This document shows positions 1 to 64,000 of a stretch of 64,000 nt of DNA, piece by piece (position 1 is the stretch's first letter; each line of letters opens with the position of its first letter). This stretch comes from a bacterium. Its GTDB lineage: Bacteria > Actinomycetota > Acidimicrobiia > Spongiisociales > ZC4RG35. The stretch is from contig JAPPLW010000105.1 of the NCBI GenBank assembly GCA_028819345.1, positions 1-64,000 of the forward strand. The letters run 5' to 3'. Made by a program: the position numbers and the translations under genes. The notes below the pieces were generated by a model that saw nothing but the letters and a program-made list of their open reading frames with translations, was not told the DNA's origin and made no database searches.

Positions 1-218
1 AGACCAACCACCCATCACCCGACTTGTAAACCACCTCTGTGGGAAGGACACCTAGCGGGCGGTCCCGCATCCTCCCAGGCTTCCAACACGGGCCGTCGAG
101 CCTTCACACAGTGAGGGATCTGTTGGTGCCGCGACCGGCCCGAGGGGAAGGGGGCTCCTGCCGGGTCGGTCACGCCACCAATTCAAATGTGTCGATTCCG
201 CAAAAGTGGGGGCACACC

Positions 219-241
219 TTAAAACTCCGGGAAACCCGGTG
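219..241 (-). terminator. possible intrinsic terminator after the giant helicase gene
   Basis: On the minus strand, a few bases past the stop codon of the large helicase gene, there is a 5-bp G+C stem (CCGGG/CCCGG, three-base loop) followed by four T. Position and T-run fit a weak intrinsic terminator. The stem is short, so this is tentative. The remaining sequence to the left edge (1-218) shows no recognisable gene. Confidence 0.35.
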
Positions 242-245
242 GGGT

Positions 246-3200
246 TCAGCTATGTTGTTGGACTTGATGGAGGCGCAATTCGAGGAGGGGTAGTTCCCAG
301 GTATTGACTTTCATGCGTTCTCGGAAGGTAGGGCGGGTTTCGTTGAGGTGGCGTGATACCATGCCTAACACTCGCGTCTCATCTATCTGAGTCAGACGCT
401 TGGGGGGATAGCGTTCCGTGCCTCTACGGGAGAGGCGGGCTATTTCGACGCCCCGGCCACTAACCACGTGGATCTGTCCGTTTGGAAGGCGTTGTAGGTT
501 GATCAGGTCCCCGGTTTGCAATCTTCTCAGTGAACGGTGGATGTGATGATCTGGATTCTTCAGGCCGGCGTAGTCTATGTTCAGGTCTTTCATTCCCAGC
601 ACTTCGTACCGGGTATCGGTGCGTTCGACGGGTTGGTTGTGGGCTACCGCCGCTTGGCGGTTCAGGGTCATGTGTCGGATGTCTTGAAAGTAGGGGTTTG
701 GGCTATCACGGGAGTCGATCAGCGCGAGCGTGTGACGGGCGCGGGTCATGGCAACGTAGTAGAGGCGCCTCTCTTCCTCGGCGGATCGATTGCCGTTCGG
801 AGCGTTTCTGAGGCCTCCCAGCACTAGGACATGATCGAATTCCAGTCCTTTGGCGGAGTGGATGGTGCTGACTAGCACACCTTGGCCGATGAGATGGGAG
901 CGGTTGTGGTCGGCTAAGCCTTGGCGCATCGCCTCTGTGATGTCTGTCACCGGGACGGGCTGGACGCCTATCCCGGCTTGGATTCGAGCCAGCATGTGAT
1001 CTGCCATTCCCAGCCAGTGATTACCGTTTGGTTTGGCGTGGCAGAGATTTACAAGTTGTTGCCGCAGTCTTGCCAGGGAGATCTCGGAATCCCGGATTGT
1101 GGACAGATGGTCAAGCAGTAAACGGAACTCCCTGATTCTTTCGAGCCTTGGTAGTCCGTCCGGGACGGATCTGCGCACGGGGACTCCTTTCTTCTCAAGG
1201 AGAGCGCGGATGGGCGCCAGTTGAGTGTGGCTCCAGGCCAGAACGGCAAACTGCTGCCATTCAGATTCGGGATCGAGTTTCCGGAGACGCTCGATCTCGG
1301 CCAGGGTGGCCTGGGCTAGGAAGGTCTTCTCCACTTTGACCCGTGAGACTTTTCCGCCGGTTAGGGGGTCCAGGCGCTGCCAATTCCCTCCCGGGGGATG
1401 AGACTTCCGGGCGTTGTTGATCCGGATGCTGTCCCGTAGCTTTATCCGGTCGCGATTGTGTCGGATCAGCTCGTTGGAAGCATCGATGATGTGCCGGGTG
1501 GAGCGATAGTTCTCAACCAGATAGTGGCGCTGGGCTTTGAATTCCTTTTCGAATTGTTTTATGTAGCGAACATTGGCGCGTCGCCAGGCGTAGATGTTCT
1601 GATCGTCGTCTCCCACGGCGAGGATGGTTGCCCGGCGGTCCTCGTCTTCATCCTGGCCGGCTCGCCGCGCTATGTGGGTGATCATCTCGTACTGGTCGTT
1701 GTCGATGTCCTGGTATTCGTCTACCAACACATATTCGAATCCGGCGAGGAGCCGGTCTCGCAGTTGGTCCGGCTCGGTGCCGATCAGTTGCTCTTCTCCT
1801 GCCAGGCGGCGGTTGGCTTCTCTGATGATCTCGTCGAAGTCGATTCTGTTGTCGTCGGCGGTCCTGGCGCGTTCTGCAAGGGAGCGTTCGGTGAGTCGCA
1901 ATGCTAGGGAGTGGTAGGTGTGTACGGCTACCCGGCGGGCCGGATCACCCACGAGTTTACGAAGCTTTACCCGCAGTTCGTGCATGGCCGAGCGGTTGAA
2001 ACAGATCACCAGCAAGCGTTCAGGGCGGATGCGTTCCACTATCAGCAGATACGCGGCCCGATGGACGACCACGCGGGTCTTTCCCGAGCCGGGACCGGCC
2101 AACACCAGGAGATTCCGGTCTTTGGGGGCTGTCACGATCTGTTCCTGCGCCCGGTTTCCCAGGCTCTCGACAATCTCTTCGTAATTTTCCTTGGACGTGG
2201 GCCGCTTCAGAGCTTTGAGTTCCCCGGGGAAGTAGCGGCGGTTGAATTCCCGACCTGACATCCTGAAGTAGTTGTCCACATATCGACGGGCCCAACCCTC
2301 CAGGCTCTTCTGGGATTCCTCGGCATACCGTCCGATGGCGTGGATCTGGATCATTCTCTCTTGGTAATGCTTTCGGAGAGGGCGGTAATCCCGTTCTGAA
2401 TACCTTCTTCCCTTGGCCTCCTCGTGCAGGCGAATGGTCATCGCCTGGCGAAAGACCGAGAGTCCCCGCTCCAGCCTGATGACGTGATTCTCGTCCAGGA
2501 ACAGAAGAGTTTTCTCAATGGCGATGAATACGTCGCCGAGGCTTTGGGACAGCCCCAAACGTTCCTCCACTGCCCGGTGCAAGTCCTCGAGGGAAAACCG
2601 GACGAGGCGCTCACCGATCAGATTGAGTTGATCCGCCATGTTTTTCAGCACCTCTAACACGACCCTGCCGACTTCGTTCCGTAATCTCAACTGTTCCGCC
2701 AAATCATCCCAGGACACTTCCAGACGAATCCCGAGCCTTCGCCGTCCACGACCCCTCGGTGTGACGGGCGCCTGCCGACCGACGACTCTCCTGGTCCAAC
2801 CCTTCAACAGAGTGAGGATGCTGTCGTTCACCATCTTCAGATCAAGGGCCCGCAGTTGCTCTTGCAGTTGGGGAATGGAAACCTCGACTTCATCTCCAGG
2901 GTCGATGCTCGGCCACTGTTCCCGAAGCAAGTCCAGAAGTGTCTTTTGGGCCTTGGCGATTTCCTCCAACCGGTTCGGAGAGGTGCGGCCCCTCTTGTGA
3001 TGTAGCCAAGCGGAGAAGTAGATGCCGCTCTCCAGCACGCCGGCGCGGGTCATATCGTGCAAGGTCCGGAAGATCTCGCGAGTGAAGGTGCGATTAGCTA
3101 ATGCCGGATCGTCAGGGTGCTTGTCTTTGAGAGCCTCGAACCGCCTTCGGAAAGAAGGCAGGAGGGCGATTTCATCAACCTCAATCCCCTCTCTCAGATC

Positions 3201-5534
3201 GGCAAGGTGTAGGCGGCGGAGTACCTGTTCCCACTGCCTCCTCCCGTAGTACGAAAGTTCAAGTTTTTCCAGCTTCCCGAGAGCCTCCTCCAAGTCAGGC
3301 ACTGCCGGAACTCCCTGGTAGAGGCGGGTGCGGTTCTCGTTGCGCAGCACAAAACAGGCCCGCTCCAGCCACGAGATGGCGGTCCTGACCTGTGTGGCAG
3401 CATGGCGACTCTCCTCGTCGAAGGAAAAGTCAGAGCCCGGGGTGCGCAACAAGTCACCAGGCGAAACCACGATTTCTTCGGTGTCGCGGCGGCGTGCACC
3501 GCGGATCGCCCGGAGGATCTGAGCAATGTCGCGTTTGGTCAACCGGCCCCTGGAGACCAGATCGAACTGCTTCTCAAGATCCCCCTTGGCGAACAGCAGC
3601 ACGCACCTTGCTGGTTGGCCGTCCCGACCGGCCCGCCCGGCCTCCTGGAGGTAGCTCTCAATAGAAGCAGGAACATCGGCATGTACTACCAGCCGGACAT
3701 CGCTCTTGTCGATCCCCATGCCGAAAGCGTTAGTGGCGACGATGACCGGCAGGTTCCCTTCGATAAAGGCATCCTGCACCCGCTTCTTCTCAGGAGGATC
3801 AAGCCCGCCATGGAAGCGCTCGGCTTCCCATCCCTGGGAGCGCAGCATCTCCGCCAAATACTCGGTTCCGGGCTGGCTCCGGGCGTAGATGATTGCCGAG
3901 CCGGATGCAGCCGACTCCGGCGTTGGGGCAATGCTCTCTCGCAGAAGTTGGTCGATGCGTTCTATTTTTCTCGAATTAGGCAGCTCTTCGACCCGGAAGA
4001 CAAGGTTCTCCCGATCAATCCGATCGGTGGCGAGTTCCCGCAAGTCCTTGCCAAGAACCCTCCTGAAGTGGGAACGTATCTCCTCGCGTACATCCAACTT
4101 GGCCGTGGCCGTGAAGCATGCGACGGGGGCCACATCAACCTCTTCGCTCTCTGAGAATTCTCTGATGAATCGGGCCGCGTACAGGTAGTCGGGACGGAAA
4201 TCATGTCCCCACTTGGAAATGCAATGCGCCTCGTCAAACACCCACGCCGCGATCTCGCGCTGCCTGATTGCCCGAGTGAAGGACGGGCTGCGCAGCTGTT
4301 CCGGAGAAACGTACAGGAGCGCGAATCGACCCAGGCGGATGCCTTCCAGGACATCGCGCCGTTCGATCATGGTCTGCAAACCGTTCAAGGTAGCAGCCAA
4401 AGTTGGAGACTCCGTCCCCTTGTTGAGGTTCTCGACCTGGTCCTTCATCAGCGCTTGCAGGGGAGAGATCACCACGGTGAGCGCTCCCGTCTGTTCATTG
4501 TGGACGATGGCTGGAAGTTGAAAACCCACCGACTTGCCACCGCCGGTGGGCATGATGGCCAGGATGGATTCACCAGCTATGCCCTCGGTCACGATCCGTT
4601 CCTGAAGGCTCTCCCCGTCGGTGGTTGTGGGAGTGGAGCGAAACCCATCGAACCCGAAATACCGCCTGAGCTTTCCCTTCGGGTCATGATGCTTCGAGCA
4701 ATACCCGCACTCGGAGCGCCGGCACGAAACGCTCCGTATCCTCCGCACGAAATCCGACGCCGCCGGAAACTGCTTGTGGACCCAGCGGGGCAGCACCGAT
4801 TCGGTCCCGGCCACCGTAAGCCAGGCAAGTGAATAAGCCACCGCAGGTCGAGTTCGCGGATCCTCTAACAAGCCCGGAAGCCCACGCCGGATAGCTTCCG
4901 AGCAGGCCCGTTCTCCCGCGAAATACTCGAAGCCCTTCACCACTCGATGATGCGGGATCATCCTGCCTCCGAGCTCTTCCAACAAGAAACCTGTTCCCTG
5001 CAACCTCAAAGGTGAGGTCCCCCCAGAACTGCCGGAATCGTAAAAACAACTGCGGTAGACCCACAGCAGCCTGTCCTTCTCGCCATCTCTCCCATTGAGA
5101 AGAATCCAACAATCCTCAAGGAGTCTCAGAGCCAGACGACAGTCAGCAACCGGATCGTTCCGCTCGGCACCAACCAGCTTGTAGTCCTTCACCAGACTGT
5201 GATAAGGCTGCTCAGGCTTGGCCAACGGAGCCAAATAGAGAGTGTCAACCACCGGCAGGGCCAGGAGACTTGACCGGGGCAGATACCTTTCTATGAAGCG
5301 GTGATCGTGCGCCACGATGTTGTGCCCTACCACGAATTCCGCCCCCCTCCCGAACTCATCCAGTTCTCGCACAGCCCGCTCCGAGGATCGAACCCTGGGG
5401 ATTCGCAATTCTCTATCTCCCCAAACAGCGCCCACCTCCCGGATTACCCCGTCCACAACCTCCAAATCCAAGACCAGACACCTCTCGGAAAAAGCCTCCC
5501 ACCGGGGATCAGCCAAAACAAACCCATCAGGCAT
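246..5534 (-). CDS. giant DnaQ-like exonuclease / RecQ helicase / UvrD helicase fusion
   Basis: This 1762-residue protein joins three activities. Residues about 17-145 look like a DEDD 3'-5' exonuclease: DLE near 23-25, GHNIVAHD near 70-77 and a late Asp in NDPVAD. A Cys/His cluster follows (C271, C276, C279, H282, H283) and may bind zinc. A RecQ-type superfamily-2 helicase then starts: Walker A MPTGGGKS near 328-335, DEAH near 434-437, and VVATNAFGMGIDKSDVR with QEAGRAGRDGQ later. After a long middle region, a UvrD/Rep superfamily-1 helicase begins near residue 1145 (LAGPGSGKT) with VDEYQDI, GDDDQNIYAWR, VSTIHSAKGLEFDHV and YVAMTRAR. All catalytic motifs look intact. Such fusions are expected to unwind and trim DNA in repair or in defence against foreign DNA; the actual role is not shown by the sequence. 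It lies in a defence-like neighbourhood beside an IS110 remnant. Start ATG at 5534 is the first in frame; no strong ribosome binding site is visible. Confidence 0.9.
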   Translation of the reverse strand: MPDGFVLADPRWEAFSERCLVLDLEVVDGVIREVGAVWGDRELRIPRVRSSERAVRELDEFGRGAEFVVGHNIVAHDHRFIERYLPRSSLLALPVVDTLYLAPLAKPEQPYHSLVKDYKLVGAERNDPVADCRLALRLLEDCWILLNGRDGEKDRLLWVYRSCFYDSGSSGGTSPLRLQGTGFLLEELGGRMIPHHRVVKGFEYFAGERACSEAIRRGLPGLLEDPRTRPAVAYSLAWLTVAGTESVLPRWVHKQFPAASDFVRRIRSVSCRRSECGYCSKHHDPKGKLRRYFGFDGFRSTPTTTDGESLQERIVTEGIAGESILAIMPTGGGKSVGFQLPAIVHNEQTGALTVVISPLQALMKDQVENLNKGTESPTLAATLNGLQTMIERRDVLEGIRLGRFALLYVSPEQLRSPSFTRAIRQREIAAWVFDEAHCISKWGHDFRPDYLYAARFIREFSESEEVDVAPVACFTATAKLDVREEIRSHFRRVLGKDLRELATDRIDRENLVFRVEELPNSRKIERIDQLLRESIAPTPESAASGSAIIYARSQPGTEYLAEMLRSQGWEAERFHGGLDPPEKKRVQDAFIEGNLPVIVATNAFGMGIDKSDVRLVVHADVPASIESYLQEAGRAGRDGQPARCVLLFAKGDLEKQFDLVSRGRLTKRDIAQILRAIRGARRRDTEEIVVSPGDLLRTPGSDFSFDEESRHAATQVRTAISWLERACFVLRNENRTRLYQGVPAVPDLEEALGKLEKLELSYYGRRQWEQVLRRLHLADLREGIEVDEIALLPSFRRRFEALKDKHPDDPALANRTFTREIFRTLHDMTRAGVLESGIYFSAWLHHKRGRTSPNRLEEIAKAQKTLLDLLREQWPSIDPGDEVEVSIPQLQEQLRALDLKMVNDSILTLLKGWTRRVVGRQAPVTPRGRGRRRLGIRLEVSWDDLAEQLRLRNEVGRVVLEVLKNMADQLNLIGERLVRFSLEDLHRAVEERLGLSQSLGDVFIAIEKTLLFLDENHVIRLERGLSVFRQAMTIRLHEEAKGRRYSERDYRPLRKHYQERMIQIHAIGRYAEESQKSLEGWARRYVDNYFRMSGREFNRRYFPGELKALKRPTSKENYEEIVESLGNRAQEQIVTAPKDRNLLVLAGPGSGKTRVVVHRAAYLLIVERIRPERLLVICFNRSAMHELRVKLRKLVGDPARRVAVHTYHSLALRLTERSLAERARTADDNRIDFDEIIREANRRLAGEEQLIGTEPDQLRDRLLAGFEYVLVDEYQDIDNDQYEMITHIARRAGQDEDEDRRATILAVGDDDQNIYAWRRANVRYIKQFEKEFKAQRHYLVENYRSTRHIIDASNELIRHNRDRIKLRDSIRINNARKSHPPGGNWQRLDPLTGGKVSRVKVEKTFLAQATLAEIERLRKLDPESEWQQFAVLAWSHTQLAPIRALLEKKGVPVRRSVPDGLPRLERIREFRLLLDHLSTIRDSEISLARLRQQLVNLCHAKPNGNHWLGMADHMLARIQAGIGVQPVPVTDITEAMRQGLADHNRSHLIGQGVLVSTIHSAKGLEFDHVLVLGGLRNAPNGNRSAEEERRLYYVAMTRARHTLALIDSRDSPNPYFQDIRHMTLNRQAAVAHNQPVERTDTRYEVLGMKDLNIDYAGLKNPDHHIHRSLRRLQTGDLINLQRLPNGQIHVVSGRGVEIARLSRRGTERYPPKRLTQIDETRVLGMVSRHLNETRPTFRERMKVNTWELPLLELRLHQVQQHS

Positions 5535-5739
5535 AACCTGGATCTCAGCCCCCTACGTCACATAAAGTAAATGACACGCCTCTTCATGGCAACACCCTTG
5601 GATCATCCTCGACAACTGGCATCCATAGCCAAGGGGCCATGACGAATCGCAAGCAAACCAGAACCAAAGCCTAGACCCACCGCAAGAGGCCTCTCTGACC
5701 TGGAAGAACAGCTGCAAACAGGATACCGAGGAGATACCG

Positions 5740-6000
5740 ACGACATACTCGATGGTGTGTTGGTCTCGGACCATGCGTACTTTGGCAGTTCGCCACGGGG
5801 CGTTTTGACTTGGCGGTTACCTCTCTGGCTGAGGCGATGGCGGACGATGCGTCCCGAGGACGCTTGGAGGACCTTGTGCCGCACAGTGCCGCGACGGAGG
5901 CTTCCGAGGTCACGCGTTTGGGGTTGTCGCCGGCTGTGCCCAGTAGGGCGGCGGCGCCCGCGCCTATTGGTTGAAGCTCGACGACCTGGCGTCCGGTCTG
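5740..6000 (-). pseudogene. decayed IS110-family transposase fragment (C-terminal domain)
   Basis: Three minus-strand frames read in succession resemble the C-terminal Transposase_20 part of IS110-type transposases. About 5994-5877 gives IGAGAAALLGTAGDNPKR and SEASVAALCG. About 5890-5809 continues in another frame with LQASSGRIVRHRLSQRGNRQ. About 5774-5742 gives a third-frame MVRDQHTIEYV. Known IS110 proteins carry the same order of blocks (AAGDN, ALCG, PASSGK..RHRLN.GGNRQAN, VRM..DP.T..YV). At least two frameshifts and a deletion, plus loss of the N-terminal DEDD catalytic half, make this a dead remnant. No terminal repeats were found. The family match comes from recalled motifs and not from a search. 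The rest of the 5535-6044 gap shows nothing else. Confidence 0.7.
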
Positions 6001-6044
6001 CGATTGGCCGAGGGCCCGGGGTTGCCGCAGCTTGGTTGCATGCT

Positions 6045-6593
6045 TCAACTCGGTGGGTGACCGACTGCTTCATCCACAAACGGGGCCAGATCCTTCCATG
6101 CTGTCAGAATGGTCTCCACTATGTAGCTGCGGTATTCCTTAAGGTTGTCATCCTCCCAGAACCTGCCCTTCGGAGGATCCAGGTACCGATAGGCCGGCCA
6201 CCACCCGCTGGATCGGAGATAGGCGGGACAAGCTTCCTTTGTGAAACGCGACCTGTAGCTTTCTACATTCGTCCTGACTCCGCACATCAGCCTTCCACGA
6301 GGAGGGAAAAACGCCTTGTGAAACCATTCCAATCTCACATCCGGACCACTTTCTCCTTTCGGCCAACCCTGCCGACGCAGGCCCAGACCTGGCCAGTTTC
6401 CTCCCTTTAGAAACGACCTCACGCCGTCTTCAGCGAACCCTCCGCTTCTTAAGGCCGCGTCGAGATCGCCTTTGAGACTGCGATAGAACCGATCCACGAA
6501 CTCTGACACTTCGTCTTCAAGAGCAGCCCACTCCCTGGTCCTCGCTTGATGCTCCAGAAAGAACTTGACCCGTTCGTCTTCGACCCGATTCAT
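6045..6593 (-). CDS. companion or C-terminal half of a PDDEXK_4-type nuclease
   Basis: The protein is 182 residues, soluble and rich in charged and aromatic residues (several Trp, e.g. GWWPAYRYLD). I see no catalytic motif of its own. Its ATG overlaps the stop of the upstream nuclease gene in an ATGA arrangement, so the two are translationally coupled. The opening, MNRVEDERVKFFLEHQ followed by EWAALEDEV, resembles text that in longer PDDEXK_4 proteins directly follows the nuclease domain. This ORF is therefore either a separately translated partner or the tail of a gene broken by a one-base frame change. Start is set by the overlap. Function by itself is unknown. Confidence 0.65.
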   Translation of the reverse strand: MNRVEDERVKFFLEHQARTREWAALEDEVSEFVDRFYRSLKGDLDAALRSGGFAEDGVRSFLKGGNWPGLGLRRQGWPKGESGPDVRLEWFHKAFFPPRGRLMCGVRTNVESYRSRFTKEACPAYLRSSGWWPAYRYLDPPKGRFWEDDNLKEYRSYIVETILTAWKDLAPFVDEAVGHPPS

Positions 6594-7312
6594 CCGAACT
6601 GCTCCTCGAGCGTCCGTAAGTAATTGTTGACGACATCAGCAGCACTGGCAACCTCGGCGGCAGACCGTGATTCGCTCAGGGCCCCCTCCAACATCGCCCG
6701 GACCTCGGGCCACGAGAGCGTCTTGAAAGCACGCTGGGAACGCCGCGTGGTCGCCGTACACGGCTTCCGACCGTCGGGAGTCAGGAACACGAAAAGAGGC
6801 GCCCTCTCGCACTTGAAATTCTTGTACAAATCGTCGCACTGACTCGGCTGCTCCGACGCATCGACCTTGTTCTCGAACACGAGCGTGAAGTTCTCGCCCC
6901 ACACGACAAGGTCAGCCTCCCTGCCATTCCGCCACACCGAAAACGCCACCTTCCTCACTGCCAAAGGGACGGACACCGGTTCCCCGGTGCAGTGCTCTAC
7001 CAAGCGCTCCACGAACTCACAACCCAAGCCGTGCCGAGCCGTCGAAGTCAACAGCCACCCAAGCATGCGAGAATGGGTGTTTTCGTGGCGGGCGAGACCC
7101 ACAATCTCAAGAAAACCCGAAGGGCCGGTCAACCACAGCCCGTCCGCAACGAGACGGTCATGCCGGCAGCGCATCCCAGTCATGGCCCCACGCCACTCGT
7201 CAAGCAGCCTCCCCGTCCGGCGCACGCCGATCTCGTCCCACTCGCGCTCCATCACACACATGCGCGCCCTCCACGAGAGGACTCGATTAACCAGCGTGAC
7301 CATAGGGGGCAT
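6590..7312 (-). CDS. PD-(D/E)XK nuclease-family protein (PDDEXK_4 type)
   Basis: The 240-residue protein carries the hallmarks of PDDEXK_4 nucleases. It has an N-terminal block around HENTHSRMLGWLLTSTARHG, then GREADLVVWGENFTLVFENK, in which D and ENK supply the D...ExK catalytic set, and a following Q in SEQPSQCDDLY. Family members are usually 350-400 residues, so this protein is short; the coupled downstream ORF could supply the missing C-terminal part. Such proteins are found as stand-alone nucleases in accessory and defence regions; the substrate is unknown. The start is uncertain: in-frame Met codons at residues 4, 18 and 21 are possible and no clear ribosome binding site decides it. Confidence 0.7.
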   Translation of the reverse strand: MPPMVTLVNRVLSWRARMCVMEREWDEIGVRRTGRLLDEWRGAMTGMRCRHDRLVADGLWLTGPSGFLEIVGLARHENTHSRMLGWLLTSTARHGLGCEFVERLVEHCTGEPVSVPLAVRKVAFSVWRNGREADLVVWGENFTLVFENKVDASEQPSQCDDLYKNFKCERAPLFVFLTPDGRKPCTATTRRSQRAFKTLSWPEVRAMLEGALSESRSAAEVASAADVVNNYLRTLEEQFG

Positions 7313-7520
7313 GTCCGAGACAATAGCGACCTACATCTCCCGCGCCCGCCCGAAAGCTGCACGCGATGCTCGCCCCGCCTCTTCATCCGCCCCCTCCCGG
7401 GATCCTCCACCCACCGCCCGCGAAGCCTCCAACACTGTCGTTTCCGCACATGGGCCAGGCATACGTGGAATTCAAAACTGGACCAAACCCCTTTCCGGCC
7501 CGCGCTTCTCCGTCGGTCGG

Positions 7521-7994
7521 CTAGCCGATCTGTGTTGGGGGAAGTATTTCGATCACTTCCAAACTACCCTCGGATCGCTCGGTGAACACCGCCATCATTT
7601 TGTCGCGGCCGGTGGAAGACCACGAAAGAACGGCTTGGAATCCCTCGTCGTATGCTCTTTTGCCCACATCCTGACAGGCACTCCAACCATCCGAAACCAG
7701 GTCGTCCAATGTCATGCCGACAACCGATCGGGTGGCCTCCCGGGTCAAATCCAACACCAGACACAAATCCACCGAGAATCTGTAAAGATTGCTGACCGGC
7801 AACGACCTGTCGATGGCTTGCTTGCTGTACTCGGCTTGAGCGCACTCTATGGTGGTGCAGAGATAAAGCGTAGGAATCCCTGGAGGGTTGAACCTTCCCC
7901 CATGCCTACGGGCACCATCACCGCTGAGAGGGTCGTAATCAGGATGACAATGCCTCCAAGCCTCACCCTCAAAGGCGAAGGAGGGCCATGTCAC
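7521..7994 (-). CDS. RES-domain toxin (NAD+-consuming type)
   Basis: This 157-residue protein is a full-length RES domain. It has an early Arg-containing WRHCHP segment, GGRFNPPGIPTLYL, an Arg/Glu region in TTIECAQAEYS, and a C-terminal GFQAVLSWSS holding the conserved Ser. RES proteins are toxins of type II toxin-antitoxin systems; studied members deplete NAD+. It is the second gene of a pair, 12 bp downstream of a small ORF that would encode the antitoxin. The usual RES order is antitoxin first, as seen here. Start is GTG at 7994. RES identification rests on motif pattern and length; the toxin role is inferred from the family. Confidence 0.8.
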   Translation of the reverse strand: MTWPSFAFEGEAWRHCHPDYDPLSGDGARRHGGRFNPPGIPTLYLCTTIECAQAEYSKQAIDRSLPVSNLYRFSVDLCLVLDLTREATRSVVGMTLDDLVSDGWSACQDVGKRAYDEGFQAVLSWSSTGRDKMMAVFTERSEGSLEVIEILPPTQIG

Positions 7995-8006
7995 GACTTC
8001 TGGTGT

Positions 8007-8300
8007 TTAGGCAGGGAGGAAACTGCCCTCAACGACGAGATAGTCGTCGGCGGCCTGATAGTCACGACTCTTGATGAGCGCCATCAAAGTGACTCCGCTC
8101 ATTGACCGAGGGCCCGGCTGCCAAGGCACATCACGCTCCGCGGGGTGATACATTCTGACAACCCGTCGAACGATGGTCCTAATACACTCAAAATCGTATT
8201 GAGGCAGTCCACAAGGACGCGACACCTCATCGGGCCCTGTTTCAAGCATGTCCCTAACGAGACGATCCAAATCAACCTTCGTATCGCGAGAGATCGTCAT
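8007..8300 (-). CDS. putative antitoxin partner of the RES toxin
   Basis: This 97-residue reading begins at the ATG at 8300 (MTISRDTKVDLDRLV). The same frame stays open to 8597, but the extra 99 residues are rich in Cys, Arg and Ser and look like spurious coding. The protein lies 12 bp upstream of the RES toxin on the same strand, the normal antitoxin place. I do not recognise the Xre/MbcA/ParS (DUF2384) signature that RES partners usually carry; the C-terminal stretch ALIKSRDYQAADDYLVVEG could be the toxin-binding part. Assignment as antitoxin is from context only. No strong ribosome binding site is seen. Confidence 0.5.
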   Translation of the reverse strand: MTISRDTKVDLDRLVRDMLETGPDEVSRPCGLPQYDFECIRTIVRRVVRMYHPAERDVPWQPGPRSMSGVTLMALIKSRDYQAADDYLVVEGSFLPA

Positions 8301-8761
8301 GGTCTCAAGAGAGTATAGGTGCTCGCGCCCAGACCGGACAGAGTAACCACCCCGAAAAGGGGCTGACCGCCTTCTATGGGATGCCCAAGGGCAGAGGCAC
8401 AACAAGCTGTATCCTGCTTGAGGGCGGCTGGTATCTCTCAGAAACGGCGGATCGATCTCACCTCCGAGAGCCGCCACCAGTCTCTCCTCCATCTGCGGGC
8501 CCAACTCATTCACAGAGAACCCGAGGGCACCCTGATACCATATGTGGTACCGATAAACGCAGACACTGCGCTGACCAGGGATGTTATAGACCGACAAGGT
8601 GTTGGGGGAGGGCTCCCAAATAGGGCCCCGAATTTCGCGACATTTCTCCAGTAGTCGGGCGGTGGTTCACGGGAGGACCACCGGAACATTATAGTGTTTG
8701 TTTTGCCATTTTGGTGATATATGGCGGTGTTTTGTCACACCCCCTTGGCATACTGGTAGAC
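8301..8761. other. intergenic region between the toxin-antitoxin pair and the HNH gene
   Basis: About 460 bp without a convincing gene separate two divergent units. The frame upstream of the antitoxin start is open but does not look coding. From about 8685 to 8735 the DNA becomes AT-richer than its surroundings (TTTGTTTTGCCATTTTGGTG, then ATATATGG), which is where promoters for one or both units would be expected. No operator palindrome was recognised. Confidence 0.4.
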
Positions 8762-9979
8762 ATGGTAAAGACAGCTATTGGCCGTCGGGTCGTCAACGAG
8801 ATCGGTGCGGTTCTGCCCAATCTGGCGGTGGGCGACGCAAGCTTGGAACAACTCCGGGCACGGTTGCAGTCCACTTTCCGGGTGGAGAACCAGGTCGCGG
8901 CGGTGCGTGCTGAGACGCTGGCGGAACTAACCCGCCGAGAGGGTGTCCACATCACCGAGAGCGACCTGCGGGAGAAGGGGTTGCGACCCCGCCGGAAGGC
9001 CCGTTCGGAAGTGGAAACCGCGGTGGAACTGGAGGAGTTGCCGGAGACGTCGGAGGGGTTGCGGGATGGTGAGATTCCTTATGAGAACGCCCGGATTCTG
9101 GCCAGGGCTTCCCAGGAGGGTGAGATAGACGAAACAGAGTTGGTGGAAAAGGCCCGTACCCAGTCTCCTGATAAGTTCGCCGGGACGGTCCGAAAGCACC
9201 AACAGCAGCGTTCGGAGGATGATGGGATGAGTCGGTTGGAGCATCAACGGTCACAGCGGTTCGCCAAGATCAAAACGGATAACACAGACGGTATGACGGT
9301 GCTGTACGGTCGGTTCGATCCGATCACCGGCGCTCTCATCGAAACAGCCCTATCCCGCAAGATGAACGAACTGTGGCGGGAAGAAGACCCGCGGGCGAGG
9401 TGCTCTCCCGGTCAGAGGATGGCAGACGCCCTAGCGGGGTTGGTCACCAGAGAAGAAACCAACAAGGACGGTAAACCTCCCCGCGGTCCCAGACTGCTGT
9501 TGATCGCCGACTACGACGCGATCTCCCGGGAACTCCGCAACGGACGTCTCGGGGACGGCACCCCCATCCCGACAGAGAAGATCCGAGACCTGGCCTGCCA
9601 ATCCGACATCCTCCCCGGCATATTCCGAGGCGTGTCCCAACCCCTCGACCTCGGACGGTCACGACGAGCCGCCAGCCCCGCCCAGAAGATCGCCCTCGTA
9701 GCCAGAGACAGGGCTTGTGTGGGATGCGGCACCAATGCCAACTGGTGCCAAGCCCACCACATAATCCCCTGGGCCGTTCACGGCAACACCAACCTCAACG
9801 ACATGGTGCTCCTGTGCTCCCGCTGCCACCACAAAGTCCACGACGACCACTGGCAAGTACACAAAACACCAACCGGCAAACACCACCTCAAACCACCCCT
9901 GAAACACAACCGGCGAACAACCGGCCAACGCAACAGCTACTACCGCAACCGCCGAAGCCCATTCAAACAACGAAAATGA
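8762..9979 (+). CDS. DUF222/HNH endonuclease-domain protein (13E12 repeat type)
   Basis: The N-terminal two thirds match the actinobacterial DUF222 pattern (ARILARASQEGEIDETELV, then LYGRFDPITGALIETAL). The C-terminus carries an HNH nuclease: CVGCGTNANWCQAHHIIPW, then NDMVLLCSRCHHKVHDDHW, with two Cys pairs for zinc and the HH/N/H catalytic set. Actinobacterial genomes often hold many such genes, associated with mobile DNA; the in vivo role is not established. I start it at ATG 8762 (MVKTAIGRR, 405 residues) because the 17 residues upstream read unlike protein. It faces away from the RES pair and converges on dapB. The C-terminal tail is rich in Asn, His, Arg and Lys. Confidence 0.85.
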   Translation: MVKTAIGRRVVNEIGAVLPNLAVGDASLEQLRARLQSTFRVENQVAAVRAETLAELTRREGVHITESDLREKGLRPRRKARSEVETAVELEELPETSEGLRDGEIPYENARILARASQEGEIDETELVEKARTQSPDKFAGTVRKHQQQRSEDDGMSRLEHQRSQRFAKIKTDNTDGMTVLYGRFDPITGALIETALSRKMNELWREEDPRARCSPGQRMADALAGLVTREETNKDGKPPRGPRLLLIADYDAISRELRNGRLGDGTPIPTEKIRDLACQSDILPGIFRGVSQPLDLGRSRRAASPAQKIALVARDRACVGCGTNANWCQAHHIIPWAVHGNTNLNDMVLLCSRCHHKVHDDHWQVHKTPTGKHHLKPPLKHNRRTTGQRNSYYRNRRSPFKQRK

Positions 9980-10082
9980 GCCCACCGTTTGGTGGTGCAG
10001 AGGTGCAGTACCCGATGGGCATGTGGCCCTGCCGGGCGTACCCGCGCCCGCCGACCTGGCCTGCGTCTCAGCAACAGGGCGG

Positions 10083-10844
10083 CTAACCGTCCAGCAAGAC
10101 GTCCAGTCCTACCGAGACCCCGCTGTCCAATCCCGACACTCCCCGTACAGCAAGCATCACACCGGGCAGGAACGAAACCCGGTCCGTGGAGTCATGGCGG
10201 ATGGTGAGGATCTCGCCGGGGTTGCCGAACAGCACCTCTTGGTGGGCCAGCAAGCCGGGAAGCCGCACCGAGTGGACCGGAACACCCTCCACCCGGGCGC
10301 CCAACGCGCCCGCGTACAGTTCGGCCGAGGAGACCTGGCGGGACTGGCCTCCGGTCTCGGCCATCCCCACCGCGGTGGACACCGCGGTACCCGAGGGGGC
10401 GTCGGCTTTCTGGTCGTGGTGGAGTTCGATCACCTCGGACGCCGCAAAGAACCCGGCCGCGGCACGGGCGAAGCGCATCATCAGCACCGCCCCGATGGAG
10501 AAGTTGGGAACGATCAGACAGTTGGTCGTGTGATCGTCTCCCCACAGTCCGCGTACCGAGGCGATCCGCTCGGCGGTGAAGCCGGAGGTGCCCACCACCG
10601 CATGGCACTCCATGTCACGGTAAAGGGCGAGGTTGCCCATCACCACCTCCGGATTTGTGAAGTCGACCACCACTTCCGCCTCAGCCAGGCATGCGACATC
10701 CACCCGGACCGGGGTTCCCGCCACCTCGCCTTCGACAAGGTCGTAGCCGGCCACCAGTTCCATGTCCGGAGCCTCTGCCACCGTCTCGGCGATGAGCGAC
10801 CCCATCCGGCCCAGCGCACCCGCCACCCCGACGCGGACCGTCAT
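10083..10844 (-). CDS. dapB: 4-hydroxy-tetrahydrodipicolinate reductase
   Basis: DapB reduces the cyclic DapA product in the diaminopimelate/lysine pathway, feeding peptidoglycan and lysine synthesis. The 253-residue length is typical. The N-terminal Rossmann motif is GVAGALGRMG. The catalytic signature ELHHDQKADAPSGTA holds the conserved His and Lys, and VPNFSIGAVL and GTSGFTAERI are also family landmarks. The ATG overlaps the stop of the M16 peptidase gene as ATGA, so both are probably cotranscribed. In other actinobacteria dapB also lies in the same general neighbourhood as an M16 peptidase (PepR) gene. Confidence 0.96.
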   Translation of the reverse strand: MTVRVGVAGALGRMGSLIAETVAEAPDMELVAGYDLVEGEVAGTPVRVDVACLAEAEVVVDFTNPEVVMGNLALYRDMECHAVVGTSGFTAERIASVRGLWGDDHTTNCLIVPNFSIGAVLMMRFARAAAGFFAASEVIELHHDQKADAPSGTAVSTAVGMAETGGQSRQVSSAELYAGALGARVEGVPVHSVRLPGLLAHQEVLFGNPGEILTIRHDSTDRVSFLPGVMLAVRGVSGLDSGVSVGLDVLLDG

Positions 10845-12094
10845 GTGATGTACCCGGTCAGGTCCGACTCCGCGAACGGTCCCACCACTCCCAGGGTCTT
10901 GGGGCCCGAGAAGAGTTGACGGGCCACTTCGGTGACGTCGGAGCGATCCACCGCCAGGATGCGTTCCAGCCTCTCGTCCATGGAGTAGTGCTCTAGCCCG
11001 CAGATCTCGTCACGCCCCAGATGGACCATCCGACTCTGGGAGTCCTCCATCGCCATGGCCAGGGCTCCCCGGGCCGCCCCCCGCGCCTTCTCCAACTCCG
11101 CCTCGGTTATGCCTTCGTCCATCAGCCGAGAAAGCTGGCTGTCGATCAGTTCCATCACCTCGGCGGTCTGCCGGGGGGTGGTCCCCACATAGATCCCCCA
11201 CACACCCGAGTCCGCATAGGAGTGGTTGAAGCTGAAGATGGAATACGCCAACCCCCGCTCCTCCCGAACGCTGGTGAACAGGCGGGAGGACATCCCCCCA
11301 CCCAGCACCAGATTGAGTATCCCGAACGCCCACCGCCGCTCGTCAGCCCGGTCCATCCCCGCCCCACCCAACACCAGGTGAGCCTGTTCGGTGTCCCGCT
11401 CCACCAGGCCCACCGCAGCGGACGGCGAGTTGGAGGAAAAGCTGTGACCCACCTCGCCTCCCGACCACTCCCCGAACAAATCCTCAACCAATTCCAGGGC
11501 CCCCGAATGCTGCACGGCCCCCGCCAACGCCACCACCACCGAATGCGGGCCGTAGCGTCGACTCCAATACCCCTCCAGGTCGGCTCGGGTCATCGCCCCG
11601 ATAGACTCCCGGGTACCCAGCACGGGACGTCCCAGGGCATGGCCGTCATGAACTGTCCGGCTGAAGGCTTCGAACGCCGAGTCCTGAGGATCATCCTCCC
11701 GCATGTTGATCTCCTCGAACACCACCTGCCGCTCCGAGTCGATCTCGTTCTGGCGGAAGGCGGGGCGCTGCAGCATCTCGGAGAGGAGGCGCATCCCGAC
11801 CGGCAGGTCGTCGTCCAGCAGCCGCGCCCAATAACAAGTCTGCTCCTTGGATGTGAAGGCATTCGACTCCGCACCCATCCCATCGAAGGTCTCGGCGATC
11901 TGGCGGGCGGAAAGCTCCTCGGTGCCCTTGAACAGCAGGTGCTCCAGAAAGTGGGAGGCGCCGGCCTCGTTGGCGCGTTCATCGCGGGCGCCGGTGTCAA
12001 CCCAGCACCCGACCGACACCGAACGGAGCGCAGGCATCTCCTCGGTGATCAGCCGCAAACCGTTGTCCAAAGTGGAGAGACGATAATGAGTCAT
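10841..12094 (-). CDS. M16-family zinc peptidase (PepR/processing-peptidase-like)
   Basis: This is a 417-residue M16 metallopeptidase. The inverted zinc motif HFLEH (HxxEH) lies near residue 50 in GASHFLEHLLFKGT, with the distal Glu in the following helical region. SVREERGLAYSIFSF is the usual C-terminal-half signature (R..GLAY). M16B enzymes are cytoplasmic peptidases of unclear substrate. The frame stays open far upstream, but the protein starts naturally at ATG 12094 (MTHYRLSTLDNGLR), as in relatives. Its start lies against the start region of the divergent VWA gene, so the two share a very short promoter region. Downstream it is coupled to dapB. Confidence 0.93.
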   Translation of the reverse strand: MTHYRLSTLDNGLRLITEEMPALRSVSVGCWVDTGARDERANEAGASHFLEHLLFKGTEELSARQIAETFDGMGAESNAFTSKEQTCYWARLLDDDLPVGMRLLSEMLQRPAFRQNEIDSERQVVFEEINMREDDPQDSAFEAFSRTVHDGHALGRPVLGTRESIGAMTRADLEGYWSRRYGPHSVVVALAGAVQHSGALELVEDLFGEWSGGEVGHSFSSNSPSAAVGLVERDTEQAHLVLGGAGMDRADERRWAFGILNLVLGGGMSSRLFTSVREERGLAYSIFSFNHSYADSGVWGIYVGTTPRQTAEVMELIDSQLSRLMDEGITEAELEKARGAARGALAMAMEDSQSRMVHLGRDEICGLEHYSMDERLERILAVDRSDVTEVARQLFSGPKTLGVVGPFAESDLTGYIT

Positions 12095-12142
12095 AGCAGT
12101 TCCGGAATTGTAGATGAACCGATAAGGGATAAATTGACCGTT

Positions 12143-14179
12143 ATGCCCACCCGCTCGGCCACCGTTCTCCACCGGCTCCTCTCCTCGGAGGAGACCACCA
12201 TAGAAGACGTGGTCAGCCGCTACCAGCGGGTGGCGCCCGCCATAACCCGGTTCGCCCGCACCCTCTCGGGAGACCCTGAACTGCGGGTCAGGCTGGGCTC
12301 CCACTCCCACCGCGCCGTCGGCGAGGTGGTGTGCGACCCCCGCCTCTTCCAGAACGCCTACCAGCGCCGCGCCCCGGTCACCCCCGAAGAAGTGGCGGTG
12401 GCGTCCGCCCTTCACGAGGTGGTGCATCTTCTCTCCAGCCGGTTTGAGGAGAAGCGGCCCGTCCCGGGGCACTGGTCCAGCCTGCTCGGAGAGGACGCCA
12501 CCCGCCCCGCGCCCATCCCCGACGATCCGGTGGACCTGCTGACCGCCCTCGAGCGGACCGGAGGCGAACTGGCCGTGCTGTTCTTCTTCGCCCTGGAAGA
12601 CGCTCGCCAGGAACACCGGGGACTGGTCAACTATCCGGGCGCCCGTTCCATTCTCGACGATCTCTACCGGGCGGCGGTCCCCGCCCTGGAGTCCCAGCCC
12701 GACCTGTCCCAGTTTGTGGCCGGATGTTTCCTGGCGGCGGCAGGGGCTCTCTCCGCCCGCCGGCCACCCGACTTCGTGAGCCGACCCGCGGCAGACGCCA
12801 TCCGGGACGGAGCGCAACTCCTGTCCCAGGTCCCCGTGCTCGCCGACCCCTGGGAAGTGGGAGAGACAGCCCTCGCCATGCTGCGGATCGCCATGGACCA
12901 ACGCCTGGTTCCTCCCACGCTTCCCCGCGAGCCCTCCGCCGGGAAGGCAGTCACCGAAAAGGCTGCCGAGACCCTGGACATGGTTCGCCTCCCCAGCCCG
13001 GCGGTGGCGGACGCCGAGTCCCACCTGGAAGCGGTCGGCGCCGAGAACGGCGCCGGGAGAGAAGCCCAGCTCTCCCGGGAGACCGACCAATCCAGCACCG
13101 ACCAGCTGCTGCGGGTGGGAGCGGCTCCTCTCATCCACCTTCCCACCGGCCAGAGCGGTCGGCTGTTGATCTCCCCCGCTCCGGCCGCCTTCTCCCGGTT
13201 CGCCGAGAAGGGACGGGAGGCCTACCGTCGCTCCGCCGAGCAGTGGGGGGTGGTTCCCCGGCGGGTGTCCGGAGAACTGTTCCATCTCTTCACCGCCAAC
13301 CAGAGGCGGGGACTGCGTTCGGGATTCGACCAGGGAGACATCTCCCCCTATTCGGCCCTCTTCATCGGCGCCGGTCTCTACCAGCGCCTCTATGAGAGGC
13401 GTCATCTGCCCACCCGGCGCCACTACGCGGTCAGCGTGCTGGTGGACGGTTCGGCCTCCATGCTGCAGTCCCGGCGTTACGGTCCCACCGGAAGCGGATG
13501 GGGCATGTCCGCCGCCCTGTTGGGCGCCTGGACCGTGGCCGTGCTGTGCAACGAACTGCAGATCGACTTCGAGGTGAGCATATTCAACCGGTCGTTCGCG
13601 GCCCGCCAGCAGGACACCGAGTGGTCGTACACCCGGTCTCTCAGCCAGTCCACGGCCGGTCTGAGAGCCAGCCACGGGGAATCCGCCGAGCGGCTCACCA
13701 CCACGGTCAACCACTATCTGATCAAGCCCTTCGACAAGCGATGGGCGAGCGCCGAGGAGATACTGGCGGGTATGCTCTGGACTGCCTCAGCGCCCCGTAA
13801 GGCCGCTTTGGAAGCCCGCAAGAACCCCCGAACCGCACCGCCCGTCTCCATGTTCGACAAAGCCGCCAACGTGGACGAACTCAACGTCATCCACGCCGCC
13901 CAGAGAATGGCCGCCCACGGCGCGCAGACGCGGCTTTTGATAGTGCTGGCCGACGGTATGACCCGAGGATCGGTCCGCAACCTGGCCAATGCCGTCTCCG
14001 CAGTCGAGAGAGGAGGCGCCACCGTCCTGGGCATCGGGATCGGTGACGATACGGTGGCCGCCGCCTACCCGCGCCATCAGGTGGTACACCACCCCGGGGA
14101 ACTGGCCCGGGCGATGGTCAAGGGGACCAAGGACCTCCTGCGAAGGAGTCTTCACAGCCTGAAGGCGCCCGCGGCATGA
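12143..14179 (+). CDS. VWA-domain protein, CobT-like partner of an AAA+ ATPase
   Basis: The 678-residue protein ends in a von Willebrand A domain. The MIDAS motif DGSAS lies in VSVLVDGSASML, and a later Asp-containing strand reads RLLIVLADGMTRGS. The long N-terminal part contains HEVVHLLSSRF, which resembles a HExxH-like helix but lacks the canonical spacing (HEVVH). The layout, a large acidic-to-variable region and then VWA next to an AAA+ ATPase, recalls CobT/CobS and MoxR/VWA pairs that remodel or load metals into partner proteins; the target here is unknown. I chose ATG 12143 because an earlier ATG at 12086 would overlap the start of the divergent gene; either is possible. The stop overlaps the ATPase start (ATGA). 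Confidence 0.8.
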   Translation: MPTRSATVLHRLLSSEETTIEDVVSRYQRVAPAITRFARTLSGDPELRVRLGSHSHRAVGEVVCDPRLFQNAYQRRAPVTPEEVAVASALHEVVHLLSSRFEEKRPVPGHWSSLLGEDATRPAPIPDDPVDLLTALERTGGELAVLFFFALEDARQEHRGLVNYPGARSILDDLYRAAVPALESQPDLSQFVAGCFLAAAGALSARRPPDFVSRPAADAIRDGAQLLSQVPVLADPWEVGETALAMLRIAMDQRLVPPTLPREPSAGKAVTEKAAETLDMVRLPSPAVADAESHLEAVGAENGAGREAQLSRETDQSSTDQLLRVGAAPLIHLPTGQSGRLLISPAPAAFSRFAEKGREAYRRSAEQWGVVPRRVSGELFHLFTANQRRGLRSGFDQGDISPYSALFIGAGLYQRLYERRHLPTRRHYAVSVLVDGSASMLQSRRYGPTGSGWGMSAALLGAWTVAVLCNELQIDFEVSIFNRSFAARQQDTEWSYTRSLSQSTAGLRASHGESAERLTTTVNHYLIKPFDKRWASAEEILAGMLWTASAPRKAALEARKNPRTAPPVSMFDKAANVDELNVIHAAQRMAAHGAQTRLLIVLADGMTRGSVRNLANAVSAVERGGATVLGIGIGDDTVAAAYPRHQVVHHPGELARAMVKGTKDLLRRSLHSLKAPAA

Positions 14180-15189
14180 CCGACCTGGCGACCTTCGCCC
14201 ATCCTTCCGGCAGACCCGAACGGGAGATCAGCCTGGCTCCCTTCTCGGTGGCTCCCGACCTGCAGGACTACTCCCAGCGCCTGGGGAAGATCCCCGCGCC
14301 CGATCCCTATTACGTGGACCTCGGGATGCTCTATCGATTCGCGGCGCTGGAGAGGGTGCATCGCCTTCGCCCTCCGGGGTACGTCTCCCTCCACATCGCG
14401 GTCCGCGGTCACATGGGCACCGGCAAGGACCACGACATCGAACAGTTCGCCGCCCGGCTGGGACTCCCCTACTACCGGATACCCATGACCGGGGAGGTGC
14501 GGGACCTCACCCTCATCGGCTCCACCCGACTGCACGGGGACGGCAAGGGCGGCACGGAGAGCCGCTGGGAGGACGGGGACATCACCCGGGCGCTGCGCGG
14601 CCCGGCTCTCATCAACCTCTCGGAGTTGAACGCGGCCGGCGCCGAGACGCTATTTGCGCTGCACGGACTCCTCGACCGCTACGCCGCCCTGGACCTTCCC
14701 ACCGGCGAGACCATCCGGCTGCGGGACGACGTTCGCATATTCGGGACCATGAACCCGACCGACCTGAGGGACTACGCCGGCACCCAGACCCTCAACAAGG
14801 CTTTCGCGGACCGGTGGGTGATCTGGGAGAAGAACTTTCCGACCGCCCCCCAGGTGGAGGCGATGCTCCGGCGGCGCTACCCGGCGATGGTCGAACCGTT
14901 CGTCACCGCCATCGCCCGGCTCACCGTGGACATAAACGCGTCCTTCGAGGCCACCGACGCCGACACCCGCGTGGAGACCCCCATGTCCCTTCGAGGCGCC
15001 CTCGACCGGCTGCCCACGGGCCTCCGGATCTTCTCCGAGCACCCCGATCCGCTCCGCCGAGCCTGGGAGGAGTTGGTGCTCCCCAGAGTGGACCCCCACG
15101 ACCGCGACCACTACGAGACGGTGTGGCGAGCGGTGGTCCGGCAAGGTCCGAGCGGGCCGCCTTTTGGGAGGCCGACCCCAAAAACCTGA
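14176..15189 (+). CDS. MoxR/CobS-like AAA+ ATPase with altered Walker motifs
   Basis: This 337-residue protein has the layout of a CobS/CbbQ-type AAA+ ATPase: P-loop region RGHMGTGKDHDIEQ, Walker B position ALINLSELNAA, sensor-1 region IFGTMNPTDLRDYAG and an Arg in LNKAFADRW. Two key residues differ. The Thr/Ser after the P-loop Lys is Asp (GKD), and the Walker B Asp is Ser (SELN where MoxR proteins have DEIN). The P-loop Lys, the Walker B Glu position and the sensor Asn remain. It may hydrolyse ATP poorly or act as a nucleotide-sensing scaffold; this is inference. It is translationally coupled to the VWA gene and presumably forms a complex with that product. Confidence 0.82.
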   Translation: MTDLATFAHPSGRPEREISLAPFSVAPDLQDYSQRLGKIPAPDPYYVDLGMLYRFAALERVHRLRPPGYVSLHIAVRGHMGTGKDHDIEQFAARLGLPYYRIPMTGEVRDLTLIGSTRLHGDGKGGTESRWEDGDITRALRGPALINLSELNAAGAETLFALHGLLDRYAALDLPTGETIRLRDDVRIFGTMNPTDLRDYAGTQTLNKAFADRWVIWEKNFPTAPQVEAMLRRRYPAMVEPFVTAIARLTVDINASFEATDADTRVETPMSLRGALDRLPTGLRIFSEHPDPLRRAWEELVLPRVDPHDRDHYETVWRAVVRQGPSGPPFGRPTPKT

Positions 15190-15199
15190 TAGAATGGGG

Positions 15200-15919
15200 A
15201 TGGTGCGCACCATCCTCTCCGACCTCGTAGCCGAGCAGCAGTCACTGGATCAGTATCTCCAGAAAATCCCGGTGCGCGACTGGGGCACCCCCACCGCCGT
15301 CCAGGGTTGGGACATCCGGGACATAGTCAGCCATCTCGCCCACTTCGAGGAACTGACCGCCCAGACAGTGGTGGGAGAGGAGCTTGCAATCGGCGAGAAC
15401 GAAGCGGGGGACCTGCATTGGGAAGGGGTGCTGAGAGGCCGGGAAATACGACCTCAGGACGTGATCGAATGGTGGAGAAAGGGCCGCGCCCGGCTGATCG
15501 AGCCCCTCTCGGAGATGTCCCCCTCCCAGCTGACACCGTGGATGGGCGGCCAGGTGGCGGCACAGACCGTGGCTATCTATCGGTTGACCGACACCTGGGC
15601 CTACGGCCTTGACATCTACGAGGCCATGGGAGACGAGTACGAGGACACCACCCGCATCCGCCACATCTGCTGGCTGGGATGGGCCACCCTGGCCCACCAG
15701 TTCCAGGAGAATGGGGAGAACCCGCCGGTCCGGGTGGAGGTGATCGGACCCCAGTACTACAAGTGGGTGTTCGGGGAGGAGAAGTCCCCCCACCAGATCA
15801 AGGGAAGCGCCTCCGACTGGGCCCGCTTGGCCGTTCACCGGCTGGCGCCGTCTGAGACCAGCCTGGACTGCTCCACCGAAACAGCCGAGCACGCCCTGGA
15901 GATGCTCTCCGTCTACTAG
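15200..15919 (+). CDS. maleylpyruvate isomerase/DinB-fold protein (TIGR03084-like)
   Basis: The 239-residue protein resembles the actinobacterial TIGR03084 group within the mycothiol-dependent maleylpyruvate isomerase/DinB superfamily. VQGWDIRDIVSHLAHFEEL near the N-terminus carries the first metal-ligand His. The second ligand pair, usually E-x3-H in a TWAH-type motif, reads DTWAYGLDI here, so Glu is Asp and His is Tyr. Metal binding may be weakened or changed. The real reaction is unknown for most relatives. Start is placed at ATG 15200 (MVRTILSDL); ATG 15194 is equally possible. It follows the AAA+ gene closely and may be cotranscribed. Confidence 0.75.
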   Translation: MVRTILSDLVAEQQSLDQYLQKIPVRDWGTPTAVQGWDIRDIVSHLAHFEELTAQTVVGEELAIGENEAGDLHWEGVLRGREIRPQDVIEWWRKGRARLIEPLSEMSPSQLTPWMGGQVAAQTVAIYRLTDTWAYGLDIYEAMGDEYEDTTRIRHICWLGWATLAHQFQENGENPPVRVEVIGPQYYKWVFGEEKSPHQIKGSASDWARLAVHRLAPSETSLDCSTETAEHALEMLSVY

Positions 15920-15967
15920 ACGGCCCGCCCGGCCCGGGGCGCCGCCTCCGGTAGAACCGAGGGTCGC

Positions 15968-16606
15968 TCAACCAGGATCCCGGGGATCAGCCAGTATGCC
16001 GTTGCACACAACCTCGACGGTCTGGTGAATCCACTCCTCCGACGGGAGGATGCCGAGAAGACGCCTCATGAACATCGATCCCACGATGGCATGGACGGCT
16101 GCCTCCGGATCGATGTCCGGCCGTACCTCCCCCCGGTCCGCCGCCCTCCTCAACATCGTCATCACCTCGTCCCTGCGGGGTCTGAGAATCCGTTCCCTGA
16201 CCAGTTCCAGCAATTCGGGGTTCCGGCCCTCCTCCACCAGAACGGCGTCCATCACGCTGAAGACGCGGGGCAGAACGCGGTGGGCCTGGGTCATCATCCC
16301 GGCCAGGTCGGAGCGGAGACTCCCCGTATCGGAAAGCGGTCCCATCGAGTGTCTGATGGTGCTCAACGCCGCCACCACCATCTCCACCTTGGAGGCGTAC
16401 CGGCGGTATATGGTGGTCTTTCCCACACCGGCCGCCTCCGCCACCCCCTCGATCGACATGCCCTGATAGCCCTGGTCCGCCAGCGCTCTCAGGGTCTCCC
16501 GGACAATGGCCCGGTCGACCCCGGGATCCCGGGGACGGCCCGGCCTGGCATTCCTCTGCGTCTCGGCGCTTGCTGTCGGGGACACCGCGTCCACTCTAGG
16601 TGGCAT
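15968..16606 (-). CDS. TetR-family regulator of the adjacent efflux pump
   Basis: The protein is 212 residues. The N-terminal helix-turn-helix reads ALADQGYQGMSIEGVAEAAGVGKTTIYRRYASK, typical TetR, followed by a C-terminal ligand domain of the usual length. Its start lies inside the last codons of the efflux gene (11-bp overlap), so it is cotranscribed with the pump. A palindromic site upstream of the pump gene (18173-18200) fits its operator, giving autoregulated repression released by a pump substrate. The operator assignment is inference; the regulator family is clear from sequence. Confidence 0.93.
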   Translation of the reverse strand: MPPRVDAVSPTASAETQRNARPGRPRDPGVDRAIVRETLRALADQGYQGMSIEGVAEAAGVGKTTIYRRYASKVEMVVAALSTIRHSMGPLSDTGSLRSDLAGMMTQAHRVLPRVFSVMDAVLVEEGRNPELLELVRERILRPRRDEVMTMLRRAADRGEVRPDIDPEAAVHAIVGSMFMRRLLGILPSEEWIHQTVEVVCNGILADPRDPG

Positions 16607-18152
16607 CCGGCGCCGATAACGCCTGACCCGGGTTGGGAAGGTGACGGGCCGGCATGAACCTTCGGATCAGCACCGCACCGACCAGCGCCGCGCCCGCCGA
16701 TATCAGCACCGCAATCCCGAGCGCGTCGGTGAACGCCGTCTTGGCGGTGTCGGCCAGGCGGACCGCAGCCTCGCCGGGAAGGTTGGCGGCGATGTGCACC
16801 GCCGCCCCCACCGAGTCTCCCGCTGCCTCCGCCGCCTGGCGAGGGAGACCTTCCAGAGCATCCGCCATGGTGTTGCTGTAGGCGGTGTTGATCACCGACC
16901 CCGTCACCGCCACCCCGAAGGCCCCTGCGACCATGCGGGTGACGTCGTTCATGGCCGAGGCGATCCCGGCATTGGCCTCGGGGACCGCGCCCATCACCGC
17001 GTCGGTGGACGGCGCCATCAGGTTGCCCATCCCGTAGGCCATCGCGAAGAAACTAACTCCCAGCACCCAGTATTCGGTGTCAGGTTCCCAGAAGGAGAAG
17101 GAGACGAGCAACCCGGACAGAATCAAAAGGCCCATCGCCACCACCCGGTTGGTCCCGAGTCTGGCGACCAGCCTATGGCTGGTGCCGGCGCCGACCACCA
17201 TTCCCAGCGGCAGGGGGATCATCCGGACACCCGCCTCCAACGGCGAGTAACCCTGGACGAACTGCAGGTACAGCGACAGCCCGAAGATCACGCCGAACAG
17301 CGAGAAGAACCCGACCGAGATGGCGCCCGCTCCGCCGGAGAAGCGCGGGTTCCTGAAGAACGCCAGGTTGAGCATCGGATGTTCGATCCTTCTCTCCCAG
17401 TACACGAACGCGCCCAGGAGGACCAGGCCCACCACCAGTCCCGACACCACCAGGCCGTCGGTCCAGCCCAGGGCCGGAGCCTCGATGATGGCGAAGACCA
17501 GGATCGACACCGCCGCGATGGACAGCAGGGCGCCGAGGATGTCCAGCCGGGGAGGATCGGGGTCCCGGCTCTCGGGAACCAGGAAGGCCCCGGCCGCCAG
17601 GGCCACCACTGCGATGGGGATGTTGATGAAGAAGACCGAGCCCCACCAGAAGTGCTCGAGGAGATACCCGCCCAGCAGAGGACCGAGGCCGATGCCCATG
17701 CCGGCCACGGCCGCCCAGATTCCGATGGCCTTGCCCCGCTCGTCGCGGGGGAACACGTTGGTGATGATGGAGAGGGTGGAGGGCATGATCAGCGCTCCCC
17801 CTATCCCCATGAGGGCACGGGCGGTGATCAGTTGAGCGCTCGAACCTGCGTAGGCGGCCACCATGCTCGACAGGCCGAAGACGACGATGCCGGCCTGCAG
17901 GGCCCGCTTCCGTCCGAACCTGTCGCCCAGTGACCCCATGGTCAGCAACAGCCCGGCGAACACCAGGATATAGGCGTCGATCATCCACTGGAGGGTGGTG
18001 GCCGTGGCGTTGAATTCTCGCTGGAGGGTAGGGATGGCGACGTTGAGGACAGTGTTGTCCAGCCCGATGATGAGAAGACTGGTGGAGAGGGTCACCAGGG
18101 TGTACCACCGCCTGCGATAGACCACCGAGGTGTCCGGACCCGGACTCTTCAT
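16596..18152 (-). CDS. DHA2-type (EmrB/QacA-like) MFS drug exporter
   Basis: This 518-residue membrane protein has about 14 predicted transmembrane segments. MFS DHA2 landmarks include LDNTVLNVAIPTLQREF at the N-terminus, the loop GSLGDRFGRKRAL, and GLGPLLGGYL in the antiporter-motif region. It would export toxic compounds by proton antiport. The frame is open further upstream, but ATG 18152 is chosen because AGGAGG lies six bases before it. The gene overlaps tetR downstream and has a TetR-type palindrome just upstream, so expression is probably induced by substrate. Confidence 0.94.
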   Translation of the reverse strand: MKSPGPDTSVVYRRRWYTLVTLSTSLLIIGLDNTVLNVAIPTLQREFNATATTLQWMIDAYILVFAGLLLTMGSLGDRFGRKRALQAGIVVFGLSSMVAAYAGSSAQLITARALMGIGGALIMPSTLSIITNVFPRDERGKAIGIWAAVAGMGIGLGPLLGGYLLEHFWWGSVFFINIPIAVVALAAGAFLVPESRDPDPPRLDILGALLSIAAVSILVFAIIEAPALGWTDGLVVSGLVVGLVLLGAFVYWERRIEHPMLNLAFFRNPRFSGGAGAISVGFFSLFGVIFGLSLYLQFVQGYSPLEAGVRMIPLPLGMVVGAGTSHRLVARLGTNRVVAMGLLILSGLLVSFSFWEPDTEYWVLGVSFFAMAYGMGNLMAPSTDAVMGAVPEANAGIASAMNDVTRMVAGAFGVAVTGSVINTAYSNTMADALEGLPRQAAEAAGDSVGAAVHIAANLPGEAAVRLADTAKTAFTDALGIAVLISAGAALVGAVLIRRFMPARHLPNPGQALSAPDAT

Positions 18153-18172
18153 GGCAACCTCCTGATTAGTTA

Positions 18173-18200
18173 CGCTACCGTATCGTATCATACTGTAGCG
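18173..18200. promoter_or_regulatory. TetR operator palindrome upstream of the efflux gene
   Basis: The 28-bp site is made of two 14-base halves, CGCTACCGTATCGT and ATCATACTGTAGCG. The reverse complement of the second matches the first at 11 of 14 positions, with identical CGCTAC ends and an inner GTAT. It lies 20 bp upstream of the pump start codon and about 70 bp upstream of lhr, in the divergent intergenic region. TetR operators commonly have this size and symmetry. Confidence 0.75.
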
Positions 18201-18270
18201 GCTGTTCCGCGCCATGTCAAGTCCCCGCTGGGACCTATTGTCACCGGGATCTCCTACTCTCATTCTGACG

Positions 18271-21200
18271 ATGGCGAAATCGGTCCTGCAGCAGTTCGCA
18301 CCGGCCACCCGGGCGTGGTTCGAGGCGACCTTCGAGTCGCCCACACTCCCCCAGACCCTGGGCTGGCCGGCCATCGCCTCTGGCAGTCACACCCTGATCC
18401 ACGCCCCCACCGGCTCGGGAAAGACCCTGGCCGCTTTCCTGTGGACCCTCGACCGGCTGTGTGACGAGCCCCTCCCGCCCACCGGCGGCCGGTGCCGCCT
18501 GCTCTACATCTCACCGCTCAAGGCGCTCGCCTACGACATCGAACGCAACCTGCGAGCTCCCCTCGCCGGGATCCGGCACGCCGCGGCTCGAGTCGGCGCC
18601 GAACCCCCTCCGGCGCTCACCACCTTCATGCGGACCGGCGACACGCCCGCATCCGATCGCCAGAAAATGCTGCGTCGCCCGCCCGACATTCTCATCACGA
18701 CTCCCGAGTCGCTCTATTTGATGCTCACTTCGGCCGCACGGGAGCGGCTGAAGCCGGTGCGGTGGGTGATAGTCGACGAGGTGCATGCCGTGGCCGGCAC
18801 CAAGCGGGGGGCCCATCTGGCTGTATCCCTGGAGCGATTGGAGGAAATCACCGACGCCCCGCCCCAGCGGATCGGCCTGTCGGCCACCCAGCGTCCCCTG
18901 GAGACCATTGCCCGCTTCCTGGGCGGCGGGACCGTGGAGCACTCCGAGGCGCCCCACCGGCCCCGCCCGGTGGCCATCGTGGACGCCGACCATAGCCGTC
19001 CGCTCGAGCTGGAACTGGTGGTGCCCAGCCGCGACATGACCCAGCCCGAGCCGGTGGGCGAAGGCGAGGAGGCCCGGTCCCGGTCCATCTGGCCTTCCAT
19101 CTACCGGCGATTGCTGGACCTGGTCAACCAGCACACCTCCACCATCGTGTTCACCAACAGCCGACGACTCGCCGAGCGAGTCTGCGCCGAGTTGAACAAC
19201 CTGGCCGAAGATGAGATCGCCCGCGCCCATCACGGGTCGGTGGCACGGCGGCGCCGCTTGGAGATCGAAGACGGCCTCAAGCGCGGACAGCTCCGGGCGG
19301 TGGTGGCAACCTCCTCTCTGGAGTTGGGCATCGACATGGGAGCGGTGGACCTGGTCGTCCAGATCGAGGCGCCCACCAGCGTGGCTTCCGGCCTCCAGCG
19401 GGTGGGGCGCTCCGGGCACCAGGTCGGTGGGACCAGCCGGGCCAAGCTGTTTCCCAAGTACCGGGGGGACCTGCTCACCTCGACAGTGGTCGCCCAGCGC
19501 ATGCGGAACGGACAGGTGGAGAGCACCGTCATCCCCTCCAATCCCCTTGACGTGGCGGCCCAGCAGATCGTGGCCGCGGTGGTCGCCTCCGAACGCAGCG
19601 TTGACGATCTGTACCTCATGTTGCGCCGGGCGGCTCCCTTCGCCGACCTCTCCCGGGAGGTGTTCCTGGCCACCCTGGACATGCTGGCCGGACGCTATCC
19701 GTCCGATCTCTTCGCCGAACTCCGGCCCCGGGTGGTGTGGGACCGGATGGAGGACACCGTCAAACCCCGGTCGGGCGCCAGGCAACTGGCGGTGACCAAC
19801 GCCGGAGTGATTCCCGACCGGGGCCTCTACCGCGTCCAACTCCCCGACGGCAGCCGGGTTGGGGAACTCGATGAGGAGATGGTCTATGAGTCCCGGCCCG
19901 GCGACGTCTTTCTCCTCGGGTCCTCCTCGTGGCGGATCGGCGAGATCACCCATGACCGGATAGAGGTGACCCCGGCGCCGGGCGTACCGGGCCAGATGCC
20001 GTTCTGGCGGGGAGACACGATAGGGCGATCGGCCGAGACCGGGCTGGCGATCGGCAGGTTCCTGCGGGAGACCTCCGCCCTGGCCCCGGAGGAAGCGGAA
20101 CGTCGCCTCACAGAAGAGGTGGGCCTCGACCAGTGGGCCGCCCGGAACCTGGTTGCTTACCTGGAGGACCAGCAGACCTCGGGCAGCGCTCTCCCCAACG
20201 ACCGGACCGTGGTCGTAGAACGCTTCCGGGACGAGATCGGGGACTGGAGAATGGTGGTCCTCTCTCCGTTGGGGGCGCGGGTCCACGCCCCCTGGGCGAT
20301 GGCCGCCATTGGCCATCTCCGTTCCCGGTACGGAGTCGAGATCGACGCGGCATGGTCGGACGACGGGATTATCTTCCGCTTCCCCGATGCGGACGATCCC
20401 CCCTCCGCCGACGACATCCTGCTCACCCCCGACCAGGTCTCCGACCTGCTGATGGACCACCTGTCGGGCACCGCCCTGTTCGCCTCCCGGTTCCGGGAAG
20501 CAGCCGGGCGCGCCCTCCTGCTGCCTCGCCGGCGCCCCGGGTACCGCACCCCCCTCTGGCTTCAACGACGGCGGGCCGCCGATCTCTTGTCGGTTGCCCG
20601 CCGGTTCGACTCCTTCCCGATCGTCCTCGAGACCTACCGGGAGGTGCTGCAGGACGACTTCGACCTCCCCTATCTGCGGTCCCTGCTCACCGACCTCCGC
20701 AGCCGCAAGGTGCGGTTGGTGGAGACAGAACTTCTCCAAGCCTCGCCCTTCGCGACCTCCTTGATGCAGGCCTTCCTGGCGGGCTTCCTCTACGAGACCG
20801 ACGGACCGGCCGCGGAGCGAAAGGCCATGGCCATCACCCTGGACCGCCATCTTCTCTCCCAACTGCTCGGAGAAGGAGAGATCGGAGAACTGATCTCGCC
20901 GGACGTGGTCGCCTCCCTGGAGTCGGAACTTCAGCACCTCACCGAAGAACGGCAGGTGCGAGGGGCCGACGGAGTCCATGACCTGTTACGCCGGTTGGGT
21001 CCTCTGACCCGATCCGATCTGGAGCTACGCGCCCATGGAGCAGGCGCCGCGCTGGAAGAGCTTCGAGACGCCCGGCGGGTGATCCCCGTGACCGTGGCAG
21101 CCCGCCCGGTGTGGGCGGCGGTCGAGGATGCAGCCCGTCTCCGGGACGCCCTGGGATGTCAACTGCCGCCCGGGGTCCCGGCGGCGTTCTCCGAGCCCGT

Positions 21201-22644
21201 CGAGGACCCGCTGGGAGACGTGGTTTCCCGCTATGCCCGCACCCACGGCCCCTTCCCGGCCTCCCAGGCAGCCGGAGCCCTGGGCCTGCCCACCGCGGTG
21301 ACCGAGGAAGTGCTCTCCCGTTTGGCGGGCGAGGCAAGAGTGGTCGGAGGGGTGTTCCGGGCCGGTGGGCCGCCCGAGTGGGTGGACTCCGAGGTTCTCA
21401 GAAGGCTCAAGCGCCGCTCGCTGGCTTCCCTGCGCCGCCAGGTGGAGCCCGTCGACACGGCGTCGCTCGCCCGGTTCCTCTCCGCATGGCACCGGGTGGG
21501 AGACGATCCTCCCGGCGGCCCCGGTTCGCTGCTGGAAACCATCGCGCAGATGCAAGGCTATCCGGTTCCCGCCTCCATGCTGGAGAACGACATCCTGGCG
21601 GCCCGCCACTCCAATCCCACGCCGCGGCTAGACCAGTTGCTGGCGGAGGGCCGGGTGATCTGGGTAGGGAGGGGGTCCCTGGGACGGCGGGACGGGAAGG
21701 TGGCCCTCTACCTGCGGGACCGGTTCGGCCAACTCGATTCCGGGGGACCGGAGGACCCCCCCGACCTGCCCCTTCACCGGGCCATCCGCCAGCACCTCGA
21801 GGGACGGGGGGCGTCCTTCTTCGCGGAGATCCTCCAGGCCGCCGGCGGCGACGATCTCTCCGCTGTGGTAGACGCCCTGTGGGACCTGGTGTGGGCCGGA
21901 CTGGTGACCAACGACAGCCTCCACCCCCTCCGGGCGCATCTCCGCGCCCGGCGCTCCCCCACCGGTCGCCGCAGGAACATGGCCTTTCCCCCGGACACGG
22001 CAGGAAGGTGGTCGTTGGTGCCCAGCCGGTCCGGCGAAGGCCCGCCCTCGGCCACCGAGCATTTCGCCGCCCTTGGGATCCAACTCCTCGACCGGCACGG
22101 GATCGTAACCCGATCGGTGGTGGCCGCGGAAGGCATACCGGGAGGCTTCACCGGCATTTACCCGGTGATGGCTCGTCTGGAAGAGACCGGCAAGTCCAGG
22201 CGCGGCTACTTCATCGAGGGCCTGGGAGGGGCCCAGTTCGCCTTGGCGGGAGCGGTCGACCGCCTCCGGGAGGAATCCGAACCCCGGCTCGTGGTGCTGG
22301 CGGCCACCGATCCCGCCAACCCCTACGGAGCGGCGATCCCCTGGCCCAAGCTCCCCGAGGTCCGCTTTGCCAGGGCCGCGGGATGTTATGTGGCGCTCTG
22401 GAACGGAGAACTGGCCGCCTTCTTGAACCACCGCCGGCTGACCGTGCGGGACCTCGACGGCCTGACGTCCCGTACGCTGGCTGCAGGGCTGGCCAAGCTG
22501 GGGAGTCGCCACCGTCGATTCCGGATAGACCGGATCAACGACCTCCCTGCCCCCGAGCACCCCCTCGCCCCGGCCCTCCAGGGCGAGGGTTTCGCCATCA
22601 GCTTGAAGGGTTTGGGCCTTCCCGCCACGGCCAGACGCTATTGA
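18271..22644 (+). CDS. lhr: Lhr-type large superfamily-2 ATP-dependent helicase
   Basis: Lhr is a long 3'-5' DNA/DNA:RNA helicase of repair; full-length forms are about 1500 residues and this one is 1457. Near the N-terminus lie HAPTGSGKTLAAFLW (Walker A), a DEVH box in VIVDEVHAVAGTKRGAHL, and LSATQRP (motif III). TSSLELGIDMGAVDLVVQ and QRVGRSGHQ are motifs V and VI. The long C-terminal part, with winged-helix and Lhr-specific segments, is present. ATG 18271 (MAKSVLQQFAPATRAWF) is chosen over an earlier ATG at 18214 because relatives begin with this block. It is divergent from the efflux gene, and its 3' end overlaps the convergent deacetylase gene by 47 bp. Confidence 0.94.
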   Translation: MAKSVLQQFAPATRAWFEATFESPTLPQTLGWPAIASGSHTLIHAPTGSGKTLAAFLWTLDRLCDEPLPPTGGRCRLLYISPLKALAYDIERNLRAPLAGIRHAAARVGAEPPPALTTFMRTGDTPASDRQKMLRRPPDILITTPESLYLMLTSAARERLKPVRWVIVDEVHAVAGTKRGAHLAVSLERLEEITDAPPQRIGLSATQRPLETIARFLGGGTVEHSEAPHRPRPVAIVDADHSRPLELELVVPSRDMTQPEPVGEGEEARSRSIWPSIYRRLLDLVNQHTSTIVFTNSRRLAERVCAELNNLAEDEIARAHHGSVARRRRLEIEDGLKRGQLRAVVATSSLELGIDMGAVDLVVQIEAPTSVASGLQRVGRSGHQVGGTSRAKLFPKYRGDLLTSTVVAQRMRNGQVESTVIPSNPLDVAAQQIVAAVVASERSVDDLYLMLRRAAPFADLSREVFLATLDMLAGRYPSDLFAELRPRVVWDRMEDTVKPRSGARQLAVTNAGVIPDRGLYRVQLPDGSRVGELDEEMVYESRPGDVFLLGSSSWRIGEITHDRIEVTPAPGVPGQMPFWRGDTIGRSAETGLAIGRFLRETSALAPEEAERRLTEEVGLDQWAARNLVAYLEDQQTSGSALPNDRTVVVERFRDEIGDWRMVVLSPLGARVHAPWAMAAIGHLRSRYGVEIDAAWSDDGIIFRFPDADDPPSADDILLTPDQVSDLLMDHLSGTALFASRFREAAGRALLLPRRRPGYRTPLWLQRRRAADLLSVARRFDSFPIVLETYREVLQDDFDLPYLRSLLTDLRSRKVRLVETELLQASPFATSLMQAFLAGFLYETDGPAAERKAMAITLDRHLLSQLLGEGEIGELISPDVVASLESELQHLTEERQVRGADGVHDLLRRLGPLTRSDLELRAHGAGAALEELRDARRVIPVTVAARPVWAAVEDAARLRDALGCQLPPGVPAAFSEPVEDPLGDVVSRYARTHGPFPASQAAGALGLPTAVTEEVLSRLAGEARVVGGVFRAGGPPEWVDSEVLRRLKRRSLASLRRQVEPVDTASLARFLSAWHRVGDDPPGGPGSLLETIAQMQGYPVPASMLENDILAARHSNPTPRLDQLLAEGRVIWVGRGSLGRRDGKVALYLRDRFGQLDSGGPEDPPDLPLHRAIRQHLEGRGASFFAEILQAAGGDDLSAVVDALWDLVWAGLVTNDSLHPLRAHLRARRSPTGRRRNMAFPPDTAGRWSLVPSRSGEGPPSATEHFAALGIQLLDRHGIVTRSVVAAEGIPGGFTGIYPVMARLEETGKSRRGYFIEGLGGAQFALAGAVDRLREESEPRLVVLAATDPANPYGAAIPWPKLPEVRFARAAGCYVALWNGELAAFLNHRRLTVRDLDGLTSRTLAAGLAKLGSRHRRFRIDRINDLPAPEHPLAPALQGEGFAISLKGLGLPATARRY

Positions 22645-23458
22645 ATGTCCCGCAAGGAGTGACGGCCACAAGTCCCCCCCTCGGCCAGGCAAGTGAGAAC
22701 GCACAAACCGCCGGCTCGACGGACAATGGGTTGGTCCGGCACAGCAATCCGAACCGGTAACCGTCCTCCAACAAGGTGGGAATGATGATGTCCAGGGCGG
22801 AAACCGTGCGGGACCGCGGACCACCCCCATCATGAAGGAGCACCACCGATCCCGGAGCCACCCGGCGCAACACCCTTCTGGCGATCCCCTCCGCCGAGAT
22901 GTCGGTCCAGTCGGCGCCGCTCGCATCCCACAGTTCGATGGTGAGCCCCAACTCATTCGCCCACTTCTCCACCTTGGAATTGGTGGCGCCGTAGGGAGGC
23001 CGCAAACAGGTGGCCTGCGTCTTGGTGGCATAGAGCAGTTCGGTCTGGGTCCGGTTCATGTCCCTTATGAATTCCCTGCGGTCGAATTCCGTGAGGGTGT
23101 CATGATTCCAGGCATGCGATTGGATGGAATGGCCTTCCGCAACTATCTGCCGTGCGGCGTCCGGCCACCTCCGCACCATGTCGCCCACCACGAAGAAGGT
23201 GGCCTTGATCTCATAGGAAGCCAGGACCTCCAGCACCTGGGGTGTGTAGACGGGGTGAGGCCCGTCGTCGAAGGTGAGGTAGACGACCGGTGCGGGGTCC
23301 TCGACCGGCCGCGGCGGCGGAGCCGGGTCCTCGGGGTGCGAAAGGGGTACCCGGTCGCCGTGGAAACCGGAGACAACGCCCCCTCCGGACGGTCCGATAC
23401 CCAACAGGACCGCCAGTGCCACGGCGGCCGCCAATGGGATTTTGCCAGAACCGATCAC
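22598..23458 (-). CDS. secreted polysaccharide deacetylase (NodB domain)
   Basis: The protein is 286 residues with an N-terminal hydrophobic export segment (AAAVALAVLLGIGPSGGGVV). The NodB catalytic domain shows TFDDGPHPVYT (motif 1, Asp pair), SHAWNHDTL (motif 2, metal-binding His pair), RPPYGATN (motif 3) and a late VVLLHDGGG (motif 5). It would remove acetyl groups from peptidoglycan or another envelope glycan outside the cell. The last codons overlap the end of lhr on the other strand. The start is the ATG at 23458. Confidence 0.93.
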   Translation of the reverse strand: MIGSGKIPLAAAVALAVLLGIGPSGGGVVSGFHGDRVPLSHPEDPAPPPRPVEDPAPVVYLTFDDGPHPVYTPQVLEVLASYEIKATFFVVGDMVRRWPDAARQIVAEGHSIQSHAWNHDTLTEFDRREFIRDMNRTQTELLYATKTQATCLRPPYGATNSKVEKWANELGLTIELWDASGADWTDISAEGIARRVLRRVAPGSVVLLHDGGGPRSRTVSALDIIIPTLLEDGYRFGLLCRTNPLSVEPAVCAFSLAWPRGGLVAVTPCGTFNSVWPWREGPNPSS

Positions 23459-23707
23459 GCTTGCATCGAATGGTAAGAACGAACCGGCTTAATCCCGACC
23501 AATAAACGCCAGGCGGCCCGGCCTGACGAGATTGTGACCAGCGGGAACGCCCCTCGGGGCGGCAATAGGGTGAGGAAAAAAGACCTTGGCTAATCTATCC
23601 GTACACACAACGGGCCTGGTCTTTCGCCTTCCACGGCAACCCAGGGGAACCCGTGTGAATAGAATGAAACCACCAAGCGAAAGGTTAAGGAACAGGAAGG
23701 AGAACAG
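23459..23707. promoter_or_regulatory. region upstream of the TRAP binding-protein gene
   Basis: This 249-bp gap separates two divergent genes and must hold their promoters. Near 23579-23633 an inverted repeat (AAAGACC ... GGTCTTT) with a loop of roughly 37-40 bases lies upstream of the TRAP gene; it could be an operator or a leader hairpin. A good ribosome binding site, AAGGAG, precedes the TRAP start at 23708. No coding signal is seen. Confidence 0.35.
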
Positions 23708-24928
23708 ATGGTAAGCAAGAACCCAGGACCGTCCCTGGAAGAGACGATCGAGACCAAGGTCGACCGGCGGGACTTTCTGAAGAAAGCCGGGATGACCGTG
23801 GCAGCCGGTGGTCTTCTGACCGCCGTGGCTGCCTGTGCAAGCGAAGACGAAGAAGCGCCGGCCACCACCGCCGCGCCGGCCACCACTGCGGCCCAGGAGG
23901 CCGCCGAGGTGGTGGCGGCGGAGGGCGGTCCGGAGATCGAGTGGGAGATGGGCACCAGTTGGCCGCTGTCTCTCGACACGATCTACGGCGGAGCGGTCGA
24001 CTTCGCCGAGCGGGTCAGCAAGCTGAGCGGCGGACGCTTCCGGATCACACCCCGGGCGGGAGGCGAACTCGTCCCCGGCCTGGAGGTGCTCCAGAACGTC
24101 CAGCAGGACGCCATCCCGGCCGGTCACACGGCCTCCTATTACTACGTGGGCCTCAGCCCGGCAACGGCGTTCTCGACCGCACTGCCGTTCGGACTCACCT
24201 ATCGCCAGCAGAACGCGTGGATGTACGAGGGAGGCGGACTGCCTCTGATGCGGGACTTCTACGCCGACCGTTTCGGCGTGATCAACTTCCCGGCCGGGAA
24301 CACCGGCGTGCAGATGGGCGGTTGGTTCAACAAGGAGATCAACTCTCTGGCCGATCTGGAGGGTCTGCGCATGCGGATCCCCGGCTTCGGCGGCAAGGTT
24401 TTGGAGCGGCTGGGGGTCACCGTCCAGGTGCTGCCCGGAGGAGAGATCTTCCAAGCCCTCCAGACCGGCGCCATCGACGCCACCGAGTGGGTGGGACCCT
24501 ACGACGACACCACCATGGGATTCCACCAGGTGTCCACGTACTACTACTACCCCGGGTGGTGGGAGCCGGGCCCGCAGCTGGATACGTTCATCCCGCTGTC
24601 CCGCTGGAACGATCTCCCCGAGGAGTACCAGGCGATCGTCGAAGCGGCCGCCTACGGGGCCAACGCCACCATGATGGCCCGCTACGACGCCAAGAACCCG
24701 GTTTCCCTGCAGGAGATCATCCAGTCGGACATCGAGTTGCGTCCATTCCCGGATGACGTGATGCAGGCATCCGAGGATGCGGCCTTCGAGTTGTTCGACG
24801 AGACGGCGGCGGCCGATGACGACTTCGCCACGATCTACGGGCAGTGGAAGGAATTCCGCGCCGGGATCACCCAGTGGCACGGCCTCGCCGAGACCGCCAT
24901 GGTCAGCTGGACCGGTCGCAGGACGTAG
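23708..24928 (+). CDS. TRAP transporter solute-binding lipoprotein (DctP family, Tat-exported)
   Basis: The 406-residue extracytoplasmic receptor belongs to a tripartite TRAP transporter. The N-terminus has a twin-arginine motif (DRRDFLKKAG, residues 19-28) and a lipobox ending at Cys43 (VAAC), so it is probably folded in the cytoplasm, exported by Tat and lipid-anchored. A low-complexity Glu/Ala/Thr linker precedes the binding domain. TWPLSLDTIYGGA-like text, LEGLRMRIPGFGGKVLERLG and GAIDATEWVGPYDD are DctP family features; the latter includes the region that contacts substrate carboxylates. The substrate cannot be told. AAGGAG precedes the ATG. The permease genes lie just downstream but on the opposite strand. 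Confidence 0.93.
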   Translation: MVSKNPGPSLEETIETKVDRRDFLKKAGMTVAAGGLLTAVAACASEDEEAPATTAAPATTAAQEAAEVVAAEGGPEIEWEMGTSWPLSLDTIYGGAVDFAERVSKLSGGRFRITPRAGGELVPGLEVLQNVQQDAIPAGHTASYYYVGLSPATAFSTALPFGLTYRQQNAWMYEGGGLPLMRDFYADRFGVINFPAGNTGVQMGGWFNKEINSLADLEGLRMRIPGFGGKVLERLGVTVQVLPGGEIFQALQTGAIDATEWVGPYDDTTMGFHQVSTYYYYPGWWEPGPQLDTFIPLSRWNDLPEEYQAIVEAAAYGANATMMARYDAKNPVSLQEIIQSDIELRPFPDDVMQASEDAAFELFDETAAADDDFATIYGQWKEFRAGITQWHGLAETAMVSWTGRRT

Positions 24929-24947
24929 TAGATCCTCTCACCAACCA

Positions 24948-24979
24948 AAGGAGGGACGGGCGCCTGCCCGTCCCTCCTT
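24948..24979 (+). terminator. strong hairpin between convergent TRAP genes
   Basis: Two perfectly complementary 14-base arms, AAGGAGGGACGGGC and GCCCGTCCCTCCTT, are separated by a four-base loop. They lie 20 bp after the binding-protein stop codon and 54 bp past the end of the convergent permease gene. The arm ends in TT and is followed by CAATTTGG, so the T-run is weak, but symmetry allows termination from both directions. Confidence 0.75.
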
Positions 24980-25032
24980 CAATTTGGCAGAAACCAGGCC
25001 ATGACGCCGCAACCGGGTCGGATCTACAGACC

Positions 25033-26397
25033 TCAGCCCACCACGCTCGGCAGCCAGATCACGGTCTGGGGGAAGATCATCACCAGCACCAGCGCCACAC
25101 CCTGGAGGACCATGAAAGGCAAGGCGCCCCGGTGGATGTCAATCGTTCTCACCTCCGGAGGGGCCACACTCTGCAGGTAGAAGAGGGAGAAGCCCACCGG
25201 AGGGGAGATGAAGGCCATGTTGAGGTTGATCGCCATCATCACGGTGAACCAGACCATCAAGGCCGGAAGGGTGTCGAAGGGGGTGACTCCGGTTTCGAAC
25301 AGCACTCTCACCGCGGGGACGAAGATGGGCATCACTATGAAGGTGATCTCGATGAACTCCAGGTTGATCCCCAATAGGAACACGGCGATGTTGGCGATGA
25401 TGATGAACCCCCAGAACCCTCCGGGAAGACCGGTGAGGATCTCCTGAGCGAGGCGCTGGCCGCCCAGTTGATCGAAGATCAGTTGGAAGAAGGTCGAGCA
25501 GAAGAGGATCATCAGGACCAGGCCGGTGATGTTGGCCGTGGAGCGTGACGCCCCGACCAGGACGGAGCGGTTCAGGTTGCGGTTGGCGGCCGCCAGGGCG
25601 ACGGCGGCGGTGGCGCCCACCGCACCCGCCTCGGTGGGGGTGGCGATGCCGGTGAAGATCGAGCCCAGCACCGCCAGGATGAGCAGTATCACCGGCACGA
25701 CCGCGATCAGGAGTTCTCTCGCGAGGCGCAGGCCCCGGATGGTCCGGGCCTCGTCGGGAAGGGCGGGCGCCGCGTCGGGGTCCTTGTAGGCGCGGTAGAT
25801 GACGTAGAGACCGTAAATGGCGGCCAACATGAAGCCCGGGACCATGGCGCCCAGGAACAGGTCCCCAACCGACACTCCCACCACCTGGGCCAGGAGGATC
25901 AGAACCAGGGAGGGCGGCAGGAGCTGGGCCAGAGTCCCCGAAGCGGTGATCAGCCCGGTGGCAAGGCGGTGATCGTAACCGTAGCGCACCATGGTGGGAA
26001 GAGACAGGAGGCCCATGACGATCACGGTGGCCGCCACCACGCCGGTGGCCGCCGCCAGCATGGCCCCGACCAGGACCACCGTCAGACCCAGCCCCCCCTT
26101 CAAGCGCCCCAGCGCCATGCCGATGGTGGTCAGCATCCGTTCGGCCAAGCCGGACTTCTCCAGTATCGCCCCCATGTAGACGAAGAAGGGAACAGCCAGC
26201 AGGGTGAAGTTGTCCACCGCCTTGAACCATCTGCTGAACAGGATGATCAACCGGTTGAAGTCGAACTCGCCCAGGAGGATCCCGATGGCCCCGAACACGA
26301 TGGCGGTGCCCGCGAACGAGAACGCCACCGGATACCCCGCCAGCAGCAGGACCAGGAAGACCGCGAACATGATGATGGCGAGCCACTCGACGCTCAT
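25033..26397 (-). CDS. dctM: TRAP transporter large permease (DctM family)
   Basis: This 454-residue integral membrane protein has about 12-13 hydrophobic segments and is the substrate-translocating subunit of a TRAP transporter. Features of the DctM/ion-transporter superfamily include [21 protein letters not shown] near the N-terminus, [20 protein letters not shown], and the late [19 protein letters not shown]-type segment with [10 protein letters not shown]. It uses a sodium or proton gradient to move a solute delivered by the binding protein. It follows dctQ by 37 bp in a two-gene operon and converges on the binding-protein gene. Start ATG at 26397. Confidence 0.94.
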
Positions 26398-26434
26398 CAG
26401 CCGGTCCTCGTCGTTCCTGTGGAGTTGGCTCGCA

Positions 26435-27040
26435 TCACTCGATTCTCATCGGGGCTTCGCGTTCTATGAACAGTTCCTCGTCCCGTCCCGTGAAGAATGC
26501 CGCCAGCCGTATCAGGGAGGCCAGCGCCTGCATTCCCAGGAGTATGAACGCCACCAGGATCATCGCCTTGATCGGCGCCCGGGGGAGACCTCCGGGATCG
26601 GGAGACATCTCCCAGTGCAGCCACGAGTCCCGGACCGGCTTCCACGAAACCCAGATAGCGAGCAGGGTGAACGGCACCAGGCCGACCAGGTGTCCGATCA
26701 GGTCGATCCTGGCCTTGACCCGGTCACTGCGCTCGGCATACCAGAAGTCGACCCGCACGTTGCCGTCGTAGCGGAGCAGGTAGGGGAACATCAAGAGGAA
26801 TATCAGCCCGTACAGGTACCACTGGGCCTCGATCCACGTGTTGTTGACGAGCTGGGCCTGCACGTATTGGCCCACGTAGCGAAGGAACACGTTCAAAAAG
26901 CCGATGGGGACGAGGATCAACACCAGCGCCCGGGCCATCCACCCCGCCGCATCGGTCAGGCCGTCGGCGACCCTTATATAGGTCTGCGCCGTCCAGTCGG
27001 TTACCTTGGCGACAGCCCCCAGGGCGGGAGGGACTTTCAA
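26435..27040 (-). CDS. dctQ: TRAP transporter small permease (DctQ family)
   Basis: The 201-residue protein has four hydrophobic segments, the normal DctQ count, with a conserved N-terminal [29 protein letters not shown]-like helix and a [15 protein letters not shown] second segment. It pairs with DctM to form the membrane part. The start is TTG at 27040, preceded at a good distance by AAGGAG. It is the first gene of the dctQ-dctM operon. Confidence 0.9.
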
Positions 27041-27181
27041 ACGCTCGCTCCTTTCGCCCGGCGGAGATTAGCCGGTCAAGTCCACGGCTGGGCAATGGCC
27101 GGCTTGCACGCCAGCCTACCACCGGCGGCTCCCGCGTCCTCCAAAAGGGTTCCCGACAGAGGGTGGGGCCGCCCCGGCCGC

Positions 27182-29695
27182 TCAGCGGACTCCCAACTCG
27201 TCGGGACCGATCAGCACCTCCCGGGCCTTGGAACCGAGGGAGGGTCCCACCACCCCGCGCCGCTCCAGGATGTCCATCAGACGGCCGGCCCTGGCGAACC
27301 CGACCCGCAGCTTTCTCTGCAGCATGGACGTGGAGCCGAGTTGGGAGCGAACCACCAGATCCATCGCCTGTCGCAGCAGTTCCTCGTCCTCGTCGTCCTC
27401 GGGCGCCGCCCCGGCCGACTCCCGGGTGAGAGCCGTCTCCAACAGTTCGTCGACCGACCCATCCGGCCGGCCCTGGCGGGTCACCCAGGAAACCACCCGG
27501 GCTATCTCGGCCTCGTCAACCCAGGCTCCCTGAATCCGCTGCGGCCGGGGTTGGCGGGCGGTCACAACCAGCATGTCGCCCTGTCCCACCAGCTTCTCGG
27601 CGCCCGCCGAGTCTATGATCACCCGGCTGTCGGTCTGGGACGCCACGCTGAACGCCAGCCTGGAAGGGACATTGGCCTTGATCACCCCCGTGATCACGTT
27701 CACGGACGGTCGCTGGGTAGCCAGCACCAGGTGGATGCCGACCGCCCGCGCCATCTGGGCGATGCGCACGATCGCCATCTCCACCTCTCGTCCGGCGACC
27801 ATCATCAAGTCGTTGAGTTCATCCACCACCACCACCAGATACGGGAAGAGATCGAACTCCTCGGGTTCCAGCGCCCCCATCTGCCACTTCGCCGCGTAGC
27901 CGGAGATGTCCCGCACCTCCGCCTCGGCCAGCAGGTCGTAGCGGCGGTCCATCTCGGCCACGACCCACTTGAGCCCCTCCGCGGCCTTCTTCGGATCGGT
28001 GATCACCCGGGTGAGCAGATGGGGCGCGCCCTCGTACTGGCGCAATTCCACCCGTTTGGGATCCACCAGGATCAATTTGAGATCCTCGGGACTGGTCCTG
28101 GTCAGGAGGGAGGTGATCATCGAGTTGATGCAGGACGACTTGCCGGCCCCGGTGGCCCCGGCGATCAGCACATGGGGAAGTTCGGCCAGGTCGAGGAAAC
28201 ACGGCTTGCCGCTGATGTCCATCCCCAGCCCCACCACCAGGGGACTGTGATCCTCCCGGGCCTCGGGGCTGGACAGGATGTCACCCAGCCTCACCAGCCG
28301 CCGCTGCACGTTGGGCACCTCCACCCCGATCGCCGAGCGGCCCGGGATGGGAACCAGCAGCCTCACATCCGGCGTGGCCAGGGCATAGGCGATGTCATTG
28401 GAGAGAGCCGAGAGTTTCTGCACCTTCACCCCGGGCGCCAGTTCGATCTCGAAACGAGTGACCGACGGCCCCGAGACCACCCCCGTGATCCGGGCATCCA
28501 CGCCGTGGTCGGAGAGCGCCTTGCGCAGGGCGGCCGCCGTGGTCTTCAGTCCTTCGGAGTTGCCTGTCGCCTTTCCTCCCTTTCTCAGCAGGTGGAGCGG
28601 GGGAAGTAGGTACTCCGAGGATGGAGCGGTCCCCCCGCTCGGGGCGGTCTTTACATCGGGAGCAGGATCCGCCGGTGCGTCTCCCGACCCGCTCACCCGC
28701 CCGTTTTGCCCGGCCAGGTCCGAACCGCCCGGCTGGGGGTCCTCCACCACCTGCAGGCGGGGAGAGCCCGGTACGACTGTCTCGGTCTCCGGATCCCCTT
28801 CCAACACCTCGAGAACCTCCGCGTCCGGAACCACGGGATCGGGATCGGGATCGGCGTCCGGAACCTCCAACACCTGAGCGATTGGCCACGGCCCCGATCC
28901 GAGGGAACTCTTCCTCCATCCCCGGCGTTTCCCGGCGGGCTTGACCGGGGCCCTTGCGGCGGTCGACGACGAGTTCGGTGTCGAGGCCGCCACCGCCTTG
29001 GAGATGCGGGAGACGGCCCGGCGCCGGCGAAACACCCGGGGCGCCCACATCATCAACTCTCCCAAGGCGACGAAGAACTCCCGCAGCGGCGTCCTGCTGA
29101 CCATCAGGACGCTCATGGTCACTCCCCCCACCAGGATCACGAAGGTGGAGGCGTATCCGATCGATCGATGGAGAGGAAAGGCGATCAGCGCGCCCACCGC
29201 CCCGCCTCGTTCTCCGATGACCTCGGCCCCGCTGGCCAGGGATGCGGCGCCGGTCAGGAGATGGAACAGCCCCAGGGTGGAGAAGAAAAACACCATCACT
29301 GCGAAGAAGAGCCGCCGCTTGCTCAGTGCCGGCTTCCCCAAAACCAGCACCAGGCCCATTCCCAGCAGCGCGAGGGGGGTCAGGGCGGACCACTGGCCGA
29401 ACAGGTACGTAAACGCGGTCTTGACCGCTCCCCCCGCCGGCCCTCCGGCGCCCACCAGAAACAGGGTGAGGATCACCGAGAACAGCACGAGGATTACTCC
29501 CCACGCCTCGGGGCCCACCTTGCCCATCCGGGAGGAGGCGGCAGACCACAGCCGACTCCGCAGCGGTAACTTGGGCTGGGGCGGGCTCACCGGCCGCCGG
29601 GGTGCCGACTTCCCTTTGACCGGCTTCTTGGTTTTCTTGGAGGACACCCGCCTCCGCCCGCTCTGCCTCCGACGGGTGGGCGTCCTGGTACCCAC
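27182..29695 (-). CDS. ftsK: FtsK/SpoIIIE DNA translocase
   Basis: FtsK moves chromosomal DNA through the closing septum. This 837-residue form has a basic N-terminus, about four transmembrane segments in residues 65-215, a Pro/Gly/Asp/Glu-rich linker, and the motor domain. The motor shows Walker A IAGATGAGKSSCINSM near residue 515, VVVVDELNDLM (Walker B), ATQRPSVNVITGVIKANVP and the DSRVIID...GAEKLVGQGDML region. A C-terminal winged-helix gamma domain (LRVGFARAGRLMDILERRGVVGPSLGSKAREVL region) would read KOPS-type sites. The start appears to be GTG at 29695. rnhB follows upstream on the same strand 45 bp away. Confidence 0.96.
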   Translation of the reverse strand: MGTRTPTRRRQSGRRRVSSKKTKKPVKGKSAPRRPVSPPQPKLPLRSRLWSAASSRMGKVGPEAWGVILVLFSVILTLFLVGAGGPAGGAVKTAFTYLFGQWSALTPLALLGMGLVLVLGKPALSKRRLFFAVMVFFFSTLGLFHLLTGAASLASGAEVIGERGGAVGALIAFPLHRSIGYASTFVILVGGVTMSVLMVSRTPLREFFVALGELMMWAPRVFRRRRAVSRISKAVAASTPNSSSTAARAPVKPAGKRRGWRKSSLGSGPWPIAQVLEVPDADPDPDPVVPDAEVLEVLEGDPETETVVPGSPRLQVVEDPQPGGSDLAGQNGRVSGSGDAPADPAPDVKTAPSGGTAPSSEYLLPPLHLLRKGGKATGNSEGLKTTAAALRKALSDHGVDARITGVVSGPSVTRFEIELAPGVKVQKLSALSNDIAYALATPDVRLLVPIPGRSAIGVEVPNVQRRLVRLGDILSSPEAREDHSPLVVGLGMDISGKPCFLDLAELPHVLIAGATGAGKSSCINSMITSLLTRTSPEDLKLILVDPKRVELRQYEGAPHLLTRVITDPKKAAEGLKWVVAEMDRRYDLLAEAEVRDISGYAAKWQMGALEPEEFDLFPYLVVVVDELNDLMMVAGREVEMAIVRIAQMARAVGIHLVLATQRPSVNVITGVIKANVPSRLAFSVASQTDSRVIIDSAGAEKLVGQGDMLVVTARQPRPQRIQGAWVDEAEIARVVSWVTRQGRPDGSVDELLETALTRESAGAAPEDDEDEELLRQAMDLVVRSQLGSTSMLQRKLRVGFARAGRLMDILERRGVVGPSLGSKAREVLIGPDELGVR

Positions 29696-29740
29696 GTTGT
29701 GCTAGGACATTCTAGGTCTCCGGAACCCGCTCACCAACGT

Positions 29741-30517
29741 TTATTTGGCGGGACCGGCGCGGGCGGGAGGCGGGAAGAGGTGGGCTCGGGACGGTGAGTC
29801 CTCGAAGGGGAGGACGCCCTGGGAGTCGGGACGGCGGTAGCGGGGAACGCCCGTCCAGACCAGACCTTCCATGAACACCCAGGACCTGCGATGGATGGCG
29901 CTCGGACCGACGGCGTGCAGAGCCGCCCGGTGCACCGGACACGGGTACCCCTTGTTGTCCTCGAAGTTGTATGCGGGAAAGCGGGAGGACTCGGTGATCA
30001 TCATCCGGTCGCGGGTCACCTTGGCCAGGACCGAGGCGGCGGCGATCGAGAGGGACGTTCGATCGCCCCCCACTATCCGGCGGGTGCTCCGATGGCCCAC
30101 GAAGTCCCAACGGCCGTCCACCAGCACCCCGTCCACCGGGACACCCAGCCCGGCCAGGGCTCGACGTGCCGCGAGCCGCTGGGCCTCGGACATCCCCAGT
30201 CGGTCACACTCCGCCGCGCTGGCGTGCCCCACCGCCCAGGCCAGACACCAACCGGCGATCCGGTCGAAGAGAGCCTCCCGCTCCGAGGGCTTGAGGAGCT
30301 TGGAGTCCCGGACCTTGTAGACCCGCCGATTCCGGGGCGCCACCACCGCCCCCACGGTGATCGGCCCCGCCCAGGCTCCCCTGCCCACCTCGTCCATCCC
30401 GGCCACCACCTCCCGGCCCGCCTCCCACATCTCCCGCTCCGCCTTCAACCCCGGGGGACGAGCAGCGATGGACTTGCGCAAGCGCGGTACGGTGGTGGTC
30501 ACCACCCGACCCAGCAT
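29741..30517 (-). CDS. rnhB: ribonuclease HII
   Basis: RNase HII removes RNA from RNA/DNA hybrids and single ribonucleotides from DNA. The signature AGMDEVGRGAWAGP holds the first catalytic Asp-Glu pair. DSKLLKPSER, VDGRWDFV and ASVLAKVTRDRMM supply the other conserved residues. The open frame begins further upstream, but ATG 30517 (MLGRVVTTT) gives a natural 258-residue protein. The C-terminal tail is longer than in many bacteria and Pro/Arg-rich. It lies upstream of ftsK on the same strand. Confidence 0.94.
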   Translation of the reverse strand: MLGRVVTTTVPRLRKSIAARPPGLKAEREMWEAGREVVAGMDEVGRGAWAGPITVGAVVAPRNRRVYKVRDSKLLKPSEREALFDRIAGWCLAWAVGHASAAECDRLGMSEAQRLAARRALAGLGVPVDGVLVDGRWDFVGHRSTRRIVGGDRTSLSIAAASVLAKVTRDRMMITESSRFPAYNFEDNKGYPCPVHRAALHAVGPSAIHRRSWVFMEGLVWTGVPRYRRPDSQGVLPFEDSPSRAHLFPPPARAGPAK

Positions 30518-30897
30518 AGACGCGCCCGTCTCCCCAGGGGGGCCTTGCAGACAGCCGTTGCCGCCTCCCGGAGCCGCCTCCATCACCAAAGGTGGAAAAA
30601 CATTTCGCAGTTGCGGAAAAACCCGGGGAACACGACCTGGCCGAGTGTCTCACCACCCGAGCACACTGTCTGCAACAAACATCACAAGTGGCCCGGACCG
30701 TTTCGATCATCATCAAGCCTCCCGTCCCGCAGATGACCACTGACCATCCACGGGCAGGGAGCAATCTAGCTGACGACCAGATCCTCGGTTTCGGATCGGC
30801 CTGCGCCCATTCGAAAAATTTGACCGGAAAGGCGGCGGCGGGTCGGGAGGGGAAACCCAAGAATTAATACACGGCTGGCTACGCTGCGGCGCCGGCC
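30518..30897. other. 380-bp intergenic region between rnhB and the YqgE gene
   Basis: A plus-strand frame opens at GTG 30592 for 91 codons, but it has no ribosome binding site and no recognisable family, so I do not call it. A small near-palindrome (TTTCGCAGTTGCGGAAA, near 30604-30620) lies about 90 bp upstream of the rnhB start and could be regulatory. Otherwise nothing convincing is seen; the rnhB promoter should be here. Confidence 0.35.
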
Positions 30898-31434
30898 TCA
30901 GTTGAGTTCGGGGTCGAGCGGCATGGAGGCCAGGAGAGCGATTTGCCCGCCCTGGCGGCTCAGGACCTCGGCCCAGAGGTCGCCGGGAACCGAGGAGAAT
31001 ACATCCCTGGCGAAGGCCGGTACGGTGATCCAGGACTCCTCTTCGATCTCCTCCTCGAGTTGGCCGGGCCCCCATCCGGCGTAACCGGCGAAGACCCGCA
31101 CGCGGCCGTCCGTCAGGTCCGCTTGGTCCTCACCGAAGTTGACCATGCCGAGCCCCGGAATGGGGGTGGAGTTCGCTCCGGCGTCCGCACTCTCCCGTAG
31201 CCCGATGGCGACCGTCTGCTCCACCGGGCCGCCGTAGAAGACGACCTCGGGAGACGCCAGGGTGTCCACCCACTCGGGTAGGTAATCGGCGACCGGCAAC
31301 TCGCTGGGACGGTTTATCACCACTCCCATCGCGCCCTGGCCATCATGGTTCAGCATCACCACCACCGTGCGGACAAAGTTGGGGTCCACCAGCCGGGGCG
31401 AGGCAACCAGGAGCTGTCCCGCCAGATTATCCAC
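30898..31434 (-). CDS. YqgE/AlgH (UPF0301) family protein
   Basis: This small protein of 178 residues matches the UPF0301 pattern: LAGQLLVASPRLVDPNFVRTVVV at the start, GVVINRPSELPV, and VFYGGPV with VFAGYAGWGPGQLEEEI. The family fold is known but its function is not settled. The frame is open further upstream across the start of the divergent gene; I place the start at GTG 31434 (VDNLAGQLL), which matches where relatives begin. The start lies 42 bp from that of the divergent adenosine deaminase gene. Confidence 0.88.
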   Translation of the reverse strand: MDNLAGQLLVASPRLVDPNFVRTVVVMLNHDGQGAMGVVINRPSELPVADYLPEWVDTLASPEVVFYGGPVEQTVAIGLRESADAGANSTPIPGLGMVNFGEDQADLTDGRVRVFAGYAGWGPGQLEEEIEEESWITVPAFARDVFSSVPGDLWAEVLSRQGGQIALLASMPLDPELN

Positions 31435-31476
31435 TTCCCTAATGTTGGCGCGAACCGCCCTCCAATAAAAGCCACC

Positions 31477-32532
31477 ATGCGTCACCTTCCCAAAGTAATT
31501 CTGCATGAGCACCTCGACGGCAGCCTCCGCCCCCGCACGCTCCACCGGCTGGCCGAGAGGACGGGCCACCCCCTCCCGGTGAAGATGCCGGACCTCCTGG
31601 GGGAATGGTTTCACCAATCCGGCGCCCACAGCCTGGAGCGGTACCTGGAGGCCTTCTCCCACACGGTGGGGGTCATGCAGGACGCCGACGCCCTGAGGCG
31701 GGTGGCCTCCGAGGCGGTGGAGGATCTCTCCTCCCATTCGGTGGTGTACGCCGAGATCCGCTTCGCCCCCCATCTCCACACCCTTGGAGGCATGAGCTCC
31801 GCCCAGGTCGTCCAGTCGGTGGCCGAAGGACTCTCCGAAGCCGCGGACCGCACGGGTATGGGGTGGTCGCTGATCCTGTGTTCTCTCCGCCAGACCTCCA
31901 CCTCCCTCGAGACGGCTCGACTCGCCGCGCGGACCTCATCGCTGGACGTGACGGGCTTCGACCTGGCCGGACCCGAGGCGGGGTATCCGGCCGTGGAGCA
32001 CCTGCCGGCTATCGAAGCGGCGCTGGACGCAGGCTTGAGGGTGACGCTCCACGCCGGAGAGGCGGCGGGGTTTCTGAGCATCCGGGACGCGTTGTCATGC
32101 GGTGCGGAGCGGATCGGTCACGGGGTGGAGGTGATAGAGGACTGCCGCGTCGACGCCGGCAAGATAACGGAGATGGGACCGGTGGCCACCGAGGTGTTGG
32201 AGCGAGGAGTGCCGCTGGAGGTCTGCATCAAGTCAAACCTGGACACCAAGGGCTGGACACCGGCGCGCCACCCGGTGGGGATGCTGCATCGGGCTGGTTT
32301 CGCCGTGACCCTCAACACCGACAACCGGCTGATGAGCAGCACCACGCCCACCAACGAGTTCCGACTGGCGGCGGACCACCAGGGGTTCGAGGTGGATGAC
32401 CTGGCCCGGGCAACCCGTCGAGCCCTCGAGGCGGCCTTCTGCGACGAGGAGCTGAAGGCCGAGTTGTGGGAGCGGCGGATCGGCCCCACCTACCGGGCCG
32501 AGGGCGCACGCCTCTCCCCCTGGGTCGGTTAG
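31477..32532 (+). CDS. add: adenosine deaminase family protein
   Basis: The 351-residue TIM-barrel deaminase converts adenosine (or a related purine) to inosine. HEHLDGSLRP gives the first two metal-binding His. LHAGEA holds the next His and the catalytic Glu, GHGVEVIED the following His, and LNTDNRLMSSTT the Asp pair. All metal and catalytic residues appear present. Start ATG 31477 (MRHLPKVILHEHLDG) is just after the divergent YqgE start. Some family members act on other substrates (adenine, S-adenosyl derivatives), so the substrate is likely but not certain. It would feed hypoxanthine salvage together with hpt. Confidence 0.92.
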   Translation: MRHLPKVILHEHLDGSLRPRTLHRLAERTGHPLPVKMPDLLGEWFHQSGAHSLERYLEAFSHTVGVMQDADALRRVASEAVEDLSSHSVVYAEIRFAPHLHTLGGMSSAQVVQSVAEGLSEAADRTGMGWSLILCSLRQTSTSLETARLAARTSSLDVTGFDLAGPEAGYPAVEHLPAIEAALDAGLRVTLHAGEAAGFLSIRDALSCGAERIGHGVEVIEDCRVDAGKITEMGPVATEVLERGVPLEVCIKSNLDTKGWTPARHPVGMLHRAGFAVTLNTDNRLMSSTTPTNEFRLAADHQGFEVDDLARATRRALEAAFCDEELKAELWERRIGPTYRAEGARLSPWVG

Positions 32533-32534
32533 CC

Positions 32535-33197
32535 TCACAGCCCTTCCGCCGGCCAGACCCGCTCGCTCCTGCCCAGGAGGGGAGGCCTCTCCCCTGTGGC
32601 CATGCGCGCCACCGTCTCCACCAGGGCGTCGAGCCGTGACCGCGTCTGCCACCAGCCGACCTCGCACAGCATCAGCCCAGGCCATCCGTCCACCGGCCGT
32701 CCGGGAACCGAGAGTTCCTCGGCCACCCCCTCCAGAAGCGGGGCGGGATCGGTGGGCAGCAGCACGGGAAAGCGCCGACCATGGGGGACGGATGGTATGT
32801 GGACACCCCGGATCTGACGGATCCTGCGGACCAGGTAGTCCGCCGCCCGCCGGCAACCCTCCGAAGCCTCGGTCACAGGGCGGCCCGCGGGGAGGGGCGC
32901 CGGGGCGGTCACCCGGCGCACTCGGGGAGCCTCCCGGTAGGGGGAGCGAGCGGCGCACAGCGGGTCCGACCACCACCAGACCTCCGCCCATCCCTCCCCG
33001 GGAGGCAGAGGCTCGTGCAGACCCAACCGGTTGGGACAGGCCATTACCACCCTCACCCGGTTGTGGGGTGGATCTCCCCACACTGTCACCCCTCCCAACA
33101 GGGGAAGGCGCAACACCGGTTCTCGCCAGTTGGAGGAACAACCCGCCGGAACTTCGGAGGGGACCCCGTCCGAGATCCAGACCTCTGTCGCAGCCAC
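32535..33197 (-). CDS. unknown protein coupled to gcvT
   Basis: This 220-residue protein was not recognised. It is rich in Trp, Pro and Arg (WAEVWWWSDPL, CEVGWWQTRSRLD) and has no signal peptide, membrane segment or clear catalytic motif. Its start lies 3 bp after the gcvT stop, so it is probably translated from the same message. The late part (RRFPVLLPTDPAPLLEGVAEELSVPG-like) faintly recalls the small C-terminal domain of PLP-dependent enzymes, but I would not name it. A role with glycine cleavage is suggested only by position. Confidence 0.6.
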   Translation of the reverse strand: MAATEVWISDGVPSEVPAGCSSNWREPVLRLPLLGGVTVWGDPPHNRVRVVMACPNRLGLHEPLPPGEGWAEVWWWSDPLCAARSPYREAPRVRRVTAPAPLPAGRPVTEASEGCRRAADYLVRRIRQIRGVHIPSVPHGRRFPVLLPTDPAPLLEGVAEELSVPGRPVDGWPGLMLCEVGWWQTRSRLDALVETVARMATGERPPLLGRSERVWPAEGL

Positions 33198-33200
33198 GAC

Positions 33201-34247
33201 TCAGCCCCGGCGGTAGAAAGCCCCCTCCACGACCTCGGTGGGGACCCAACGGCCGCGGACCTCCACCTCCAGAGACGCCGCGTCAAAGGGCGTGGACAGG
33301 TACCCGATCCCGATGCCCACCCCCAACATGGGGCTGAAGTTGCCGCTGGTCACCGCGCCGGCGGCCTCGCCCGCTCTGAGGGCGTAACCCTCCCGGGGGA
33401 TGCGGCGGTCGCTCAGGCGGAAGGCGACCAAACGCCTGCGAAGACCCTCCTTCCTGGAACGCTCCAAAGCCTCCCGGCCCACGAAGTCCCGGTTGAACCG
33501 CACCGTCCAATCCAGACCGGCCTCCAACGGCGTGATGTCGTCATTCAAGTCGTGACCCCACAGCATGAGGCCCGCTTCCAGCCGCAACAGGTCGCGGGAG
33601 GCCAGCCCGCAGGGCGTGGCGCCGCCCGCGGTCAGATCCCGGGCCAGCGCCTCGGCGGTCTCGGGATCGGCGATCAACTCCACCCCCCGCTCCCCGGTGT
33701 AGCCGGTTCCCGCCACCCACACCTCCTCGCCCCGGTATGCGGCCTTCATCACCCGGAAGGGACCGGGGACGCTTCCCAGCAGGGCCTCCACCCGTGCGGG
33801 AGCCTCGGGCCCCTGCACCGCGAGGCTGACGGTGACCGGACGCAGGTCCGAAAGGTCGGCCCGGGGCTCGGCCGCGCCGAAGGCCTCCATCACCCGCTCA
33901 TGATTCACCCCGTTGGGCATGACCGTCACCTCGTCGGGGGTGCGTTTCCAGATGATCAGATCATCGATCACCCCACCACGGGAGTTGAGGATCATGGTGT
34001 ACTGGGCCCGCCCGGGGCCGATCCGTTCATGGTCGTTGCACAACAGCCTGGAGAGAGCCGAGTCCCATCCCTCCCCGCCCCATGAGAAGCGGCCCAGGTG
34101 CGATACGTCAAACCATCCGGTCCCTTCCCTCACGGCCCGGTGCTCGGTCAGGGCGGATCCGTATGACAGGGGCATCTCCCATCCCCCGAAGTCCACGAAG
34201 CGGGCGCCAAGCTCCTGGTGATAGTGATGAAGAGGGGACTGGGGCAT
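33201..34247 (-). CDS. gcvT: glycine cleavage system T protein (aminomethyltransferase)
   Basis: GcvT moves the methylene group from the lipoyl-bound aminomethyl of GcvH to tetrahydrofolate, releasing ammonia. The 348-residue protein has FVDFGGWEMPLSYGS at the N-terminus, DVSHLGRFSW, MILNSRGGVIDDLIIWK and VPGTGYTGERGVELI-like text with the conserved Gly-Tyr-Thr-Gly-Glu (AGTGYTGERG). Length and order fit GcvT, although YgfZ-like relatives must be kept in mind; the overall match favours GcvT. gcvH lies 16 kb away; no gcvP is in the window. Confidence 0.9.
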   Translation of the reverse strand: MPQSPLHHYHQELGARFVDFGGWEMPLSYGSALTEHRAVREGTGWFDVSHLGRFSWGGEGWDSALSRLLCNDHERIGPGRAQYTMILNSRGGVIDDLIIWKRTPDEVTVMPNGVNHERVMEAFGAAEPRADLSDLRPVTVSLAVQGPEAPARVEALLGSVPGPFRVMKAAYRGEEVWVAGTGYTGERGVELIADPETAEALARDLTAGGATPCGLASRDLLRLEAGLMLWGHDLNDDITPLEAGLDWTVRFNRDFVGREALERSRKEGLRRRLVAFRLSDRRIPREGYALRAGEAAGAVTSGNFSPMLGVGIGIGYLSTPFDAASLEVEVRGRWVPTEVVEGAFYRRG

Positions 34248-34327
34248 TGTCCTTGACCGAAGAGACGAATCGAGTCCGTAGTCTAAGGGCGTCCGGCGGT
34301 CCGGGAGTCAACGGGACGGTCGGGCGC

Positions 34328-34813
34328 CTAGATGACCTCCGACTGCGACGGGGAGGCGCGGTACCCCTCCTCGACCTCCGATGTCCTGGACAGTTGGTGA
34401 ACCTCTCCGGCAACCTCTTCCACCAGCGGACCCAGGGCCACCCCGAACACCCCCTGGCCCTTCTGAAGAAGGTCGATCACCTCTTCGGGACTCCTCAAGG
34501 CGTATATCGAGGCGCCGTCGGACGCCAGGGTCACCTCGCCGTCATCCCAACTCCAGGAACTCTTCTGATTGGACAGCGCCGCGAAGGCCGACCTGATCCG
34601 CCTGAGGTCCATTCCGGCATCCAGGAGCCTCTTGATCACCTTCAGTTGCACCAGGTCGGCAAAGGAATACAGGCGTTGGCTACCCGACCCTCTGGCCTGC
34701 TGTAGGGAGGGCACCATGAATCCCGTGCGGGCCCAATAGTCCAACTGCCGGTAGGTGATGCCCACCATCCGACAGACCTGGGGAGCTCGATAGCCCTTTT
34801 CCGCTTGGTTCAC
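34328..34813 (-). CDS. MerR-family regulator (Rv1830-like position)
   Basis: The 161-residue protein has a MerR winged helix (YRAPQVCRMVGITYRQLDYWARTGFMVPS) and a following helix with FADLVQLKVIKRLLDAGMDLRRI. It lacks the cysteines of metal sensors. The C-terminal part is Asp/Glu-rich. In Mycobacterium a similar MerR gene follows a DUF151 gene, as it does here (34917-35456). Its ligand and targets are not shown by the sequence. Confidence 0.88.
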   Translation of the reverse strand: MNQAEKGYRAPQVCRMVGITYRQLDYWARTGFMVPSLQQARGSGSQRLYSFADLVQLKVIKRLLDAGMDLRRIRSAFAALSNQKSSWSWDDGEVTLASDGASIYALRSPEEVIDLLQKGQGVFGVALGPLVEEVAGEVHQLSRTSEVEEGYRASPSQSEVI

Positions 34814-34916
34814 CGCCTTACTCCTTTGTGATTACAGACCGGTGATTTACCGAAGCACGAACCATACAGGCTCCACCTCCCATTTCCAACCATCTCCCGA
34901 AACGGGATGGGCGCCC

Positions 34917-35456
34917 TCAGGGAGAAGCCGGGTCCTGGTCGGGATCGTCCGGACCCACCGCAGGCCCTCCGGACGAGAAGTCCTCCGGGCTGACGGCCTC
35001 CAGGAAACGCCGGAATTCCTCGATCTGTTCCTCGGGCTCCTCGGCCGCCTTGATCATCACCCCGGCCTCGTCCAGCACTTCGTGGTGGGCGAACAACGGC
35101 GCCTCGGTTCTCACCGCCAGCGCGATGGCGTCCGAAGGGCGACAGGAGACCGTCACCTCTCCCCCGCCGGTGGTCAGCACCAACTCGGCGTAGAACACAT
35201 TGTCTCGGACCTCGGTCACCACCGCCCTGTCCACCTCCGCCCCCAGCGATTCCACCGCCATCCGCAACAGGTCATGGGTGAGCGGTCGGGGCGGCACCAT
35301 CTCCTCCAACGCCGCCACGATCGCGGTGGCCTCGACCGCCCCGATCCAGATCGGAAGGTATCTCTCCCCCTCGGCTTCCTTGAGCAAGACAACCGGGGTA
35401 GCCGAGGAGAACCCGACCTGGACGCCGTCAATGGCCATTGGAATGTTTTCCGACAT
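34917..35456 (-). CDS. DUF151 bifunctional nuclease-family protein (Rv1829-like)
   Basis: The 179-residue protein has the DUF151 core: LPIWIGAVEATAIVAAL, PRPLTHDLLRM, SCRPSDAIALAVR. Plant and archaeal relatives cleave RNA and DNA, but bacterial roles are uncertain. An acidic Pro/Glu tail ends the protein. Start ATG 35456 is taken as the first in frame; ATG 35438 (MAIDGVQVG) is a good alternative. Its start lies 12 bp from a remnant of the hpt 3' end, suggesting hpt was once directly upstream. Confidence 0.88.
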   Translation of the reverse strand: MSENIPMAIDGVQVGFSSATPVVLLKEAEGERYLPIWIGAVEATAIVAALEEMVPPRPLTHDLLRMAVESLGAEVDRAVVTEVRDNVFYAELVLTTGGGEVTVSCRPSDAIALAVRTEAPLFAHHEVLDEAGVMIKAAEEPEEQIEEFRRFLEAVSPEDFSSGGPAVGPDDPDQDPASP

Positions 35457-35468
35457 CGCCAGCCGATA

Positions 35469-35590
35469 CTACCTCTCCGCAAACACCTGACGGTCGAGAA
35501 TGTGGGGATCGGTTTCGAGAGCCGGCCGGTCCAAAACCGCCCAATCGAAGGGACCCCCCGATGGCAGCCATCTCTCTCGAGGCCGTAGCC
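35469..35590. repeat. left copy of a direct repeat: remnant of the hpt 3' end
   Basis: This segment aligns by eye with 46554-46676, the last roughly 40 codons of the intact hpt gene, in the same orientation. Roughly five of six positions agree. The match begins exactly at the hpt stop codon (CTA on the plus strand), and there is a one-base deletion near 35544 that breaks the reading frame. Identity is strongest in the first 45 bases (only three differences) and fades towards 35590. It lies directly upstream of the DUF151 gene and left of the purine operon. Confidence 0.85.
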
Positions 35591-35695
35591 GCGCTCTGCC
35601 CGGCCCGCATCACCGCGCAGCCGCCGGATCCCAAGGGGGCCGGGGCCGGCGGGAATACACCTCATCGGCCGTTGCCCCGGCTAAGTTCGGTATGC

Positions 35696-38551
35696 GTGAC
35701 CACCCGTATCGAGGTGACCGCTGTCGACGACCCGAAAGCGGCTCAGATCGTCCACCTTGTTCGCCTGCTGGGGGTGGTGGGCCTGGTCGGCTGTCGGGTC
35801 AGCAGGGTCTATTACCTGCAGGGCGACCTGTCCACGGAGGAAGTCGACCGGCTGAGTCGAGAAGTCCTGGTCGACCCGGTCGTGGACGAGGTGACTCTGG
35901 GTACCCCTTTGCCCACCACCCATCCGGTTGTGGAAGTGGCACCACGTCCGGGCGTGACGGATGTGGAGGCCAGGGAACTGGAACGAGCCGCGGCGGCGCT
36001 GGGCCTGTCCCCGGTGCGGGCTTCCACCGCCCGCCGTTACGAGCTGATAGGCGATCTCGACGAGGCGGCCGTATCCGCCATAAGCCGCCAATTGCTGGCC
36101 AACGAGATCATCGAGTTGCATTCGCTTGGCACGATCCAGCCCTGTTTCGACTCGCCGGCTTCGGGGGAGGCTCAGGTCAAAACCGTGAGGCTGGCCGGTT
36201 TGGCAGACGCCGATCTCGTGCGTCTCAGCAGAGAACGTCTACTCTCCCTCGACCTCGGGGAGATGAGGGCAATCCAGGATCACTTCGCGCGAGAGGGGAG
36301 GGATCCGACCGACGCCGAACTCGAGACTCTGGCCCAGACCTGGTCGGAACACTGCATGCACAAGACCTTCCGGGCTCGTATCCGCCTGGAACACAGGAGG
36401 TCGGACGGCTCGGTTGCGGTCTCTTCCCACGAGGGCCTGCTGGCCGCACTCAGAGAGGTCACGGAGGAAATAGACCCACCCTGGCTGCGCTCTGCGTTCG
36501 ACGACAACGCCGGCATCGTAGCCTTCGACAATGAATTCGATCTCGCCTTCAAAGTCGAGACCCACAATCATCCATCGGCTCTCGAGCCCTTCGGGGGCGC
36601 CAATACGGGCATCGGCGGAGTGGTTCGGGACGTAATGGGGGTGTCGGCGCGGCCTATCGCCTGTACGAACGTCCTGTGTTTCGGTCCGCCCGACCCTGCG
36701 GACCGCGACCTGCCCCCGGGTGTGCTCCATCCCCGTCGGGTGCGAGACGGCGTGGTGGCAGGTATCGGCGACTACGGCAACAAGCTGGGTCTTCCCACCG
36801 TAAACGGCGCAGTGGTCTATGACGAGGGATACGTCGCCAACCCGCTCGTCTACTGCGGGGCGTTGGGCTTGCTGCCCTCGGGGTCACATCCCACCGAGCC
36901 GCGGGCCGGCGACCGGATCATCGCCATCGGAGGACGAACCGGCCGGGACGGTATCCACGGCGCCACCTTCTCCTCGGCAGGGATGGACGAAGCCACCGCC
37001 GGGCAGGCGGGAACTGCCGTGCAGATCGGCGACCCGATCACCCAGAAAGGGTGCATCGAGGTGGTCGAGCAGGCCCGGGACCTGCGCCTCTATCACGCCA
37101 TCACCGACTGCGGAGCCGGCGGGTTCTCCTCGGCGGTCGGTGAGATGGGAGAGCGCCTCGGCGCCGAAGTGGACCTGGCGGGCGCGCCCCTGAAGTACGC
37201 GGGCCTGGAACCATGGGAGATCTGGCTCTCCGAGGCCCAGGAGCGCATGGTTCTGGCGGTGCCGGGCAGCAGGGTTGGAGCCCTACGGGAGTTGTGCGAG
37301 CACCATGAAGTGGAGATGACCGACCTCGGGCGGTTCACCGGGACCGGGCGTCTGGTGGTGCGACATGGTGATACGCCGGTAGTGGATCTCTCTATGGAGT
37401 TTCTCCATCACGGAGTCCCGCGCAAAGAGATGGTCGGGCGCTGGGCGGACCCCGTACCCGAGTCCGGAGAGGTGCCCGAGGTCGACCCCACCCGAGTGGT
37501 CCTCGAACTCCTGTCCCATCCGACCGTAGCCTCGAAGGAGTCCATAGTGCGCACCTACGACCACGAGGTACGCGGCGGCACCATCGGCCGCCCGTTCGTC
37601 GGCGTCCGGGCCGATGGCCCCGGGGACGCAGCGGTGCTCAAGCCCCTGGGCACCTGGCACCATGACGCGGCCGTTGCTCTGTCGGTGGGCATCAATCCGC
37701 GTGTCGGCCGTCTCGATCCCTGGTCCATGGCGCTGCACGCCATCGACGAGGCGGTCAGGAATCTCGTGGCGGTGGGGGCCGATCCGGCCCGGGTCGCCCT
37801 GCTCGACAACTTCTGCTGGGGCGACCCCACCAAGCCCGACCGGCTCGGATCGCTGGTCAGGGCGCTGGAGGGATGCTTGGAGGGAGCGCGCCGATACCGC
37901 ATGCCGTTCATCTCCGGGAAGGACAGCCTGTTCAACGAATTCGCTGGAGAGGCGATTCCCGGTACCTTGCTCATCTCAGCCCTCGGGCTGGTACCCGACC
38001 TGCACCGGACGGTCAGCAGTGCGTTCACCCGGGCCGGGTGCGATCTCTGGCTGGTCGGGGACCCATCGGACCGACTCGGCGGCTCTCTTGTCGACGACCT
38101 GCTGGGAATCGGCGACCGGCGCGTGCCGCCGACATTGGACACGCCGCTGGAGCGCTACATGGCGGTTCATCGCCTGATCGCCGACGGCATCGTGACAGCC
38201 GCCCACGACGTGAGCGACGGTGGCATCGCGGTGGCGATCGCAGAGATGGCCATCGGGGGAAGGCTCGGGGTCGAGGCAACCGTCCCGATGGTGGGTTCAA
38301 GAGGCATTCTCACCGCCCTCACCAACGAGGCGGCCGGCCGACTGCTGTTGGAGTCGGCGCCGGCGAGGCGCGACCACCTCGCGGCCCGGCTCGGCCCGCT
38401 GGGTCGTCGCATCGGAGTGGTGACCGAGGGTTCCTCGATCAAGATCGCCGTCGCCGGAGGGGCCGAGCCGATAGGGGTAAACGGAGATTCGGTCTCGATC
38501 GACCTCGATGCAGCCGTGCGGGCCTTCACCGTGCAGGGAGCAGAGTCGTGA
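35696..38551 (+). CDS. purL: phosphoribosylformylglycinamidine synthase, PurS-PurL fusion
   Basis: PurL converts FGAR to FGAM using ammonia from PurQ. The 951-residue protein has an N-terminal section, residues 1 to about 150, that looks like two PurS-like halves (DEVTLGTPL near 70, ELHSLGTIQPCF near 145). A PurL catalytic part follows: LETLAQTWSEHCMHKTF, KVETHNHPSALEPFGGANTGIGG, AIGGRTGRDGIHGATFSS and FISGKDSLFNEF, with a C-terminal half ending in HDVSDGGIAVA. Most actinobacteria have separate PurS and a PurL of about 750 residues, so this architecture is unusual for the surroundings. Start is GTG 35696 from homology with PurS starts; no good ribosome binding site is seen. The stop overlaps purQ (GTGA). 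Confidence 0.95.
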   Translation: MTTRIEVTAVDDPKAAQIVHLVRLLGVVGLVGCRVSRVYYLQGDLSTEEVDRLSREVLVDPVVDEVTLGTPLPTTHPVVEVAPRPGVTDVEARELERAAAALGLSPVRASTARRYELIGDLDEAAVSAISRQLLANEIIELHSLGTIQPCFDSPASGEAQVKTVRLAGLADADLVRLSRERLLSLDLGEMRAIQDHFAREGRDPTDAELETLAQTWSEHCMHKTFRARIRLEHRRSDGSVAVSSHEGLLAALREVTEEIDPPWLRSAFDDNAGIVAFDNEFDLAFKVETHNHPSALEPFGGANTGIGGVVRDVMGVSARPIACTNVLCFGPPDPADRDLPPGVLHPRRVRDGVVAGIGDYGNKLGLPTVNGAVVYDEGYVANPLVYCGALGLLPSGSHPTEPRAGDRIIAIGGRTGRDGIHGATFSSAGMDEATAGQAGTAVQIGDPITQKGCIEVVEQARDLRLYHAITDCGAGGFSSAVGEMGERLGAEVDLAGAPLKYAGLEPWEIWLSEAQERMVLAVPGSRVGALRELCEHHEVEMTDLGRFTGTGRLVVRHGDTPVVDLSMEFLHHGVPRKEMVGRWADPVPESGEVPEVDPTRVVLELLSHPTVASKESIVRTYDHEVRGGTIGRPFVGVRADGPGDAAVLKPLGTWHHDAAVALSVGINPRVGRLDPWSMALHAIDEAVRNLVAVGADPARVALLDNFCWGDPTKPDRLGSLVRALEGCLEGARRYRMPFISGKDSLFNEFAGEAIPGTLLISALGLVPDLHRTVSSAFTRAGCDLWLVGDPSDRLGGSLVDDLLGIGDRRVPPTLDTPLERYMAVHRLIADGIVTAAHDVSDGGIAVAIAEMAIGGRLGVEATVPMVGSRGILTALTNEAAGRLLLESAPARRDHLAARLGPLGRRIGVVTEGSSIKIAVAGGAEPIGVNGDSVSIDLDAAVRAFTVQGAES

Positions 38552-39339
38552 CCCTGCCACCGATCCTCATCCTTCACGCTCCCGGAACCAACCGCGACGC
38601 CGAGGCGGCGGTGGCCGTGGAGTTGGCCGGGGGTGACCCGCGCATCGTGTCCATGACCGACCTCCGTACAGGAGTCGTCTCGATGTCCGAGTTCGGCGGC
38701 CTGTTGCTGCCAGGGGGCTTCTCCTATGGCGATGCCCTCGGAGCCGGAGCGCGTCTCGCCCTTGAGCTGCGCACCTGGCTGTCCGATGAACTTGCCGACG
38801 CCGTCCGCTCGGGGCGGCCCTTGCTCGGGATCTGCAACGGTTTCCAAGCACTTCTCAAGTCCGGCCTGCTGGGGGAACCGAGCGGACCGGAGGGGCGCCG
38901 GAGGGTTACGCTCACCGACAATGCCAACGGACGCTTCGAGTGCCGGTGGGTGACGTTGCGGGTCGAGCCGGTGGTCCGGTCCGGCTGGCTCGGCTCCATG
39001 GCGGGCATGAAGATCCGCTGCCCTGTGGCCCATGGCGAGGGCCGGGTGGCGGTGAGCGATTCCGAGGTCATCGGCACCCTCGAATCCGAGAGGAGGATCG
39101 CCTTCCGCTACCTGTCGGAGGACGGCCACGAAGGCGGGGACCGCTTGGCCGGGGGTCTTTATCCGGCCAATCCCAACGGCTCGGCAGGTGACATCGCCGG
39201 TCTCTGTGACGCCACCGGGGCGGTCGTCGGTCTCATGCCGCATCCCGAAGACCATGTGGTCGACTGGCAACGGCCAGGGGGGCCGCCCGGGGCGCGGGGG
39301 CTACCCCTCTTCAAAGCATTCGTCGATGCCGCCCGTTGA
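38548..39339 (+). CDS. purQ: phosphoribosylformylglycinamidine synthase glutaminase subunit
   Basis: PurQ hydrolyses glutamine and passes ammonia to PurL. The 263-residue class-I glutaminase has LLLPGGFSYGD, GICNGFQALLKSGLL with the nucleophile Cys, and MPHPEDHV with the catalytic His/Glu. The opening LHAPGTNRDAEAA, instead of the PGSNCD common in Bacillus-type PurQ, matches PurQ that accompanies long PurL proteins. The GTG start overlaps purL by four bases. The end overlaps purC by 14 bases. Confidence 0.95.
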   Translation: MTLPPILILHAPGTNRDAEAAVAVELAGGDPRIVSMTDLRTGVVSMSEFGGLLLPGGFSYGDALGAGARLALELRTWLSDELADAVRSGRPLLGICNGFQALLKSGLLGEPSGPEGRRRVTLTDNANGRFECRWVTLRVEPVVRSGWLGSMAGMKIRCPVAHGEGRVAVSDSEVIGTLESERRIAFRYLSEDGHEGGDRLAGGLYPANPNGSAGDIAGLCDATGAVVGLMPHPEDHVVDWQRPGGPPGARGLPLFKAFVDAAR

Positions 39340-40336
39340 GCAGCCCGACGAGGTCGAGGTCGTGAGACCCGACTTCCAGCTCCCCCTGGCCCAGCCCTTC
39401 ACAGGAATCGAAGCCGCCGACGTGGGCGGCATCGGTCCCGTCGTGCGGGGCAAGGTGCGTGACATCGTCGATCTGGGTGACCGCCTGGCGTTGATCGCCA
39501 CCGACCGTCTGTCGGCCTTCGACCGGGTGCTGGGAACCGTGCCGTACCGAGGCCAGGTTCTCACCCAGTTGTCGGCCTGGTGGTTCGATCGGATCGCCGA
39601 CCTGGTACCCACCCACCTGGTCGAGGTGACGGACCCCAACGTGACGATCGCCCGCAAGTGCCGGCCTCTGCCGGTGGAGGTGGTGGTCCGGAGCCGGTTG
39701 ACCGGAACGACCGGCACCTCGCTGTGGACCCTCTATGCATCCGGCGCCCGCCATGTCTACGGCATGCGGTTCCCCGATGGTATGAAGAAGAACGATCCGC
39801 TGCCGCGACCGATCATCACCCCCACCACCAAGGGATCCATGGGCGCCCACGACCGTCCGATCAGCGAGGGGGACATCGTCGACAGCGGCCTGGTGGAGGC
39901 CCGGCTCTGGGATGAGGTGCGGAGTATCGCCCTTTCGGTGTTCGAGCGGGGTGAACAGGCGGCGGCAGAAGCCGGCTTGGTGCTGGTCGACACTAAGTAC
40001 GAGTTCGGTCTCGACCCGGAGGGAGGCGTGGTCATCATCGACGAGGTCCACACACCCGACTCGTCTCGGTTCTGGAGGGCGGCAACCGTGGAAGAGCGCC
40101 TCGCCGCCGGCGGGGAGCCGGAGAATCTGGACAAGGAAGTCGTGCGCATCGCCTTTGCCGCTCAGGGATTCGTGGGCGAGGGTGACCCGCCGCCGCTGGC
40201 AACCGGGTTGGCGGTCAGGACCGCCAGAGCTTACCTGGAGGTGTTCGAGGTCCTCACCGGCCGGCCGCTGGTTCCGGCGGCCTACCCGGCCACGCCTCGC
40301 GTCGTTACCGCGCTTCGCTCGTACCAGCGTGCATAA
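39326..40336 (+). CDS. purC: SAICAR synthetase
   Basis: PurC joins CAIR and aspartate to give SAICAR. The 336-residue protein has VRGKVRDIVDLGDRLALIATDRLSAFD, VVVRSRLTGT and DTKYEFGLDPEGGVVIIDEVHTPDSSRFW, all PurC signatures. The length is that of the longer, yeast- and actinobacterial-type PurC rather than the 240-residue form. ATG 39326 starts it inside the end of purQ. A 136-bp gap follows before purE and shows no hairpin or gene. Confidence 0.95.
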   Translation: MPPVEQPDEVEVVRPDFQLPLAQPFTGIEAADVGGIGPVVRGKVRDIVDLGDRLALIATDRLSAFDRVLGTVPYRGQVLTQLSAWWFDRIADLVPTHLVEVTDPNVTIARKCRPLPVEVVVRSRLTGTTGTSLWTLYASGARHVYGMRFPDGMKKNDPLPRPIITPTTKGSMGAHDRPISEGDIVDSGLVEARLWDEVRSIALSVFERGEQAAAEAGLVLVDTKYEFGLDPEGGVVIIDEVHTPDSSRFWRAATVEERLAAGGEPENLDKEVVRIAFAAQGFVGEGDPPPLATGLAVRTARAYLEVFEVLTGRPLVPAAYPATPRVVTALRSYQRA

Positions 40337-40472
40337 TGGTGCACAAGACTCCGGCGGGTGGACCAGTTCCTCGTCGGCTTTGGAAGCGGGAAAGGACCGG
40401 TGCACTGGTCTGTGTACATAGAGTGATAGCTTCATCCGGCAACTCGCCGACAGGGGGCGGAGGGGAAGGAGC

Positions 40473-40964
40473 TTGACCGGACGCCCGCTCGTTGGGATCA
40501 TCATGGGCAGCCAGTCCGACTGGCCCACTATGCAACAGGCCGCCGAGGTGCTCGAAGACTTCGGCGTTCCATACGAGTCCAGGGTCGTCTCGGCGCACCG
40601 CACTCCCGACCTCATGGCGGACTACGCCCTATCTGCTTCCGACCGGGGGCTGGAGGTCATCATCGCCGGGGCCGGTGGAGCCGCCCACCTGCCGGGGATG
40701 GTCGCCGGACACACGATTGTTCCGGTGATAGGTGTTCCGATCAGGAGCCGCGCCCTGAGAGGTATGGATTCGCTGCTGTCGATCGTGCAGATGCCAGCCG
40801 GGGTACCGGTCGCCACCATGGCGATCGGCGAGGCGGGGGCCACCAATGCCGGCCTGTACGCGGTGGCGATGCTGGCCCGTCACGATCCACGGCTGGCCGG
40901 GCGACTCAAGGCGTACCGTGCAGCACGGGCGGCGGCGGTGGGCGAGATCGAACTCGGACCGTGA
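40473..40964 (+). CDS. purE: N5-CAIR mutase
   Basis: PurE moves the carboxyl group of N5-CAIR to give CAIR. The 163-residue class-I enzyme shows [22 protein letters not shown] with the catalytic His, and [14 protein letters not shown]. The start is TTG at 40473, preceded by GGAAGGAG at a good distance. The stop overlaps the purK start (GTGA). Confidence 0.95.
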
Positions 40965-42127
40965 TTGACCGGGCGATAGAACCGGGAGGCACGATCGGCA
41001 TCGTGGGTGGTGGGCAACTGGGAAGGATGCTGTCCTTCGAGGCGCATCGGCTCGGCTACCGCGTGGCCGTGCTGACCGGAGGGGCCAAGGACACACCGGG
41101 CGGGCGGGTGGCGGACGTAGAGGTTGCGGCCGCCTACGATGACGATCTGGCCGTCCAGCGGTTCGTGGATCTCTCCGATGTCATCACCTGGGAGTTCGAG
41201 AATGTCGAAGTGCGGCTGCTCGCAGAACTGGCCGCACAGTCGGGTGTGCCGGTTCGGCCGGCCGGATCGGTGGTAGCGGCTGCTCAGCACCGGGGTCGGG
41301 AGCGCCGCGCCCTGATGGCCTCCGGGGCGCCGGTGGCGGCGTTCCGGGAAGTCGCCACGGCGACCGAGTTGGATCGCGCCGTAGCGGACCTCGGCCTGCC
41401 GGTCATCGTCAAGCGCATGCGGTTCGGATACGACGGTCGGGGCCAGGTTCGACTCACGACGGCTGACGAGGCCGCAGTGCGGGAGGTTGTGGAGGTCCTC
41501 GGCCGCGAGCGCCTGCTGGTCGAGGAAGCGGTTCCCTTCGATGCGGAGATCTCGGTGGTCGTGGCCAGGGGGATCAATGGCGAGGTCGCCCATCACGGCG
41601 TCATGGAGAACGTCCACGTCAACCGGATACTCGACACCACCGTTACGCCTCCCATGTCCGTCCCGCCGCGGGTGGCCGCAGCCGCCGTGGAACTCGCAAC
41701 CGCGGTCGTCCGCCACCTCGACCTGGTTGGGGTGCTCTGCGTGGAGATGTTCATAACCGGAGACAGCCTGGTCGTGAACGAGATCGCTCCACGTCCGCAC
41801 AACAGCGGCCACTGCACCATCGAGGCGGCATCCACCAACCAGTTCGGCCAGCACATCCGCTCCATATGCGGCCTGCCCCTGGGTGACGGCTCGTGCCGTC
41901 CCGTGGCCATGGTCCAGCTTCTCGGCGACCTGTGGAACGATCCCTCCGGCCGCCAGCCCGCGTGGTCGGAGGCTATGTCCGACCCTGGCGTGCATCTCCA
42001 CCTATATGGCAAGGAGGAAGTCCGCCCCGGTCGCAAGATGGGCCACATCACCTGTACGGACACCACAGTCGAGCGGGCCTTGCAACGCGCCCTGGCGGCG
42101 CGCGGCAGGCTCCGGCGACAGTCATGA
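40961..42127 (+). CDS. purK: N5-CAIR synthetase
   Basis: PurK is an ATP-grasp enzyme that makes N5-CAIR from AIR, bicarbonate and ATP. The 388-residue protein has [12 protein letters not shown] at the N-terminus, [32 protein letters not shown] and the late [17 protein letters not shown] metal-site region. GTG start coupled to purE; the stop overlaps purF (ATGA). PurE and PurK together use the bicarbonate-dependent route. Confidence 0.95.
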
Positions 42128-43554
42128 TCGGCAAGCTGGACCCCGACAGCCCCCGTGAGGAGTGCGGGGTGGTGGGCGTCTACGCCCCCGGCCGGGAAGC
42201 GGCCCGGATTGCCTTCTTCGGGCTCTTCGCCCTGCAGCATCGGGGGCAGGAAGCCGCCGGGATCGTCAGTTACGACAACCTCTTCACCCACGTGCACAAA
42301 GGTGAGGGTCTGGTCGGCTCGGTCTTCAACGAAGACGTCCTGTCGACTTTGAAAGGTTCGTTGGCCATCGGCCACAACCGGTACAGCACCACCGGCGGTT
42401 CCACTCTTCGCAACGCCCAACCGCAGGTGATCGAGACCATCCACGGACCCCTGGCGGTAGCGCACAACGGCAACCTCGTAAACGCCCCGCAACTGCGCCG
42501 TGAACTCCTGGAACAGGGGGTCGGATTGCAGACCTCCTCCGACACCGAGCTGATGGTGCACGTCCTCACCGGGGCGTCCGGCAGTTGGCCGGACAGGATC
42601 CGGGCGCTCATGAGACGGGCCGAGGGAGCCTACTCACTCACGATTCTCACCAGCCAGGCTGTTTACGGAGTCCGCGACCCGCGTGGTTTCCGTCCCCTTG
42701 TGATCGGGGAGATCAACGGCGGCTACATACTGGCGTCGGAGACCTGCGCGTTCTCAACGACCGGCGCCGAATTCATAAGGGAGGTACAGCCGGGGGAGAT
42801 AGTCCGCATCGACGCTTCCGGGCTGCACATCGAACAGGGGGCGCCTCCGCCGGCGCGAGCCTTCTGTACTTTCGAGCACATCTACTTCTCCCGACCCGAC
42901 ACCGTCCATGATGGCGACCTGGTGCACAGCGTCCGGCAACGGCTCGGCCGGGAGTTGGCGCGAGAAGCTCCGGTCGAAGCGGACCTGGTCCTGTCCGTGC
43001 CCGACTCGGGAACGCCCCACGCGGTCGGCTTCGCCCAGGAGGCGGACCTGCCTTACACGGAGGGGCTGATCAAGAACCGCTACGTGGGGCGGACCTTCAT
43101 CGAACCGACCCAGGAGCTGCGCGACGCGGGAGTGGCCATGAAGTTCAATCCGCTCAGGGACAATCTGGCAGGCCGGCGGATCGTGATGGTCGACGATTCG
43201 ATCGTGAGGGGGACGACCGCCCGACAGTTGGTGGGCATGTTGAGAGATGCCGGGGCCGCGGAGGTACACGTGCGTGTTTCCTGTCCCCCGATCACCCATC
43301 CCTGCCACATGGGGATAGACATAGACTCCCCCGAGCACCTGGTCGCCTCGCGCCTGTCTGTCGACGAGATTCGTGATGAGATCGGCGCCGACTCCCTGGC
43401 CTTCCTCTCCCTAGAGGGTCTGATGAGAGCCCTGTCTTCCGAGGACGGCTACTGCAACGCCTGTTTCACCGGCGAGTACCCGTTCCAGCCTGAGCGTTTC
43501 GCTCAGTTGCAACTGGGTCTCAAGGACCGCTTTGCTTCAGTGTGGGGAGAGTGA
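42124..43554 (+). CDS. purF: amidophosphoribosyltransferase
   Basis: PurF makes phosphoribosylamine from PRPP and glutamine, the first purine step. The 476-residue protein has a short N-terminal extension before Cys14 (EECGVVGVYAP), which is expected to become the catalytic N-terminal Cys after processing. GHNRYSTTG, the PRPP-binding VMVDDSIVRGTTA, and a late Cys pair (YCNACFTGEYPF), as in the Fe-S-containing Bacillus type, are present. Coupled to purK by ATGA; purD begins 4 bp after its stop. Confidence 0.96.
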   Translation: MIGKLDPDSPREECGVVGVYAPGREAARIAFFGLFALQHRGQEAAGIVSYDNLFTHVHKGEGLVGSVFNEDVLSTLKGSLAIGHNRYSTTGGSTLRNAQPQVIETIHGPLAVAHNGNLVNAPQLRRELLEQGVGLQTSSDTELMVHVLTGASGSWPDRIRALMRRAEGAYSLTILTSQAVYGVRDPRGFRPLVIGEINGGYILASETCAFSTTGAEFIREVQPGEIVRIDASGLHIEQGAPPPARAFCTFEHIYFSRPDTVHDGDLVHSVRQRLGRELAREAPVEADLVLSVPDSGTPHAVGFAQEADLPYTEGLIKNRYVGRTFIEPTQELRDAGVAMKFNPLRDNLAGRRIVMVDDSIVRGTTARQLVGMLRDAGAAEVHVRVSCPPITHPCHMGIDIDSPEHLVASRLSVDEIRDEIGADSLAFLSLEGLMRALSSEDGYCNACFTGEYPFQPERFAQLQLGLKDRFASVWGE

Positions 43555-43558
43555 ACAG

Positions 43559-44875
43559 GTGACCACGGTGCTTGTCGTGGGCGGAGGAGGCCGCGAGCAC
43601 GCTCTCTCTTGGTCCCTGGGCAAGTCCCCCCACGTGGACCGGATTCTCGTGGCGCCCGGCAACCCGGGCACGGCTTCGGAGAAACGCTCCGAGAACATAG
43701 CCGTCGGAGCCGGTGACGTTGCCGGGTTGGTGGCCGCTGCCCGGCATGAATCGGTCGATCTGGTGGCAGTGGGTCCCGAGGCTCCGCTGGCTGCGGGACT
43801 CACCGATGCGCTGGACGAGGTCGGTATCCCTGTCTTCGGCCCCACCGCCGCCTGCGCTCGCCTCGAGGCTTCGAAAGCCTACTGCAAGACATTCCTCGAC
43901 GCGCTTTCGATACCGACCGGCGCGTCCGCCTCGTTCCGTGATCCGGACCTAGCCATCGCCTATCTTGAGCAACTGGGTACCGCCCCGGTCATCAAAGCCA
44001 GCGGACTGGCGGCCGGTAAGGGAGTGGTGGTCGCCGAGACGCATGGGGAGGCGGCTACGGCTCTCCGGGCGATGCTGATCGATGGACGGTTCGGGGAAGC
44101 CGGTAGTGAAGTCGTGGTGGAGGAGCGGCTGTGGGGCACCGAGGTGTCCGTGCTTGCCTTCAGCGACGGAACGAACTTCGTCGTCATGCCGTCGGCCCAG
44201 GACCACAAACGGCTTCTCGACGGTGACGGCGGACCGAATACGGGAGGAATGGGGGCCTTCGTACCCTCCCCGGTCGCCACCGGCGCGCTCATCGACGAAG
44301 TGAGCGACCGTATCATCCGCCCGACCCTTGATGCACTCGGCGAAGCCGGTACGCCTTATCGAGGCGTGATCTACTTCGGACTGATGATCACCGACGCCGG
44401 ACCCAAGGTGCTGGAGATCAACTGCCGCCTGGGCGATCCTGAGGCGCAAGCCGTGCTGCCACTCCTGGAAAGCGATCTCTTCGAGGTCATGCTCGGATGC
44501 GCCACCGGTTCGCTGGACGGCGTCTCGGTCGACTGGTCGCGGTCCGCGTCCACCACCGTGGTGATGGCCTCCGCCGGCTATCCGACCGTTTCTGCGCCAC
44601 CTGCACCGATTACAGGTCTCGAGGAGGCGAACCTCGAAGGATGCCTGGTGTTCCATGCCGGGACCGACCACATCGACGGCGTGACCCTCGCCGCCGGTGG
44701 GAGGGTGCTGGGCGTCACCGCCCTGGGCAGCACCCTGGCGGAGGCGACGGAGCGTGCCTACGCGGGTGTGAAGTCCATCTCCTTCGAGGGTGCGCGTTAC
44801 CGGCGGGACATCGGCCGCCGCCTCCCGCCCGAAGCGGACAGATCGCCGCCCTTCCTGCAGGCGGACACCGGATGA
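43559..44875 (+). CDS. purD: phosphoribosylamine-glycine ligase (GAR synthetase)
   Basis: PurD joins phosphoribosylamine and glycine using ATP. The 438-residue ATP-grasp protein opens with VLVVGGGGREHALSWSL and has VIKASGLAAGKGVVVAE, AQDHKRLLDGDGGPNTGGMGAFVP and LEINCRLGDPEAQAVLPLL. GTG 43559 is chosen over upstream in-frame codons because it matches where relatives start. The stop overlaps purM (ATGA). Confidence 0.95.
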   Translation: MTTVLVVGGGGREHALSWSLGKSPHVDRILVAPGNPGTASEKRSENIAVGAGDVAGLVAAARHESVDLVAVGPEAPLAAGLTDALDEVGIPVFGPTAACARLEASKAYCKTFLDALSIPTGASASFRDPDLAIAYLEQLGTAPVIKASGLAAGKGVVVAETHGEAATALRAMLIDGRFGEAGSEVVVEERLWGTEVSVLAFSDGTNFVVMPSAQDHKRLLDGDGGPNTGGMGAFVPSPVATGALIDEVSDRIIRPTLDALGEAGTPYRGVIYFGLMITDAGPKVLEINCRLGDPEAQAVLPLLESDLFEVMLGCATGSLDGVSVDWSRSASTTVVMASAGYPTVSAPPAPITGLEEANLEGCLVFHAGTDHIDGVTLAAGGRVLGVTALGSTLAEATERAYAGVKSISFEGARYRRDIGRRLPPEADRSPPFLQADTG

Positions 44876-45873
44876 TCACCTATCGCGACTCGGGAGTCGA
44901 CATAGATGCCGGCAACAGAACCGTGGAACTCCTGGCCTCGGCGGTGGCCTCCACCGCCACCGATGAGGTACTGGAGGGCGGGGGAGGATTCGGCGGTCTC
45001 TATGCCGCCGACGGGCTCGGACCCGGGAAGGTGTTGGTGGCGTCCACCGACGGGGTGGGCACCAAGGTCGCGCTGGCGGCTCGGTACGAACGCTGGCACG
45101 GAGTGGGCATCGATGTGGTCAACCACTGCATCAACGACATCCTGGTGGTGGGCGCCGAGCCGAGTTTCTTCCTCGACTACATCGCGACGTCGAAACTGAT
45201 ACCCGAAGTGGTGGTCGCGATCGTTGCGGGTATGGCGGACGCCTGCCGGGAAGCGGGCTGTGCCCTGCTGGGAGGTGAGACAGCCGAGATGCCGGGCGTC
45301 TATGCGGCCGGAGCGGTCGACATCGTCGGAACGATCGTGGGGACGGCTGACCGCGATAGCCTTCTCCCCCGTTGCGACGATGTGAGGGAAGGAGACCTCC
45401 TGGTCGGCCTACCGAGCAGCGGGCCGCACACCAACGGGTATTCGCTGATCCGTCGGCTGATCGAGGACCGGGAGTTGCGGCAAGCTATGATCGACAGCCT
45501 GCTGGCTCCGCACCGCAGCTACCTGCCGTTCATACGCTCGCTGCAAGCCGAAGGAGTGGCGCCCAAGGCCTTGGCGCACATAACCGGTGGTGGCCTGGTC
45601 GAGAACCTTCCCAGAGTGCTCCCCCTTGGCCTGGGTGTGACCGTCGAACTGGGATCGTGGGAGATACCGGAGCCCTTCGTCACCCTCGTGGACTGGAGCG
45701 GGATCGACGATGGCGAGGCATTCCGTACATGGAACATGGGTATCGGCATGGTGGCGGTCATCGACCGGCTCCTCGGGAGGCGCGCCACCGAGCTTGGCTG
45801 CGTGGAGATCGGGGAAGTGACTCCTGTCGAGGACGGGCGTGACCGGGTGGCGTTCGCCGGGTCCTGGCGGTGA
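44872..45873 (+). CDS. purM: AIR synthetase
   Basis: PurM closes the imidazole ring of FGAM. The 333-residue protein shows YRDSGVDIDAGN, VASTDGVGTKVALA, GIDVVNHCINDILVVGAEP, LLGGETAEMPGVY and AHITGGGLVENLPRVL. The family's usual length is 340-350, so it is complete. Coupled at both ends: ATGA with purD, GTGA with purN. Confidence 0.95.
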   Translation: MITYRDSGVDIDAGNRTVELLASAVASTATDEVLEGGGGFGGLYAADGLGPGKVLVASTDGVGTKVALAARYERWHGVGIDVVNHCINDILVVGAEPSFFLDYIATSKLIPEVVVAIVAGMADACREAGCALLGGETAEMPGVYAAGAVDIVGTIVGTADRDSLLPRCDDVREGDLLVGLPSSGPHTNGYSLIRRLIEDRELRQAMIDSLLAPHRSYLPFIRSLQAEGVAPKALAHITGGGLVENLPRVLPLGLGVTVELGSWEIPEPFVTLVDWSGIDDGEAFRTWNMGIGMVAVIDRLLGRRATELGCVEIGEVTPVEDGRDRVAFAGSWR

Positions 45874-46484
45874 TGGGACGGCTCGTCGTCCTGGCCTCGG
45901 GCTCGGGCACCAACCTGCAAGCGTTGATCGACGGGGTGGCGGCCGGTCGGGTTCAGGCCGAGGTGACCAAGGTGATAGTCAATCGCAGGGGGGCGCCCGC
46001 TCGGGAACGGGCCCGCCGTGCAGGGATCCCCGAGGAATGCCGCCTGCTCGGGCCGTACGTCGAAGGTGGTCCTGATCCCCTGGCGGCCCGTTCCCTCTAC
46101 GACGCCGACCTGGCCGACGCGGTAGCTGCCGGCCGACCCGACCTCGTGGTGCTCGCCGGGTGGATGCACCTGTTGTCAACGGCGTTTCTCGATCGATTCC
46201 CTAAACGAGTGGTCAACCTTCACCCCGCACTTCCCGGGATGTTTCCCGGAGCCAACGCAATTGAGGAGACATGGGCGGCCTATCGAGCCAGGGAGGTCAC
46301 CTCCGCCGGTGTGATGGTCCATTACGTCGTGGACGAGGGCGTGGATGACGGTCCTGTCATCACGTCCGAAGAGATACCGATACGCAACGACGACTCGATC
46401 GAGACCCTTACAGAGCGGATCCACCGGGTAGAGCACCGGCTACTGGTCGATACGGTGACAACCCTTCTCGAAGAGCGGCGCTGA
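45870..46484 (+). CDS. purN: GAR transformylase
   Basis: PurN adds a formyl group from 10-formyltetrahydrofolate to GAR. The 204-residue protein shows VLASGSGTNLQALID, a catalytic His in VVNLHPALPGMFPGANAIEE and the Asp in VDEGVDDGPVI. Overlap with purM is by GTG 45870; ATG 45873 in the same frame is possible. It is the last gene of the operon. The HPALPG text, where HPSLLP is common, is a small variation. Confidence 0.94.
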   Translation: MMGRLVVLASGSGTNLQALIDGVAAGRVQAEVTKVIVNRRGAPARERARRAGIPEECRLLGPYVEGGPDPLAARSLYDADLADAVAAGRPDLVVLAGWMHLLSTAFLDRFPKRVVNLHPALPGMFPGANAIEETWAAYRAREVTSAGVMVHYVVDEGVDDGPVITSEEIPIRNDDSIETLTERIHRVEHRLLVDTVTTLLEERR

Positions 46485-46530
46485 CGACCCGTTGGAGGGG
46501 CAACCGCGGCGACCGAAGCCCGGGGCACCG

Positions 46531-46551
46531 CTCTCTCAACGGTTGAAAGAG
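46531..46551. terminator. possible bidirectional terminator between purN and hpt
   Basis: The segment CTCTCTCAAC followed by GGTTGAAAGAG forms an inverted repeat with one mismatch, about 45 bp past the purN stop and immediately after the hpt stop on the other strand. No T-run follows on either side, so it may be only a weak signal. Confidence 0.35.
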
Positions 46552-46553
46552 TG

Positions 46554-46676
46554 CTACCTCTCCGCAAACACGTGGCGGTCGAGAATGTGGGGATCGCTTT
46601 CAAGAGCGGACCGGTCGAGCACTGCCCAAATCGAGGGCAACCCCCGATAGCGGCCATCCCAGTCCAGGCCGTATCC
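46554..46676. repeat. right copy of the direct repeat: functional hpt 3' end
   Basis: This copy is the last roughly 40 codons of the intact hpt gene. Its partner at 35469-35590 has one deletion and scattered changes. The two copies are in the same orientation and enclose 11 kb carrying the whole purine operon. The match starts at the stop codon and does not continue beyond it. Confidence 0.85.
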
Positions 46677-47144
46677 CACCAGGAAGTCGTATTCGACCTC
46701 GAAGCCGCGGTATTCCGGGGACGCCTCCATCAGCCGACGCGCCTTCCGGTCCAGAAGGGCAACCGTGGCAATCGAAGCAGGGGCGCGCTCTCTCAACAAC
46801 TGGTGGATGGCGTCGAGGGTGAAGCCGGTGTCCACCATGTCAATGACCACAATCACGTCCCGTCCTCCGATATCGGTGAAGAGATCCATGGCGATGCCGA
46901 CATAGGGGCCCTCCCGGTAGCGTTTGAGCGCCAGGAACTCGATCTCCACCTCGAGATCGATGTGCCTGACCAAGTCCGCCAGAAAACATACCGATCCCTT
47001 CATGATCCCCACCATCACCGGTGAGCGGTCCCGGTATGCGGTGGTTAGCGCCCTGCCCAGTTCGGCCACCCGCTCCGCAATCTCCTCGGAGGTGAAAACC
47101 TCCGAGACGGTGCCCGGGCCGAACAGCCGGTCAGCGTCGCTCAT
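46554..47144 (-). CDS. hpt: hypoxanthine phosphoribosyltransferase
   Basis: Hpt salvages hypoxanthine and guanine to IMP and GMP using PRPP. The 196-residue protein shows the PRPP motif VIVVIDMVDTGFTLDAI, LKRYREGPYVGIA, FLADLVRHIDLEVEIEFL and GYGLDWDGRYRGLPSIW, the usual Hpt tail. Start ATG 47144 (MSDADRLFG). It is convergent with purN. Its 3' end is one copy of the repeat that flanks the purine block, so it may have arrived with that block or been the insertion target. Confidence 0.95.
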   Translation of the reverse strand: MSDADRLFGPGTVSEVFTSEEIAERVAELGRALTTAYRDRSPVMVGIMKGSVCFLADLVRHIDLEVEIEFLALKRYREGPYVGIAMDLFTDIGGRDVIVVIDMVDTGFTLDAIHQLLRERAPASIATVALLDRKARRLMEASPEYRGFEVEYDFLVGYGLDWDGRYRGLPSIWAVLDRSALESDPHILDRHVFAER

Positions 47145-47262
47145 GGTCTCCCATCTATGACTCCCATTTTATGACTGGGATCCGACGGCCTGACACGACT
47201 GCCAGTGATCCCCACCCCGCTGGGTTTAGCATCTCATCGCCGTGCCGCCAAACTACTGTCCC

Positions 47263-47997
47263 ATGATGGAGTTGGAGAGGGAAACCCGGGACGGTCGGTC
47301 GGGTCCAGGGGTCCCCTTCTCGGTTCTTATGCCCGCCTACGACGAGACGGACGTCATCGGGACCACCCTGGCCGAATTGTTGGAGTACCTCCCGCAAAAC
47401 GCCGAAGTGCTGGTGGCCGCCGCCGACCACGCCGAAGGCTCGCTGGTAAGGGGGAAGCACAGCCCGACCGGGCAGAGAGCCCTTGCCGGCGGAGACCGCC
47501 GGGTGCGAGTGTGTGACGGAGGGGGGCTCACCGAGGCGGTCCGCAACGCAGCACACGCAGCCCGTCACGAACTGGTGGTGGTGATGGACGCCGACGGACA
47601 ACACGATCCGGCCGTGGTGGGAGAGATGGTGGCGGCGCTGGCGGATGGGTACGACCTGTGTGTGGGAGAGCTGGAGCAGCAGGGGAAGAGGTGGTACCGC
47701 ATGGCCCTCACCCGGACCTCGATACTGCTGACGCGCCTGCGGATGCCCCGCCGGACCAGGGGGTTGCGCTTTCCCCAGTCCGGTTTCTTCGGAACCCGCC
47801 GGTTGGTTCTGGCCGAAGCCCTGGAGGGGATGGCGCCGCATGGGTTCAAGGTCCTGATCGCCGTCCTGATGTCCAGACGGCTCCGGGCGACCGGAGTTGA
47901 GACGGTGATCAGGGACCGGGTGGCGGGGGAGTCCAAGCTGAACTGGCGGACCATAACCTCCGACACCCGGCTGCTCCTGAGAAGGTGTGGGCGCTAA
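47263..47997 (+). CDS. family-2 glycosyltransferase
   Basis: The roughly 244-residue protein has the GT-A fold pattern of polyprenyl-phosphate (DPM1-like) sugar transferases: FSVLMPAYDETDVIGTTLAELL at the start, MDADGQHDPAVVGEM with the metal-binding Asp pair, and a late VAGESKLNWRT. No membrane anchor is seen. It is isolated between convergent minus-strand genes. Starts GTG 47242, ATG 47263 and ATG 47266 are all possible; no clear ribosome binding site decides. The substrate is unknown. Confidence 0.82.
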   Translation: MMELERETRDGRSGPGVPFSVLMPAYDETDVIGTTLAELLEYLPQNAEVLVAAADHAEGSLVRGKHSPTGQRALAGGDRRVRVCDGGGLTEAVRNAAHAARHELVVVMDADGQHDPAVVGEMVAALADGYDLCVGELEQQGKRWYRMALTRTSILLTRLRMPRRTRGLRFPQSGFFGTRRLVLAEALEGMAPHGFKVLIAVLMSRRLRATGVETVIRDRVAGESKLNWRTITSDTRLLLRRCGR

Positions 47998-48007
47998 GAG
48001 CCCGGGG

Positions 48008-49102
48008 CTATGAGTCTTCGGAGGAGAAGACCCCCAGCATCCAACCCAAGAGATCGCCCAGCCCCGCGGGAGGTTCACCCACCCGGATCGCCACCGGCTC
48101 GCGGGTGATCACCACCTCCACCTCCGGGGTCTCCTCGGTCTCCACCGGGAGGTCGGCGATCGTGGTGGGGGTGATGGACTCGGCCAATACCTGGCTGCGG
48201 CTTATCTTCAGATCGGCGAAGGCCAGCCCGGGGACCGATCCGAACGAGTCGAACCCGAAGTCAAGCAGCGTTTTGGCTTCGGTGAAGTGATCCTCGGTGT
48301 TCATCACCACGGCCAGAAGCCTCCTGCCCTGTCTCTCGGCTCCGGCCACCAGCACCCTCCCGGCGTCGTCGGTGTATCCGGTCTTCACCCCGATCGTCCC
48401 CTCGTAGTCAAAGAGCAGTTGATTGGTGTTCGTGTAGACCCGTTCCTGGCCGTCCGGCGAATCCCGGAGGGAGATCTGCCGGGTGGCCACCGCTTCTGCC
48501 AACTCGGGATACAGGAGAGCCTCCCGGGTCAGGACCAGGAGATCTCGAGCCGTGGAGAACTGGTCGGGATGATCGAGGCCATGGGGATTGGCGTAGGAGG
48601 TGTTCACCAGACCCAGTTCGGAGGCCCTCTGGTTCATCATGGCCACAAACTCCTGGGCGCTTCCGCCCACGTTCTCGGCCACCGCGTAGGCCGCGTCGTT
48701 GCCCGAGCGGATCAGAAGGGCCCGCACCAGCGTGCGCAACAGGAACACCTCTCCCTCCACGAGGTCCACTCCCGCCTCACCGACGGACACGGCAGCCTCG
48801 CTCACCCGCACCGGAGAGGAGAGATCACCGACCTCCACCGCCAGAAGGGCGGTCATGAGCTTGGTGGTTGAAGCCATCGGCCTGCGCTGGTCGGCGTTGT
48901 GCTCTGCCAGCACCACCCCGTGGCGTTCATCGAACAGCAGCCACGACTCGGCGGCGAGTTCCGGCGGATCGGGAACCAGCGTCCAGGGAAGGGGAGGAGG
49001 CTCCACCCACAGGGGACTGGCCGTGGCCGTGGCGCCCATCACCGCCACTAGGAGCGCGGCCAGGGAGGCGGTCCTCAACCCGAGGCGGGTGGCGGTTTTC
49101 AG
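48008..49102 (-). CDS. D-alanyl-D-alanine carboxypeptidase (PBP5-like, S11)
   Basis: This penicillin-binding protein trims the terminal D-Ala of peptidoglycan pentapeptides. After an N-terminal export segment (LAALLVAVMGATATASP), the active-site set is MASTTKLM (SxxK), LIRSGNDAAY (SxN) and GVKTGYTD (KTG). No C-terminal amphipathic anchor is obvious. No ATG/GTG/TTG suits the N-terminus; I infer a CTG start at 49102, whose C-TGA overlaps the MerR stop by four bases and which is preceded by GGCGGAG eight bases upstream. The downstream glycosyltransferase gene is convergent. Confidence 0.9.
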   Translation of the reverse strand: MKTATRLGLRTASLAALLVAVMGATATASPLWVEPPPLPWTLVPDPPELAAESWLLFDERHGVVLAEHNADQRRPMASTTKLMTALLAVEVGDLSSPVRVSEAAVSVGEAGVDLVEGEVFLLRTLVRALLIRSGNDAAYAVAENVGGSAQEFVAMMNQRASELGLVNTSYANPHGLDHPDQFSTARDLLVLTREALLYPELAEAVATRQISLRDSPDGQERVYTNTNQLLFDYEGTIGVKTGYTDDAGRVLVAGAERQGRRLLAVVMNTEDHFTEAKTLLDFGFDSFGSVPGLAFADLKISRSQVLAESITPTTIADLPVETEETPEVEVVITREPVAIRVGEPPAGLGDLLGWMLGVFSSEDS

Positions 49103-49782
49103 CGGCGCAACTCCGCCCGGAGGGAAGCCAGAAGCAGGGCCCGATGGATGCCGACCAAGGCGTCGGCGCACCCCACCAGCAAGTCCTGGACGTGCTCGCC
49201 GCCCTCGCCCACCCACTGCACCCTCATCAAGGGGCCCGCCACCGACCGGAAGAGGTCCACCTCCCGGTCCACCGCCAAACGGATGGAGCGGAGATGGCGA
49301 CCACTCAGGCCCCGGTCCATCAGGCGCTTGGCCTCCGACGCCACCGGACCCGCCTCGGGAGGAAAGATGTCCTCGTCCTCCGCCAGCGGGGAGATGATCC
49401 GATGTGCGACCAGGTCGTCCAGTTGGTCGGGTCTCATGCCGCTGCGCCGCAACACGTCGGCGCGGGTTATCGGCTCACCCGCCTCTTCCAGGAGGGAGCC
49501 GTCCGAGCCGGTCGGGTCATGAGGATCGTCTCCCCGTTCCCATGCGGCCAGCTTGGATTTGATCACCTTGAGTGGAAGAAAGTGGTCCCGCTGCTGTCCG
49601 AGGATGTATCGGAGCCGGGCCACATCAGTCCGGTCGAACCGCCGGTACCCCCCTTCGGTGCGCCGCGGGAGGATCATGCCCTTTGTCTCCAGGAACCGCA
49701 CTTTCGAGACCGTGATCTCGGGATAATCTTTCTTGAGGACCTTGATCACCTCCCCGATGGAAAGGTCCCGCTGCTCAGTCAT
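49099..49782 (-). CDS. ftsR: MerR-family regulator, FtsR (Rv1828)-like
   Basis: The 227-residue protein has a MerR-type winged helix (LSIGEVIKVLKKDYPEITVSKVRFLETKGMI with EGGYRRFDRTDVARL) and a long C-terminal domain. It lies between a GarA-like FHA gene upstream and the carboxypeptidase gene downstream, the position of Rv1828/FtsR in other actinobacteria. In Corynebacterium FtsR activates ftsZ; that role is inferred here from position and pattern. It overlaps the FHA gene by 8 bp. Confidence 0.82.
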   Translation of the reverse strand: MTEQRDLSIGEVIKVLKKDYPEITVSKVRFLETKGMILPRRTEGGYRRFDRTDVARLRYILGQQRDHFLPLKVIKSKLAAWERGDDPHDPTGSDGSLLEEAGEPITRADVLRRSGMRPDQLDDLVAHRIISPLAEDEDIFPPEAGPVASEAKRLMDRGLSGRHLRSIRLAVDREVDLFRSVAGPLMRVQWVGEGGEHVQDLLVGCADALVGIHRALLLASLRAELRR

Positions 49783-50224
49783 TGCCCCGGACTACAACCA
49801 GGTGGAAGCGTCCCACCATCAGCCTGTCCCCGGGCTGCAGCCGGCTTTCCTCCATCCTGGAGCCGTTTACATAGGTTCCATTGGTGGAGCCCTCATCCTC
49901 CACCGTCAATCGGTCCGCCTCAGCCGTCAAGCGGCAATGCCGGCGGGACACCGTGATGTCGTCCAGAAGGATCCCGCTGTGCAGATGGCGCCCCACTTCG
50001 GTGATTCCCTTCGAGAGGGGATAGGTCCTACCGGCCTGCGCCCCCTTCTCCACCATCAGGCCCCACCCACCGAACCCCTCCATGTGGCCAAGTTCCTCCC
50101 TGCGAAACGCCGAGTGGGGATCCACCGGCCGGAAGACGGCGGTGGGATCGCTCCCCCGACTGGACGACGCCCCGGCGCCGGAAGATTGTTCCCCAGACAG
50201 CAGCGGAAAGTGCACACCATTCAT
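49775..50224 (-). CDS. garA: GarA-like FHA-domain regulator
   Basis: The 149-residue protein has a disordered N-terminus and a C-terminal FHA domain (EVGRHLHSGILLDDITVSRRHCRL, then DEGSTNGTYVNG). The N-terminus has DPTAVFRP, which resembles the ETTSVF stretch of Mycobacterium GarA phosphorylated by Ser/Thr kinases; the Thr is in place. GarA switches between binding glutamate-metabolism enzymes and intramolecular closure when phosphorylated. No kinase gene is in the window. gcvH lies upstream, as in Mycobacterium. Confidence 0.85.
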   Translation of the reverse strand: MNGVHFPLLSGEQSSGAGASSSRGSDPTAVFRPVDPHSAFRREELGHMEGFGGWGLMVEKGAQAGRTYPLSKGITEVGRHLHSGILLDDITVSRRHCRLTAEADRLTVEDEGSTNGTYVNGSRMEESRLQPGDRLMVGRFHLVVVRGND

Positions 50225-50278
50225 TGTAACTTGGCATCCCCCCGCCGGACCTGCCAGTTCGGCCCGAAGCGGCCGGTC

Positions 50279-50668
50279 TCAGGAAACCAGGTCTCGGTAA
50301 CCCGCCGCGTCCAGGAGAGCAGAGGGCAGCGAGCCGGATTGGGACAGATCCAAGATCCAGCCCACGCCGTAAGGATCGTGGTTGACCAACTCCGGTCGGC
50401 TCTCCAATTCCTCGTTCACCGCCAGGATCTCACCATCGAAGGGCGCGTAGATCTCCCCCACCGACTTGGTTGACTCCAACTCGGCGATGATCTCTCCTTC
50501 CGTCACCTCGTCGCCTACCTGAGGCAACTGGGCATAGACCACATCGCCCAGGGCGTCCTGTGCGTAGTCGGTAATGCCCAACCGGGCCCTGCCCTCACCG
50601 ACCAGGACCCACTCGTGCTCGGTGGTGTACAGGAGGTGGCCAGGAATCTCGGTACCGTTTTCTTCCAT
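50279..50668 (-). CDS. gcvH: glycine cleavage system H protein
   Basis: GcvH carries the lipoyl arm used by the glycine cleavage enzymes. The 129-residue protein has YTTEHEWVLVG at the start, GITDYAQDALGDVVYAQLP, and the lipoylation site ESTKSVGEIYAP with the acceptor Lys. The frame is open well upstream; ATG 50668 (MEENGTEIPGH) is chosen by homology. The gene stands alone between the pgsA-like and garA genes. Confidence 0.95.
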   Translation of the reverse strand: MEENGTEIPGHLLYTTEHEWVLVGEGRARLGITDYAQDALGDVVYAQLPQVGDEVTEGEIIAELESTKSVGEIYAPFDGEILAVNEELESRPELVNHDPYGVGWILDLSQSGSLPSALLDAAGYRDLVS

Positions 50669-50754
50669 GGGGACATACCTTATCAGGAAAAGGGCATGGG
50701 CCCTCGCTTCTCCGCATCCCCTCCCGACTCGGTCGTTGCCGTCCGGGAGCGCCG

Positions 50755-51330
50755 CTACCGCTTCTCTCGGATCGATGCCAGCCCGTCCCGCAGATACAAG
50801 ACTCCCGACCACCAGTACAGCCCCGTCCCCACCACCACCGCCACCCAGGCTATCGCATCGAGGACGGCCCCGAAGGCGCCGCTGAGGTCGGCAGAGAAGT
50901 AGAACAGGGGAATCGCGACGTAGAGGAAGGTGATGGCCGCCTTCCCGCTCCTGCGGACCTCGAGGGCGCTTCGCCGGGCAGTCATCCACCCGGACCAGAG
51001 ACCGACCACCACCGACCGGGACAGTATGACAGCGCCGGCCCAGAAGGGCAGCAGCATCTCGACCATCCCGCCCAGCACGGCCGACCCCATCATCAGCCAG
51101 TCCCCGACCGGGTCCAGGAAGGTCCCCAGATCGGTGACCTGGTCCAGCCGGCGGGCCAGCCATCCATCCAGCCAGTCGGTGACTCCCATCACCACCAGGA
51201 TCAGCGCGGCCGCCGTGGGGCGGCCCCCCAGGAGGACCCACCAGAACAGCGGGACCAGGAGAATGCGGAGGAAGGAGACCAGGTTGGGAACGGTCAATAT
51301 CCGCGATCTGCCCGAACGCGTCCCGGTCAT
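50755..51330 (-). CDS. pgsA: CDP-alcohol phosphatidyltransferase (PgsA-like)
   Basis: The 191-residue membrane protein has four to six hydrophobic segments and the full CDP-alcohol motif D-x2-DG-x2-AR-x8-G-x3-D-x3-D in TDWLDGWLARRLDQ and its continuation. It would make phosphatidylglycerol phosphate or a related lipid; the exact alcohol cannot be told. Start ATG 51330 overlaps the holB stop (ATGA). Confidence 0.85.
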   Translation of the reverse strand: MTGTRSGRSRILTVPNLVSFLRILLVPLFWWVLLGGRPTAAALILVVMGVTDWLDGWLARRLDQVTDLGTFLDPVGDWLMMGSAVLGGMVEMLLPFWAGAVILSRSVVVGLWSGWMTARRSALEVRRSGKAAITFLYVAIPLFYFSADLSGAFGAVLDAIAWVAVVVGTGLYWWSGVLYLRDGLASIREKR

Positions 51331-52400
51331 TGCCCGACCAGCTTGCAGAAGAGTTCCCCCAAACGGGCCCGGGGACGGAGGTTGAGCCGGGAAAGCTCGA
51401 CGCCGGCTTCCAGGATCAGATCCGCCGAGCGGAGCGCCCGGGCGGGATCAACCGACGCCGGCCGCATCTCCTCCCCCGGTCCTCCGCCGGACCCCGACAA
51501 CTCCCGGGCTGCGGCCTCCACAAACCACCCGGCCATTATCTCCAACCCCGACACCCACAGCAACCGGCGCTGTCGGCGCGTCTCCCGCTGGGCCCTCTCC
51601 CTCTCGCTGCCCTTCATCGACCGGGACGGCCGCACCTGATCGAGCATCCGCTCGGTGTGGGTCAGCACCTCATCCACCATGGCCAGCGCCTGGCCAGCCC
51701 CCAGGTGGTCGCGCTCGGCCAATTGCTCCGCCTTCTCCACCCAGGCGGAGCGAAACCTCGCCGCCGGGGCTTCTCCCCTTAGCTGCAGCGCCATCCCCGG
51801 CCGGCCTCCCGCCACCTCCGCGACCACCTCCGCCTCCGAGCGTTCCAGCCCTCTCCTCAACAGCCCCTCCACCAACTCGGAAGTACCTAGCTTGCCGAAG
51901 TGGATGATGCGGCACCGGCTGGCTACCGTGGCCGGATAGTCCTCAGCGGAGACGGACACCAGTATGAACACGGTGGAGCCCGTGGGCTCCTCCAGCGTCT
52001 TGAGCAGCGCATTGGCTGCCGGTTCGGTCATCTCCCGGTCGATTATGAACACCTTGCGGGACGATTCCACCGGAGTCCGCGCCGCCCTCTGGACCACCCC
52101 CCGGGCGTCGTTCACCCCGATCCGCTGTCTTTCGGCGGGGCTCACGTCCACGATGTCCGGATGTCCACCTGCTCGGGCCTTGTCACATGAGAGACACCCG
52201 TCGGGATGGTCGCCGCCCCGCCCACAAACCAACCGCTGGGCGAAGCGCCGCGCCACCAGGCTCTTGCCGACCCCCCGCGGTCCCACGAACATATAGGCGC
52301 CCGCCGGATCGCGGGATTCGGCGACAAGTCTCTCCCAGACCGCCCGATGCCCGATGATCGGTGGAGGACCTTCCCGCGCCGCTAGCAGTCTCTCAGCCAT
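51327..52400 (-). CDS. holB: DNA polymerase III delta' subunit
   Basis: HolB is part of the clamp loader. The 357-residue protein has a P-loop GPRGVGKS, a Cys-rich zinc segment with CGRGG and CLSCDKA, KVFIIDREMTEPAANALLKTLEEP and SRCRIIHF. Other residues resemble delta' rather than DnaX, which is longer. It follows tmk with a 19-bp overlap, the usual tmk-holB arrangement. Confidence 0.93.
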   Translation of the reverse strand: MAERLLAAREGPPPIIGHRAVWERLVAESRDPAGAYMFVGPRGVGKSLVARRFAQRLVCGRGGDHPDGCLSCDKARAGGHPDIVDVSPAERQRIGVNDARGVVQRAARTPVESSRKVFIIDREMTEPAANALLKTLEEPTGSTVFILVSVSAEDYPATVASRCRIIHFGKLGTSELVEGLLRRGLERSEAEVVAEVAGGRPGMALQLRGEAPAARFRSAWVEKAEQLAERDHLGAGQALAMVDEVLTHTERMLDQVRPSRSMKGSERERAQRETRRQRRLLWVSGLEIMAGWFVEAAARELSGSGGGPGEEMRPASVDPARALRSADLILEAGVELSRLNLRPRARLGELFCKLVGQ

Positions 52401-53002
52401 CCCCGCATCTCCAAGACGGAAACCAAGCGCTCCGCGATCCGTTCGGCGGGCGCCTCGGCGTCAACTCTCATCATCCGGCCGCGGTCGGAGGTCCACAGGG
52501 TCCGATAACCCTTCCACACCTCCCGATGCCACGCCAGGTCAGCCGCTCCGATGCGGTCGCTCCCCTGCTGACGGGCCAGCGCCGTCTCGGCGTCCATGTC
52601 CATCCACACCACCAGGTCGGGCAGGGTTCCACCCAAAGCCGGCCGGTTCACCGAACAGACCCGGCCGACCCCCAGGCGGCGGGCATAGCCCTGATAGGCC
52701 AGGGACGAGTAGTAGCACCGATCGGAAATCACCCACTTGCCGCCCGACAGCGCGGGACGCACGACCCGTTCCGCCAACTCGGCTCGCTGGGCGGCGAACA
52801 GGAGCGCCTCGGTCCAGTCGCTCATCTCGCCTCCATGCAGCAGCACCTCCCGGACCGCCTCCCCCAGCGGGGTCCCTCCGGGCTCTCGGACCCTCACCAC
52901 CTCGATGCCGCGCTCGGTCAGGCGGGCGGCCAGGAGGTCGCACAGGGTGCTCTTCCCCACCCCCTCCGTACCTTCGGTCGCCAGATAGCGGGCTGTCGTC
53001 AC
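52382..53002 (-). CDS. tmk: thymidylate kinase
   Basis: Tmk phosphorylates dTMP. The 206-residue protein shows the P-loop EGTEGVGKSTL, the DR-containing WVISDRCYYSSLAYQG, REPGGTPLGEAVR and a LID region around ARQQGSDRIG. GTG 53002 is chosen because it overlaps the upstream MFS stop by GTGA. It is coupled to holB downstream. Confidence 0.94.
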   Translation of the reverse strand: MTTARYLATEGTEGVGKSTLCDLLAARLTERGIEVVRVREPGGTPLGEAVREVLLHGGEMSDWTEALLFAAQRAELAERVVRPALSGGKWVISDRCYYSSLAYQGYARRLGVGRVCSVNRPALGGTLPDLVVWMDMDAETALARQQGSDRIGAADLAWHREVWKGYRTLWTSDRGRMMRVDAEAPAERIAERLVSVLEMRGWLRDC

Positions 53003-54396
53003 GGCTTCCCGGACTTCCGGTTTCTCAGCGTCCCCAACGCCTGGCCGGTGTCTCTCATGGCGGTCATCGACCTGTCGAACACCACTCGCAACTGGGACCG
53101 CACCGCCCAGATCGTCGCCAGTCCGGTGAGGAGCACCGCCAGGCCGCTGATGAACAGCACGGCCCGGATCCCATCGCTCAGCAGGCCGGGGAGAACCCCC
53201 TCCAGCGCCACCGCCCCCACCCCCGCCACGGCCAGTGAGACCAGAAGCGCCATCCGTCCCAGGGTGTAGAGCGCCCCGAAAGTCCTGCCCCTGATCTCGT
53301 CGGTCACCACCGAATGGAGTTGGGTGAACCCGGCCACGTACGCCATGCCGGTCCCCACGCCCAGAAGCAGCACCCAGCCCACCGCCGAGATGACCGACCG
53401 GGAGAAGCTGGTAAAGATGATTCCCGCGCCTGCCGCCCACAGGCCCAGACAGAAGATCGGCTCGCGGTGCAGCAGGTTCTTCCCGAGACCGGCCAGGAGC
53501 ACCATCCCGATCGTCACCCCCAGGCCGAGGGAGGTGAGCAACGCCCCGTATCCACTCTCGGTCGCCTCCAGGACCTGTTGGCTGAACGGCTGTCCCATCA
53601 CGAACAGCCCCCCTCCTCCCAGGAGAGCCACCGCCATTCCCCACACCAGCCGGCGCACCGGGCCCTTCTTACCCACCAGGGCCCACCCTTCCAACAGGTC
53701 CCGCACGGGCGCCGCCAGCGACTTGGCCTGCAGCCGCATGCGCCGCTGCTCCGGCAACAGGGTCCGCTTGATGGGGATTGTGAGGGTGATCAGCCCCGAG
53801 GCTGTGAAGGTGGCCATGTCGAACACGAAGGCGGGAAGCACCCAGGCGCCGAACTGCCCGATGTCGGGGAGGAGTTCGCTGAACTCGGTCAGCAGGGCGA
53901 ACAGCGCCGAGCCGATCGGGGCGGTGCCGTACATCGACACCAGGTTGAGTCCGTTGGCCGCCGCCAGATGCCGCGAGGCGATCAGGGTGGGCACCACCGC
54001 CTCCCGGGCCGGCTGGCGGAAGAGCCCCAGGAGTTCCACCAACACGATGATCAGGAAGAGTTGGGAAAGGGTGGTAACGAACAGCAGGCTGCCCACCAGG
54101 ACCGCCCTCCCGAAGTCGGACACAACCATTGTCACCTTCCGGTTCCAGCGATCCGCCACCACCCCTCCCAGCATCCCCGCCACCATTCCCGGCAAAAAGC
54201 GAGCCACGAGTGGGACGATGATCGCCACCGTGGAGGCGTCCCCCCCACCGCCGATACGGGCGGCCAGGGCGAGCGTGGCGAAGATGTTCACCCAGTCTCC
54301 CAGGCTGGAGATGCTGTTCGCCCACCACAATTTGGCGAATGGACCTCGGCGTATCAGCTCCCTGCCGCGGATGTTTTCCACCGAATCCACCCTCAC
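52999..54396 (-). CDS. MFS transporter upstream of tmk
   Basis: The 465-residue membrane protein has about 12 hydrophobic segments and MFS_3-type motifs: LWWANSISSLGDWVNIFA at the start, GGVVADRWNRKVTMVVSDFGRA in the A-loop, and a second-half GRTFGALYTLGRMALL. Substrate unknown. Start GTG 54396. It is the first gene of the MFS-tmk-holB unit and diverges from topA 78 bp away. Confidence 0.9.
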   Translation of the reverse strand: MRVDSVENIRGRELIRRGPFAKLWWANSISSLGDWVNIFATLALAARIGGGGDASTVAIIVPLVARFLPGMVAGMLGGVVADRWNRKVTMVVSDFGRAVLVGSLLFVTTLSQLFLIIVLVELLGLFRQPAREAVVPTLIASRHLAAANGLNLVSMYGTAPIGSALFALLTEFSELLPDIGQFGAWVLPAFVFDMATFTASGLITLTIPIKRTLLPEQRRMRLQAKSLAAPVRDLLEGWALVGKKGPVRRLVWGMAVALLGGGGLFVMGQPFSQQVLEATESGYGALLTSLGLGVTIGMVLLAGLGKNLLHREPIFCLGLWAAGAGIIFTSFSRSVISAVGWVLLLGVGTGMAYVAGFTQLHSVVTDEIRGRTFGALYTLGRMALLVSLAVAGVGAVALEGVLPGLLSDGIRAVLFISGLAVLLTGLATIWAVRSQLRVVFDRSMTAMRDTGQALGTLRNRKSGKP

Positions 54397-54473
54397 AACA
54401 CTAACTCACCGACCCGTTTCCGCCGATCTCGGTTAGGCATTGGCCGCTGCATGCGGGTAACTTGATAAGCCAC

Positions 54474-57029
54474 ATGAGCAAGGCGTTAGTCGTCGTCGAA
54501 TCGCCCACCAAGGCGCGCAACATCTCCTCCTATCTGGGGCCTGACGTAGAGGTGCAATCCTCCATGGGGCATGTGCGGGACCTGCCCGAAAAGGAACTGG
54601 GAGTGGACGTGGAGGGCGGATTCCAGCCCAGGTACGTCACCTCTCCCGGCAAGTCCGGGCAGGTCAGAAAGCTCCGGGAGGCGCTGGCGACCGCCGACTC
54701 CCTGTACCTGGCCACCGACCGCGACCGGGAGGGCGAGGCGATTGCCTGGCACCTGACCCAGTTGCTGAAGCCCAAGGTGCCGGTGAGGAGAATGGTTTTT
54801 TACGAGATCACCCGCGACGCCATCCGCCAGGCTTTCGAGAACCCCCGGGAACTCGACACGGCCCTGGTGGACTCCCAGGAAGCGAGGCGGATCCTGGACC
54901 GCCTGTACGGGTACGAGGTCTCGCCGGTGCTGTGGAAGAAGATCAAGACGGGTCTCTCCGCCGGACGGGTGCAAAGCGTGGCGGTCCGCCTGGTGGTGGA
55001 GAGGGCCCGGGAGCGCATCAAGTTCACCAGCGCCGAATTCTGGGACCTCGCCGGGGACTTTCACCCGGTCGGAAAGCCGGCCGACCGGTTCGAGGCGCAC
55101 CTTGGCTCGGTGGATGGTCGACGCGTGGCCACCGGCAGGGACTTCACTTCCCGCGGCGAACTGAAGAACCCCAAGAAACTCCAATTGGACCAGGGAGACG
55201 CCGAGCGCCTGGTAGCCGAACTGGCTGACTCGCCGTTCTCGGTCACGGCGCTGAAGCAAAAGCCGTACAAACGCTCGCCTTCTCCCCCCTTCCGCACTTC
55301 CACCCTCCAGCAGGAAGCCTCCGGCAAACTCAGGATGAGCCCTTCCCGCACAATGCGCGCCGCCCAGCAGCTTTACGAGAACGGGTACATCACCTACATG
55401 CGCACCGACTCGGTCTCCGTCTCCGACGAGGCGATCGCCACCGCCCGTGACCTGATTCAGAGCGTCTTCGGGGACCAGTACCTGCCCTCCCGGCCCCGGG
55501 TCTACAAAACGAGGGTGCGGGGAGCCCAGGAGGCGCATGAGGCGATCCGGCCCTCCGGCATGTCCTGGAAGACCCCCCAGCAGGTGACCTCCGCGATCGG
55601 CGAGGGGGATGCGTCCCGGCTGTACCAGCTGATATGGAGACAGGCGGTTGCATCCCAGATGAAGGACGCCACTGGCGAGAGCGTCACTGTCACCTTGGGC
55701 GGTGTCTCGTCGGCGGGTCAGGCCGTGGAGTTCGAGTCACAGGGACGGACCATCGCCTTTCCCGGGTTCCTCAAGGCCCTCGGATCCGCCAACCGGGCGG
55801 GCGGCGACCAGGGGAAGGGCGGCCTGAAGGCACTTCCGGTGCTCTCGGTCGGCCAGGAGATGAGAGCGGACGGCTTGACCGCCCGGGACCACCGGACCCG
55901 ACCGCCGGCGTGGTACACCGAAGCCTCTCTGATCAGGACGCTGGAGAGGCTGGGCGTCGGCCGGCCCTCGACCTACGCGTCGATAATGAGCACCATCCAG
56001 GATCGCGGCTATGTATGGAGCCAAAGCCGGGCCCTGATCCCCACTTTCACGGCGTTCGCGGTGGTCACGCTGCTGGAGCAGAGCTTCCCCAAGCTGGTCG
56101 ACTACCAGTTCACCGCCAAGATGGAGGACGACCTGGACCGCATCGCCTCGCGCCAGGAGCAGACCAGGCCGTGGTTGGAGCGTTTCTACTTCGGCCCCGA
56201 GGGCCTCCGGGCGGGCGTGGAGACAAGCCTCGAGAAAGTCGACACCCGGCTCTCCCGGAAGATCGTGATAGGCAAGGACCCCGAGGGGAACGAGATAGCG
56301 GCCCGGATCGGCAGGTACGGGCCCTACCTGTACTGGGAAGGTCAAACCGTTTCCATCCCCGATCGGATGCCCCCTGACGAACTGACCCCCGAGAAGGCCC
56401 TGGAGATGCTGGCGGAGGGGAAGTCAGGCGGCGATCGCAAGATACTCGGGACCGATCCCGGAAGCGGGCTGGAGGTGTTGGCGTTGGAAGGCAGGTACGG
56501 TCCCTACCTGCAACTGGGAGAGACGGAGAGCGGAAAACCCAAGCCCAAGCGGGTCTCCCTACCCAAGGGGACCGAGTTGGGCGGTATCAGCCTCCCCGAA
56601 GCGCTGCGTTGGCTCGGTCTTCCCCGGACCGTGGGGGTGGACCCCGAGAGCGGCGAGGAGGTTGCCGCCCGGTACGGCCGGTACGGCCCCTACATCTCGC
56701 GGGGCAAGACCAACCGCACCCTCCCGGACATCGAGCAACTCTTCTCGATCACCTTGGAGGAGGCGCTCGGCGTGCTGGCCACACCCTACCGGCGGGGAGG
56801 AAGCCCGGCTCTCCGGAAGCTGGGAGACGATCCCCGCACCGGGAAGCCCCTCGAACTCCGGGACGGCAGATACGGCCTGTATGTGAGCGACGGGGTCACC
56901 AACGCCTCTCTCGGTGAGAAGGACACCCCCGACTCCATCACCGCCGACCGGGCAAGTGAACTCTTGGAGAGACGCCGCCAGACCAAGGGCTCCTCGAAGG
57001 GGAGGTCACGGTCACGGCGTCGCCGGTAG
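54474..57029 (+). CDS. topA: DNA topoisomerase I
   Basis: TopA relaxes negative supercoils. The 851-residue protein has the Toprim motif ATDRDREGEAIAWHL, the catalytic Tyr in YITYMRTDS near residue 307, and several C-terminal repeats of the actinobacterial type (IGRYGPYLYW, LEGRYGPYLQLGE, YGRYGPYIS, GRYGLYVSDG) and no zinc fingers. A basic tail of SKGRSRSRRRR ends it. ATG 54474 (MSKALVVVESPTKAR) is preferred over ATG 54462. Confidence 0.96.
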   Translation: MSKALVVVESPTKARNISSYLGPDVEVQSSMGHVRDLPEKELGVDVEGGFQPRYVTSPGKSGQVRKLREALATADSLYLATDRDREGEAIAWHLTQLLKPKVPVRRMVFYEITRDAIRQAFENPRELDTALVDSQEARRILDRLYGYEVSPVLWKKIKTGLSAGRVQSVAVRLVVERARERIKFTSAEFWDLAGDFHPVGKPADRFEAHLGSVDGRRVATGRDFTSRGELKNPKKLQLDQGDAERLVAELADSPFSVTALKQKPYKRSPSPPFRTSTLQQEASGKLRMSPSRTMRAAQQLYENGYITYMRTDSVSVSDEAIATARDLIQSVFGDQYLPSRPRVYKTRVRGAQEAHEAIRPSGMSWKTPQQVTSAIGEGDASRLYQLIWRQAVASQMKDATGESVTVTLGGVSSAGQAVEFESQGRTIAFPGFLKALGSANRAGGDQGKGGLKALPVLSVGQEMRADGLTARDHRTRPPAWYTEASLIRTLERLGVGRPSTYASIMSTIQDRGYVWSQSRALIPTFTAFAVVTLLEQSFPKLVDYQFTAKMEDDLDRIASRQEQTRPWLERFYFGPEGLRAGVETSLEKVDTRLSRKIVIGKDPEGNEIAARIGRYGPYLYWEGQTVSIPDRMPPDELTPEKALEMLAEGKSGGDRKILGTDPGSGLEVLALEGRYGPYLQLGETESGKPKPKRVSLPKGTELGGISLPEALRWLGLPRTVGVDPESGEEVAARYGRYGPYISRGKTNRTLPDIEQLFSITLEEALGVLATPYRRGGSPALRKLGDDPRTGKPLELRDGRYGLYVSDGVTNASLGEKDTPDSITADRASELLERRRQTKGSSKGRSRSRRRR

Positions 57030-57043
57030 ACCCTGAGAAACCG

Positions 57044-57811
57044 GTGAACTCCTCTCCCGCCGCCGCCACCGCGGGAGGGCTCTGTCTACTGGCCGCCCTG
57101 GCGTGGGCCGGCGCCATCTCCGTGGGCGGGGGTCCCTGGGAGCCCGTCCAGTCGGCCGCGCTGGCCGCCGGACTGGTGGCGCTGTCCACGGCCGCGCTGG
57201 TAGGAGTGGTGGTGAAGAACTCCCGGTGGGGACGCAGGATGGCCGGTGGGCTGGCCGCGGGCGAGTTGGGCCTGGCGACGGCTATCCCCCTGTCGGGGTG
57301 GTGGTGGGTGGGCGTCGGCATGGCCGCGGCGACCCTGACCCTGGTTGCGGGCCCCTGGCTTGCCGAGTCCGGGCGGCGCCGGGCGCCCACCCTCGGCCCT
57401 CCCGGCCGATCCGTCCTGCTCCTTTGCGTGCTGGCCGGTCTCCCGGTCGTCCTGGCGGCGGTCTCGGTGGACGGGTTGGGCGGGGGCTGGGTGTTTGCGG
57501 CCTTCTCCGCGGCCGCGGCGGCGATCTACGCCAAGGCTGTCCCCGGCTCCCTCCTGGTCACCCGGTTCGTCGTCCCGGTGGTTGCGCTGCCGGCTGCCCT
57601 CACCACCCCCTGGCCGGGCTGGCCCGTGATCGTCGCCGGGACCGGCGTCGCCGCTTGGGCCGCCTGGTCGGAAGATGCGCGCCTGGCGGTGCGGCCCCTG
57701 GTGGACACCAGGGCGGAACCCGTGCCGGGCCCCACACCTCTCCGCATCAGGTCAGCCACCGACGCCGCCGGGTCCCGCCCGGCGGCGTCGCGAAACCGGG
57801 ACCACCGATGA
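57044..57811 (+). CDS. unknown multi-pass membrane protein
   Basis: This 255-residue protein has about eight hydrophobic segments rich in Ala, Gly, Val and Trp. I do not recognise a family. GTG 57044 lies 15 bp after the topA stop, so it is probably in the same operon. The C-terminal 40 residues are hydrophilic and Arg/Pro-rich. Its stop overlaps the next gene (ATGA). Confidence 0.65.
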   Translation: MNSSPAAATAGGLCLLAALAWAGAISVGGGPWEPVQSAALAAGLVALSTAALVGVVVKNSRWGRRMAGGLAAGELGLATAIPLSGWWWVGVGMAAATLTLVAGPWLAESGRRRAPTLGPPGRSVLLLCVLAGLPVVLAAVSVDGLGGGWVFAAFSAAAAAIYAKAVPGSLLVTRFVVPVVALPAALTTPWPGWPVIVAGTGVAAWAAWSEDARLAVRPLVDTRAEPVPGPTPLRIRSATDAAGSRPAASRNRDHR

Positions 57812-58068
57812 GGCGCCGGCCCAATCCCTGGATAGCCGTCCCGTCGCTGGCGGCCGGTGCATTCGGCGGCGGCTTGGGATGGGTGGTCAACGACGTGGCC
57901 TGCCGCTCCGACTTCGGATCGGGGTGCGTGGGCAGGTCCATCTTCTGGGGAGGGGTGGGTTTCGCCCTGGGCCTGGTGGGGATGGCGGTGATCATGGTCC
58001 TCGTCTCCCGCTCGATCGCCGAATGGCGCGAGTACCAGGAACGGGAGCCCGAAGACCCCCGTTCCTGA
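57808..58068 (+). CDS. small two-helix membrane protein
   Basis: The 86-residue protein has two hydrophobic segments separated by a short loop with two Cys (VACRSDFGSGCVG), which could be extracytoplasmic and possibly form a disulphide. Start ATG 57808 overlaps the upstream gene's stop. No family recognised. It is convergent with the ABC transporter operon. Confidence 0.65.
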   Translation: MRRRPNPWIAVPSLAAGAFGGGLGWVVNDVACRSDFGSGCVGRSIFWGGVGFALGLVGMAVIMVLVSRSIAEWREYQEREPEDPRS

Positions 58069-58097
58069 ACCCCCTGGACGATCCCTGCGCGTGTAGC

Positions 58098-59009
58098 TCA
58101 GCCGGAGACGAATCCCTTGTCCGACAACCACTGTGCGGCAATGTCCGCCGGATCCTCCTGATCGATCCCCGCCCGGCGGTTCATCTCGGTGAGTTCCGGC
58201 GTGGTGATGGCCGCCGAGACCCCGTCCAGAAGTTCGACAAAGTCATCACCGTAGGCGTCCACGATGTCCATACGCACCGCCGGCACGATGTTCTCCGCTG
58301 GATTCAGACCCCGGTCGTCCTCGAGGAGCACGAGGCCCTTGGCGGCGATGACCCCGTCGGTGGTGAACAGCACCCCGACGTCGACGTCGCCTCCCTCCAA
58401 GGCCGCCACCGTGAGGGGACCCCCCACGTCCAGGGGTTTGAACTCGGCAAACACCAGACCGTACACGCTCTCCAGGCCGGGGAGGCAGTTGAGTCTCTCG
58501 GGGCACTCCGGCGGACCCCCGAACACCAGGTCGGAGGCGTGCGGCGCCAGGTCGCTGACGCTGGCGAGGCCTAGAGCCGCCGCCGTCTCGCCGGTGACCA
58601 CGAACCCGTTCTTGTCCTGTGCGGGGGCGTAGGCCAGGAGCGTCACGCCATTGGCCTCGAAGGCGTCCTTGACCTCTTGCCAGGTGGACTGCTCGTCTGC
58701 GGTCGGCACCACGCCGAGGAAGTTGCCCAGGCTTCCGGTGTATTCGGGGACCAGGCCGATGTCCCCCGATTCGAGGGCGGGCTTCACGACCTCCCGAGAT
58801 CCCAGACCGAGGTTCCTCTCCACCGCATAACCGGCGTCTTCCAACGCCTGTGCGTAGATCTCGCCGAGTATCAGGCTCTCTCCGAAGTTGAAGGAGGCCA
58901 CCACGATGGTGGGGCCGTCGGCGTCGTCACCCGACCCGCAGGCCCCGGCCAGCAGTGCCAAAGCCAGAAGGGTCGCCCCAACGACGCCCTTGCGCAACGA
59001 ATGCAACAT
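58098..59009 (-). CDS. OpuC/OsmF-type compatible-solute binding lipoprotein
   Basis: The 303-residue protein has a lipobox ending in LAGAC near residue 24 and an OpuAC/ProX-type binding fold: FNFGESLILGEIYAQALEDAGYAVER, LVPEYTGSLGNFLG and a late DGVSAAITTPELTEMNRRAGID. It would bind glycine betaine, choline or a related quaternary amine. It is the last gene of the operon with two permeases and one ATPase upstream. Confidence 0.92.
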   Translation of the reverse strand: MLHSLRKGVVGATLLALALLAGACGSGDDADGPTIVVASFNFGESLILGEIYAQALEDAGYAVERNLGLGSREVVKPALESGDIGLVPEYTGSLGNFLGVVPTADEQSTWQEVKDAFEANGVTLLAYAPAQDKNGFVVTGETAAALGLASVSDLAPHASDLVFGGPPECPERLNCLPGLESVYGLVFAEFKPLDVGGPLTVAALEGGDVDVGVLFTTDGVIAAKGLVLLEDDRGLNPAENIVPAVRMDIVDAYGDDFVELLDGVSAAITTPELTEMNRRAGIDQEDPADIAAQWLSDKGFVSG

Positions 59010-59114
59010 GGGTATCCATCTCCTGTCAATAGTTGGTGGGCAGGAATCGCTCGCAGGCGCCTGCCTCCGGAAACATGGTACCGGCCCCCGGGGCCCTTTC
59101 TCCCGGCCGGTGTC

Positions 59115-59798
59115 CTACCGGCCGGCTCCGGGGCTGACGCCCGCCGGAGTCAGGCGACGCTGCCCGCGCGTGAACGCCCTCTCCGCCGCCACCGCCAGGA
59201 CGGCCACCAGCACCGCCCCGATCAACAGCTCTCCCTGGTCCCGCTTGGCGAAGCCGTCCACTATGAAGCGACCCAGGCCCCCGCCTGCCGCCAAGGCGGC
59301 GAGGGTGGCGGTGGCTATCACCTGCGAAGTGGCGATCCGCACGCCTTCGGATATCACCGGCAGGGCCAGGGGCAACTCCACCTCCCTGAGGATCCGCCCT
59401 CCGGTCATCCCCATCCCCCGAGCCGATTCCAACACCGCGGAGTCGACCGCCAGAACTCCGGCCACTGTGTTGGTGAACATCGGAGGTCCGCACAACGCCA
59501 CAAGAGCCACCAGGGCCGGCCAGGGGCCCAGCCCCAACCACACCACCACTATCACCAGGATTCCGAAGGTGGGGACCGCCCGGCCGATATTGACCACCGC
59601 CGACGCCGCGGCGATCCCCCGCCTCCGGTGGGCAGCCCACAGGGCAGCGGGGATGACCAGTGCGGCCGCCACGATCACGGCCACCGCCGACAACAGCAGG
59701 TGCTCGGCCAGCCGGAGGGGGATGCTCGCCGGTCCCCACCAAGTCTCGGGATCACCCAGGAACAGCCGGAGTTCCTCGATGAGGGGACGGTCGGTCAT
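59115..59798 (-). CDS. OpuC-type permease
   Basis: The 227-residue protein has about six hydrophobic segments and the inner-membrane loop GMGMTGGRILREVELPLALPVI, which contacts the ATPase. It pairs with the other permease. Start ATG 59798 overlaps that gene's stop. A 105-bp gap with no clear terminator separates it from the binding-protein gene. Confidence 0.92.
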   Translation of the reverse strand: MTDRPLIEELRLFLGDPETWWGPASIPLRLAEHLLLSAVAVIVAAALVIPAALWAAHRRRGIAAASAVVNIGRAVPTFGILVIVVVWLGLGPWPALVALVALCGPPMFTNTVAGVLAVDSAVLESARGMGMTGGRILREVELPLALPVISEGVRIATSQVIATATLAALAAGGGLGRFIVDGFAKRDQGELLIGAVLVAVLAVAAERAFTRGQRRLTPAGVSPGAGR

Positions 59799-60442
59799 GC
59801 CGTCCTGCTCCTGCTCCAGGGGGTCAGCAGCCGCTCGACCCGCAGCAGTCCGACATCGATCACCACCGCCAGCAACACCGAGCCTGCCGTCCCGACAATT
59901 ATCTGAGTCCAGAAGAAGCTACGGAGACCCGCCAGGATGAAAAAGCCCAAGCCTCCCTGGCCCAGGATCGCCGTGATGGTCACCAGTCCCACGGTGGTGA
60001 CCGAAGCGATGCGAATCCCTGCCATTATCACCGGCAGGGCCAGGGGAAACTCCGCCTTCCAGAACCGACTGCGGGCCGTGAACCCCATCCCGTCCGCCGC
60101 CTCCCTGACCCCTGCCGAGACGCCGTCAATCCCCGCCACGGTGTTTCGCACGATTATCAGCAGGGTGTAGCTGACCAGGCCGATCTCCGATGTGAGGGTG
60201 GAGAGACCGGTGAACGGCACCAGGAAGGCGAACAACGCCAGCGAGGGGATCGTGTAGAGGACATTGGTGATGGATGTGATCGGCCCGTACCAGCGGCGGC
60301 GCCGAACGGCCGCCAGCGAAAGTCCCATGGCGATCACCGTCCCCACCCCCACAGCCACCCCGGTCAAAAACACGTGCTCCCAGGTCCTTTCCAGGATGGA
60401 ACTCCAGTTGCGGGCTACCCACTCCCAGTTGAAGAAGTTCAT
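59795..60442 (-). CDS. OpuC-type permease
   Basis: The 215-residue protein has about five to six hydrophobic segments and the loop DGMGFTARSRFWKAEFPLAL with ALPVIMAGIRIASVTT, typical of OpuCB/OpuCD. Two different permeases make the membrane pore with the ATPase dimer. It follows the ATPase by 10 bp and overlaps the next permease by four bases. Confidence 0.92.
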   Translation of the reverse strand: MNFFNWEWVARNWSSILERTWEHVFLTGVAVGVGTVIAMGLSLAAVRRRRWYGPITSITNVLYTIPSLALFAFLVPFTGLSTLTSEIGLVSYTLLIIVRNTVAGIDGVSAGVREAADGMGFTARSRFWKAEFPLALPVIMAGIRIASVTTVGLVTITAILGQGGLGFFILAGLRSFFWTQIIVGTAGSVLLAVVIDVGLLRVERLLTPWSRSRTA

Positions 60443-60452
60443 GGGCCGCTCT

Positions 60453-61565
60453 TCATCCGCCCGACGACCCCAGCGCCTCCCAAACCGTCCTCATGTCGAC
60501 CAGCCCGCAGTAGAAGCCGTCTTCGGCCACCACCGCCGAAGCGAGGCGGGCGCCGACCATGGCGTCCACCGCCTGCCGCAGGGTGGAGCTCCGGCGGATC
60601 GAGGCGGAGAAGGGGCGGGCTTCCAACTCCTCGAGGGAGGAGACCCCCTCCAGTTCGGAGACGGGCGCCCAGCCCCGGATCATGCCATCGGAGAGCAGGC
60701 CCACCCAGTCGGCTCCCTCCCTGCGGGCCGCGTCCCGGGCCGCCCCGGGAGTGGAGGAGACCTCGATCACGGGACCCCACCTGAGGGTCAGGCCCGCCAC
60801 CTTCCTCAGCGCCAACTGCTGGAGGTTCCGCTCGGCTCCGATGAAGTCCTCCACAAAACGGTTGGCAGGACGGCTCAGGATCTCACGCGGGGACCCAACC
60901 TGCTCCAACACCCCGCCCTCGTTGAGTATGACGATCCGATCACCCAGCTTGATGGCCTCCTCTATGTCATGGGTGACGAACACGATGGTCTTCCGCAACC
61001 GTTTCTGGAGATCCAGCAGTTCGTCCTGCAGCCGGTGACGAACTATGGGGTCCACCGCCCCGAACGGCTCGTCCATCAGCAGCACCGGCGGGTCGGCGGC
61101 CAGGGCGCGGGCCACCCCCACCCGCTGCTGCTGGCCCCCCGACAGGGCTGCCGGATAGCGACCCAGCATCGATTCCTCCAATCCGACCAACCGGGCCAGT
61201 TCGGTCACCCGCTCCGCGGTTCGCTCCGGCGACCAGCCCAGCAACTCGGGGACCGTGGCGATGTTGCGGCCCACCGTCCAGTGCGGGAACAGCCCGACTT
61301 GCTGAATCACGTACCCGATCGAGCGGCGCAGCAGGTGGGCCTCGTTCTCTCCGATGGGGGCGCCATCCACCTCGATTGCCCCGGAGGTGGGCTCCACCAG
61401 CCGGTTGATCATCTTCAGGACGGTGGTCTTCCCGCATCCCGACGGCCCCACCAGGACGACCACCTCCCCCCTGGCTATCTCCAGGGTGAGGGAAGCCACC
61501 GCCGGCCGGGAGGAGTCACCGTAGGTCTTGGAGACGTCTCTCAGGGCGATCATGGGTCGGCTCAT
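60453..61565 (-). CDS. OpuC-type ATPase with C-terminal CBS domains
   Basis: The 370-residue ATPase has Walker A VGPSGCGKTT, signature LSGGQQQRVGVARAL, Walker B VLLMDEPFGAVDP and the H-loop THDIEEAIKLGD. The C-terminal 120 residues look like a CBS pair (VSSLEELEARPFSASIRRSS ... VVAEDGFYCGLVDMRTVWEAL), as in OpuCA, where they sense ionic strength or nucleotide. ATG 61565 (MSRPMIALRD) is chosen, as the extra upstream residues look spurious. First gene of the operon. Confidence 0.94.
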   Translation of the reverse strand: MSRPMIALRDVSKTYGDSSRPAVASLTLEIARGEVVVLVGPSGCGKTTVLKMINRLVEPTSGAIEVDGAPIGENEAHLLRRSIGYVIQQVGLFPHWTVGRNIATVPELLGWSPERTAERVTELARLVGLEESMLGRYPAALSGGQQQRVGVARALAADPPVLLMDEPFGAVDPIVRHRLQDELLDLQKRLRKTIVFVTHDIEEAIKLGDRIVILNEGGVLEQVGSPREILSRPANRFVEDFIGAERNLQQLALRKVAGLTLRWGPVIEVSSTPGAARDAARREGADWVGLLSDGMIRGWAPVSELEGVSSLEELEARPFSASIRRSSTLRQAVDAMVGARLASAVVAEDGFYCGLVDMRTVWEALGSSGG

Positions 61566-61691
61566 TGTGACATCAGAGTATTCCTCCGGTGGCCGTCGGG
61601 AAGAAACCGGAGACCAGGTATCGTCGTGACGGAGCCCGGCAAGCAGGGTTCGGCACCCGACCACACCCGGCCATCCGGAAAGAAGGCAGCC

Positions 61692-62282
61692 ATGGAGTTC
61701 AGCGAGGCGATCCGGCGGAGACGGATGGTGCGAAACTACCGGCCTCTGGCGGTCTCACCCGAGGCGGTGGAACGGATCGTGGGCGCCGGGCTGTCCGCTC
61801 CATCGGCCGGCTACTCGCAGGGACAGTCCTTGGTGGTGGTGACGGACGTACGGATCCGGACCCAGATCGCCCGGTTGGCAGGGGAGCCCGGCTACTCAGA
61901 GCGTGGCTTCGACCCCTGGATATCGGGCGCTCCCGTGCACATAGTGGTGTGCGTCTCCGCAGACGCCTATCACCGTCGCTATCAGGCCCCGGACAAGGTG
62001 GCCGCAGACGCCTGGCCGGTTCCCTACTGGTGGGTCGACGGCGGCGCCGCGCTGATGGCCGTCCTGCTGGCGGCGGTGGACGAAGGCCTGGCCGCCGGAT
62101 TCCTGGGCGCCCACGCCGTTCCGGGATTGTGCGGGCTGCTGGGGATCCCCGAGGACACCGCTCCGGTGGGGGTGGTGACCATCGGCCACCCCGCTCCCGA
62201 CCGCCGCTCCGGCTCCCTCGCGCGGGGAAGGCGACCCCGATCGGAGACCGTCCACTACCAACGCTGGGGCAACGGCGGCTGA
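61692..62282 (+). CDS. nitroreductase-family flavoprotein
   Basis: The 196-residue protein starts with MEFSEAIRRRRMVRNYRPLAV, the FMN-binding N-terminal pattern of nitroreductases. It has PVPYWWVDGGAALMAVLLAA and GLCGLLGIPEDTAPVGVVTIGHPA. The substrate is unknown. Start ATG 61692 has AAGG eight bases upstream. It diverges from the OpuC operon by 126 bp. Confidence 0.88.
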   Translation: MEFSEAIRRRRMVRNYRPLAVSPEAVERIVGAGLSAPSAGYSQGQSLVVVTDVRIRTQIARLAGEPGYSERGFDPWISGAPVHIVVCVSADAYHRRYQAPDKVAADAWPVPYWWVDGGAALMAVLLAAVDEGLAAGFLGAHAVPGLCGLLGIPEDTAPVGVVTIGHPAPDRRSGSLARGRRPRSETVHYQRWGNGG

Positions 62283-62313
62283 CCCCGGGACCGGCCTCAA
62301 CTAGCCTGGATAG

Positions 62314-63237
62314 ATGCTTCGCAGGGGGCTCATGGCCGGGCTGGTACTGATTGCGGCCTGCATACCGGCGGAGGCGCCCACCTCCACCACAGCCGCCGCG
62401 CCGGCTTCCGAGACGGCTGCGCCCACCTCCACCACCGCCCCCTCCACCACCACCACTACCACCAGTCCGCCTCCGGTGTTCACCACTTCCACCACCCAAG
62501 TGTCCGAAACCGCCGATCCACGGCCCATCCCTCCCTGCCTGACCCCCGAGCCCCCTTTCGGAGATGAAGGGGAGATCGGCAGCTACAGCCCGCCCGGGTC
62601 GGACTCGGCGATCCTGGTCTCCATCGACTGGCAGTCCTGGGGGGAGTGCGAGCGTTTCCTGTTCTCCATGGCCAGCCCGGAGGGAGCGCCCACCCTGGTG
62701 CCGCCCCCCGCATTGCTGACCTCCTTCGCCGAGCGGGGGGTGGTCCGTCTCCAACTCGGTGAGGGGGATGAAACCTCGGCGGTCTCCTACCAGTTGGTGA
62801 ACACCCCGCTGGTTGACCGGATCTATGTGGTGAAGGCGCCCGACGCGGGACTGATCGTGGATCTTCACGTCTCCGAGCCGGTCTCGGCCAGGATGATTCC
62901 CAGCTCGGCGCCGGCCATCGTGACGCTCGATCTCCGGGCGGGGAGCATCCCGTTCTCCCGGACGCCGGTCGTCGGCTCCGCGGCGGTCCTGTTCCTGCCG
63001 TCAGGTCGGGAGGAGATCCACTATCCCTTCACGGTGAGCGGGTATCTGCGTCCGGGGATCGATGAGTCGGTGGCCACCCTCACCGGCCCGGACGGCGCCG
63101 TGACCGAGGCCAGGTTCCCCCTGGCGGGCACCGACGACCTCTGGTCGAGTTTCGTGGCGGTGTTCCTGGAGGGTCCGACCGGTTGGGCCACCTTGCAGGT
63201 GGAGGACACCCAGGCCAGGGTGTTCTTCGAGAACTGA
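62314..63237 (+). CDS. secreted lipoprotein with Gmad2-like domain
   Basis: The 307-residue protein has a lipobox ending IAAC at residue 16, then a Thr/Pro-rich low-complexity linker of about 50 residues (PTSTTAPSTTTTTTS). The C-terminal part (HYPFTVSGYLRPGIDESVATLTGP) resembles the Gmad2 immunoglobulin-like domain of lipoproteins. It would be anchored outside the membrane. The function is unknown. It starts 31 bp after the nitroreductase stop. Confidence 0.75.
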   Translation: MLRRGLMAGLVLIAACIPAEAPTSTTAAAPASETAAPTSTTAPSTTTTTTSPPPVFTTSTTQVSETADPRPIPPCLTPEPPFGDEGEIGSYSPPGSDSAILVSIDWQSWGECERFLFSMASPEGAPTLVPPPALLTSFAERGVVRLQLGEGDETSAVSYQLVNTPLVDRIYVVKAPDAGLIVDLHVSEPVSARMIPSSAPAIVTLDLRAGSIPFSRTPVVGSAAVLFLPSGREEIHYPFTVSGYLRPGIDESVATLTGPDGAVTEARFPLAGTDDLWSSFVAVFLEGPTGWATLQVEDTQARVFFEN

Positions 63238-63318
63238 AGCATTCCCGTCCGAGGAAAGACCGGTGGGCTGGCCGGCCCGCCAACCACGGGAGGGTCGAAC
63301 CGCCGGGGCAACGACCCG

Positions 63319-63840
63319 CTAGAGCAATCCGGGAAGGTCGACGAGGGTCAGATATCCGCCGGGAAGATTAACAGACGGCACGAGTTCGTCCACGAAGGGA
63401 ACCTCCCGCAACCCGGACTCGGTCTCGATCACCAGCCGACTCTGGGCGTCCGACCACTCGACTCCCCTCACCTTCCCCACCATCCGCCCCGTCGCCGTCC
63501 TGACTTCCAGTCCCTCCAGTTCATCGGGCCAGAATTCCTCCGAGCCCAGCGGTCGACGTTGGCGCTCGTAGATGCACAACTCGGCGCCCCGCAACTTCTC
63601 GGCCGAACTCCGGTCGGACACCTCCACGAATTTGACCAGCAGTCTCTCCAGGTGGATGCGGGTCCTCTCCACCTCCAACGCTCCCCTTCCCGCCACCATG
63701 ACCCTTGCTCCCGGCTCGAAACGGCGCGGATCATCGGTGTCCGGCCACACATAGAGGGCGCCGTCCAATCCGTGGGGGCGCCCCACCCGCCCGACTACCA
63801 CCCTGTCAGTCGAGGAATTCGATCTCGACAATCCAGTCAT
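63319..63840 (-). CDS. rimM: 16S rRNA processing protein RimM
   Basis: RimM assists 30S maturation. The protein (173 residues from ATG 63840) shows RVVVGRVGRPHGLDG at the N-terminus, VKFVEVSDRSSAEKLRG, and EFWPDELEGLEVRTATGRMVGKV with a late VPFVDELVPSVNLPGGYLTL. GTG 63801 is an alternative start just before VVVGR. Upstream is a KH-domain gene, the usual order. The usual downstream trmD is absent; a convergent lipoprotein gene lies there. Confidence 0.92.
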   Translation of the reverse strand: MTGLSRSNSSTDRVVVGRVGRPHGLDGALYVWPDTDDPRRFEPGARVMVAGRGALEVERTRIHLERLLVKFVEVSDRSSAEKLRGAELCIYERQRRPLGSEEFWPDELEGLEVRTATGRMVGKVRGVEWSDAQSRLVIETESGLREVPFVDELVPSVNLPGGYLTLVDLPGLL

Positions 63841-64000
63841 CGTCACAGACGAGTTGGGCCAGGGTTCGTATGGCATTGGCAGTCCTCCCCCGCCGACCGA
63901 TCAGCCGCCCCATGTCCTGTTTGGCGGCACGGACCTCGGCCAGCACCCGCCTCGGCCGGTTCTTCACCATCGTCACAGAAACCTCCGAGGGCTGCTCGAC
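63806..64000 (-). CDS. khpA: KH-domain RNA-binding protein (KhpA/YlqC-like), 3' part
   Basis: The 64 codons visible here run off the right edge, so the start is missing. The text VRAAKQDMGRLIGRRGRTANAIRTLAQLV includes the KH GxxG loop (GRRG), and the protein ends DDDWIVEIEFLD. KhpA is a small RNA chaperone usually encoded between rpsP and rimM. It overlaps the chosen rimM start by 35 bp. Confidence 0.88.
   Translation of the reverse strand, partial: VEQPSEVSVTMVKNRPRRVLAEVRAAKQDMGRLIGRRGRTANAIRTLAQLVCDDDWIVEIEFLD

Follow-up and report, generated by a model that had tools for sequence, protein, structure and literature searches.

The window, meaning the whole 64,000-nucleotide stretch of DNA analysed here, carries an AAA+ ATPase gene directly downstream of the gene for a VWA protein (Table 1). 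The two reading frames overlap by 4 bp (ATGA, 14176-14179). A same-strand VWA reading frame adjoined the ATPase gene in all 150 stretches compared (the window and its duplicates included), and in 147 of 148 loci a possible ATPase start lay no more than 30 bp from the stop codon of the VWA gene. The tight coupling to an intact VWA partner that had been predicted from the window alone was thus borne out, the MIDAS being readable in 149 of the 150 stretches.

Table 1. Features of the ATPase–VWA gene pair in the window.
Feature	Position	Strand	Basis or remark
CobT/NorD-like VWA partner, 697 aa	12086..14179	+	Start picked among several possible ones
HExxH (H110-E-V-V-H114), partner N-terminal domain	12413..12427	+	94/94 stretches with the N-terminus
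Glu176, candidate third metal ligand of partner	12611..12613	+	94/94; invariant in alignment A2
MIDAS D454-x-S456-x-S458, VWA domain	13445..13459	+	149/150, gap in the other
Asp623, later MIDAS aspartate (LADGMTRGS)	13952..13954	+	Label by position
AAA+ ATPase, CobS/NorQ-like, 337 aa	14176..15189	+	ORF, Pfam AAA_5, AF2 model, folds
Walker A G78-H-M-G-T-G-K84-D85	14407..14430	+	Sequence; D85 in 179/179 family loci
Asp85 replacing Ser/Thr	14428-14430	+	Codon within Walker A
Walker B L145-I-N-L-S149-E150, then L151-N152	14608..14625	+	S149 and E150 in 179/179
Ser149 replacing Asp	14620-14622	+	Codon within Walker B
Asn193, sensor-1	14752..14754	+	Invariant; label by position
Arg213, putative arginine finger (KAFADRW)	14812..14814	+	Invariant; label by position
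Arg273, putative sensor 2	14992..14994	+	Invariant; label by position

The ATPase matched Pfam AAA_5 (2.4e-12, 47.5 bits against a gathering cut-off of 22), and among solved structures its AF2 model (pLDDT 81.8) came closest to CbbQ2 (6l1q, Z 22.2, rmsd 3.0 over 263 residues) and NorQ (9qh4, Z 21.0). In the model, computed without ligand, K84 and D85 are predicted to begin helix 84-95 and S149 to end strand 144-149. Residues 107-113, 115-131 and 197-203 had pLDDT below 50, and the first two of these stretches lie roughly where the helix-2 insert, which contacts a VWA finger in the NorQD type, would be expected. For the partner, the window's own copy gave no match to Pfam VWA, and an orthologue (L172) passed it (27.1 bits, cut-off 23.8); PHROG returned the CobT-type families phrog_5298 (1.8e-6) and phrog_17276 (1.5e-5) and also phrog_1576 (4.2e-10).

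Where the canonical Walker A is GxxxxGK[ST] and the canonical Walker B hhhh[DE]E, the family reads GHMGTGKD and LINLSE. Family loci were taken as matches at E 1e-60, which gave 179 loci and 120 distinct aligned proteins with identity down to 54%, and K84, D85, S149, E150, N193, R213 and R273 were identical in every one of them. From their positions, we take N193 to be sensor-1, R213 a putative arginine finger and R273 a putative sensor 2. The Asp in Walker A and Ser in Walker B noted in the original prediction are therefore real, as is the retention of the P-loop Lys, the Walker B Glu and the sensor-1 Asn. Across 106 distinct loci, D85 was encoded by GAC (68) or GAT (38), and S149 by TCC (51), TCG (29), TCA (14), TCT (10) or AGC (2). 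This synonymous change, together with the presence of both residues in all 179 loci, rules out sequencing error or decay; aligned homologues share Asp and Ser in place of the canonical residues. H86 and D87, directly after D85, were invariant in the same 106 loci, and N147, two residues before S149, was Asn in 104 and Ser in 2.

These counts draw on several samples. Of 130 relatives, 80 were retained by a set of six patterns, among which KDHDIEQF favours GKD; a set of 30 loci and those of later genome searches were chosen without these patterns and had the same residues. Alignment A1 holds 23 of the 30 prepared loci plus the window, seven having been left out for run-on or odd ends (L011, L020, L023, L082, L102, L103 and L107). 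The phylogenetic tree was weak at depth, with 10 of 21 inner branches open and long branches flagged, and for this reason we claim no sister group.

We compared the family with other AAA_5-like domains in an HMM-based census of 168 rows; in four of these, halves of L116 and L117, one motif could not be read. The census seed comprised 6 family rows and 18 others, rows with identical first 60 letters were merged, and rows outside AAA_5, such as PspF, were included. Both substitutions occurred together in 76 family domains, whereas none of the 88 other readable domains had Asp after the P-loop Lys and none had Ser in Walker B, so that no intermediate with a single change was found among these 76 and 88 domains. 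Because the two changes are confined to a single clade, their co-occurrence represents one event and not repeated covariation.

The family gene is single-copy in the window's genome. Within the window's order, 127 of 138 genomes gave a match (76 of the 78 near-complete ones); a second family, probably Ca. Actinomarinales, gave matches in 38 of 42 small genomes, all 8 near-complete ones among them. At the order level these are counts of genome matches, and the motif residues are known for the loci fetched in other searches. Matching records also included 403 from phages and 133 from plasmids, but identities were below 60% among the matches listed (at most 40 and 20, respectively), and a viral or plasmid origin was rejected. 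A scan of viral contigs with two peptide patterns (GHMGTGK and LNKAFAD) found three weak relatives, which read GHMGTGK[ST]. As PADLOC gave no match for either the ATPase or its VWA partner, we also rejected a defence system.

In an ordinary P-loop site, the Ser/Thr at K+1 is a direct ligand of Mg2+ and forms a hydrogen bond with the Walker B Asp. The nucleotide site of the family is certainly altered relative to this arrangement. The original prediction spoke of a loss of both magnesium positions; both are indeed changed, but the motifs are better read as an exchange of residues between them, from Ser/Thr at K+1 and Asp in Walker B to Asp at K+1 and Ser in Walker B. We propose that charge and pairing are kept, the partners having changed places. 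D85 would take the Mg2+ and S149, with which the Walker B strand ends, would serve as its hydrogen-bond partner, while Glu150 would still position the water and N193, R213 and R273 would act in their usual roles. The ATPase may then hydrolyse ATP, form a ring and drive the adjacent VWA protein, with its MIDAS and N-terminal HExxH...E site, to remodel a client, which is perhaps metallated or cleaved. To this reading, an active CobS/NorQ (MoxR-VWA)-type AAA+ motor with an inverted magnesium/proton pair, we give an even chance.

A precedent comes from PspF, which hydrolyses ATP with a Glu at K+1 (PMC3419264). Its E43D variant, which reads GTGKD, retained a Vmax of 22.26 against 39.51 per min (about 56%) with wild-type-like open-complex formation, and E43A fell to 1.37; the authors concluded that E43 fulfils the role normally played by Thr (PMC3419264). 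With the Walker A Glu intact, the Walker B change D107A left a Vmax of only 0.23 per min (PMC3419264), so an acidic residue at K+1 is not enough on its own to stand in for the Walker B Asp. According to a proposal by Kozlova et al. (2022), the K+1 Ser/Thr and the Walker B Asp form the pair that handles protons universally in P-loop NTPases. In the accessible portions of the literature we found no active precedent for Ser in place of the Walker B Asp, and a loss of hydrolysis must for that reason be reckoned with. Nor did we notice a GKD/SE AAA+ family among the matches listed there, the supplementary K+1 and Walker B exceptions of Kozlova et al. lying outside this scope.

A further proposal concerns the partner's job and is compatible with the active motor: a two-part ATP-driven metalloprotease, in which the AAA+ ring would deliver clients to a zinc site formed by HExxH...E176. 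The N-terminus is contained in 94 of the 150 stretches, and the sequence signature of zincins, HExxH with a downstream Glu, was present in all 94, even though identity in this domain between the window and the second family is just 16-21%. HExxH also occurs in L193, a CobT from a phage, and in L194, a VWA partner from a haloarchaeon, but it is missing from the CobT-type reading frames of L149, L152 and L195. Alignment A2, whose 21 rows all keep Glu176, holds 20 of the 37 loci tried plus the window. Three of 21 members matched Pfam SprT-like (best E 0.03), and selecase (4qhf, Z 3.7) and abylysin (4jiu, Z 2.8) were very weakly similar in structure. Searches for a zincin fold gave no significant match: the PDB sequence search listed 14 rows with E above 0.1, among them CobT 21vu (0.34) and otherwise mostly ferritins, the best Foldseek E was 0.2, and the best VIA-align Z was 5.7, to 3cmn. 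The HExxH could be a metal-sensing or structural site, and we regard a protease as possible but rather unlikely.

The alternative to hydrolysis is a switch or scaffold, a ring that would bind ATP, with or without Mg2+, and assemble on the VWA protein without splitting the nucleotide. Both Mg2+-binding positions are changed, the PspF variants D107A and E43A are nearly inactive, and replacing either residue reportedly ends activity in other P-loop enzymes. Against this, E150, N193, R213 and R273 are frozen like K84 in the 120 distinct proteins, PspF tolerates Asp at K+1 in its E43D variant, and S149, which should drift if the site were dead, remains Ser through five codons. Because the other catalytic positions are frozen, we favour a working motor over a non-hydrolysing sensor, which we judge unlikely. 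Of the predicted "altered or lost hydrolysis", the altered site thus stands and the loss lacks support, and the invariance of these four residues likewise leaves the suggested nucleotide-sensing or scaffold subunit unsupported.

It is more doubtful still that the enzyme is active with another metal (e.g. Mn2+, Zn2+ or Ca2+) or another nucleotide, selected by the Asp/Ser site with the help of H86, D87 and N147. The conservation of these three residues and the invariant candidate metal site of the partner would suit such a site, but H86 and D87 may instead contribute to the fold or to contact with the adjacent subunit. Finally, a mixed ring in which a canonical AAA+ ATPase does the hydrolysis is very improbable: the window's genome does contain the second, canonical ATPase that we had been led to look for, an AAA_3-type MoxR (L115, GKT and ADEINR, AAA_3 E 1.7e-60), and further AAA_5 domains with GKT and DE (e.g. 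L116 and L117), but in the second family an AAA_3-only search left 7 of 8 genomes without a match at 1e-6 and the eighth at 5.7e-7, and the pair is kept there.

Retention of the gene in the order and the second family, with VWA pairing and MIDAS kept, is consistent with the active motor. Tentatively, and with rather less than an even chance, a whole bacterial lineage may run a core AAA+ motor with a reciprocally exchanged pair, D85 as Mg2+ ligand and hydrolysis intact; if so, the near-universal Ser/Thr-Asp arrangement can be inverted. ATP hydrolysis by the family would mean that the Walker B carboxylate is dispensable and that the pair tolerates inversion; without hydrolysis, the family would be a frozen MoxR-VWA machine that does not split ATP. 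Both outcomes bear on a contested P-loop mechanism. The family, kept across two bacterial orders, offers a natural test of how this AAA+ class splits ATP, and it represents a core, uncharacterised VWA-AAA+ system in genomes that probably belong to abundant marine Actinomarinales.

By single domain, the nearest named sequence families are CobS and CobT of aerobic cobaltochelatase and phages: CobS 9ujv matched at 6.3e-18 in a profile search, midasin scoring higher only as a sum over several domains, and phage CobS phrog_249 at 1.1e-25, and phage CobT L193 has the HExxH in common with the window's partner. However, the CobS-like loci L149-L154 have GK[ST] and DE, unlike the window family. A cobaltochelatase role was rejected on the CobS score (NCBIfam PD_CobS, 49.3 bits, below the cut-off of 558.55) and the lack of CobN in 15 genomes (10 of the order and 5 of the second family), in a search whose control was positive in 5 of 14 named genomes. 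The best distant match of the phylum search was a MoxR-like protein of another actinobacterial family (L131/L132, f39; 36% identity, 3.4e-25). It shares the GH-G-GK, ELNA-G and NP motifs with the window ATPase and differs in its canonical GKT and acidic Walker B Glu; the MIDAS-like reading frame nearby lies on the opposite strand and has no HExxH.

Sigma-54 activators (PspF/NtrC) resemble the family in the acid at K+1, but PspF retains the Walker B Asp, whereas the window ATPase has Ser and gave no Sigma54_activat match in Pfam at E up to 1. Because these activators already break the K+1 Ser/Thr rule, the new element here is the matching Walker B Ser. Among the identified neighbours, in 8 stretches listed and 6 proteins scanned, there were no nor or cbb target genes. 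With NorQ/NorD and CbbQ/CbbO the family shares both the predicted fold and the pairing with a VWA-MIDAS protein. In NorQD, an active client requires both the Walker B Glu and the MIDAS, and the window family likewise has an adjacent VWA protein with the MIDAS DxSxS; in the NorQ/CbbQ-type relatives examined, K+1 is Ser/Thr and the Walker B position is Asp, whereas the window family has Asp and Ser.

As the original prediction had stated, the CobS/NorQ-like ATPase carries Asp in Walker A (GKD) and Ser in Walker B (SELN). In the window, its P-loop reads G78-H-M-G-T-G-K84-D85 and its Walker B region A144-L-I-N147-L-S149-E150-L-N152. The protein belongs to Pfam AAA_5 (47.5 bits, cut-off 22), and its NCBIfam CobS score of 49.3 lies far under the cut-off of 558.55. 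The predicted tight coupling to the VWA gene agrees with an ATGA at 14176-14179, in which the ATPase start codon and the VWA stop codon overlap, an arrangement that suggests translational coupling.

Features of the ATPase locus (window coordinates)
Feature	Position	Strand	Remarks
dapB and M16 peptidase genes	10083-12064	minus	divergently upstream of the pair
VWA partner, 697 aa, CobT/NorD-like	12086-14179	+	PHROGs CobT-type matches
HExxH	12413-12427		partner N-terminal domain; invariant
Glu176 of the partner	12611-12613		invariant
ATPase ORF, 337 aa	14176-15189	+	translated sequence
MDMPI/DinB-type gene	15164-15919		directly downstream of the ATPase gene

The Asp85/Ser149 site is real, deeply conserved and unusual. 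The family set comprised 179 loci matching at E 1e-60, or 120 distinct aligned proteins after merging duplicates, and K84, D85, S149, E150, N193, R213 and R273 were present in every one, so homologues do not carry the canonical residues that the original prediction had named as a possible refutation. From their positions only, R213 and R273 are presumably the Arg finger and sensor 2. Among 106 distinct loci, D85 was encoded by GAC (68) or GAT (38) and S149 by the four TCN codons and AGC; because the codons vary synonymously, the two positions are conserved as residues and not as DNA.

The ATPase was matched in 33 of the 34 genomes of the window's family at E 1e-3, 32 of these being close homologues, and in 127 of the 138 genomes of its order at 1e-8, including 76/78 near-complete genomes and 61/61 genera. 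Searching the class revealed a second family, f82, with 54-59% identity to the window ATPase and the gene in 38 of 42 genomes (8/8 near-complete ones). These genomes are small (0.6-1.1 Mb, many incomplete) and their ATPase loci have 30-32% GC, which fits Ca. Actinomarinales, described at ~32.5% GC (PMC7771536), and f82 may well be this group. In the phylum sample, only 10 of 396 genomes matched at 1e-10; seven of them, among which is the window's own, belong to the order, and the remaining three are distant.

A profile seeded with family, CobS, CbbQ/NorQ-type, MoxR and phage rows was used to scan all compared loci. Among 168 distinct domains, 76 read K-D...S-E, every one a family member. The non-family domains numbered 92, with 88 readable at both motifs; Ser/Thr followed the Lys in 86 of these (L192 has Asn there and PspF has Glu), Asp/Glu stood at the first Walker B position in 87 (exception, Gln in L238), and neither Asp after the Lys nor Ser in Walker B occurred in any (0/88 each). 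Since the 76 family domains have both changes and the 88 others neither, the two travel together; their joint occurrence is confined to one clade and represents one event. In its passages on these motifs, Kozlova et al. (PMC9599734) name Glu as the only substitute at the Walker B position; at K+1 they mention a few exceptions, of which most are nucleotide monophosphate kinases with Gly. The MoxR-like ATPase of a gut phage (L192:2809-3732) reads GPKATGKN and keeps the canonical DE in Walker B, and L238 is an AAA_5-type domain reading VFLAQELNR. In MoxR-like domains, a Glu replacing the Walker B Asp (EE) was common (25/88 readable non-family domains, e.g. L156-L161 and L166-L169). The window's genome holds the family ATPase gene in single copy, and a second, canonical ATPase, the presence of which had been raised as a question, does exist there: one AAA_3-type MoxR (L115) and other canonical AAA_5 domains (L116, L117).

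The partner was searched against PHROGs as a stretch starting three codons earlier than 12086. Pfam CobT was weak in 6 of 21 partner members (best E 0.009) and Pfam VWA was above cut-off in the orthologue L172; the window's own copy gave no Pfam VWA match. The MIDAS motif DxSxS was found in 149/150 partner stretches, with a gap in the remaining one. Despite only 16-21% identity between the window and f82 in the N-terminal domain, H110, E111, H114 and E176 are invariant, and HExxH with E176 occurred in all 94 stretches (92 distinct) reaching the N-terminus, the other 56 of 150 stopping short. HExxH was also present in a phage CobT (L193:2382-4334) and a haloarchaeal VWA partner (L194:4482-6629); the CobT-type ORFs of three other loci, L149, L152 and L195, did not show it. 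In an AF2 model of the N-terminal domain (pLDDT 82.0), HExxH lies within helix 100-117 and E176 within helix 151-180, and no solved fold significantly matched the domain. The domain likely holds a metal site and may have peptidase activity.

Neighbours were surveyed in 98 stretches, many of them short. dapB lay divergently upstream of the pair in at least 56, and at least 75 had the MDMPI/DinB-type gene on the downstream side, each count including 13/13 of f82. Pfam confirmed the divergent M16 peptidase in the window and L046; in f82, dapA lies beyond dapB in its place, and no M16 gene was seen beside the pair in the two f82 stretches listed (L183, L176). Pfam identified a LOG-type gene downstream in L046 and a BtpA gene in L183, which fell in one merged cluster (91/98 stretches, a figure not separable per gene); in the window, neither was seen between or just after the pair and the MDMPI/DinB-type gene. 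The neighbours identified (8 stretches listed, 6 proteins scanned) included no gene for a nitric oxide reductase, Rubisco or a chelatase, and CobN was absent from all 15 genomes searched.

The ATPase holds the same two residue kinds as an ordinary site with their positions exchanged, and can for that reason be read as a reciprocal exchange, which would keep charge and pairing and would seat D85 on the metal. The favoured reading, at about an even chance, is that the ATPase is an active motor whose Mg/proton pair is inverted; a non-hydrolysing switch is a less likely possibility. PspF bears on both: its Walker A is GERGTGKE, acidic after the P-loop Lys as in the ATPase (Glu and Asp, respectively), and it is described as hydrolysing ATP (PMC3419264). 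The kinetics reported there give its E43D variant (GTGKD) a Vmax of 22.26 vs 39.51 per min, with wild-type-like open-complex formation; because E43D stays active, Asp after the Lys is compatible with hydrolysis. In the same source Vmax falls to 1.37 per min in E43A and to 0.23 in the Walker B variant D107A, the latter showing that an acid after the Lys does not rescue a Walker B Asp to Ala change.

In the AF2 model of the ATPase (24 sequences; pLDDT 81.8, pTM 0.83), helix 84-95 begins at K84 and strand 144-149 finishes at S149, and D85 and S149 are thereby predicted to lie where a K+1 residue and a Walker B acid normally stand. Its closest solved structures were CbbQ2 6l1q (Z 22.2, rmsd 3.0, 263 residues) and NorQ 9qh4 (Z 21.0), and the top Foldseek match was NorQ (1.5e-15). 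For NorQD, an active client is reported to require the NorQ Walker B Glu and the NorD MIDAS (PMC9976466), and the VWA finger is described as lying within the AAA+ pore (PMC13036017). The pair is a variant of this known MoxR-VWA kind.
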